Assembly: GCA_009903405.1 (NCBI GenBank)
Contig: PRCZ01000009.1
Location: 1 to 43,300, forward strand
Source of the DNA: Candidatus Methanophaga sp. AG-394-G06
Lineage (GTDB): Archaea; Halobacteriota; Syntropharchaeia; Alkanophagales; Methanospirareceae
DNA: 43,300 bases
Direction: 5' to 3'
In this document: one piece after another, positions 1 to 43,300 of the stretch
Layout of the letters: each line of letters starts with the position of its first letter
Position numbering within the stretch: the first letter of the stretch is position 1
Program-made: the position numbers and the translations under genes
Notes under the pieces: model-generated
The model's input: only the letters and a program-made list of their open reading frames with translations
Database searches by the model: none
What the model was told of the DNA's origin: nothing

Positions 1-95
1 GTATAGCGGTTATGCATGAAGCAAAAGAGTTATTCGGCGAAAAGGGCTTTGTATTTAAAGTACAAAATTCATTTAATTTTAGGTGCAAAAGCTTT

Positions 96-125
96 GAAAA
101 TCGAAAGGTTTATATAAAAGAAAAA
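96..125 (+). promoter_or_regulatory. Likely archaeal BRE/TATA promoter for the left-edge cassette
   Basis: Sequence aaaatcgaaaggtttatataaaag (purine-rich BRE-like stretch followed by TTTATATA) about 75 nt upstream of the ATG at 192. Confidence 0.55.
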
Positions 126-191
126 ATCGAAAGGAATTTTTAGATAACCAATAGTTATTTAAGAGAAGATGGAATTAACCTTAATATAACC

Positions 192-785
192 ATGAGTGAA
201 AAGAAATTGGATAGTACAAATGTGGTGATTTTAGCAAAAAGTCATAATCCTACGATAGTTTCCAAAGATTGGATTATTAAAAAGAAAGTCTTGGAGGAGC
301 CTATAACCAATTTCGTTCCCACGCCCCCTTTTTCTATGGTTGAAAACAATGAGTTGAACATTCATGTGGATTTAAATAGGATGCAGATAACTATAAAAAA
401 AGTAGAGCAATCTGTTATCGATAAACTACTCATAGCCATTAAAAATTATGTCAGCAATTTATCCGAAACACCATACACGGCCATAGGTTTCAACTTTTCA
501 TATCGGGTGATAACTGAGGAGAGCGTGGAAAATATTTTCTCACCAGAGGTAGGAAAATTTAGGAAAGCATTTTCAGAAAATTATAGAATCGGAGGGGCAA
601 TACGTTTCAACTTTGAGGATTTTATCGCTATGGCGAACTTACCCCCGGATGAAAAGGTGTTAGCAAATTTTAATTTCCACTCGAATATAAAAGGGGGGAG
701 TGGGGAGGTTTTGGAAAAATTGAAGTCTTACCATGCGACAATGAGAAAAGCTGAAGAGGTATTGGAGGTATTGTTTGATGGTTAA
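192..785 (+). CDS. Uncharacterised protein, first gene of a three-gene cassette
   Basis: 197-aa ORF with upstream promoter-like sequence; overlaps the next ORF; no family recognised. Confidence 0.7.
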   Translation: MSEKKLDSTNVVILAKSHNPTIVSKDWIIKKKVLEEPITNFVPTPPFSMVENNELNIHVDLNRMQITIKKVEQSVIDKLLIAIKNYVSNLSETPYTAIGFNFSYRVITEESVENIFSPEVGKFRKAFSENYRIGGAIRFNFEDFIAMANLPPDEKVLANFNFHSNIKGGSGEVLEKLKSYHATMRKAEEVLEVLFDG

Positions 786-1377
786 TCACTTTAACATGGA
801 AACTGATGTAGGAACATTCTATGTCTCTAATCCATTCGCATTGATAATAGAAGATGTCGCAAAAAAAATTCCGAGTGTAAAAGCCCCTCAAGATACAGCG
901 ATTGGAATTGTAGAACCAACAGATGCTTTAAACCCAGCAAACGAAATTATTGGAGAAATTCTGGGAGCTATGGAAAAAGAGGGGCCAATGAGTAGGACGG
1001 TTACAGCATATAAGAATATAACACTGGAAGAAATGAGAGAGTCTATTGAAAATTGGGAAATATATGAAAAAGTGGAAGGGAACAGCGAAATAATCAATAT
1101 ATTAAGGACAGAGATTTCTATGTTGATGGATAAAGTTACTAATCTTGAGAGAAACATAACACCATTACTATCAAATATTGCAACACCAACTACTCCAGAG
1201 ATAGTGCTTGTTGAGGAGATGAGTAAGGAAACAGCTAAGGAAAAAGTATTAGATTACATACGGGAGCATAAAAAGACAGACATCGTAGAGTTACATAATA
1301 ATATCCACTGCGATATTGGGCCATTAGTTGAAATTATTGATGAATTGCGAATGGAAGGGAAAATAAGGGAGGATTAA
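778..1377 (+). CDS. Uncharacterised protein with central coiled-coil-like stretch and C-terminal winged-helix-like region
   Basis: ATG at 778 overlaps the stop of the preceding ORF; C-terminus ETAKEKVLDYIREHKKTDIVELHNNIHCDIGPLVEIIDELRMEGKI has a wHTH-like pattern. Confidence 0.7.
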   Translation: MVNHFNMETDVGTFYVSNPFALIIEDVAKKIPSVKAPQDTAIGIVEPTDALNPANEIIGEILGAMEKEGPMSRTVTAYKNITLEEMRESIENWEIYEKVEGNSEIINILRTEISMLMDKVTNLERNITPLLSNIATPTTPEIVLVEEMSKETAKEKVLDYIREHKKTDIVELHNNIHCDIGPLVEIIDELRMEGKIRED

Positions 1378-1560
1378 ATGCCGACCCATAAAGAATTTAA
1401 TGATACAATAATCGGGGAAAAGATATATTGTGTCTTCGAGAAACAATCTACAAAACCTAAACGGGTTTCTACAAAAGGAAGGCATAATGCTCAAACAATA
1501 ACAATTAAGGGCAATCCTGCACGTGCTATAATTGTAAAAACGGTGAGGTATATTGATTAA
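1378..1560 (+). CDS. Small basic uncharacterised protein (60 aa)
   Basis: Starts directly after the preceding stop (TAAATG); same strand; no family recognised. Confidence 0.5.
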   Translation: MPTHKEFNDTIIGEKIYCVFEKQSTKPKRVSTKGRHNAQTITIKGNPARAIIVKTVRYID

Positions 1561-1629
1561 GCCTTTTAATGATTGTATGACGCAATGCTTGCGTAAGCAA
1601 CTCCAACTACCTCGTTTTTCACAAATTAA

Positions 1630-1920
1630 CTAATTACAAGAACAAGTAGAAAAATCGGGACTAATCCCCAACTCATACATCTCGTGAATTACCACCACGA
1701 TATTATGTGCTATAAGCTTGCATAACAACTCATTCTTCTGTGCTATCCAGTTCTTCGATTTTAGCTTATCACCAAACTTCGTCTTCACCATCATAAACGT
1801 GGTCTCCACATTGCTTCGCTGGTGATAATGCGCCATGAACTCTTCTTTGTTCATCATAAAGTAATGGTACATCTTATTCCATATTCGTGAGCCCTTTGAC
1901 TTGCTCGTGGCGTTTGATTC
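1630..1920 (-). pseudogene. C-terminal remnant of an IS4/IS5-type DDE transposase
   Basis: Frame reads ...SNATSKSKGSRIWNKMYHYFMMNKEEFMAHYHQRSNVETTFMMVKTKFGDKLKSKNWIAQKNELLCKLIAHNIVVVIHEM, typical of DDE transposase C-termini. The N-terminal part is absent. Confidence 0.75.
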
Positions 1921-3085
1921 CGTGATTGAGGTAGTGGAGCAGAATTACCAGTATGACCTGGTCAGCAAGGATAAGATACTGAAGAAATACATCAACAAAG
2001 ACATAGTGGCTTATCTGACATACGGCGACAAAAAGGAGATGATTGAAGGTACACTGCTTAGTTACAGCGGGGACCAACTAATCATAAGAGATAAAGAGGG
2101 TCTGATTCAGATCATAGATTCAAATACTCTGGTACTGCCTGAGCTACCGGAAGGACTAATAACAAATCCGACACTGGTGTGGATCCTAAACGTCACAGAA
2201 AGTAGGAATCATACTCTGGAGCTCTCCTATATGACCTCCGGTATGTCTTGGGATGCAGACTACGTTATTGTTACAAACAGGAATGATACGAAACTTGATT
2301 TGAATGGCTGGGTTACTGTCACAAATAATGCGGGCACCACATTCAAGGACACCGCCCTTAAGCTTGTTGCCGGAGATGTGCATCGGGCGCCGGAAGAGGT
2401 GGTTGAGTGGGTGATATGTAGAGAAAAGGTAGCGGCTCCTGGAGCAAGTCAATTCGTGGAGGAGGCGTTGTTTGAGTACCACATGTATGACTTACAAAGA
2501 AGAACAACGTTAAAGAACAACGAACAGAAACAGATTTCGCTGTTGGAGGCGACGGATGTCGATGTCAAGAAGGAATACGTATATGATGATATACCCCGCT
2601 GGTGGTGGTATGGAAGCGACTGGTCGGACACAAGCGAAAAGAAGGTTGATGTGATGCTTAATTTCAACAATAGTGAGGGCAATAATCTGGGTATCCCACT
2701 ACCGAAGGGGACAGTTCGCGTGTTCACGAACGACAAAGCGGGCAAGCTGCAGTTTATAGGTGAGGATTTGATAGACCATACGCCGAAGGACGAGACAATA
2801 AGTCTATTCATTGGACAGGTATTTGACATAGTCGGTGAGCGGACGCAGATGGACTTCAATAAAAGCGCAAACTGGTATGTATATGAGTGGGCGGTGAATC
2901 TCAGGAACCACAAGGACGCGGACATTGTGGTCACGGTCGTTGAGCGGACCAGCGGAGACTGGGGGATAACAAAAGAGAACTATAATCATACAAAGGTGTC
3001 TAACAATGAAATCGAGTGGCAGGTTCCGGTAAAAGCTAATTCTGAAAGCACTCTAACATATACCATAAGATACAAGAGATGGTGA
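1901..3085 (+). pseudogene. DUF4139-like (MuiA-type) protein, 5'-truncated at the transposase remnant
   Basis: VIEVVEQNYQYDLVSKDKILKKYINKD...ELSYMTSGMSWDADYVIVTNRNDTKLDLNGWVTVTNNAGTTFKDTALKLVAGDVHR fits DUF4139. The first residues (LVAFDS) are antisense to the transposase reading frame and the N-terminal domain is missing. Confidence 0.7.
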
Positions 3086-3113
3086 TTCTAGGATGATGAG
3101 GTGCTTGGAACAA

Positions 3114-4493
3114 TCATGTTCTTGCACTCCTAACAAAATTCGGGGCAAATTCCGTATAAGAAGCCGCATGCAGATGAGCAAAAGAAGCAAGACAGTTCTT
3201 TGATATGATACCATCCATGCCATCTTTTATACCTTCGCCCCGGATCATTTTATAGGCGAAATCAACGTTTGATTCGAGTTTTATAGTAGAATGATGGAAT
3301 TCATGCCCTTTAAACCGGCTGCCCTTTTCCCCTATGATACAATCCCGCTGGAGTTCGCATTCTATATAGTTTACTACCCTCTTCTCTTCAAATCGCACGG
3401 ATCCGTTTATCACACCACAGAGCTCAAAACAGTCGCCCTTATATTCGAGCTCGTCCATTAGATACATCAACCCGCCACATTCTGCATATATAACACCATA
3501 GCCATCGTAAAAGTCTTTTATGGCGTTACGCATCTGCGTGTTCGATGAAAGCGTATCGGCATAAATCTCGGGAAAGCCGCCACCGATATACACCGCACCC
3601 ACACCGTCCGGAAGCTGTTTATCCCTTATAGGACTAAAATATACGAGTTCCGCACCTGCCTGAACGAGTAGATCCAATGTATCCTGATAATAAAAATTGA
3701 ACGCCACATCAAATGCAACAGCAATCTTGACGTCTGCCAGTGCACTCTTGCCCGCGTGAAATATCTTTGCCTCCGGCATTTTCTGCGTTCGCGCCGATTT
3801 CGCAACATCTAAAAACGCATTTAGATCGACATATTCCTCCACCGCTGCCCTTATCGTATCCAAAACGGTGTTAAACTCGCTCCCACCGGTTTCACATTCC
3901 GTAGCAGTAATCAAGCCGAGATGCCTCATAGAGATTCTCAAGTCGCTCTTACGTGGGATTTTACCGATAACGTTTACACCACAATACTTCGCTACTGCCT
4001 TCTCCGCCTTATCGCCATGTCTTTCGCTTCCAATATTGTTTAAAATCACCGCTGCGATCTGTACTTCGGGATCGAAACTTTTATAGCCGCTAACGACCGC
4101 AGCAACACTCCGCGTGATGCTGCCTGCATCAATTACCAGTATAACCGGGCAGTCTAAGATCTTTGCTATCTGTGCGGTACTTCCAACATCGTCAAAATAA
4201 TTCAAACCTTCATAAAGCCCCCTTACGCCTTCTATTATCGCAATGTCCGCACCGTTACAATTCCTCGTATATATCTCCTTTACTACGTCAGGTGGCATCA
4301 AGAAACCGTCCAGATTACGCGAGGGTCTACCCGAAACTAATGTGTGAAAGCCCGGGTCTATATAATCAAGTCCTACCTTGAACCCCTGAACCTCAAGCCC
4401 CATTGCCCGCAATGCACCTAATAGTCCGATACACACCGTAGTCTTACCTGCTGAGCTTCTATCGCCTGCAATCAGTACCCTCGGGATGCTCAT
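3114..4493 (-). CDS. cfbB: Cobyrinate / Ni-sirohydrochlorin a,c-diamide synthase
   Basis: IAGDRSSAGKTTVCIGLLGAL P-loop, FKVGLDYIDPGFH, and a C-terminal glutaminase-like region (YAECGGLMYL). CfbB versus CbiA cannot be resolved by eye. Confidence 0.85.
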   Translation of the reverse strand: MSIPRVLIAGDRSSAGKTTVCIGLLGALRAMGLEVQGFKVGLDYIDPGFHTLVSGRPSRNLDGFLMPPDVVKEIYTRNCNGADIAIIEGVRGLYEGLNYFDDVGSTAQIAKILDCPVILVIDAGSITRSVAAVVSGYKSFDPEVQIAAVILNNIGSERHGDKAEKAVAKYCGVNVIGKIPRKSDLRISMRHLGLITATECETGGSEFNTVLDTIRAAVEEYVDLNAFLDVAKSARTQKMPEAKIFHAGKSALADVKIAVAFDVAFNFYYQDTLDLLVQAGAELVYFSPIRDKQLPDGVGAVYIGGGFPEIYADTLSSNTQMRNAIKDFYDGYGVIYAECGGLMYLMDELEYKGDCFELCGVINGSVRFEEKRVVNYIECELQRDCIIGEKGSRFKGHEFHHSTIKLESNVDFAYKMIRGEGIKDGMDGIISKNCLASFAHLHAASYTEFAPNFVRSART

Positions 4494-4588
4494 AGCTCTA
4501 ACCTCCGATCTATTTGAATATCATCGTGAATCCACACAGATATATTGTCTGTCATGCTTGTATAAAGGAGGCATAGCATTTTAAGTTA

Positions 4589-4612
4589 AAAAATCGAAAA
4601 GCTTTTATACTC
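4589..4612 (+). promoter_or_regulatory. BRE/TATA-type promoter upstream of the FKBP gene
   Basis: aaaaatcgaaaagcttttatac upstream of the ATG at 4656; a near-identical reverse-complement copy lies at about 37107-37130. Confidence 0.5.
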
Positions 4613-4655
4613 CAAAGACCGGTAATAGCTACATAGTGAAAGGAGAAAAGGAAGA

Positions 4656-5084
4656 ATGGCTCAGGCGAAAATCGGTGATACGGTTAAGGTTCACTACACG
4701 GGCAAGTTTGGCGATGGTATGGTGTTTGATACTTCCATTGACGATGAACCACTGGAATTTAGAATAGGCGAAAGTCAGGTAATACCTGGCTTTGAGGAGG
4801 CAGTAGTAGGAATGAATCCGGGCGAAACGAAAACCGTCAATATTCCGGTGGATAAAGCATACGGCCCACATCGTGATGATTTGGTACAGGTAGTAGATAG
4901 AAAAGAACTCCCGGCGAACTTGAAACCTGAGATCGGACAACCGTTAGAAGGGCGTCAACCCGATGGCGAAATAGTTGTAGCCACTGTGATTGATATCACG
5001 GAATCGCGCGTGACGTTAGATGCAAACCATCCTTTGGCTGGTAAAAGCCTTACTTTTGAAATCCAGCTCATAGAGATTGTCTAA
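4656..5084 (+). CDS. FKBP-type peptidyl-prolyl isomerase (SlyD-like)
   Basis: GDTVKVHYTGKFGDGMVFDTS...PLEFRIGESQVIPGFEEAVVGMNPGE, ...HPLAGKSLTFEI. Confidence 0.95.
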   Translation: MAQAKIGDTVKVHYTGKFGDGMVFDTSIDDEPLEFRIGESQVIPGFEEAVVGMNPGETKTVNIPVDKAYGPHRDDLVQVVDRKELPANLKPEIGQPLEGRQPDGEIVVATVIDITESRVTLDANHPLAGKSLTFEIQLIEIV

Positions 5085-5086
5085 TA

Positions 5087-5821
5087 ATGATATGGCAAGA
5101 GGAGAAAGAGGAGCTTGGAAAAGAAATAACTCGCTTGCTATACGAGAAGGGGCTAATTAAAACCTGGTATCGCGATAATCCGGATGGTTGGACGCTCATT
5201 TCTGGCTTATGGAGCCCTTTCTACATACAATTAAGACCTCTCGCTTCTTATCCTGAACTCTTACGAAGGGTGGGTTATGCACTCGGGAAAATAATCAAAG
5301 AGGAATGTAAAGCGGTAAATAAAGTGGTAGGCGTAGCAATGACGGGAATACCCATTGCCTGCACCTTGCAGGGAGACTTACCCGCGCTATGGACGAGAAA
5401 GATAGGCGCTAGGTCCTTAGACGAATTCAAAAAAAACATTCGAAGTTATGGTGAACATACGTTGGTAGAGGGTGAGTTAGAAAATGGCGACCAGATAGCG
5501 GTTATTGATGATCTGGCGACAAAATTTAATTCCAAACTCGTTGCTATTGAGCAGATAAACTACGAAACGAAGAAGAGGGGTTTAAAAGTTGAATGTGAAG
5601 AGGTGGTTGTTTTGTTAGACCGCGAGCAAGGAGCTGCGGATGTGGCGAGACAGTATGGTATTTCTTTTCATTCGCTCATTCCATTTAAATCAAAGGGGGT
5701 TGAATGGCTAAAATCATCGCTATCCGAGATCGAATACGAGGTCATTACAGAATATCTACGTGACGGTGAGAAATATCAGGATACTGAAGTTCAAAAGGGG
5801 TTATATAAGTTATGTTTTTAA
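5087..5821 (+). CDS. Orotate phosphoribosyltransferase-like protein
   Basis: SGLWSPFYIQLRPLASYPELL, GVAMTGIPIA, AVIDDLATKFNSK (PRPP-like loop), LLDREQGA. Confidence 0.8.
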   Translation: MIWQEEKEELGKEITRLLYEKGLIKTWYRDNPDGWTLISGLWSPFYIQLRPLASYPELLRRVGYALGKIIKEECKAVNKVVGVAMTGIPIACTLQGDLPALWTRKIGARSLDEFKKNIRSYGEHTLVEGELENGDQIAVIDDLATKFNSKLVAIEQINYETKKRGLKVECEEVVVLLDREQGAADVARQYGISFHSLIPFKSKGVEWLKSSLSEIEYEVITEYLRDGEKYQDTEVQKGLYKLCF

Positions 5822-5830
5822 CTGGATAAA

Positions 5831-6397
5831 CTACTCAAGCCCTTCCAAGCCATAATAAAATCGTTTCAACTTCGCTTTGCCTCTCGTGAGCATGAAATTC
5901 GCCTTCTGTACAATATACGCCATATAGGTCTCACTGCAAAATATCTCATTATCTTTACCCAGCGGCACATCCATTCTCTCCGTGCTCATTATCTCTACCA
6001 TCACCTTTCCATTATCCTTTGAAATCGCTTTTATACCGCTGTATTTAAAGCCTGATTCGATCGCTATCCTTAACAATGTCTTCGCCTTCTCTAAACCTCT
6101 GCACGAGACGTGCAATATCGGTGATTGCGATATTAGCCATATCTCCCCTTTTTTTGGCGTCTTTATCGCTTCTGATACTTCTTCCTTCGTTACCGCACGA
6201 TGCCACTTGCCTATAAACTCTGCCTCCCTCTTCGCTCCTATCTCAGGAATGCAAATCAAAGCGACCCGTCCAGAGCAACTGCTAGTTGTATAGAAATTGT
6301 CGAGACGGTTTAGCACCCCTATTATCTCTGCCACTTCTTCATCTGCGCCCCTTATACGCAACCGCTCAAGCGCCTTCTTCTTCTGCTCTTCAAACAT
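5831..6397 (-). CDS. taw3: tRNA wybutosine-synthesizing protein 3 (Taw3)
   Basis: NFYTTSSCSGRVALICIP...GEIWLISQSPILHVSCRGLEKAKTLLRIAIESGFKYSGI is typical of the TYW3 family. Confidence 0.9.
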   Translation of the reverse strand: MFEEQKKKALERLRIRGADEEVAEIIGVLNRLDNFYTTSSCSGRVALICIPEIGAKREAEFIGKWHRAVTKEEVSEAIKTPKKGEIWLISQSPILHVSCRGLEKAKTLLRIAIESGFKYSGIKAISKDNGKVMVEIMSTERMDVPLGKDNEIFCSETYMAYIVQKANFMLTRGKAKLKRFYYGLEGLE

Positions 6398-6498
6398 TTT
6401 ATAGTTATCATAGAACAGAAAAATTCCGAAACTTATTTATATTACCTCCTCGACTACCTATACTTAGAGGATAATACATAAGCCAAAAAGAGCGAAAA

Positions 6499-6786
6499 AT
6501 GATAGAACCGGAAGCAATGCTAACGATATTCTTGGCGACTGCGCTGTTAATCGTAGTCACGATAATTCTGGCCTTATACCGCGCTACTGTTGGTCCCGAG
6601 GTATACAATCGTGTGGCGGCGGTGAATGTAATAGGGACAAAAACAATCGTTCTCTTAGTGATTATAGGCTATATATTCGAAAGGCCTCTGTTCTTTGACA
6701 TTTCTCTTCTTTATGCGCTGTTAAATTTCATTGGTACATTAGCATTCGCGAAATATTTAGAGAGGGGTGAAGTATGGTCGAGCTAA
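6499..6786 (+). CDS. mnhF: Mrp/Mnh antiporter subunit F
   Basis: LYRATVGPEVYNRVAAVNVIGTKTIVLLVIIGYIFERPLFFDISLLYALLNFIGTLAFAKYLERG. Confidence 0.9.
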   Translation: MIEPEAMLTIFLATALLIVVTIILALYRATVGPEVYNRVAAVNVIGTKTIVLLVIIGYIFERPLFFDISLLYALLNFIGTLAFAKYLERGEVWSS

Positions 6787-7133
6787 TAGAGACAATCTTA
6801 CTACCTGTTGTGGTATTATTCCTGGCTGCAGGCGTATTCTTTATGCTTGCAGGTGCAATAGGGTTACTGAGATTGCCCGACTTCTACACGCGGCTTCATG
6901 CGACCGGGAAGTGCGACACGCTAGGTGAAGTCCTTATTATTTTCGGGTTGCTGTTATACGATATTTACTATTATAGCCCGGGAGCGGAACTCTCGGTGCA
7001 ACTTGTACCTGTGAAGCTGCTGTTTTTAATTTGTTTCATTTTCCTCGCCAATCCAACGGCGACACATGCGATAATGAAAGCCGCTTATAATACCGGTGTG
7101 AAGCCCTGGAAGAAAGGGGATAGGAGGATGTGA
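6774..7133 (+). CDS. mnhG: Mrp/Mnh antiporter subunit G
   Basis: GAIGLLRLPDFYTRLHATGKCDTLGEVLIIFGLLLY...KLLFLICFIFLANPTATHAIMKAAY. Confidence 0.92.
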   Translation: MVELIETILLPVVVLFLAAGVFFMLAGAIGLLRLPDFYTRLHATGKCDTLGEVLIIFGLLLYDIYYYSPGAELSVQLVPVKLLFLICFIFLANPTATHAIMKAAYNTGVKPWKKGDRRM

Positions 7134-7654
7134 AGGTGGGCGAAAAGAGTAGTGCTAAATCGGGAAAAGGATTTGGGATATTCGTAACGTTTTGTGTCAT
7201 GTTTCTGTTCTGGGTTCTTCTATCGGGAATTCTCGATCCCATTCACGTCGGAGCGGGCATAATCTGCAGCGTGATTGTCGCTTTAATCTCTCATGACCTG
7301 CTGGTGACGCAAAAGTGGGATAAGGTGCTACGGAAATCCGGTAAGTTCATTATATATGTCGTCTGGGAGTTGTGGCAGATATTACTGGCGAACTTTGATG
7401 TTGCATATCGAGTTCTACATCCGAAGATGCCGATAGACCCGTTGGTAATAGAATTTGATACGTCTTTGAGGAGCGATCTCGCTATTGTTACTTTAGCTAA
7501 TTCCATCACCCTGACCCCGGGAACGATAACGATAAATATAGATCAGGAGAAGGGCAGGTTTCAGGTACATGCAATAGCGCAGAAGCCCGCGGATGCACTC
7601 CTAGTGGACAAGACGATGCAGGAGAAGGTAGCTAAGGTGTTTATGGAAGAGTGA
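7130..7654 (+). CDS. mnhE: Mrp/Mnh antiporter subunit E
   Basis: GTG start overlapping mnhG; FWVLLSGILDPIHVGAGIICSVIVALISHDLL...SDLAIVTLANSITLTPGTITINI. Confidence 0.9.
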   Translation: MKVGEKSSAKSGKGFGIFVTFCVMFLFWVLLSGILDPIHVGAGIICSVIVALISHDLLVTQKWDKVLRKSGKFIIYVVWELWQILLANFDVAYRVLHPKMPIDPLVIEFDTSLRSDLAIVTLANSITLTPGTITINIDQEKGRFQVHAIAQKPADALLVDKTMQEKVAKVFMEE

Positions 7655-7664
7655 TAAAAAGAAG

Positions 7665-7910
7665 ATGATATGGCAGCTTGATCTCGCACTGTTGTTTCTG
7701 ATTGTGATAATCGCGATAGTAACGATAACAGTGAGAGACCTCTTGAGTGCAATTATGCTCTTATGTGCTTATAGTTTCCTGATGGCGTTGGTCTGGGTGG
7801 AGATGCATTCAGTGGATGTTGCATTTACAGAGGCTGCTGTTGGTGCAGGGGCAACCACGGCATTTTTAATCGCTGCATTATCCAGGACTAAGAGGTGGGA
7901 GAAGAAATGA
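7665..7910 (+). CDS. DUF4040/MbhD-like antiporter subunit
   Basis: RDLLSAIMLLCAYSFLMALVWVEMHSVDVAFTEAAVGAGATTAFLIAAL. Confidence 0.88.
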   Translation: MIWQLDLALLFLIVIIAIVTITVRDLLSAIMLLCAYSFLMALVWVEMHSVDVAFTEAAVGAGATTAFLIAALSRTKRWEKK

Positions 7911-8440
7911 AGTCAATGTCTATAGCGGCACTGCTATTTGTAATCTTTTTAGGCGCTCTTTTCGTATATGTGGCAGAGGATATACCTGCTTTTGGCGATG
8001 CAAATTCCGCACCTAACCGATATGTTTGGCTGTTCGATATGGATGCCGAGGGTGTAGAGGATGATTTGAACCAGGGCAATATTCCTGCGAGTTTAGGTGA
8101 TAAATTAGAAGGGCGTGGGTTTCCGCTACCTTCCGGGGTAGCGAAGCTAAAAGAAGGAGAATGGGATGCAGTTATCATTCCCGAGGAGAAGCATTACTAT
8201 CCAAAGGAGCAGAAATATTACTTTATTGAGAAAAAAGAGGATAAACTGGATGTTTACCGGTATTCGCTTTACATTAGGTTTGTAGAGGAAGGAGAGCATG
8301 AGACGGAAGTGCAGAACATGGTAACTTATATTCTTGCCGATTACAGGGGCTATGATACACTTGGTGAAACCACCGTCATATTCACTGCCGGTGTGGCTGT
8401 CCTATTATTATTGAGGAGGAAGGAAAAGAGACCTGAATGA
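7895..8440 (+). CDS. MbhE-like antiporter subunit with an inserted soluble segment
   Basis: N-terminal TM, DIPAFGDANSAPNRYV, about 90-residue hydrophilic insert, then NMVTYILADYRGYDTLGETTVIFTAGVAVLLLL. Confidence 0.8.
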   Translation: MGEEMKSMSIAALLFVIFLGALFVYVAEDIPAFGDANSAPNRYVWLFDMDAEGVEDDLNQGNIPASLGDKLEGRGFPLPSGVAKLKEGEWDAVIIPEEKHYYPKEQKYYFIEKKEDKLDVYRYSLYIRFVEEGEHETEVQNMVTYILADYRGYDTLGETTVIFTAGVAVLLLLRRKEKRPE

Positions 8441-8505
8441 GCAATGCAAATACGTAAAGATCCATTAATTATTGTCAATTTTTTGTTTTGGAGGGGAAAT
8501 GCACG

Positions 8506-8997
8506 ATGAATTCGAAGGATAGTGGTATGAGTGGAGGTAAAGGTGGGGATGTCGTTGTAGAGACTGTGTCAAGGCTAATGGTGCCTTTTATCCAGTTATT
8601 TGCATTGTACGTAATAATACATGGAGCAGGAGGGCCAGGTGGAGGATTCCAGGGTGGAGTTATATTTGCCTCGTCATTTATCTTATATGTTATCGCTTTT
8701 GGTATCGTCAAAGCGGGTAACCGATTCTCAGAGGCAAAAAATACCGTTCTGTTCAGTACAGGCGTGTATATCTACGCTGGTGTAGGCTTGCTATGTATAA
8801 TCTGCGGTCTTGCTTTTGGTGCACAGTTTCTCAATTATGGCTACATACCATTAACACATCATTTTGAGGAGAACCGAGCTTTGGGTATGGACCTCGTAGA
8901 AGTAGGAATTGGAATAACAGTGATGGCTGTAATCACATCTATATTCTTTAACCTCGTGTGGAAGAGAGAGGGCGAAGAAGTGGAGGGAGAAGACTAA
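8506..8997 (+). CDS. mnhB: Mrp/Mnh antiporter subunit B
   Basis: VSRLMVPFIQLFALYVIIHGAGGPGGGFQGGVIFASSFILYVIAFG is the MnhB signature; ATG at 8506 (MNSKDSG) preferred over 8488. Confidence 0.9.
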   Translation: MNSKDSGMSGGKGGDVVVETVSRLMVPFIQLFALYVIIHGAGGPGGGFQGGVIFASSFILYVIAFGIVKAGNRFSEAKNTVLFSTGVYIYAGVGLLCIICGLAFGAQFLNYGYIPLTHHFEENRALGMDLVEVGIGITVMAVITSIFFNLVWKREGEEVEGED

Positions 8998-9000
8998 AAA

Positions 9001-9380
9001 TGATGGAATGGTTAATCGGAGAAGTATTTGATAAATATAATTACTGGATTTCCATTGTGCTTATGCTCATTGGGTTCTATGCGATGATTGCAAAGGACAA
9101 TCTGATAAAGAAGATCATCGGGTTGAACATATTTCAGACTGCTATATTCCTATTCTACATATCGCTGGGCGATATAACAGGTGGAACCGAGCCAATCGTG
9201 GTCAGGGGTCATGAAGTCTTATATGTGAATCCTTTACCTCATGTGCTTATCCTGACAGCGATAGTGGTAGGACTCGCCACAACTGCAGTTGCGCTCGCTC
9301 TCGTAATAAGGATGTATGAGACATATGGTACGATCGAAGAATCGGAGATAATAGAGAAGGAGCGAGAAGCGGGGATGTAA
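9001..9380 (+). CDS. mnhC: Mrp/Mnh antiporter subunit C (NuoK-like)
   Basis: [45 protein letters not shown]...[31 protein letters not shown]. Confidence 0.9.
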
Positions 9381-9448
9381 ACAAAATACTATATATTTTA
9401 TTTGCATTTATGCGGTTTTTGCAAAAAGAGAGAGGAGAAAAAGAGAAA

Positions 9449-10804
9449 ATGAACGAGAAGATATTGCTTGACGAGGAAGAGATCCCGAAGGCATGGTACA
9501 ACATACAGGCGGACCTGCCTTCTCCATTGGACCCGCCGATAAATCCTGCAACTATGGAGCCAATAAAGCCCGAGGATTTGGCGCCTATTTTCCCAATGGA
9601 ATTGATAAAGCAGGAAATGAGTACAGAGCGATGGATCTCGATACCAGAAGAGGTAAGAGATGTTTACCGGCTATGGCGACCCTCGCCGTTGTACAGGGCT
9701 CTTCGGTTAGAGAAGAAGTTGAAGACGCCAGCGAGGATTTATTATAAATGGGAAGGCGTTAGCCCGCCTGGCAGTCACAAGCCAAACACGGCAATTGCAC
9801 AGGCCTATTATAATATGAAGGAGGGTATAGAACGGATAGCCACGGAAACGGGAGCGGGTCAGTGGGGTTCCGCACTTGCATTTGGTACTATGCTGTTCGG
9901 CTTGAAGTGCACGGTATATATGGTTGGTGCAAGTTACGACCGTAAACCATACAGGAAGGTAATGATGGAGATGTGGAATGCCGAGTTGTACAGAAGCCCA
10001 AGCAAGAACACGGAATTTGGAAGGAAAATGTTAGAAGAGGATCCTGATACACCCGGTAGTTTAGGTATTGCTATTTCAGAAGGTGTAGAGGATGCAGCGA
10101 CACACGATGACACGCATTACGCTTTGGGTTCTGTTTTAAATCACGTTCTGTTACATCAATCAGTAATAGGATTGGAGGCGAAGAAGGCATTTGAGCAGAT
10201 AGATGAATATCCGGATGTGATATACGGTTGTGTAGGCGGCGGCAGTAATTTCTTTGGCTCTTGTTCCCCATTCGTAGCAGATAAGATACGGGGCGATAAG
10301 CCGGACTTAAAAGTAGTTGGATGTGAGCCAATGGCATGCCCAACACTGACGAAAGGGCTGTATCTATATGATTTCGGTGACTGTGCCGAGATGACACCGT
10401 TGTTGAAGATGTTCACGTTAGGGCATACCTTTGTCCCACCACCGATTCATGCAGGTGGGTTGAGATATCATGGTGATGCACCCTTACTGTGCAAGTTAGT
10501 TAAGGACGGTTGGATAGATGCAGTGGCATATCATCAAAACGAGGTATTTAAAGCAGCGAAATTATTTGCCGAGACGGAAGGGATAATAATAGCACCTGAG
10601 ACGGCACACGAAGTGCATGCAGTGATAAATGAAGCGTTGAGATGCAAGGAAGAGGGCAAAGAGGAAGTGATATTCTTCAATAACAGCGGTCATGGGCATT
10701 TTGACATGGGGTCATACGATGTGTTTCTTAGAGGAAAACTGGTGGATTACGAGTATCCCGCGGAGTTGGTGAAGCAGTCGTTGGCTAACGTGCCGAAGGT
10801 GTAA
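9449..10804 (+). CDS. trpB2: Tryptophan synthase beta chain, TrpB2 type
   Basis: [69 protein letters not shown]; start set at [18 protein letters not shown]. Confidence 0.95.
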
Positions 10805-10853
10805 ATAAAGTTGGTAACTTCTGGTTCTACGCATATAGAATAAGAGAGCGAGA

Positions 10854-11234
10854 ATGGAAGAGGAAAGCGGATTGTGGATAGAAGAGATGGTATTGGATAG
10901 GGATATCGCAGTATTCGAAGCAGGCATCAAATTAGGTGCCCTATACCATCAGTTTATAGGCACACCCGTGAGTACGGCAACAGCAGAAGAGTTGGGAACG
11001 GCGATTGAGAAAAGCGTATCGCTTCAGCCGTGGGTAAGCAGCGTGGAAGTGGAAATAGATAGAGAGAAGGTACGGGAGAACGAGAATGAGTTCAGATATT
11101 GTGAGTTACGTGGTGAAATGCTGGACGTTAATGTCGTTGTCTTGTATGAAGAAGTGGAAGTGCATGCGCGGGTGAGATACGAAGAGGATATGGGTTATCC
11201 CTTGATGCGTGTAGAAAAGGTACTCACGAAGTAG
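10854..11234 (+). CDS. mptD: Archaeal dihydroneopterin aldolase (MptD/DUF372)
   Basis: VFEAGIKLGALYHQFIGTPVSTATAEELGTAIEKSVSLQPWV motif. Confidence 0.85.
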   Translation: MEEESGLWIEEMVLDRDIAVFEAGIKLGALYHQFIGTPVSTATAEELGTAIEKSVSLQPWVSSVEVEIDREKVRENENEFRYCELRGEMLDVNVVVLYEEVEVHARVRYEEDMGYPLMRVEKVLTK

Positions 11235-12867
11235 TGCAGAAGTATCCGATTTTAGGAATAAAATCCTTCTTCCGCGATAACGTCTGTGGTATATGGCATT
11301 TGCCGTTCTGTACTACAACATTAAACGCCTTTTCAATTATACGCTTATCGCCTTTAACAAAGACATCCTCCCCCTGCTCCAGCGGATTTGTGATTAGAAG
11401 AGCCACTAAATCGTATCCTTTTTCATCAAATAACGCCCCCATTTCTGACATAATAGCCGCTTCTTTAGCGTTTATCTCTTCTTTATCTATTACCATTACT
11501 TGACTCACGGCAATTTTTTTATCACCCAGCGAATATTCTTTAAAATCATGAAGCAGGATCTCTTTTGCTGATTTTTCTTTTATGTTTATACTTGCCTTTA
11601 AGAGTTCTTTACCATATTTGTCTATTTCAATGTCTGCGATTAGAGCTAATTTACGTGCTATTTCTTTATCTTGATCCGTTGTTGTTGATAATGTCAACAT
11701 TAAAGTATCGGATAGAATACCAGAAAGAAGCAATCCCGCTATATTAGATGGAATGTCTATCTGATGAAGGAACATTAATTGTGCAATAATCGTACATGTG
11801 CTGCCAATAGGCTCATTGCAGACGTGAATGGGCATTAGAGTTGATATGTCCCCGACCCTATGATGGTCAATGATTTCTAATATATGCGCTTCTTGCACGC
11901 CATCAACAGCCTGCGAAATCTCATTATGGTCAACTAGAATAACTTTTTTGCTTATCGGATGCAGTAAATCCGTCCGGGTAACAATGCTAATTAAGCGATT
12001 ATCGCTATCTACAATTAACGCACAGCGATATTTCGATTCTAAAACTCGCGGTTTCAATTCGGAAATACGAGTATAAAGTCCTGCTACCGGGACATTCTTC
12101 GACAATATCGAATAGAGGGGGGTGGATAGATCAAGTAATCTTGCGGTAGTAAAGGTATCATGAGGCGAAGAGATGATCAAAGCACCCTTTTTAGTTGCTA
12201 ACCTACTGACTTCATGGCTAATCGCGGAATCACCCGTAATTATAAGTGCCAAACAGTCAGCATTGATCAAATCTAATTGGATGTCATAACGATCGCCTAA
12301 AATAACGATATCCCCTGGTCGGATTTTGTTTACAATCGTTGCTTTTTGCATTGCCGCGATAAAAACCCTGCCCGTTAAACTTTCAATCTTATTCGGATTC
12401 GCAATTACCTTCCCATTTAAGGTACTGACTAAGATATCCAGGTTAATCGGAGTTGTTGATAAGTCCTTGCGTCCCAGATTGCCGATGTAATATTCTGCGA
12501 TGTCCTTTAGACCAACGATCCCCAATAACTTTTTACCTGAGTCTACGATCGGAACAGTGCGGATATTCTTTTCCCTTATTAGAACTGCTGCATCTCTTAT
12601 CGAATTATTAGGTGATGCTACAAAGGGATCTTTCAATTCCATATCACTGACGGTAGCGGCAAGACTTTCTAGCTCCATCGGTGACTCAATTTTAAATCGG
12701 TCGAGCACAAACTTTGTTTCGCTATTCAAACTACCAGCTCGGGCTGGGGCATAGAGGTAGCGCTTATCCAGGACATTTTTGAAGTATGCGTAGCCGATAG
12801 CGGAACAGACGGAATCAGAATCAGGATTTTTGTGACCGATAACAAACACTTGCTTCTGAATGTTCAT
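11224..12867 (-). CDS. Mn-dependent inorganic pyrophosphatase with CBS and DRTGG domains
   Basis: VIGHKNPDSDSVCSAIGYAYFKN; CBS pair; DRTGG-like middle; VDHNE...IIDHHRVGD; C-terminal DHHA2-like domain. Confidence 0.93.
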   Translation of the reverse strand: MNIQKQVFVIGHKNPDSDSVCSAIGYAYFKNVLDKRYLYAPARAGSLNSETKFVLDRFKIESPMELESLAATVSDMELKDPFVASPNNSIRDAAVLIREKNIRTVPIVDSGKKLLGIVGLKDIAEYYIGNLGRKDLSTTPINLDILVSTLNGKVIANPNKIESLTGRVFIAAMQKATIVNKIRPGDIVILGDRYDIQLDLINADCLALIITGDSAISHEVSRLATKKGALIISSPHDTFTTARLLDLSTPLYSILSKNVPVAGLYTRISELKPRVLESKYRCALIVDSDNRLISIVTRTDLLHPISKKVILVDHNEISQAVDGVQEAHILEIIDHHRVGDISTLMPIHVCNEPIGSTCTIIAQLMFLHQIDIPSNIAGLLLSGILSDTLMLTLSTTTDQDKEIARKLALIADIEIDKYGKELLKASINIKEKSAKEILLHDFKEYSLGDKKIAVSQVMVIDKEEINAKEAAIMSEMGALFDEKGYDLVALLITNPLEQGEDVFVKGDKRIIEKAFNVVVQNGKCHIPQTLSRKKDFIPKIGYFCTTS

Positions 12868-12891
12868 GAACTATCCATCTCTTTTGATAGC

Positions 12892-13725
12892 TTAAATAGC
12901 TTTGTGTACGCGGAAGGATCGCTTTAGTGCTGCGATAAAATCCTCTACAAAGTCCAATGCCTCCGGTAGTATCTTGAATACTGCATAAGCAATAGCAATC
13001 AAAGCAAGCAGTGCGAATATTCTTGCAATTACGTTGTGAGCGATAAAAAAGCTGTCGAGTGGAGGGCCAAACCAATGCTCGAAATATGCTGCGCTGACAA
13101 AAACGTCCCTGAATATATTCAATGCATAAATAACCGGTACAGAGACAAAAAAGGCTTTAAACTTTCGCCTTATTGGCGCTTTTACACCAAAGATCAGTCC
13201 AATAAAAATAACCATGCCCTGTATCGCAGTACAAGCTAAGATTATCGTTATCGGTTGATAGATTGCATGAAAAGAACAGTCATTTGTGTAGATACAGGAA
13301 GGCGGGACCATATAAACGCCCAGGTTGAAAATATTTAGCACAATAGCGGTGATTTTAGCGGTAATGAATATGAGCGAATCGCCGAGAAAGGTGATTTCGG
13401 CGAAAGGGAAGTAGAAGACAGCGGCTATAAGCGCGATTTTTGTTAGCGTGTAAAGCGAATCCTCTTCCCTTCTTTCGCTTAGCGTTGGTCTTAGCATGAT
13501 AAAAGCTAAAATAAGCGATAACACAAGAAGTACGAGCACTAAAAAAGCGTCAAAGCGTTCGTCAAGAGCTAAGTACTCAGTAGCTTCGAAATAGCAGTAA
13601 CCGGCGATTGAAATCCAACCTGGAGCGCTTATCGCTCTCTTATGCACTAACAGCGCCAGAAAGAGAAAGCATATTGCAATAAACGGGAGGCATTTTACAA
13701 TAAACGGGATGACCGATTCAATCAT
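12892..13725 (-). CDS. artA: Archaeosortase (exosortase/archaeosortase family)
   Basis: Multi-TM; ACTAIQGMVIF (Cys), NIFRDVFV (Arg), SFFIAHNVIARIFALLALI (His) match the exosortase catalytic triad. Confidence 0.88.
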   Translation of the reverse strand: MIESVIPFIVKCLPFIAICFLFLALLVHKRAISAPGWISIAGYCYFEATEYLALDERFDAFLVLVLLVLSLILAFIMLRPTLSERREEDSLYTLTKIALIAAVFYFPFAEITFLGDSLIFITAKITAIVLNIFNLGVYMVPPSCIYTNDCSFHAIYQPITIILACTAIQGMVIFIGLIFGVKAPIRRKFKAFFVSVPVIYALNIFRDVFVSAAYFEHWFGPPLDSFFIAHNVIARIFALLALIAIAYAVFKILPEALDFVEDFIAALKRSFRVHKAI

Positions 13726-13834
13726 AAATATCTAAGGATAAAAGTGTTATAAAAAAGAAATGAACTTCTCTCACCAACCTTTATAAAGTGGTATCCTAAA
13801 AGATTCAAAGGCGAATGGCGAAAGCGAAAAGAAG

Positions 13835-14194
13835 ATGAGAAGAAAAAGGAAGACAAATCCACAGCTTGGTAAGCTAATAGATGATTTGAATAGAAATGCA
13901 AGAGAAAGCAGTGCACCTATATGGCGCGATATAGCGAAGCGATTAGAGCGACCACGAAGGAATTACGCAGAGGTGAACCTAAGTAGGATAAATAGATATT
14001 CAAAGGTGAATGACACGATATTAGTACCTGGGAAGGTACTGAGTGCGGGAGCGATTGATAAACCGGTTACTGTTGCCGCATTGGGATTCAGTAAAAAGGC
14101 GTACGAAAAAATTAGCAATGGCGGGAAGTGCATACGTATCGAGGAATTGATAAAAGCAAATCCTAAAGGATCCGGTGTGAAGATAATCGCTTAA
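13835..14194 (+). CDS. rpl18e: Ribosomal protein L18e
   Basis: [19 protein letters not shown]...VNLSRINRY...[30 protein letters not shown]. Confidence 0.95.
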
Positions 14195-14225
14195 TTTAAT
14201 AAAATAACATAACATAACAAAGGCG

Positions 14226-14669
14226 ATGGAAGAGGAAATGGAGATAGTAGATGGGGATGGTCTCATTTTGGGTAGATTGGCGAGTGGAGTAGCGAAAGAA
14301 TTGCTGAACGATACGGAAAAGGAAATCGCAATCGTTAACGCAGAACGAGTGGTAATAAGTGGCTCAAAAGTGAGAACTTTTAAGGATTACAAACAGAAGA
14401 AGGACAGAGGCTCTAGAGAACAAGGACCTTTCTTCCCTAAAATGCCTGATAGAATTCTAAAGCGAACAATAAGGGGGATGCTCCCCTATAAGCGGGCAAG
14501 GGGCAAAGATGCACTCTCACGAGTGAAAGTTTATCTGGGCATACCAGAAGAATATGAAAAGATGGAGTGGAAAAGGGTAGAATATGCAGAGGCTTATAGG
14601 TTGTCTCGTAAATACGTAACCTTGGGGGAGGTGAGTGAAAAGTTAGGATGGTCACCAAAGCAAAGGTAA
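14226..14669 (+). CDS. rpl13: Ribosomal protein L13
   Basis: VDGDGLILGRLASGVAKELL...IRGMLPYKRARGKDALSRVKVYLGIPEEYE. Confidence 0.95.
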   Translation: MEEEMEIVDGDGLILGRLASGVAKELLNDTEKEIAIVNAERVVISGSKVRTFKDYKQKKDRGSREQGPFFPKMPDRILKRTIRGMLPYKRARGKDALSRVKVYLGIPEEYEKMEWKRVEYAEAYRLSRKYVTLGEVSEKLGWSPKQR

Positions 14670-15097
14670 AAACCAAAGCAAAGGTAAAAAAGGTAGTTAA
14701 TCAGGTTGGTAAGAGGAAGACTGCAGTTGCACGAGTAACGATAAAAGAGGGTAAGGGAGATGTGAGGATAAACAAGAAGCCGTTGGAAATAATGGAGCCC
14801 GAAGTGGTAAGAACAAAAATATCAGAACCTTTGTTTATCGCTTCCCAGCTTCCGGATGTTGATATTGAGGGCATTGATGTGGCGGTAAATGTAAAAGGGG
14901 GCGGTTTTATGGGGCAGGCAGAGGCTGTTCGGACCGCGATAGCTCGCGGATTAGTGGAATGGACGGCAAGTGAAACGTTGAAGGAGTCTTATCTGGACTA
15001 TGATAGAAGCTTGTTCGTCAGTGACATGCGGAATAAGGAGCTAAAAAAAGCCGGTGCAAAGGGTGCAAGGGCAAAGAGGCAGAAGTCTTATCGGTGA
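14648..15097 (+). CDS. rps9: Ribosomal protein S9
   Basis: VGKRKTAVARVTIKEGKGDVRINKKPLE...GGGFMGQAEAVRTAIARGLVEW...KKAGAKGARAKRQKSYR. Confidence 0.95.
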   Translation: MVTKAKVKTKAKVKKVVNQVGKRKTAVARVTIKEGKGDVRINKKPLEIMEPEVVRTKISEPLFIASQLPDVDIEGIDVAVNVKGGGFMGQAEAVRTAIARGLVEWTASETLKESYLDYDRSLFVSDMRNKELKKAGAKGARAKRQKSYR

Positions 15098-15104
15098 TGG
15101 GTTT

Positions 15105-15290
15105 ATGATTCCTGTTAGATGTTACACCTGTGGAAGAATAGTATCAGACGTTTGGGATGTGTATAAAGAGCGGATAAAGCAAGAGGATCCTGGGCAAGTG
15201 CTGGACGATTTGGGTGTAAAGAGATACTGCTGTCGGCGAATGCTTCTAACGCACGCAGAGTTGATAGACGAGATTGCACCGTATGAATGA
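15105..15290 (+). CDS. rpoN: RNA polymerase subunit N (Rpb10)
   Basis: MIPVRCYTCGRIVSDVWDVYKERI...VKRYCCRRMLLTHAELIDEIAPYE. Confidence 0.97.
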   Translation: MIPVRCYTCGRIVSDVWDVYKERIKQEDPGQVLDDLGVKRYCCRRMLLTHAELIDEIAPYE

Positions 15291-15292
15291 TG

Positions 15293-15367
15293 GGGGTTGT
15301 AGGGTAGCTTGGACTATCCTTCGGCGTTCGGGATGCCGAGACCTGAGTTCAAATCTCAGCAACCCCA
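15293..15367 (+). tRNA. tRNA-Pro (anticodon CGG)
   Basis: GGGGTTG...CAACCCC acceptor stem, CGGCG-TTCGGGA-TGCCG anticodon arm, CTGAG-TTCAAAT-CTCAG T arm. Confidence 0.93.
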
Positions 15368-15399
15368 TTTTGTCATATTAGGGTTAAAGGTCGGTTTTC

Positions 15400-15582
15400 T
15401 TGGAAGAAAAAAGAGAAAAATACACGAAATATGAAAAAGCGCGTATCATCGGTGCAAGAGCACTGCAGATAGCCATGGGTGCGCCTGTGCTCATAGAAAC
15501 AGAAGAACTAAACTCCACGGAGATAGCTATCGAGGAATTTGAAAAGGGTGTTGTTCCTATAACCGTGAAGAGGGAGGACTAA
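15400..15582 (+). CDS. rpoK: RNA polymerase subunit K (Rpb6)
   Basis: TTG start; [26 protein letters not shown]...[20 protein letters not shown]. Confidence 0.95.
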
Positions 15583-15616
15583 TATCAAGTCAAGTTCTTT
15601 ATAGGATATTAGGTGG

Positions 15617-16060
15617 TTGAAAATGAGAGAAGAAGAGAGGAAGGAAGAGATAAAATTGGGTTTTGTCGTCTCTGAGTTTCACAGGGACATTACCTATCAG
15701 ATGGAAATATTGGGGAAGGAACATGCGGCGTTTCTTGGTGCGAAAGTATCTCGCAGCTTATATACGCCTGGAACGTTTGACATGCCTCTTGCAGTGAAGA
15801 AGCTGCTAACAGACAAAGAGGAGGAAGTAGATGCAGTTGTCACTCTAGGCTGCATAATTGCTGGTGCAACCAAACATGATGAAGCGATAGCATCGCAGCT
15901 CACGCGTAAAATAATGGACCTTGCGCTGGAATATGATAAGCCAGTTACTTTGGGCGTGGCAGGGCCTGGGATGACGAGGTTAGAAGCGCAAGAACGTGTA
16001 GAGTATGCAAAAAGGGCGGTCGAAGCTGCGGTAAAGATGGTGAAGAGATTGAGAGATTGA
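15617..16060 (+). CDS. ribH: 6,7-dimethyl-8-ribityllumazine synthase
   Basis: FVVSEFHRDITYQM...VPGTFDMPLAVKKLL-like segment; VVTLGCIIAGATKHDEAIASQ; VTLGVAGPGMTRLEAQER. Confidence 0.93.
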   Translation: MKMREEERKEEIKLGFVVSEFHRDITYQMEILGKEHAAFLGAKVSRSLYTPGTFDMPLAVKKLLTDKEEEVDAVVTLGCIIAGATKHDEAIASQLTRKIMDLALEYDKPVTLGVAGPGMTRLEAQERVEYAKRAVEAAVKMVKRLRD

Positions 16061-16096
16061 GAATAAATCCCGAATACTAGACTTGTTGCTAATTTT

Positions 16097-16324
16097 TTGT
16101 TATCTTACTTCATTACAGGGAGTTGGGTTGAAGCAAGTTTAATTACCTTTGTCTTTCATGCAATTAGAGTGGTTCTGTATGTGCTTCATGAGCGTGCATG
16201 GGAACTTACGGCGTGGGGTAGAGTTCAAACTCAAGCTCAGGACCCGAGCATGTTCTGGTTCTATTTTTGGTTGGCGATTCTAATTCTCGCCTTCGCGGCG
16301 ATTGCTTTGATAGGTAGTTTGTGA
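16097..16324 (+). CDS. DUF2061-like small membrane protein
   Basis: SYFITGSWVEASLITFVFHAIRVVLYVLHERAWELTAWG; start uncertain and N-terminus may be short. Confidence 0.65.
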   Translation: MLSYFITGSWVEASLITFVFHAIRVVLYVLHERAWELTAWGRVQTQAQDPSMFWFYFWLAILILAFAAIALIGSL

Positions 16325-16388
16325 ATATATGTGTAGAGTCCTAATATTATTTCGCTTACTATTCATAAGTGCTTTCTTATTCATAAAC

Positions 16389-16605
16389 TTACCGCCCTTT
16401 CACTCCACTCGAAGAACACTCCAAGCGTGTTCTCAGATCGCATTTTCCAATAAATGGATCATTCGGAGTTTCAAAGTATTCCAGATCAAGTGCCCCGTGG
16501 ACACGGTTATTATACCAATCTGCAAACGCATTTGATCTTTTTGTCTGTTTGTTAGCTTCACCATAAGTGGCGGTGAAGCGTATTGCCGAAATAATTTCGG
16601 GATCC
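16389..16605 (-). pseudogene. Degenerate integrase-core (rve-type) transposase fragment
   Basis: Minus-strand frame reads DPEIISAIRFTATYGEANKQTKRSNAFADWYNNRVHGALDLEYFETPNDPFI, like rve transposase C-termini; no start codon and not in the ORF track. Confidence 0.55.
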
Positions 16606-16629
16606 TACAGTGAAGTTTTATATACACGA

Positions 16630-16647
16630 CTTAGTTATATAACTAAG
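16630..16647. promoter_or_regulatory. Perfect 18-bp palindrome between TATA box and start codon of the TIR gene
   Basis: CTTAGTTATATAACTAAG equals its reverse complement; TATA-like gttttatatac at about 16614-16624; RBS and ATG (16659) follow. Confidence 0.65.
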
Positions 16648-16658
16648 GAGGTAAGGAT

Positions 16659-17357
16659 ATGAAGGTGTTCTTATGTTGTTCGGGCGACAGAAGTTATGAA
16701 GTTGCCAAAGCATTTGAGGAATGGTTACCTAAAGTAATCCAAGTCCTTGATCCGTTTATCTCGTCTGGAATACCAAAAGGTAAGCGTTGGGGAGAAGCCA
16801 TAGCAGATGAACTGGAGAAAACAAAGGTTGGTATTCTCTGTTTGACTAGAGAGAATTTAAATGCAAACTGGATTTTGTTTGAGGCAGGTGCATTGTCAAA
16901 AACTAAAGATGCTTATGTATGCACCTTTTTGCTTGACCTAAAAGCCACAGATATAGAAGAGCTTCTTGCTTCGTTTCAACACACTGCATCCAAAAAGGAG
17001 GATATTCGACAGCTAATGGATACGATTAATAAAGCGGTAAAGGAATCCGAAGAGCATTCGCTTGGTGAAAAGCTATTTAATTCAACTTTTGATACGTACT
17101 GGACGGAATTAGAAGCAACACTTAAGAGTATTAGAGCAAAATCACCAGAGGTAGTTCCGCCATCCAGAGATATGAAAGACATGGTTGAGGAAATCCTTGA
17201 AATTGCAAGAAGACAGGATGTAAAACCTTATTCTTTTTCGACATTACCACATACTCATTATCAACCTCTTAGGGAAATAGATAATCGAGATATAGTAAAA
17301 ATTCTAACAGGACGAAAAGAAGATGATACTGATAATAACGAGGATTCAGAACGATAG
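16659..17357 (+). CDS. TIR-domain protein with C-terminal extension
   Basis: KVFLCCSGDRSYEVAKAFEEWLP...GIPKGKRWGEAIADELEKTKVGILCLTRENLNANWILFEAGALSK matches stand-alone prokaryotic TIR proteins. Confidence 0.85.
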   Translation: MKVFLCCSGDRSYEVAKAFEEWLPKVIQVLDPFISSGIPKGKRWGEAIADELEKTKVGILCLTRENLNANWILFEAGALSKTKDAYVCTFLLDLKATDIEELLASFQHTASKKEDIRQLMDTINKAVKESEEHSLGEKLFNSTFDTYWTELEATLKSIRAKSPEVVPPSRDMKDMVEEILEIARRQDVKPYSFSTLPHTHYQPLREIDNRDIVKILTGRKEDDTDNNEDSER

Positions 17358-17852
17358 TGAACTCTGAGTGATATATTAAGACAGATCGAAGAAGGGGATA
17401 CGAAGGTAGCGAAGGATAAATTTAAGGAGTCTGTGTAGTTTCAAAGGGGGCGGGGGAAGGGAAATCAAGGAGATGGGGGGTTCATCAAAGGGATGTATAC
17501 AAGTTGTGGCGATATAATTCCAACGATCGGAACTTCTCTCAAATTCTCACGCAGGGACGAATATTCGAATATCTGAAAGGTTAAACTTACAGATTAAGAA
17601 TTCAAGAGGATTTTTTAAAATTGGTTTCGATTGTTAGAAAATCATCGCCACAACTTGGGTAGGGGATCCTCCAAAACCTACGGATGAATTTTTTGGCGAA
17701 GCTGTTTTGCTTGGTAAGGAATTGAGAAAAGAGGATACATTAGATCTAAGATGCGGAACCGCTAAAGTGCGATGTGAGAGAAAGGAAATAAAATAGAAGA
17801 TAGACTCGGAGACTGGAGAAGTGATGGACGGGGAAATATTATGGGTGGATCT

Positions 17853-18902
17853 CTAAATCAGATAATAAAAGATAACCATCATCAGGATGCAAACAAAAGC
17901 AAAAGTAATTGTACTTCTTTTCACTATTCTTATTGCTCTCACTATATGCACCGTGCTTGCAACTCCAAAGCCTTCTCCCACCGTGTAATGTCCGATCTTC
18001 TCCAGCTTCACTTTTAATGCATGGCTCATCGCGACTATTGTCAAATGCACACCTTCAGTCTCGTTCACGGTTTTCCACACATCCTTCAATTTTGCGTTAC
18101 TTGCTAATATTAACAGTCCCACGGCAATCCGTTCGGGAATGTAATTCAGCACGTCATCTGCTTTTGCCGAGAACCAGCCGAAATGAATGTATCGCCTAGT
18201 TTTATAGCCGACAACTGCATCTAAGGTATTTACTACTCGATAGACCATAGCACCAAAGACGCCGAAGAAAGCGAAATAAAAGAAGGGTGAAATAACACTA
18301 TCGGTCAAGTTCTCAGCCACCGATTCAATGGTTGCAGAGTTGAGATGCTCATCATCCAAATCAGATACGTCTCTGCTGACCATCTTTCCCACTGATGCTC
18401 GTTTCGATTCCAGATTATCCGCTTGCCACGCTTTCCGACCAAATCGTTCTAAACCACTTATCGTGAATGTCATCTTGAAAATAAGCGACCCCAAAACGAT
18501 GTATACTAGTTCTGGTAGACAAGGGAGCATTAAACATGGCAAGGAGAAGCTAGAAATTGTAAGCAGTGCATACACCACACCAAGGATCTTTTCCCTTCTC
18601 GCTCTTCCACGCCTCGTGATTCTGTCAAAGAGATACATTAACCGGCTTATCCATACGAGGGGATAATATTTTTCTATCTTCTCCGGTGGGTCGCCAAGGG
18701 TCAGGTCTATAAGTATAGCAATAGCAAAAATAAGGATCTGATCTATGAGCAATTTTCGGGTTTGTAACTGTAACGAGCTCATAAAATTCCAAAACAGAAT
18801 ATGACACAGTAGAACAAAACAAATTAGAAATAGGAAATAGAGAATAGGTAAGCCCCCTATTTGACTACGGGTTACATGGGTATGCGCTACGGGTTTTTTC
18901 AT
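17853..18902 (-). CDS. cbiB: Adenosylcobinamide-phosphate synthase
   Basis: DLTLGDPPEKIEKYYPLVWISRL...RDVSDLDDEHLNSATIESVAENLTDSVISPFFYFAFFGVFGAMVYRVVNTLDAVVGYK; start may be internal (M at 18782). Confidence 0.92.
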   Translation of the reverse strand: MKKPVAHTHVTRSQIGGLPILYFLFLICFVLLCHILFWNFMSSLQLQTRKLLIDQILIFAIAILIDLTLGDPPEKIEKYYPLVWISRLMYLFDRITRRGRARREKILGVVYALLTISSFSLPCLMLPCLPELVYIVLGSLIFKMTFTISGLERFGRKAWQADNLESKRASVGKMVSRDVSDLDDEHLNSATIESVAENLTDSVISPFFYFAFFGVFGAMVYRVVNTLDAVVGYKTRRYIHFGWFSAKADDVLNYIPERIAVGLLILASNAKLKDVWKTVNETEGVHLTIVAMSHALKVKLEKIGHYTVGEGFGVASTVHIVRAIRIVKRSTITFAFVCILMMVIFYYLI

Positions 18903-19020
18903 TGTAGATAAAGTACAACTACTACCTATTTATTTTAGGACGCTGATTTACACGGATTTACACTGATTTGATTTCATCTGCGTTCATCTGTGTCAATATT
19001 TATTTAATTTTAGTTGGATA

Positions 19021-19430
19021 TTATGATTTCTTGTTTGCATTTTGTATTGAGCCATTGCGCGTATTAGGTGGAAACTTCTTCTTTAAAATCGCAAATATCT
19101 TCTTTACGTCATCCTTTTTTTCTATGTCGTCAACAGTTTCTATTCCATTTTTCTTGAACTCACCCATAAGCGCCGTTGCTACTTCTGATTTATGCAACCA
19201 GTAACAATCAGAGCACCCCCATATACGTCCCCCTTCTTTTGTCTTGACCCATTCACCGCCGGTTTGCCAGTCGCAACAGGGATAAAAAGGGCAGAAACAC
19301 CACGTGCAATCCTGACCCGTAAAATGGCAGGGATAGTAATCGCACGTTTCGTCCGATCCCACAATAATCTTATTTTCCATTATCTTCTTTAGATGGTTGT
19401 AAGCAAGTGGATGCATGTTTATACTCTCTG
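19021..19430 (-). CDS. Cysteine-rich small-domain protein (PF04071-like); 5' end abuts the IS
   Basis: CDYYPCHFTGQDCTWCFCPFYPCCDWQTGGEWVKTKEGGRIWGCSDCYWLHKSEVATALM. The ORF track start at 19479 lies inside the IS; native start probably 19413 (MHPL) or 19380 (MENK). Confidence 0.8.
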
Positions 19431-21353
19431 CAGGCTGTCCCACAAATAAATTATAGAATTTTATTGTACATAAAGACAATGACCGTAAATCAACATAAAT
19501 CGAAAGTTCATGACACTCCGAGAGGAAATATGAATAAAAACCTAAATACTTGATACCCTAAATGCAAAATTAGCTACCAAACCCTTAATATTACATAATG
19601 TAGCCACACTACCACCTAATTTACCCCACATCACCCTCAGATTATGAGCTGTGCACACAAGATTATGCTCTATCCGCACGTTTTCTAGCCCTCTTGTATA
19701 AAACTCCCGAAACTTCATATTTTGCTTTATGTTGCCGAAGGGCCATTCAACTGTCTCCTTACGCTTCTTGTATTCCTCTTTCCCTTTCTCGGAACACATT
19801 TTACCTGCCATCCGCCTACGTTCTGCCTCGTAGTCATCGCTCGTGATCTTTCTTTGTTTGCTTTTACCGGCACATTCCTCCTTGAAAGGACATTCTCCAC
19901 AGTTTGCACCATAATAGGAGTACTGTAGCTTACCTTTATACTCGTACTCCCCCTTTCTGGTGAGTATCTCACCATTAGGGCATATAAATTGGTCATTCAC
20001 TTCATCATACACAAACTTGTCTTTCGAGTAAGGACCGTCTTTTACCTTCTTTCCATTCATCTTCTGGGCCTGCTGGCTGTCCGGAATATAGCCATCCACC
20101 CCTTCCTTCTCCAAATACCGCAGGTTGGGACCGTTGAAGTAGCCATTATCCATACTCACCTTTGTCCATTCTGGCAAGCCATCTATGTTCTCAACCGCCA
20201 TTTCTAGCTGCGGTTGCAACTGGTAATGGTCAGTACAGTCCTGAGTAACCTCATTAGCAAGAACTATCCCAGAACCGTGGTCTACCGTTATCTGAGGGTT
20301 GTATGATAACTCTTTACGTTTCTTCTTGTTCTCCATAAATCGAGATTCCGGGTCGGTTATGCTGACGACACCTTGTCCACTCTTTGTAAGCTCTTCCTCA
20401 GCCTTATCGAGCTTTTTCATTATTGCCGCCTTATCTTTTTCATCACCAAGCACATGCTGCACGATAATTTTCTTCGCCGTGCCCTTCATTTTCTGACCGG
20501 AAGCTTCTTCAATCTCCTTTATCTTCTCACGAATCTTCTCCTGCGTATTGAGTTCGGGAGGCAGCTCGTCACCTCTCTTATCTCCATAGAGCTTGTCCTC
20601 CTCTTTATCTATCGCAATCCCTCTCGCTATTATTCTTCTTATCCTCTCTATCTCTTCCTTACTCAGCGTGTGCTTGTTTGAAGCATTTGCTTTCATCTTG
20701 GTACCATCGGTTGATATGTGCACTAAGTTAAGTATTCCTAATGCTTTAGCAATCGTGACGGTTTCCTTGAACGCCGCTTCAATTAGTCCTTCACACTCCT
20801 TTTTAAAATTGCATATCGTTCGGAAATCAGGCTTCTCATGCCCTGTTAGATACATATACACTACGTTCTCATGAGCTAGCTTTGCTATCTTTCTCGAAGA
20901 CCAAATGGCATCAGCAGACGCCATTATCACTATTCTTAGCAACATCCGCCGGGAATATGCAGGATTCCCCGGTCCAGAACTGTACTTCTGCTCAATTTCA
21001 CCAACGTCCATGTTATCCACTACTACCTCTACCAAGTTGCAAATATGATCTTCTGGTATGAGTTCACTAACAGCAAGGGGCAATAGCCAAGATTGCCCTA
21101 TTTTATCGCTTCGTATCGCCATCCGTTACAATCACCTCGTTTTTATAACTAAAGAATAGTTGTGCATGCCATAATAAAAACCTTTCGGTTTAATTTCGGT
21201 TAGAACTAAGATACGCATTCTTCTAAGTGGTGTTTTTGCAATTTGAGAAAAGTCTGGCTATAAATGTGCATTGTGTTAGAAAGAAAGCGTTTTTCAGATT
21301 TTTGTACTATTGTATAATTTCTATTGGTTGTTGGGTAATTATGGGACAGCCTG
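19431..21353 (-). mobile_element. IS1182-like insertion sequence with TIRs and apparent 4-bp TSD
   Basis: CAGGCTGTCCCA at 19431-19442 and TGGGACAGCCTG at 21342-21353 form perfect inverted ends; TCTG flanks both sides (19427-19430 and 21354-21357); intact transposase inside. Confidence 0.88.
19542..21122 (-). CDS. IS1182-family-like transposase
   Basis: 526-aa intact ORF; IPEDHICNLVEVVVDNMDVGEIEQKY...PAYSRRMLLRIVIMASADAIWSSRKIA; Cys cluster YGANCGECPFKEEC; C-terminal VEWPFGNIKQNMKFREFYTRGLENVRIEHNLVCTAHNLRVM. Confidence 0.92.
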   Translation of the reverse strand: MAIRSDKIGQSWLLPLAVSELIPEDHICNLVEVVVDNMDVGEIEQKYSSGPGNPAYSRRMLLRIVIMASADAIWSSRKIAKLAHENVVYMYLTGHEKPDFRTICNFKKECEGLIEAAFKETVTIAKALGILNLVHISTDGTKMKANASNKHTLSKEEIERIRRIIARGIAIDKEEDKLYGDKRGDELPPELNTQEKIREKIKEIEEASGQKMKGTAKKIIVQHVLGDEKDKAAIMKKLDKAEEELTKSGQGVVSITDPESRFMENKKKRKELSYNPQITVDHGSGIVLANEVTQDCTDHYQLQPQLEMAVENIDGLPEWTKVSMDNGYFNGPNLRYLEKEGVDGYIPDSQQAQKMNGKKVKDGPYSKDKFVYDEVNDQFICPNGEILTRKGEYEYKGKLQYSYYGANCGECPFKEECAGKSKQRKITSDDYEAERRRMAGKMCSEKGKEEYKKRKETVEWPFGNIKQNMKFREFYTRGLENVRIEHNLVCTAHNLRVMWGKLGGSVATLCNIKGLVANFAFRVSSI

Positions 21354-21472
21354 TCTGCGTCTAAACTATTTAGGTATGTGTCGGTCTAATTTAAAAACAT
21401 GCAAAAATTGGACGGAGATAGAGCAAAAAAAGTAGTAAGCGTGGATTCTACTGCTTGGATTTATCTGCCTAC

Positions 21473-22567
21473 CTACACCTCGCGCTCCCTCTTTGTTATC
21501 GTATCTCGCGCATACCACGAGATTCGCACACCAACAAGATATAGGCAAATTGCACCGAGAATGGAGAAGAAGAGGTATTGATAGCCTACTAGGGGCTCTT
21601 CGCTTAACAACAAGATTATACACTCGCTCCCACCCCATATAACCAGCCCGGAAGCAACTACAGAGAATAATATGGTCCACTGACGCACAATTTTTTCCCC
21701 TTCTATGAGCATATTTATTATCCCCCCTATGATTGGTGCGAGTGCTGCCCCCATATACCACCATATCGACCACTTGACGTAATACGTAAAACCCAGGAAT
21801 ATATGCTCGCTGGACTCGGGCATTTGTGTAATGCCAAGAATACCCTTTGAGGTGCCAACTAAGATTAGCACAACTGCACAGATATACACGACAATAGTTA
21901 TCTTACCGCTGTATAATGACTGCTTCGCACTCTCGAAGAGATTTTTTAGAATATTTTCACGCCCCAATCCCTTAAGCAGCATGTAAATCCCTAAAAATGC
22001 TAAAACTAACCCCATCACTTGACCGGACATCCCAAACAGTAAAGAAATGGCTAAGAGGAACAAAAAGAGACCTAGGGGTGGCAAGAACGTACGAGAAAAC
22101 TTCGGATCCTCGAATAATCGCTTGATTACATAAAACGTGCTTTCTAAATGCTCACTCTGCTTCACTACTACCCGCCGCACAGAATCTATCTTCACCCGTG
22201 ATTGGATAATAGGTACGATCGATTCGTCCTCGGCACCGTCACTCACGAGAATTGCGGTATCTGATCCAAATTTAGACAGAACCTCATCCAGCTCTTTCCC
22301 TATCTTCCTATCGGATGTGACTCCGACTTTCTTATCGCCTGCGACCAAAATGATCTCAGCCTCAACATCCTCTTCAATCAACCGATCGTATACACTTATA
22401 GCATAAAATATGGCATTCACATCAGAATCTTCAGAATCGGCAAGTGCTAATTTTGTCGCGGCAGATAAACTCGCTTCTTTTCCTATAATTGGCGTATCTA
22501 AACCGGCTTTCTCTCCTATATCATTATCTCGGTCTACGCAAATAACAATCGTCTTAGACTTATCCAT
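21473..22567 (-). CDS. DUF373-like membrane protein
   Basis: IVICVDRDNDIGEKAGLDTPIIGKEASLSAATKLALADSEDSDVNAIFYAISVYDRL plus multiple C-terminal TMs. Confidence 0.85.
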   Translation of the reverse strand: MDKSKTIVICVDRDNDIGEKAGLDTPIIGKEASLSAATKLALADSEDSDVNAIFYAISVYDRLIEEDVEAEIILVAGDKKVGVTSDRKIGKELDEVLSKFGSDTAILVSDGAEDESIVPIIQSRVKIDSVRRVVVKQSEHLESTFYVIKRLFEDPKFSRTFLPPLGLFLFLLAISLLFGMSGQVMGLVLAFLGIYMLLKGLGRENILKNLFESAKQSLYSGKITIVVYICAVVLILVGTSKGILGITQMPESSEHIFLGFTYYVKWSIWWYMGAALAPIIGGIINMLIEGEKIVRQWTILFSVVASGLVIWGGSECIILLLSEEPLVGYQYLFFSILGAICLYLVGVRISWYARDTITKREREV

Positions 22568-22607
22568 TTGCTATTATTAGTTATCGCCACATCCTATAAA
22601 AACTTTT

Positions 22608-24067
<1,460 letters not shown>

Positions 24068-24071
<4 letters not shown>

Positions 24072-25099
24072 ATTGACCAATACCTTCTTTGCACCCCTTT
24101 TATCTCTTCCACTCGCTTCACCACACCGCTACTTACCATATCTGCTCTTCTCCTTTCCCTACGGGACAAAAGAGAATTGAATACAGATACGGCGGATTTT
24201 GCAATAGCATCCAGATTATATCCTCCCTCTAAGGTTATTACTATCTTACCGTTGCAGTTCTTTTCTGCTATTTCCTTTATCAGATCCATAAAAAGTCCGA
24301 ATCCACGAGTGGTCACGTTCATTGATGCTAACGGATCTGCAACATGCGCATCAAATCCTGCAGATACAAGCACAAATTCGGGTTCAAACTCCTTTGCTAT
24401 CGGCACTAAAACATTATTTAGTGCATATAAATAGCCTGCGTCATCAGTACCGGCTGGTAGTGGGACATTAACAGTAAAACCATCACCTTTGCCTTTACCT
24501 ACTTCATCTATCCATCCAGTGCCGGGATAATGGGGATATTGATGTGTGGAGAAATACAATACAGAAGGGTCATCAAAGAACACCTCCTGTGTGCCATTAC
24601 CGTGATGCACATCCAAGTCTACAATCAAAATGCGGTTAGCACAATATCGCCTCTTTAAATGCTCGGCGGCAATCGCAATATTATTAAATATGCAGAATCC
24701 CCTACCTCGGTTCCAGGTAGCATGATGGCCCGGCGGTCTTACCAAAGCAAAAATGTGTTTCAGGTTATTAGAGTCATCCATTACTTCATCAGTTGCTTTT
24801 ATTACGCCACCTGCGGAAAGCAATGCTATTTCATAGCTTTCAGTACATAAAGGCGTATCTGGATCAAGCAACCCTCCTCCTTCTTTACACATCCTTTCCA
24901 CGCCTTTCATATAGGCGTCCGTATGCACATAGGCTATTTGCTCTTTCGATGCTTTCACGGGTAGAACCTTTTTCATCTTCTCCGTAACACCCGCTTCTTT
25001 CAGCTCAGACATTATGTGTATCAGTCGTTCTGCGCTCTCGGGATGAGCCCCCGTGTCATGCTTCAAATAATCATCATGATAGACGAACCCCGTATCCAT
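24068..25099 (-). CDS. Histone deacetylase family protein
   Basis: RPPGHHATWNRGRGFCIFNNIAIAAEHL, ILIVDLDVHHGNGTQEVFFDDPSVLYFSTHQYP, VSAGFDAHVADPL. Confidence 0.95.
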
Positions 25100-25232
25100 C
25101 TTGTCTCTCTCTTTTTAATTGCAAATAAAATATATCAGACCTTTATTAGGTAGGAAAGGTTTACAAAAGAAAAAGGTTTTTCTTTTTAAAAAGACACTAG
25201 AGATATAACTTAACTTTGAGTACTAGTTATAG

Positions 25233-25772
25233 GTGGCAAGAGCAAATATGAAAAAAGCATTGATAGAAACGGGTAAAAGTTTGGCTGAGGCGTTAATAAT
25301 CGTTGCGATAATAATTGTGGTTGCATATGCGGCTACAGGGACATGGCATATTGGATTTGCAGTCGAATCTGGCAGTATGTTGCCAAATATGAAGGTAGGC
25401 GATTTGATCTTCGTGCAGGCACCGCAACGCACAGACATTATAACATGCGAAGAAGGCAAATTGGCTGATTATAAGTCATTCAACGGTTACGGAGATGTGA
25501 TTATATATCGTCCGAATGGTCTTTCCTCCTCAACACCAATAATACATCGGGCGATGTATTGGGTGGAGAAAGAAGGGCAGATGCCAAATGGGAGACCTGC
25601 CCCTCACGAAGGTTACATAACCAAAGGCGATAATAACGCCGGCTATGACCAGCCAAATCTGCAGCCGGTGAAACCCGAATGGGTTGTAGCAATAGCGAAG
25701 GCAAGGGCCCCTTACTTAGGGTATCCGTCTCTTATATTGAAAAATCCTTCTATTCTCAAAGAATGGTTTTAA
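25233..25772 (+). CDS. Signal peptidase I-like protein
   Basis: FAVESGSMLPNMKVGDLIFVQ, GDVIIYRPNG, IIHRAMYWVE, GYITKGDNNAGYDQ. Confidence 0.88.
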   Translation: MARANMKKALIETGKSLAEALIIVAIIIVVAYAATGTWHIGFAVESGSMLPNMKVGDLIFVQAPQRTDIITCEEGKLADYKSFNGYGDVIIYRPNGLSSSTPIIHRAMYWVEKEGQMPNGRPAPHEGYITKGDNNAGYDQPNLQPVKPEWVVAIAKARAPYLGYPSLILKNPSILKEWF

Positions 25773-25834
25773 AACGTTTGGTGATGCTGATGTTGAATAA
25801 GGGTTTTTATGTATATAGGGAGTAATAGAGAAGT

Positions 25835-26356
25835 ATGGGAAATAAACCAGCGCGAATGTACACTAAGGTGACAGGAGCTGCGAATGTGCGAAAGAAATAC
25901 ATGGGTGGAATACCAGGGAGCAAGATAACCATTTTCGATATGGGTAACCTCAGTAGAGAGTTTCCGGTTTCTTTATCCTTAGTTGCAAAGGAAGCATGTC
26001 AGATAAGGCATAACGCATTAGAAGCGGCGCGGATATTTTCTAATAGATTCCTAGCACAGGGCGTAGGGCGAAGTAATTACTACCTGAAGATACGGGTGTA
26101 TCCGCATCACGTGCTGAGAGAGAACAAATTAGCGGTTGGTGCTGGTGCGGACCGGATCTCAAGTGGTATGCGGCACGCATTTGGGCGACCGATAGGCACA
26201 GCAGCGAGGGTGAAGCGCGGACAAAAGCTAGTTAGTGTCAGTGTAGAGGCTCAGGATGTCGGGGATGCAAAGGAAGCTTTGAAACGGGCAGGACATAAGC
26301 TTCCCACACCATGCAAGATCGTAGTAGATAAAGGCGAGGATTTATTAGCGTTGTAA
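25835..26356 (+). CDS. rpl10e: Ribosomal protein L10e (L16 family)
   Basis: GGIPGSKITIFDMGN...QIRHNALEAARIFSNRFLAQGVGRSNYYLKIRVYPHHVLRENK...MRHAFGRPIGTAARVKRGQK. Confidence 0.96.
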   Translation: MGNKPARMYTKVTGAANVRKKYMGGIPGSKITIFDMGNLSREFPVSLSLVAKEACQIRHNALEAARIFSNRFLAQGVGRSNYYLKIRVYPHHVLRENKLAVGAGADRISSGMRHAFGRPIGTAARVKRGQKLVSVSVEAQDVGDAKEALKRAGHKLPTPCKIVVDKGEDLLAL

Positions 26357-26495
26357 ATAAAATAGAATTATAAATAACGTAAAAATCTAGGTGATCTGTG
26401 GCTAAAATGCTTTCTTTCAAAAAGTTTTAAAAGCTTTACCAAAGAAATTTTATTCTGTATATACCATTAAATAGAAAAATTATGGAGACGAAAAG

Positions 26496-27041
26496 ATGGA
26501 ACTAGAAGTAAAAGCATATCCGAAATTGTTCGTTCGGCCCGTGGTGATCATTACGACAGTATCAGAAAGAGGGATAGCAAATGCAGCACCGTTTAGCTTC
26601 AATTCGCCGGTAAGCATCGAACCGCCATTATATGGTTTCTCGTGCGATCCCATGCATGATACATTGAAGAACATCAGAGAAAATGGCGAGTTCGTGGTGA
26701 ACGTGGCGGGCAAGGACCTTGGAGAGCAGATGCACGTTTTGGAAACAGATTATCCATATGAAGATAATGAGATAGTGCATGCAGGACTAACAGAAGAGAA
26801 GGCGAAGGTTGTGACGCCACCGCGAATAAAAGAGGCTGCTGGATGGCTGGAGTGCAAGTTAGAGAAGGAGATTGAAGCGGGCAACCATATCTGGATAACG
26901 GGAGAAATAGTAGCAGTGGGCGTAAATGACAAGTTCTGGAAAGAAGAAGGCGTGATAGATGTAGCGAAACTGCTATGCCATGTAGGTGGCGAATTCTTTG
27001 CCGTGGATATGAAAGAAGCGAAATATAAGCGAGTGAAATGA
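26496..27041 (+). CDS. Flavin reductase-like flavoprotein
   Basis: [57 protein letters not shown]. Confidence 0.9.
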
Positions 27042-28207
27042 AGAAAGTTGTACTTGCTTATTCCGGCGGATTGGACACTTCAATCTGCATTCCTCTGCTT
27101 AAAGAGCATTATGGTTACAATGAAGTGATTGCAGTAATAGTGGATGTAGGGCAGCCGGAAGAGGACCTAAAAGAGGCTGCGAAAAGGGGCGAGGAGCTAA
27201 GTGACCTTTATAAGCTTATAGATGCAAAGGCAGAATTCGTGCAGGATTATATCTTCCCTTTGATAAAGGCAAACGGCAACTATGAGGGCTACGTGCTTGG
27301 AACGGCAATTGCGAGACCGTTGATAGCGAAGAAAGTGGTAGAAGTTGCGAAAGAAGAGGGAGCAGACACGGTCGCTCATGGCTGCACAGGCAAGGGTAAC
27401 GACCAGCTCAGGTTTGACGCCGTGTTCAGGACTTCGGACCTGGAAGTAATAGCGCCAGTGAGGGAAATGAGCCTAACGCGGGAAGAAGAGAAGCTATATG
27501 CATCAGAACATGGCATTTCATTTGAATCAGAGAAGAGATGGAGTCTGGATGAGAATATCTGGGGCAGGAGCATAGAAGGCAGCGAGTTAGAAGACCCTTC
27601 TTTCTTCCCGCCTGAAGAGATATACAAATGGACTTCCTCTGTAGCTAACGCGCCCAAAGAAGCAGCGATTATGGAAATCCGGTTTGAGTATGGGGTACCT
27701 GTCTCGCTGAATGGTACGGAGATGGACGGCATTTCGTTGATAAAAAAATTGAATGATGTGGGTGGCAAGCACGGCATTGGCAGAACTGATATGATCGAGG
27801 ATAGAGTCCTTGGCTTCAAGTCACGGGAGATCTACGAGCATCCGGCAGCTACTATATTGTTAGAAGCGCATCGAGACCTCGAGCAGCTCGTTTTAACAAG
27901 ACATGAGCTAAGGTTCAAGGATTTTGTTGATAGAACGTGGAGCGAGCTGGTATATCAGGGCCTGGTTATGGACCCACTTTTCGAGGGGCTTAATGCCTTT
28001 CTGGATAAGACACAGGAGCGGGTAAATGGCACAGTGCATATGAAATTGGAAAAGGGTGTCGCAAGAGTAATAGGAAGAGAATCAAAAAACGCATTATATT
28101 CTAAGGACGTATCGTTCGATGTGAAACAAGAGCAAAGAGGTGCGGAAGGGTTCTCGCTGTATCACAGCTTTCAGTCGAGTGTCTTCTGGAAGCGATATTC
28201 GGACTGA
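27038..28207 (+). CDS. argG: Argininosuccinate synthase
   Basis: [36 protein letters not shown]; 4-bp overlap with the upstream gene. Confidence 0.97.
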
Positions 28208-28268
28208 AATCTGTGTAATCTTGTGGTTATAAAAACGAGTAAATAACTAGTTTCATTCATAAAAAGCC

Positions 28269-29561
28269 ATGAAAGCAACGGTGCGAAGATCAGGGCTAAA
28301 AGGCGAAATAAATGCGCCGCCTTCCAAAAGCTATACCCATAGGGCTATTGCAATAGCTGCACTGGCAAAACGGAGCGAGATTCTTTATCCTCTTATCTCT
28401 GACGATACAAAAGCTACAATTAACGCTGCTAGTTCTTTAGGTGCAACTATAGAGATAGAGCAAGCGAGGAAAATAGCGGTAGAAGGCACTGATGGGCGAC
28501 CGAGAACACCGGAAGACGTGCTAAACGCCGAGAACTCAGGCACCACATTAAGATTCTTCACTGCTATCTCTGGTTTATGCGAAGGCGCGGCGGTTCTAAC
28601 AGGCGATGCATCGTTGAGAAAGCGACCGAATTCGCCTCTGCTTGGATCGCTAAACGACCTTGGTTCTGAAGCTTTCAGTACAAAAGGTGATGGAACAGCG
28701 CCAATAGTGGTAAAAGGCAGGCTAAAAGGTGGCGAAACAACGATAGATGCATCTATCAGCTCACAGTTCATATCCGCTTTGCTTATCGCGTGCCCGTTTG
28801 CGGAGAAGGACACTTATATCACGGCAAATAATCTTGCCTCTGTGCCGTACGTGGAAGTGACAATAGAGGTATTAGAGAAGGCAGGGATTGAGGTTATTTT
28901 TTCTCACTCAGCCACTGATTATTCGTTTCATGTAGAAGGCGAGCAAAGCTATGAGTTACAGCGGTTTACGGTACCTGGCGATTTCTCTTCCGCTTCCTAT
29001 CCCTTAGCAGCAGCAGTAATCACGGATTCCGAGTTGAAGATGCTGAATTTGTTCCCGTCTGCACAGGGCGATTCCAGGATAGTGGCGATATTAAAAGAGA
29101 TGGGTGCAGAGATAAGATGGGATGTGGAAAGCGGGATTGTAGCGGTAAAAGGCGCTAGAGGGACTCTAAAAGGGATACAGGTGGATATGCGAGCGAACCC
29201 GGACCTGGTGCCCACTGTAGCGGTATTAGCGGCTGTTGCTGACGGTATTACTGAGATAACCGGTGTATCACATTTGAGATATAAAGAGACAGATAGATTG
29301 AAGCTGATAACAGAAGAGTTGAAGAAAATGGGTGCGAGGATAGAGGAGAAGGAAGACGGATTAGTAATAGAAGGGAAGACTGATTTAAAAGCAGCGAAAG
29401 TATATTCGCACGATGATCACCGATTGGCAATGGCTTTATGTATCGCCGCTCTTTCTGCACGTGGTGAGACAGTTATAACGGATGTTGAATGTGTTAAAAT
29501 ATCGTATCCTTCTTTCTTTGATGATATGCTCGCGTTAGGTGCTGAAATAAATATAAAGTGA
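28269..29561 (+). CDS. aroA: 3-phosphoshikimate 1-carboxyvinyltransferase
   Basis: PPSKSYTHRAIAIAALA, NAENSGTTLRFFTAIS, SLRKRPNSPLL, RYKETDRLKLITEEL. Confidence 0.97.
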   Translation: MKATVRRSGLKGEINAPPSKSYTHRAIAIAALAKRSEILYPLISDDTKATINAASSLGATIEIEQARKIAVEGTDGRPRTPEDVLNAENSGTTLRFFTAISGLCEGAAVLTGDASLRKRPNSPLLGSLNDLGSEAFSTKGDGTAPIVVKGRLKGGETTIDASISSQFISALLIACPFAEKDTYITANNLASVPYVEVTIEVLEKAGIEVIFSHSATDYSFHVEGEQSYELQRFTVPGDFSSASYPLAAAVITDSELKMLNLFPSAQGDSRIVAILKEMGAEIRWDVESGIVAVKGARGTLKGIQVDMRANPDLVPTVAVLAAVADGITEITGVSHLRYKETDRLKLITEELKKMGARIEEKEDGLVIEGKTDLKAAKVYSHDDHRLAMALCIAALSARGETVITDVECVKISYPSFFDDMLALGAEINIK

Positions 29562-29563
29562 AC

Positions 29564-29606
29564 TCATGTGTGTTCGGTTAAATGTTGAGTCGTACTTAAC
29601 CGAACA
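29564..29606. repeat. Palindromic repeat (11-bp perfect arms, 14-nt spacer); halves recur at 31939 and 33872
   Basis: tcatgtgTGTTCGGTTAAatgttgagtcgtacTTAACCGAACA. Confidence 0.8.
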
Positions 29607-29658
29607 GCAATGGTAAAAGTTTAAATGTAGGAAAAAGATATAGTAATTTACACAAAGC

Positions 29659-30381
29659 ATGAATAATCGGGCAATCAGAAAAGGCAAAGACGCCACGATA
29701 ATAAACATTGGGGATGAATTATTACAAGGGGACATCGCAGATACTAACTCTTCATGGCTTGCGAAGAGGTTATTCACCCAAGGAGTTACCGTAAAGAAGA
29801 TAATGGTGGTGGGCGATGACGAAGGCGAGATAAGCGAAGCGATAAAAAGCTGCAATTCTGATTTTGTCTTTGTCATTGGTGGATTAGGTCCAACGCATGA
29901 CGATGTAACGAGAGAAGGCGTGGCAAAAGGTGTGGGTAAATCATTAACAAGAAATGAAGAAGCGGAAAGAATACTGACGGACAAATGTGGGTTAAGTGGC
30001 ATTTTATTAAAAATGGCAGATATGCCAACCGGATCAGAGGTTATAGGGAACCCAGTAGGTACTGCTCCAGGCTTTAAAGTAGATAACGTCATTGTTATGC
30101 CAGGGGTGCCGGAAGAGCTGCGAGGGATGTTCGAGCTCATTGCTTCCTCGTTTCGTGATGATAATGCGATAATGGCGGAAGAATGGATATTAACAGATAA
30201 GCCAGAGCATGAGATATTAGATGTTCTGAACGAAGCGGTAAGGACGTTTACAGATGTAAAGATAGGGTCCTATCCCTACCTGGCGGGAGATGAGCGGACT
30301 TACAAAGGGCGTATAAAACTCGTATCTCCAGATACGGAGACGATTAAACATGCGAAGAAGTGGTTAGAGGAGAGATTATAA
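29659..30381 (+). CDS. CinA-like molybdopterin-binding-fold protein
   Basis: INIGDELLQGDIADTNSSWLAKRLFTQGVTVKKIMVVGDDEGEI...VIGGLGPTHDDVTREGVA...VMPGVPEELRGMFE. Confidence 0.92.
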   Translation: MNNRAIRKGKDATIINIGDELLQGDIADTNSSWLAKRLFTQGVTVKKIMVVGDDEGEISEAIKSCNSDFVFVIGGLGPTHDDVTREGVAKGVGKSLTRNEEAERILTDKCGLSGILLKMADMPTGSEVIGNPVGTAPGFKVDNVIVMPGVPEELRGMFELIASSFRDDNAIMAEEWILTDKPEHEILDVLNEAVRTFTDVKIGSYPYLAGDERTYKGRIKLVSPDTETIKHAKKWLEERL

Positions 30382-31580
30382 TGGCTGACGAGTTGAAGGA
30401 TGAGATAAAGACTTTCAATGCAAAGGATGTGCTCGTGGATATGAAGGACATCTCAGGCTCTATGTTAGACCTCGCATATTCTGCAGTTCTGTATAGCAAT
30501 CCCGAGATAGCGAAAGAGGTGTTTAAATTAGAGGAGAAGATGCATTCGCATCTTTATAAACTGAGAATATCGACAATGTTAGGTGCACGGAACTTAGAAG
30601 ATGCAATAGAATTCGCAGGGATATTGCAAATAGCATCTGCTGCGGAGAAGATCTCAAATGCCGCGAGCGACATAGCGAAAATAGCTACTTCTGTTGATAT
30701 AACCGGGTATCTAGATCGTGAGGATTTTGAAGAGGCGGTATTAAACGTAAAGATAACGCCCACATCGGTCTTTAAAGACAAAACGCTAAAGGGCTTAAAG
30801 TTCGAGACAGAAGCGGGAATGCGGGTATTAGCGATAAAACGTGGCTCTAAATGGATCTATTCACCGGATAAAGACGAGCGATTGCGACTGGACGACCTGA
30901 TTATCACTTCCGGTCCCACAGAAGGCATACCTGCGTTCTGTAAGATGGCGACAGGGAAGGAATACAAGGAGAAGGCGAAGGGGGAGATAGTAAGGCGAAG
31001 AATAACAGAAGAAATCGCGGACCTCCTCGCAGATATGAAGAATATGTCTGAGTTGATGGTAGGTCTCTCGTATTCTGCAGTCACGTTTTATAACAAAGAG
31101 ATAGCAAATGAGGTACGAGATCTGGAAGAGTCAATGGACCGGATGAAAGAGGAGCTGGAGATATTAGTGATAGAAGCGGCGAGAGGGGTAACAAAGAGGA
31201 GTAATTTTGACGAGTTTCGGGGCTTACTTCATGTTGCGGTCTCTTCCGAAGTGATTTCGGATGCAGCATACGAGATTGCAGATGTGGTGCTGCGCGAAAT
31301 CAGATTGCATCCGGTATTTTTAGCTTCTATCGAAGAGTCCGATGAGATAATATTGAAGATGGAAGTGATTAACGCGGTTATATTTGGAAAGACGCTAAGG
31401 GAACTGAAAATAGAGACACGAACCGGAATGTTTATACTGGCAATACGTAGAAAAGAGGGCAAATGGGTTTATAACCCTTCTGGCAGTGTAGAGATAAAGT
31501 ATGGTGATTTATTAATTATGCGTGGTCCAAGAGAAGGCGAGGACAGGATGAGGGAGATTTGCGGTGACGAAAGAGAGTGA
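30381..31580 (+). CDS. Tandemly duplicated PhoU-TrkA_C (RCK_C) soluble regulatory protein
   Basis: Two successive PhoU-like plus TrkA_C-like units (SVFKDKTLKGLKFETEAGMRVLAIKR and AVIFGKTLRELKIETRTGMFILAIRR); TAATG overlap with the cinA-like gene. Confidence 0.88.
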   Translation: MADELKDEIKTFNAKDVLVDMKDISGSMLDLAYSAVLYSNPEIAKEVFKLEEKMHSHLYKLRISTMLGARNLEDAIEFAGILQIASAAEKISNAASDIAKIATSVDITGYLDREDFEEAVLNVKITPTSVFKDKTLKGLKFETEAGMRVLAIKRGSKWIYSPDKDERLRLDDLIITSGPTEGIPAFCKMATGKEYKEKAKGEIVRRRITEEIADLLADMKNMSELMVGLSYSAVTFYNKEIANEVRDLEESMDRMKEELEILVIEAARGVTKRSNFDEFRGLLHVAVSSEVISDAAYEIADVVLREIRLHPVFLASIEESDEIILKMEVINAVIFGKTLRELKIETRTGMFILAIRRKEGKWVYNPSGSVEIKYGDLLIMRGPREGEDRMREICGDERE

Positions 31581-31702
31581 TTCCAGATGCAGGATACAGG
31601 ATAAATGTTTTATCAGCATCGTAATAATTTCTCGTGGGACTCTGTATAATCTTGTGGATATATTAAACAAATAAATGTAATTATAAATGTAATATGTAGC
31701 AT

Positions 31703-31776
31703 GGGGTCGTGGCCTAGTTTGGAAGGGCAGCGGGCTCCAGACTCGCCGATCGTGTGTTCGAATCGCACCGGCCCCA
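31703..31776 (+). tRNA. tRNA-Trp (anticodon CCA), intronless
   Basis: GGGGTCG...CGGCCCC acceptor, GCGGG-CTCCAGA-CTCGC anticodon arm, TTCGAAT T loop. Confidence 0.93.
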
Positions 31777-31938
31777 TTAGTGATATGATGGCAAAGCAGA
31801 AGAAGCCTAAATGAACGGTTAAGGGGCGCAGGAGAAAAAAGGGATGTCTTTCTTAAATCTCGCCCCTTACAACAACCCTGGCCGCCTTGCCTTCGGTCCT
31901 CGGCAGGCTTCCGGGCTCATTCATGGAACTCTATTTTT

Positions 31939-31963
31939 ATGTTGAGTCGTACTTAACCGAACA
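31939..31963. repeat. Right half of the 29564 palindromic repeat
   Basis: atgttgagtcgtacttaaccgaaca is identical over 25 nt to 29582-29606. Confidence 0.85.
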
Positions 31964-32036
31964 CCTATGGTAGATCTTTATGTATGGAATTTGTAGATAT
32001 AATAATTAAGGGTATACAAATGGAGATGCAAAAAGC

Positions 32037-32495
32037 ATGAAGAGAAGCAGTTTGATAGCTATAGGTATTATAGTGATTATAATTATATTGAGCGTTATGT
32101 CTTTAGGATCTATAAAAAAGCCAACAGTGGATGTTAGTGATATTGCATTCAGGGATGTGAGTTTAACAGGTACAACGATAGATGTAGGATTAGTAATAGA
32201 CAATACTAACCCTATTGGTGCAACGCTTGATAAGATAACATACGATGTTTATCTTGTGAATGGCGAAGAGATTTTCATCGCACATGGCGAAAAGGAGGAA
32301 AAGATACCGGTTAGTGCCAACGATCAGACAACGGTAATTATACCCACAAAGGTTAGCAATGTAGGCATTATCAAAGCAATATATCAGAGTATATCTGGCG
32401 AAGAACGGCCTAAACTCAAAGTCGCTGGGTCAGTATCACTCAATTTGAAATTGTTCTCAATTGATGTCCCGTTTGAGGAAACGAGAGCGGTATAG
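32037..32495 (+). CDS. LEA type 2/WHy-domain-like protein
   Basis: N-terminal TM, then VDVSDIAFRDVSLTGTTIDVGLVIDNTNPIGATLDKITYDVYLVNGEEIFIAHGEKEEKIPVSANDQTTVIIPTKV. Confidence 0.88.
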   Translation: MKRSSLIAIGIIVIIIILSVMSLGSIKKPTVDVSDIAFRDVSLTGTTIDVGLVIDNTNPIGATLDKITYDVYLVNGEEIFIAHGEKEEKIPVSANDQTTVIIPTKVSNVGIIKAIYQSISGEERPKLKVAGSVSLNLKLFSIDVPFEETRAV

Positions 32496-32575
32496 TGCAA
32501 TTGCAAAAAGCAGAGTGCGAAGTATTTATTGGAGAGTTGCAAAGAGTTTAGAATAGAATTCTTCCGGATTTTCAA

Positions 32576-32857
32576 TCATAATATTCTCGGACTTTTGATA
32601 TACCCGTCCTCTTTCTTAGCGGCATTCCGTAGCACTTCGGACTGACTCAACGACCCTTTCGGTTCGTCTTCCCGTACCACGTTTTTTATACCGAGTACAT
32701 GATACGTGGGGTCTACCTCTGCGGTCTCTACCTCGTCCAAAACGGCGAAATAGTCCAATATCGAGCTGATTTGTTTCACAAATAGTTCCTTGTCCGCTTC
32801 GCTCAGCTTTATCCGCGCCAACCACCCCATATGCTCTATCTCTTCTTTTTGTATCAT
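32576..32857 (-). CDS. gatC: Asp/Glu-tRNA amidotransferase subunit C
   Basis: IQKEEIEHMGWLARIKLSEADKELFVKQISSILDYFAVLDEVETAEVDPTYHVLGIKNVVREDEP. Confidence 0.93.
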   Translation of the reverse strand: MIQKEEIEHMGWLARIKLSEADKELFVKQISSILDYFAVLDEVETAEVDPTYHVLGIKNVVREDEPKGSLSQSEVLRNAAKKEDGYIKSPRIL

Positions 32858-32989
32858 AGTTACATAACATAAACAGTGCCTTAAAAAGAAAGCGTATCTA
32901 GGGGAACTCACAAATAATAATTTACCAGAACTGTATCTATCATTTTCCAATGATTTTTAATCATATCCGTTAATTTTATTTTATACCCT

Positions 32990-33862
32990 ATGCAAGAATT
33001 AATACAGACAATAATCCCAGTATTCACAATCATTTTAGTAGGTTATGCGATCGGTAAAATCAAAAAGGTAGATATGCAACCGTTCATTGATCTAATCGTA
33101 TACATAGCCGCCCCATGTTTGATCTTCTCCTCTATTGTAGGCAGTGACATCAACCTGACCGAGTTTAGCACAATTGCGGTAGCAGCATTAGCGATTATAC
33201 TCATTATGGCGCTTTTAGCTTTATTGATTTTAAAGCTAACAAAGTTGGACAAAAACGGATTGTGTTTGCCAATGGCCTTTGGCAATACGAGCTATTTAGG
33301 CTATCCTGTTGCTTTATTCGCATTTGGGATGGACGGCTTGTCACGAGCAGTGGTCTATGATATGATGAACTCGTTAATTATCTTCAGCCTGGGCATTTAT
33401 ATCATACATCATAGAAACGAGCTAAAAGAAGCGTTCAAAGTACCGCTGCTATATGCTGTTGTAATAGGACTAGTTATGAATCTATTACAAATACCTGTAC
33501 CATCTACGATATTCAAACCAATTGAAATGATCGGGCTAATCACTATTCCATTGGCATTACTTGTGCTCGGCTATAAACTGACAGAGATAAAGGTAGAGGC
33601 TGCAAAAATAGCTTGTCTCGCATCGGTATTCAAGATTCTGGGCGGGTTTTCTGTCGCGTTACTAATAATCAATCTGTTTTCCATAGATGGATTGACAAGG
33701 GACATCATATTACTACAAGCTGCAATGCCTTCGGCCGTTATGACGATGATATTAGCATCAAAATATGAACGAGACGCTTCTTTGGTCGCTTCTGTTGTTC
33801 TCATTACCACAGTGATCAGTATGGTCACTATACCGCTAATTCTGTATGTTTTATTTTTATAA
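32990..33862 (+). CDS. AEC-family transporter (auxin efflux carrier-like)
   Basis: IIPVFTIILVGYAIGKIKKVD...LCLPMAFGNTSYLGYPVALFAFG...LLQAAMPSAVMTMILASKYERDASLVASVVLITTVISMVTIPLIL. Confidence 0.9.
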   Translation: MQELIQTIIPVFTIILVGYAIGKIKKVDMQPFIDLIVYIAAPCLIFSSIVGSDINLTEFSTIAVAALAIILIMALLALLILKLTKLDKNGLCLPMAFGNTSYLGYPVALFAFGMDGLSRAVVYDMMNSLIIFSLGIYIIHHRNELKEAFKVPLLYAVVIGLVMNLLQIPVPSTIFKPIEMIGLITIPLALLVLGYKLTEIKVEAAKIACLASVFKILGGFSVALLIINLFSIDGLTRDIILLQAAMPSAVMTMILASKYERDASLVASVVLITTVISMVTIPLILYVLFL

Positions 33863-33871
33863 CTACAAGAT

Positions 33872-33889
33872 TCATGTGTGTTCGGTTAA
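33872..33889. repeat. Left half of the 29564 palindromic repeat
   Basis: tcatgtgtgttcggttaa is identical to 29564-29581; located just after the AEC stop. Confidence 0.8.
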
Positions 33890-33944
33890 GTATCTATTTA
33901 GGGCCCACAAAACCAAAAGAAAAGATTATCCTACAAAAAGTATT

Positions 33945-33978
33945 TATGGACGCAGATTAACGCAGATTAACGCAGATG
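33945..33978. repeat. GCAGATTAAC-type dispersed tandem motif
   Basis: ggacgcagattaacgcagattaacgcagat; related sequences at 18938-19000, 28207-28228, 31629-31647, 34121-34150 and 43148-43168. Confidence 0.7.
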
Positions 33979-33979
33979 G

Positions 33980-34095
33980 AAGCCCCATCCTGTAGAGTAG
34001 GAGGAGAGCTTACGACCTCCGTCCCCTCATCGAACCGTACGTAAGGATTTCCCGTATACAGCACTCCTCTGGCGTTGCCCCATTGCAAGGAGCCC
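33980..34095 (-). mobile_element. Probable group II intron 3'-end remnant (no RT ORF)
   Basis: Minus strand reads gcaatggggcaacgccagaggagtgctgtatacgggaaatccttacgtacggttcgatgaggggacggaggtcgtaagctctcctcctactctacaggatggggc, resembling the sequence that follows RT ORFs in group II introns. Confidence 0.5.
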
Positions 34096-34157
34096 CAACC
34101 ATACCACACCCGAATAAATTCTGGTGCATCCGTGCTCGATTTGTGTTTTCATTTTCA

Positions 34158-34445
34158 TCATATCTGATTGTTATTCTCCAATATTTTTATATATTGCTCT
34201 CCAGATATATCACATTTAATAAATTTTTCCAATTCATTAATGCTATTAAATTTTAATTGCTTACGCATATATGATAGCAAATTCCTACTGTATTCGATGT
34301 TTCCGTGACTTAATTTAGTTTGAATTCCCGATTGCTTTTTGTTAACCATGAGAACATAAAATTCATGTGATTTCCCTCCCACTTTAACGAAACCTTTACT
34401 CTCTAAGGCAGACTTTATCTCTCTCTTTTTAAAGACCATTGGCAT
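34158..34445 (-). CDS. HicA-like (YcfA family-like) small protein
   Basis: FKKREIKSALESKGFVKVGGKSHEFYVLMVNKKQSGIQTKLSHGNIEYSRNLLSYMRKQLKF...FIKCDISGEQYIKIL resembles archaeal HicA-like proteins. Confidence 0.6.
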   Translation of the reverse strand: MPMVFKKREIKSALESKGFVKVGGKSHEFYVLMVNKKQSGIQTKLSHGNIEYSRNLLSYMRKQLKFNSINELEKFIKCDISGEQYIKILENNNQI

Positions 34446-34448
34446 AAA

Positions 34449-35000
34449 CTACTTCTTAATAATGTCTAATATCTTATATTTTAATATCTGTCCACTATCA
34501 GTTAGTTCGTCATCCTTTTTGTTTGCATATTCTTTCCACAGCGTATAAAAATATTCTTGAAAGTCATCAATACATTCTTCCACAGTTGGCGCAACTGTTA
34601 AAATATTCAAATCCTCATGATATATCATCCATCCTTCTGTATGTAATTCAGCCTTTACCATAACTGGAACCACCAATTTAAATAAATGATTCCCATATCG
34701 AATCTCATTAAAACTTCTTGTTTGTTTTTCTATCACCTGACTTATCTCATCTTTTTCAAATCTTGTTACTATCCCATTTTCATAAGGAAAAAAATCTACA
34801 TAATGCCTAACAATGGCATACTTTCCCTTTAGGGTAGCCAAATATTTTCTTCTTATATCTCTAGTAGCTGTAGTAGCAACCGTCTCCATCCACTCATTTC
34901 TTGCTATAACATCTTTTGAAATTGTCACAAATCTTTCTCTTCCCATAGAACTATGAGAACAAACAAAATCGAGTTCAGGATTATTATTGTTTATATTCAT
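34449..35000 (-). CDS. Uncharacterised protein in the HicA-like operon
   Basis: 183-aa ORF 3 nt upstream of the HicA-like gene; C-terminal EDLNILTVAPTVEECIDDFQEYFYTLWKEY has a HicB/UPF0150-like feel (weak). Confidence 0.65.
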   Translation of the reverse strand: MNINNNNPELDFVCSHSSMGRERFVTISKDVIARNEWMETVATTATRDIRRKYLATLKGKYAIVRHYVDFFPYENGIVTRFEKDEISQVIEKQTRSFNEIRYGNHLFKLVVPVMVKAELHTEGWMIYHEDLNILTVAPTVEECIDDFQEYFYTLWKEYANKKDDELTDSGQILKYKILDIIKK

Positions 35001-35005
35001 TCAAA

Positions 35006-35302
35006 TTATCTCCTTTCCTCTTTAATTCGTTCTAGTTGTTCATTAAGAAGATTCACAATTGCCTCGAAATGTTCGAGTGAAACTCTAATTCGTGTGTGAT
35101 GCTCAATATAAGGGTCCACTGATTCTATTCCATTTTCTCCCCCTTTCTTTCCCTCCTCTTCCAAGGCACCGAAATCTAGAATGACAGATCGACCGCCAAG
35201 AATCACAGTCATAACCTCAGAAAACTTATCCTTGTAGTCATTCCCTTTCTTCCAATCCAACTTACCCGCAGAGACTATCTTTTCTTCTTTCTTCTCGCTC
35301 AT
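35006..35302 (-). CDS. DUF3467-like small protein
   Basis: VILDFGALEEE...PYIEHHTRIRVSLEHFEAIVNLLNEQLERIKEE; operon start. Confidence 0.55.
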   Translation of the reverse strand: MSEKKEEKIVSAGKLDWKKGNDYKDKFSEVMTVILGGRSVILDFGALEEEGKKGGENGIESVDPYIEHHTRIRVSLEHFEAIVNLLNEQLERIKEERR

Positions 35303-35334
35303 TTATGATTACCCCACACATATTTTAATTATGA

Positions 35335-35364
35335 TTTTATATATGTGTGTAAACATATATAAAA
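35335..35364. promoter_or_regulatory. Perfect inverted repeat overlapping the TATA region of the 35302-34158 operon
   Basis: TTTTATATATGT-gtgtaa-ACATATATAAAA, 12-bp perfect arms, 33 bp upstream of the start codon. Confidence 0.7.
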
Positions 35365-35392
35365 CTTCCCATCACCACGAAGTCACATACCT

Positions 35393-35425
35393 CGTACTTA
35401 AGTACAAGGCCTGTACTTAAGCACG
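35393..35425. repeat. Near-perfect palindrome containing two GTACTTAAG units
   Basis: CGTACTTAAGTACA-aggcc-TGTACTTAAGCACG (13/14 arm match). Confidence 0.7.
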
Positions 35426-35433
35426 ACCGCCAT

Positions 35434-37080
35434 TGACTTAAACTGTAACTTTAACCATTTTGAGTAATAGGTTTTAGAACAGATCTTAGATAGGACTTAG
35501 TCCAAGTATTCATAGCTATATTGTGCCTATTTCTATTTATATACATATTACTAATTTTAGTAATATGGACAGTAGTAAAAAAATACCCGATTGGGTGTTG
35601 GTGCAAAGGAAGAAGGGTACAGAGATTCACCGGCGAGGTGATAATTTCTATCTCTGTAAGGTCAGTAGCGTTTGGGATAAGAAGCTTAAGAGATCACGGA
35701 AGATTACAGGCGAGTATCTGGGCAAGATAACAGTGGACGGTATCGTTCCACCGAAGCAAAAGCAGCTCCTTGCGGCTTTTAAGCAGGTGACCGTTAAGGA
35801 GTACGGAGCGTCAAGTTATCTGAGGGCAATCGCAGCGGATATAGAAGAGAGCCTAAAAAGGCATTATCCGCAGGAGTATAAGGAACTTTTTGTGCTTTCT
35901 GCCCTCCGGCTTCTTGAACAGACTCCTTTGAAACGATTTGGGTTCTATTATCAGAATTCCCATCTCTCGGAAGTTCTGCTGGATGTAAGGACATCAACCA
36001 AATTTTTAGGCCCTTTTTTGCGCGATATTGGCTCACGCAGGAAGGTAATGGCTGCGTATATGAAGGAATTTCTGGTAGGCAGTGAGTTCGCAGCGATAGA
36101 TTTGAGCGAGATATTCACGTACTCGGAGGGCGTAAATGCCGCCATGCTTGGCCATAACCACAAAGGCGAATACATACCACAAATCAATCTGGCACTGGTA
36201 TTTTCGCTTGATAAAACGCAGCCCGGGTTCTTTAGAATGATTCCTGGAAGTATACGGGACGTTTCCTCAGTAGTTGCTACAGTTCTGGAGTTAAACCTGA
36301 AAGGAATCGTGTTCATTGGAGATAAAGGCTTTAACTCTGAAAAAAACGCTAAAACTTTCTCCGCTGGGAAACTAAAGTACATACTACCGCTCAAAAGAAA
36401 CAGCACACTAATAGGCTACGGCATACTCAAAAAAGGCAGCCGAAAAGAATTTGACGGCGTATTCCGGTTTGATAAGAGACACATATGGCATTACACGCAA
36501 AAAAGGGGGAAAGAGCAGATAATCACCTTCCTTGATGAGAAACTGAAGGCAGAGGAGACTTCTACGCTCATTTATGCCATAAATCAGCTTCAAAAAAAGG
36601 ACGAAACAGCCGAGAACACGAAAAAAATCGAGGGCTACCAGTCTCGGGTATACGAAAAAGACTACATGTTGGGGACAATATCTGTAAGAACTACCTGCGG
36701 CAAGTCGGCTCAAGAGGTCTATGGGCTGCTAAAAAGTCGAATGGATATAGAAAAAGCGTTCGATATATTCAAAAACATCCTTGAATCCGATAAGAATTAC
36801 ATGCGTGATGACAAACAATTGGAAGGCTTCCTGTTCGTCAGTTTCATCGCTCTACAATTCTACTACCGGATATACGGAAAACTAATCGAAAAAAAACTTC
36901 TAAATTACTATTCAGTTCCAGACGTTATCGAATATCTCAAAAGAGTACACTTATTGAAGATCATGGGGAAAACACAATTCGCTGAAATACCCAAAAAATC
37001 AAGAAAACTTATAGAAAAATTGGAATATCTACTACCTGAAGAACCTATTACGAAAAAATGTTAAAGTTACAGCTTAAACT
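35434..37080 (+). mobile_element. IS1634/IS4-like insertion sequence
   Basis: Inverted CTGTAACTTTAAC (35443-35455) and GTTAAAGTTACAG (37060-37072), imperfectly extended outward, surround an intact transposase; outer limits approximate and no TSD identified. Confidence 0.75.
35568..37064 (+). CDS. IS1634/IS4-like DDE transposase
   Basis: FAAIDLSEIFTYSEG...GFFRMIPGSIRDVSSVVATVLELNLKGIVFIGDKGFNSEKN...KSRMDIEKAFDIFKNILESDKNYMRDDKQLEGFLFVSFIAL; start at MDSSKK preferred over 35523. Confidence 0.88.
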   Translation, partial: DSSKKIPDWVLVQRKKGTEIHRRGDNFYLCKVSSVWDKKLKRSRKITGEYLGKITVDGIVPPKQKQLLAAFKQVTVKEYGASSYLRAIAADIEESLKRHYPQEYKELFVLSALRLLEQTPLKRFGFYYQNSHLSEVLLDVRTSTKFLGPFLRDIGSRRKVMAAYMKEFLVGSEFAAIDLSEIFTYSEGVNAAMLGHNHKGEYIPQINLALVFSLDKTQPGFFRMIPGSIRDVSSVVATVLELNLKGIVFIGDKGFNSEKNAKTFSAGKLKYILPLKRNSTLIGYGILKKGSRKEFDGVFRFDKRHIWHYTQKRGKEQIITFLDEKLKAEETSTLIYAINQLQKKDETAENTKKIEGYQSRVYEKDYMLGTISVRTTCGKSAQEVYGLLKSRMDIEKAFDIFKNILESDKNYMRDDKQLEGFLFVSFIALQFYYRIYGKLIEKKLLNYYSVPDVIEYLKRVHLLKIMGKTQFAEIPKKSRKLIEKLEYLLPEEPITKKC

Positions 37081-37260
37081 ACACTGTTATTACAAGTATG
37101 TCACAGGAATATAAAAGCTTTTCGATTTTTTATTTTTGATGTTTTTCTCCAAAAAGTTTGTTATAGCGCGATGTCTACCATGTTTTGTGCGCTCTAAGTT
37201 TTTCCTTTTCTTCATCTATCACCGATACGGTATCTGTCTTCTCGTTTATTGCATTCCAGC

Positions 37261-37944
37261 TTATATCCGCACCCGAACACACTTTAATGGATGCGTACGC
37301 TCTTCCAACGAGGATGTAACGTTGCCGAGATATTTTTTAGCGATTGACACAGCGTCATTAATCTCAGCCTCTGTGGGTCTCCGTGATATATTACCAATAG
37401 GAACGTATCGTATGATTTTATATCTTATGTTAGTTTCAATGCCCGCTAGGAACTCAGCTATTTTCTCTATCTCATCTGTATCGATAATGCCCGGAATAAA
37501 GATGGTCATCACTTCGAAATTCAAATCACTTTTGTCTAATAGCGCTATAGCATCAAAAACCATCTGATTTGAGCATCCTGTATACCACTCGTGTAATTTA
37601 GTGGTATATGCCTTGAGGTCTATATGAATCTCCTTTAGACATGTATTCTCCATTTCTCTTATGAACGCACTATCTAAAAGCGAGCCGTTAGTAGTGAGAA
37701 TTGTCTTTGTATCGTACATTTTAATAAACTCTATCAGCTCTCTTCTGTATAGCGTGGGTTCTCCACCGGCTAACATGACCTCACCAGGATTAAATTGCTT
37801 GATTTTTGTTATCAATCTATCCGGAGTTACTTCTGTGTATCGGTTCGCTTTATTGGGTGCGAAACATGCTTTACATTTGAAGTTGCAGCCGTAAAACTGG
37901 ATGGTGCACCTTTTTTCCGATAAGGATAGATAAGAGATTTTCAT
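37261..37944 (-). CDS. Radical SAM protein (activase-like)
   Basis: CxxxCxxC in FYGCNFKCKACF; GEVMLAGGEPTLYRRELIEF; TNGSLLD; HIDLKAYT. Confidence 0.88.
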   Translation of the reverse strand: MKISYLSLSEKRCTIQFYGCNFKCKACFAPNKANRYTEVTPDRLITKIKQFNPGEVMLAGGEPTLYRRELIEFIKMYDTKTILTTNGSLLDSAFIREMENTCLKEIHIDLKAYTTKLHEWYTGCSNQMVFDAIALLDKSDLNFEVMTIFIPGIIDTDEIEKIAEFLAGIETNIRYKIIRYVPIGNISRRPTEAEINDAVSIAKKYLGNVTSSLEERTHPLKCVRVRI

Positions 37945-37950
37945 TCTATT

Positions 37951-38853
37951 TTAAATGTTAGTATTTATATTGCTCGCTATATGCTTATACTTCTCTTTCG
38001 TCCTCTTCCTGATTAATTGGCCTATTTTCATCATCTCTTTTTGTTCTAATGGTGCAGGAACAGAAGTTAGCGTGTTAGTGTAGATACCCTGAGCTAAATT
38101 CCGGAACAACTTGGCTATTTCGCTATCGGGTGCATATTCAATTACGGTTTTACCTTCAATCTCTGCTTCAGCTATCAGATATGCATTAGGTATATGCCCA
38201 ATAACTTGTGACCCAACCTTTTCAGCGAAATCGGAAACGACCGCCTCGTCATCAAGCATACCCCTAACATTATAGATGATGCCGCCTAATGGCGACCCAC
38301 CTTTGTCTGCGAACTCGCTGATACCTTTGCAGATATTATTCGCTGCATAAACCGCAAGATAATCCACCGATGTTACTATATAGACTTCATCAGCCAAACC
38401 CTTCCTCAATGGCATCGCAAAACCGCCACATACAACATCGCCAAGCACATCGTATAGCACAACATCGGGCTTTAGTTCCTCGAAGACTTTCAATCGCTTT
38501 AGCAAATCAATGGCAACGATTACGCCTCTGCCTGCACAGCCGAAACCCGGCTTTGGACCGCCACACTCGCTGCAATAAACACCGCTATAACCTTTGTAGA
38601 TGACTTCATCGAGTTCGATTTTATTTCCTTCTACCAACTCGTCTAGTCCCACTCTCTCTATTTCCTTATCGCGTGATACATCGAGAATGGTTGGTATCTC
38701 GACCTCACCGCACAAGTTTCTCGTGCAATCGGACTTCGGGTCGCATCCAATCATAAGGGTATTAAGCCCACGTTCGGCGTATGCCGCGGCGAGATTAGAG
38801 GCTATGGTTGACTTCCCTATGCCACCTTTACCATAGAATGCTATCTGCCTCAT
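37951..38853 (-). CDS. cfbC: NifH-like ATPase, probably the CfbC component of F430 synthesis
   Basis: [29 protein letters not shown]; cluster-ligand Cys in [10 protein letters not shown] and [14 protein letters not shown]; CfbC versus other NifH-like ATPases is inference. Confidence 0.8.
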
Positions 38854-38888
38854 TTTTTTCGCCCTTCCTATCCTATTTTGTATATCTA

Positions 38889-40154
38889 TTACCAGCACAC
38901 ACCTTCATATATTTCCGCCTCTTTTCGCGCCTTATCGATCAATCTGCCATCTATCACAATCCTGCCAGTATAATTTAAATTCTCGAACTCTTGCCATTCT
39001 GTTACTATCAACACGGCATCGGTGTTAAGCACAGCCTCAGGAGAAACGCAGTCTATCTGAGGAAATAGCTCTTTGAATGTGCCCATCGCCTTGGGATCAT
39101 AAACCTTAACAGTAGCACCCTCTTCTATTAATCTCGCGACAATAGGAATTGCTCTGCTTTCTCTTATATCGTCGGTATCTGGCTTGAACGCTAAACCTAA
39201 AACCCCTATCGTTCTTCCTTTCAAATCAGGAATATGCTTTTTGAGAAGTTCAATCAAGTTCAATGGCTGTTCATTGTTCGTGCTAACCACCGCTTTAAGA
39301 ATTTTCGGGCTCGTACCAAGTTCCTCTGCTTTTGCTATCAACGCTATGACATCTTTTGGAAAGCATGAGCCACCAAATCCAATACCTGCTCTAAAAAAAG
39401 ATTTGTTTATTCTATTGTCCAGACCCACGCCCTTGAATACCTCGTGGGTATCAACACCTAATCTTTTACATATATTACCTACTTCATTGGCAAAGCTGAT
39501 TTTAGTGGCAAGGAACGAATTACTGACGTATTTGATCATCTCTGCCGTCTTTATATCGGTAATCAGTTTCGGGCACTCAAATGCATTGTAAAGCTCAGCC
39601 AGAATTGCCTTTGAACGCTCATCTTCTGCACCAAAAACAATTCTATCCGGCTTGAGGAAATCACCAACGGCATTGCCTTCTCTCAGGAATTCGGGATTCA
39701 TTGCAACTCCGAAATCAGTAAAAGCATCCTTCTTAGAGATCCTTTCTATTGTTCCTTTTACAACTTCTTCTGTGGTTCCCGGTACAACGGTGCTTTTGAC
39801 AACCACCAGATGAAAATTCGTCTTCTTCTTAAGCGCTTCCCCTATATTCTCGGCAGCCGATTTGACGTATCTGAGATCAATAGAAGCATTTTCATTTGAG
39901 GGTGTGCCTACGCATATAAATGATAGATCAGAGCACTCAATTGCCGCCCGAAAGTCCAAAGTTGCGTGAAGCCGCTCTTTGTTTTTTTTTATTATTTCTT
40001 CCAGGTCCGGCTCGAATATCGGTGATCGTGCAGAATTCAACATATTAACCTTATTCTCATCTACATCGACCAGTATCACATCATGCCCAAGCTCTGCAAA
40101 ACCCGCTCCGGTTACCGTGCCAACATAGCCGCACCCAATTATTGCGATTTTCAT
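38889..40154 (-). CDS. UDP-glucose/UDP-ManNAc dehydrogenase family protein
   Basis: [70 protein letters not shown]. Confidence 0.95.
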
Positions 40155-40162
40155 TATTTATA

Positions 40163-41344
40163 TTAGAAGAGCTTCTTCGCCAGCTCGTCCAGCATCTTTG
40201 GATTCCGCGTTATTAATTCCATCAACAGTGCCCACGGCGTCATCTCCTCTATTTCTTCACCCTTTAAAGAATGCGCAAGCGTGTTGAGATCCTCATCAGA
40301 ACGATCAAAGAAGAACTCCTTTGCTTTTAAGCCAGTTTCCAGCCGTTTCCCGAACTCGATTTTCCATCTTTCATCATATTCTGACAATTTCAGCTTTGAA
40401 AAATCTTTTCCCTGCACTGCCTCCGCAATTACATTGGCTGCTATTTCTCCTGCCTGCATTGCATATAGAATGCCTCCGCCGGTCAAAGGATTGACCTGTC
40501 TCGCAGCATCGCCAACTAAAATAAGACCATCTGCTACGTTTTCGTCTTGCGGGCCGCTCAGCGGCACCGCACCGTACATCTCCGCCATGATCTTTCCATC
40601 GGGGAACTTATTGCGCACAAATGCATTCAGATAGTCAATCGCGCGGTGATTTTCTCCTGAGGTGTCACCACCTATCCCAATACCTACATTTGCGCAATCG
40701 CCTCCTTTTGGAAATACCCAGACATAGCCTTTTGGTGCAATTTCACTGCCCAAGTAGAATTCCGAAAAGCTCTCGTTCGGTTCTATATTGCACATTAGGT
40801 ACTCAGCACCTACAGAAATATTATGTGGTGGTAGTCTCGTGTCAATCCCCGCCCATCTACCTACTTTCGACTCTACACCATCTGCGCCAACCACGACATG
40901 AGCAAATACACGTGTGTCCTCACCCATAGAGTGAGTATAAACGCCTTTTACATACCCGTTCTCTTTAATGATGCCATATGCTTCTGTTTTAACTCTTATA
41001 TCAGCGCCTGCTCGTGCAGCTTCGCTTGCAAGACGCTTATCAAATAATCGCCGCTCGAGCACATACCCTACCTCTTCCAGTTTATTGCCGGCCATAACTA
41101 CCTTCGTGCCATCGGGACCGTATATGTTCGCTCCTTTTACTACTGCAGATACCCATTTCTTATCAGGAACTACGAACTTCTCTATATCCTTACTCACGCC
41201 CTCTGCGCATTTCACAGGCACGCCTATCTCTTGATTCCGTTCTATTAGAAGTACATCTAATCCGTGCTCAGCGGCGGTCTTCGCAGCCAGACTACCCGCG
41301 GGCCCTGCACCCACGACAACAACGTCATACCTTTCCTCTTTCAT
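40163..41344 (-). CDS. Geranylgeranyl reductase family protein
   Basis: YDVVVVGAGPAGSLAAKTAAEHGLDVLLIER; PVKCAEGVS; VGDAARQVNPLTGGGILYAMQAGEIAA. Confidence 0.93.
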   Translation of the reverse strand: MKEERYDVVVVGAGPAGSLAAKTAAEHGLDVLLIERNQEIGVPVKCAEGVSKDIEKFVVPDKKWVSAVVKGANIYGPDGTKVVMAGNKLEEVGYVLERRLFDKRLASEAARAGADIRVKTEAYGIIKENGYVKGVYTHSMGEDTRVFAHVVVGADGVESKVGRWAGIDTRLPPHNISVGAEYLMCNIEPNESFSEFYLGSEIAPKGYVWVFPKGGDCANVGIGIGGDTSGENHRAIDYLNAFVRNKFPDGKIMAEMYGAVPLSGPQDENVADGLILVGDAARQVNPLTGGGILYAMQAGEIAANVIAEAVQGKDFSKLKLSEYDERWKIEFGKRLETGLKAKEFFFDRSDEDLNTLAHSLKGEEIEEMTPWALLMELITRNPKMLDELAKKLF

Positions 41345-41439
41345 TTGCTCAATATTTATCTAATTAGCCTAAGGTATTAAATAATATAAAATGCTATTAT
41401 TGAATCCCGTAAAGAGAAAAAATAACGCTAAAAGCGGAC

Positions 41440-42261
41440 GTGAAGATGGATGAAGAATTTGAGATCGAAGAATTTACCTTTTACTGGAACGTAGATGAGA
41501 GCAAGTTTAAAATGCTGATAAAAAATTACGATAATAGCATGATTGCAGGATTCCCGCCTATGGGGAACGTCATACCGTATCACATAAAGGAGCTTTTAAA
41601 TGATTCTGAGAAGATACTGGACTTGTATTCCTATAATTTCCCACCTATGGTGGAAGTACGAGAAGAAGAATTTGAAATCCCACATGACGAGATTTGGTAC
41701 AGCGAAGAGAAGAGATTATTCTGCTATGTCGGTAAGTATCCGGAGACCGAATATATACCAAAAACGGCGTATAAACATGCTGCAGGGTTGGCTTGTCTAT
41801 CAAAAGAGCTTTGTGTTAATGCGCTTTATACAGTGGGCGTAATCATGCCTCCTACACAAGAGCCTTTTAGAAAGATGCAGAATGAAGAACCAGAGGCATA
41901 TATAGGCTTTTTCGAAGGCTCGAAGAGAGAAATCCCTAATAGAACAAAGAAGATGACGAGAAAGAATATTGGTAGGTATTCCATTATTCGTAAAACAGGG
42001 CTTCTTCCTGGTTTCGCTTCTAAGCTCGGGATAGAAAGTTATGCCATTCTTGGTACAGGTAAATATCCCGAAGACCTGCGAGCTTGTGCGGGTGCTCTTA
42101 GAGCGTTCAAGAGATTGTCAGGATTTGAATTAGAAACGACAAAGATAGAAGTGATGCTTGAGGAAAGTGCAGAAGCCGTTGAAGCGCAGATGAGAGAACA
42201 AAAAGAGAGAGCTTCTTATCTGGGCGAAGGTGTAGGCCCTGATCCATATATGTATGGGTAA
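41440..42261 (+). CDS. PAC2-like protein
   Basis: MIAGFPPMGNVIPYHIKELL, FPPMVEV, LFCYVGKYPETEYIPKTAYKHAAGLACLSKELCVNALYTVG, KTGLLPGFASKLGIESYAILGTGKYPEDLRACAGALRAFKRLSGFELE; start may be at 41446. Confidence 0.75.
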   Translation: MKMDEEFEIEEFTFYWNVDESKFKMLIKNYDNSMIAGFPPMGNVIPYHIKELLNDSEKILDLYSYNFPPMVEVREEEFEIPHDEIWYSEEKRLFCYVGKYPETEYIPKTAYKHAAGLACLSKELCVNALYTVGVIMPPTQEPFRKMQNEEPEAYIGFFEGSKREIPNRTKKMTRKNIGRYSIIRKTGLLPGFASKLGIESYAILGTGKYPEDLRACAGALRAFKRLSGFELETTKIEVMLEESAEAVEAQMREQKERASYLGEGVGPDPYMYG

Positions 42262-42270
42262 ATCGCATTC

Positions 42271-43146
42271 ATGAAGCTAAAAGAAGCTTTGAAGGATGTA
42301 TTAGAAGATGACGAGCTAACCAGGCTGACAAAATCTTGCGACATCATTGGTGACATAATCGTCATAAAGATTCAGCCGGAATTCGAATCGAAAAGGGCGA
42401 TTATCGCAAGAGCACTTCATAAGATATATCCTCGTGTGAGAGCAATCGCTGCTCTTCCGCTTTTCGCTTATACCGATGAGTTATATCGAACAAGGGACCT
42501 GGAAGTGATTTGGGGTGATGATAATTTGGAAACCAGGCATAGAGAGAGTGGCTGCGTTTTCGCTGTGGACCTCAAACGCGTTTTCTTCTCGCCCCGACTT
42601 TCATATGAGCGGATGCGGATTGCTGATAAGGTCGCGCCTGGAGAAACGATAATAAACATGTTTTCTGGAGTTGGATGCTTCTCTATTCGCATAGCGAAGA
42701 TGCAACCCCAAACGATGATTTATTCGATTGATCTGAACCCTTATGCGGTTGAGTACATGAAGGAGAATGTGGCATTGAACAAGGTAGAAGGGAATGTGAT
42801 ACCAATTCTCGGTGATGCGAGAGCGGAACTGAAGCGGTTAGTGGGTGTTGCAGACCGTGTGCTCATGCCGCTGCCCGAAGAAGCGCATTCGTTCCTGCCA
42901 TTAGCGGTAAGGGCTTTGAATTTAGATAACGGAGACGGCATGATACATTATTATGACGTTTCTACAGGGAAGCGGGGAGATGCGTTATTCCGTCCCGCAT
43001 TTGAGCAGGCTAAAAAGATCCTCTATTCTGCGTTTGGAACGGTAGTAGAGATACAAATAGACGAGCAGCGGATTGTGCGCTCTGTCGGACCATGGCGATA
43101 TCACGTGGTCCTAGATTTGCGTGTACATAAGACGATAGGAACGTAG
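42271..43146 (+). CDS. Trm5/Taw2-family tRNA G37 methyltransferase
   Basis: RMRIADKVAPGETIINMFSGVGCFSIRIAKMQPQTMIYSIDLNPYAVEYMKENVALNKV...GDARAELKRLVGVADRVLMPLPEEAHSFL. Confidence 0.9.
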   Translation: MKLKEALKDVLEDDELTRLTKSCDIIGDIIVIKIQPEFESKRAIIARALHKIYPRVRAIAALPLFAYTDELYRTRDLEVIWGDDNLETRHRESGCVFAVDLKRVFFSPRLSYERMRIADKVAPGETIINMFSGVGCFSIRIAKMQPQTMIYSIDLNPYAVEYMKENVALNKVEGNVIPILGDARAELKRLVGVADRVLMPLPEEAHSFLPLAVRALNLDNGDGMIHYYDVSTGKRGDALFRPAFEQAKKILYSAFGTVVEIQIDEQRIVRSVGPWRYHVVLDLRVHKTIGT

Positions 43147-43184
43147 TAACCACAAGATTACACAGATTTCCACAAACCTTTTCT

Positions 43185-43207
43185 ATCAAACTTTAAGAAA
43201 GTTTGAT
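43185..43207. terminator. 10-bp perfect hairpin downstream of the Trm5/Taw2 gene
   Basis: ATCAAACTTT-aag-AAAGTTTGAT, about 40 nt after the stop; terminator role is inference. Confidence 0.35.
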
Positions 43208-43300
43208 CAAAACGCTTCGCAGAAAGAAAAGCTTTACCAAAAGAACATTTGTGTTTTTCTTTTAGCACAGGCTAAATTTTCTTTTTGTAAAAAAGAAAAA

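Follow-up and report, generated by a model that had tools for sequence, protein, structure and literature searches.

Why is a small DUF3467-like protein encoded directly upstream of a putative HicA toxin and its partner? The question is raised by three minus-strand open reading frames of Candidatus Methanophaga, located within a 43,300-nucleotide stretch of DNA that was analysed over its whole length (the window). The reading frames are separated by gaps of 5 nt and then 3 nt, confirming the tightly packed three-gene operon of the preliminary description, and encode proteins of 98 aa (first gene, 35006–35302), 183 aa (middle gene, 34449–35000) and 95 aa (last gene, 34158–34445). As judged from sequence, the operon is a new three-gene variant of HicBA, comprising a swappable accessory gene and a matching antitoxin tail. 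None of the three proteins matches a PADLOC model, and an NCBIfam scan gave no meaningful match for any of them. A plasmid search returned no relatives, and no relatives of the HicA family or of the DUF3467-like family were detected on viral contigs.

The HicBA core

The last gene encodes a basic protein (pI 9.7) with a conserved C-terminal extension of ~30 aa. As a single sequence it scores 16.4 bits against PF07927 (HicA_toxin), below the curated Pfam cut-off of 27, yet PF07927 is matched by 18 of its 23 aligned relatives (best E 6.3e-8), which are from archaea and one Sphingobium. Its membership of the HicA family, as previously proposed, is therefore clear through the relatives, if not from its own score. 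Residues K17, G18, H27 and T43 are invariant in the 23 sequences, H27 being the catalytic-type histidine that follows the first helix (23/23). We infer that the protein is a toxin, with putative RNase activity. HicA relatives are present in 56 of the 394 genomes of the phylum, and a contig profile scan with the HicA alignment returned five loci.

The middle protein, taken whole, has no family match in Pfam, NCBIfam or PADLOC, no relatives in a contig scan and no useful fold match in Foldseek. Its C-terminal ~92 residues (residues 92–183; 34452–34727, minus strand) are kept in 24 aligned relatives, nearly all of which are encoded directly upstream of hicA. This domain is predicted with high confidence (AlphaFold pLDDT of ~97) and has the topology β-β-β-β-α-α. 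Direct links to described families are weak, with PF12910 matched by 12 of the 24 members (best 0.0013), PF15919 by one member, and PDB entry 2yzt at an E value of 0.71. The domain is homologous to the C-terminal domain of Class 8-size antitoxins (330–364 aa), which was modelled as a HicB fold by Gerdes (PMC10865869); relatives with antitoxins of this size are many (for example, L018–L022, L027 and L029). By its C-terminal half, the protein formerly listed as unknown is a predicted HicB-type antitoxin rather than an unrelated protein, and the last two genes form a predicted HicBA pair.

Residues 1–91 of the antitoxin (34728–35000, minus strand) constitute an N-terminal extension that is predicted to be disordered, with a pLDDT of ~50 that may merely reflect a thin alignment. 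No DNA-binding domain is recognisable in the 183-aa protein. HicBA pairs that have no first gene (L003 and L004) encode short antitoxins of 116–118 aa without the extension, and the same short type is found in L006, where hicA has decayed. In L006 and at G051:C66:4875-4973, the HicB-type gene is intact and the hicA that follows it is cut by a stop codon. HicBA or T2-like modules (T2 being a family of first genes described below) repeatedly adjoin an apparent isoleucyl-tRNA synthetase gene (L003, L004, L006 and L117), as if at an insertion hotspot.

The DUF3467-like first gene

The 98-aa product of the first gene, here family T1, is an acidic protein (pI 5.4) modelled as β-β-β-α (AlphaFold pLDDT of 86). 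It scores 13.5 bits against PF11950 (DUF3467), short of the curated cut-off of 25; comparison of profiles against canonical DUF3467 proteins gave an E value of 2.4e-6 and a probability of 89% (hhalign). The earlier label 'DUF3467-like' survives as a distant homology that spans the β-sheet and the C-terminal helix, but not as a match at the curated threshold. The protein belongs to a small subfamily with its own N-terminal motif, L-[DP]-W-[KR]. The model has no confident fold match in the PDB, and among viral protein models it resembles unnamed phage proteins only. No functional paper on DUF3467 was found in the open-licence literature.

Canonical DUF3467 genes adjoin other genes, such as a GatD-like gene in L054 and L055, and other members of the subfamily (L047, L048 and L050) sit before PaREP1-family proteins. 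At L047, L048, L050 and L066, the proteins encoded directly downstream of the DUF3467-like genes belong to the PaREP1/PaREP8 families and carry N-terminal extensions of their own; alignment against shuffles revealed no convincing likeness between the extensions of these PaREP1 partners and those of the antitoxins associated with DUF3467-like genes. Other DUF3467 genes (L056, L057, L065 and L067) form a recurrent operon in which they come after a conserved winged-helix-like protein of ~175–185 aa and a protein of ~95–100 aa.

One first gene before two unrelated toxin pairs

The closest homologue of the first gene, with 74% identity, is found in another genus of the family (L046). There the next two genes encode a 138-aa protein whose C-terminus is RelB-like and a RelE/ParE toxin (PF05016, E 7.1e-9; RelE phrog, 3.6e-14), and all three genes overlap. 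A further relative (L108, genome G029) is a transposon-broken copy of the first two genes of the triplet. The N-terminal regions of the HicB-type antitoxin of the window, the RelB-like antitoxin of L046 and the antitoxin of the broken L108 gene align with one another with pairwise scores of 49, 76 and 117, values never reached in 500 shuffles. On these alignments the N-terminal extensions of the three antitoxins are homologous. Since this homology includes the window and L046, one first gene and one type of extension occur with two unrelated antitoxin/toxin families, a link that for T1 covers three loci only (the window, L046 and L108).

Exchange of the first gene before related toxin pairs

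The converse exchange is seen in L002, which holds the HicBA pair closest to that of the window (HicA, 73%; HicB domain, 63%) and in which the first gene is a different one, of family T2 (215–219 aa). T2 is likewise found ahead of a less closely related HicBA pair (L005), and the T2 proteins of the two loci are 55% identical; their associated extensions show no detectable likeness in alignments compared with shuffles. In L116, T2 stands before an antitoxin fragment whose extension matches that of L005.

A third family of first genes, T3 (~171–213 aa), was sampled at about a dozen loci, with gaps to the partner gene of −11 to 0 nt. T3 genes precede HicBA in L016 and L017, HEPN-type toxin pairs in L122 and L124–L128, and a DUF5678/aspartyl-protease-like pair in L123. 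The HEPN-type toxins fall below the cut-off of PF05168 in the three scanned proteins that matched it (best 0.007), and the L122 protein gave no match. The window itself contains a T3 gene at its left end (192–1377, plus strand), where a 197-aa T3 protein (192–785), 44% identical to the product of the gene before hicBA in L016, is encoded with an 11-nt overlap ahead of a protein comprising an N-terminal extension, a coiled coil and an HTH-like C-terminus (775–1377). The C-terminal half of this partner is homologous to the protein that follows a distant T2 relative in L117 (E 6e-11). The extensions of T3 partners are alike across differing C-terminal domains, with z of 5.3 between the window protein at 775 and L122, and of 4.2 between L122 and L016, each score being reached by 1 of 300 shuffles.

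The alignments show that the type of extension goes with the type of first gene while the toxin/antitoxin core changes. The triplet of DUF3467-like, HicB and HicA genes was observed intact in the window's genome alone; conservation applies to the pair, with the third gene exchanged. The proposal of a variant toxin–antitoxin module is nevertheless supported, as the HicA-like protein and the HicB-like domain travel together across many archaeal genomes and a third gene recurs.

Two simpler relationships between the families were considered and rejected on negative hhalign comparisons, namely that the three families of first genes form one superfamily and that the T2 gene has been fused into the antitoxins of 330–364 aa. 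A degraded relative of the 192–1377 layout is present in L129. The operon of T3, N-extended antitoxin and HEPN-type toxin in L124 adjoins an HsdM-like gene, a loose hint of a defence context, and the corresponding operons of L126, L127 and L128 adjoin RadC-like genes.

Proposed mechanism

Given that first-gene type and extension type go together over a changing core, the most economical explanation is binding of the extension by the first-gene product. We give about half of our credence to a tripartite toxin–antitoxin system in which this product would bind the antitoxin extension and control release of the toxin; binding, dependence of the antitoxin, the trigger and toxicity are its putative elements. 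What is observed here, and what this proposal draws on, is the operon with its HicBA pair, the antitoxin extension, and the inheritance of extension type along with first-gene type across unrelated antitoxins. In such a system, the last gene would provide a HicA-type RNase toxin and the middle gene an antitoxin whose C-terminal HicB-type domain caps HicA. The ~90-residue N-terminal extension would be unfolded or labile when alone, and the accessory protein encoded by the first gene would bind it, so that the bound antitoxin stays folded and protected. Were the accessory protein lost or drawn off, by stress or by a competing viral protein, the antitoxin would fail and HicA would cleave RNA. That the accessory protein protects the antitoxin, and that its removal frees HicA, is probable by analogy with two features of TAC systems, the dependence created by the antitoxin extension and the sensing by CmdC.

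A broader proposal, which we hold tentatively and with a little less conviction, is that in ANME-1 archaea and their relatives three or more accessory proteins, none of them SecB and none related to another, connect to toxin pairs of unrelated families through a matching N-terminal extension of the antitoxin. 'Chaperone addiction' would then have been invented a second time, independently, or the proteins would form a modular sensor system. The accessory families concerned are the DUF3467-like proteins, T2 (~215 aa) and T3 (~200 aa), and the pairs are HicBA, RelBE-like, HEPN-type and DUF5678/protease. The first-gene families have no recognisable sequence relationship to SecB or any known chaperone in Pfam and NCBIfam, and a search with positive controls found SecB (PF02556) in none of the class's 58 genomes. 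A SecB-type chaperone recognisable by fold was likewise rejected for the DUF3467-like protein, as no SecB is present among the 50 PDB matches listed, despite the pLDDT of its model.

The upstream palindrome and other possible roles for the first gene

Upstream of the operon, over the expected TATA region, lies a 12-6-12 palindrome with two perfect arms, TTTTATATATGT-gtgtaa-ACATATATAAAA (35335–35364). It is the sole 12+12 inverted repeat with a spacer of 0–10 in the window, its class occurred in 0 of 30 whole-window and 0 of 2000 local dinucleotide shuffles, and no second site within 3 mismatches of its pattern exists in the 1.53 Mb genome. The palindrome is thus as the preliminary description had it, and non-random by shuffles. 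The operator function assigned to it in an autoregulated toxin–antitoxin operon is without comparative support, because none of the related operons checked, L046 included, has the palindrome upstream. At this single locus it could serve as an operator for the DUF3467-like protein or for the whole complex. An origin within the neighbouring repeat or insertion element was rejected, as nearly all copies of that repeat align only from ~35376 onwards.

In omega-epsilon-zeta and paaR-paaA-parE, transcription of the operon is regulated by the product of its first gene. The window shares with these systems the order accessory–antitoxin–toxin and a promoter palindrome, and differs in that its first gene encodes neither an RHH nor an HTH regulator and its palindrome is not kept in relatives. 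The DUF3467-like protein would, on a corresponding interpretation that we consider unlikely on balance, bind the palindrome and repress the operon, with the antitoxin extension as its co-repressor contact. The gene order is consistent with this role, and so are the palindrome, which is strong, unique and placed over the TATA region, and an antitoxin that, like those of Class 8 hicBA (PMC10865869), has no recognisable DNA-binding domain. The weak resemblance of the DUF3467-like model to the nucleic-acid-binding domains of PC4/Sub1 points in the same direction, but these matches are not significant (6ycs, E 0.43; 4bhm, E 1.0) and the protein is acidic. The 74% identical first gene of L046, moreover, has no palindrome before it, and neither T2 nor T3 matches a DNA-binding family.

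The tripartite system is also to be weighed against an ordinary two-component HicBA in which the first gene is a passenger, acquired by chance co-transcription or by repeated mobile-element exchange. The HicBA pair is indeed the conserved part, the first gene varies by locus, a transposase gene lies nearby within an older repeat (35523–37064) and L108 is broken by transposons. However, first genes recur at near-zero gaps before five or more kinds of unrelated partner, and the likeness of the extensions tracks the first gene, not the toxin, which makes a passenger improbable. Less probable again is a role in sensing or targeting, in which the first-gene product would bind a viral or stress-related product and recruit the toxin pair, with no chaperoning of the antitoxin: the swapping of first genes among toxin pairs, HTH and PaREP1 proteins would fit a reusable input module, and one T3–HEPN-type operon adjoins an HsdM-like gene, but the first-gene proteins have no known sensor domain and such a role is hard to tell by sequence from the tripartite, chaperone-like system.

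Comparison with known systems

The core of the operon is closest in plan to Class 8 hicBA (Gerdes 2024, PMC10865869), in which HicB has 331–356 aa and HicA has ~95 aa with two extra C-terminal helices. Shared features are the reversed order hicB–hicA, a predicted HicB-type domain at the antitoxin C-terminus, the absence of a recognisable DNA-binding domain, and a HicA that has ~95 aa and is extended at its C-terminus, the extension in the window corresponding to the conserved C-terminal stretch of the 23-sequence alignment. The window operon differs in its antitoxin of 183 aa, in an N-terminal extension that is unrelated and probably disordered, and in the added third gene. None of the 14 hicBA classes of that study has a third gene of such kind, and no paper on a three-gene module of this kind was found in the open-licence literature.

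In TAC systems (Mtb HigBA1-Rv1957, Mmet HicAB-SecB-TA and CmdTAC; PMC5105189, PMC11618068), the antitoxin extension makes for dependence on the chaperone, can be transferred and, in two test proteins, was effective at either end (PMC5105189), and in CmdTAC the chaperone CmdC senses a phage capsid protein (PMC11618068). As in the window operon, three genes are combined with an antitoxin extension, one kind of third gene occurs with unrelated toxins (HicAB and the RelE-related HigBA), and the extension tracks the third gene. Unlike TAC, the third component of the window is not SecB-like by any test applied here, its gene comes first rather than last, and the extension is N-terminal instead of C-terminal. 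By analogy the module may be TAC-like in its working, but it is not classed as TAC because no relationship to SecB was detected and it differs in gene order and in the end that bears the extension.

If the proposed mechanism is correct, TAC-like toxin control extends beyond SecB, and several accessory proteins that grip antitoxins by a swappable N-terminal tail have arisen independently in archaea. Tripartite toxin–antitoxin systems would then follow a general plan in which input modules can be exchanged. The mechanism would also provide a first function for a DUF3467-type protein, a hint of how 'Class 8-like' HicBA without a DNA-binding domain are controlled, and small three-gene cassettes for direct tests of the sensing step.

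Neighbouring elements in the window

In the region upstream of the palindrome (35376–37245), an interspersed repeat of older date is split by a DDE transposase element (~35445–37072, with its reading frame at 35523–37064). The halves of the repeat (35376–35444 and 37073–37245) lie side by side in many other genomes of the archaeal family. The part of the repeat on the operon side of the transposase gene also contains another inverted repeat, an imperfect one, CTTAAGTACA-aggcc-TGTACTTAAG (35397–35421). Elsewhere in the window, a 232-aa protein (16659–17357) shows a weak match to TIR_2 (E 7e-5, below the cut-off).
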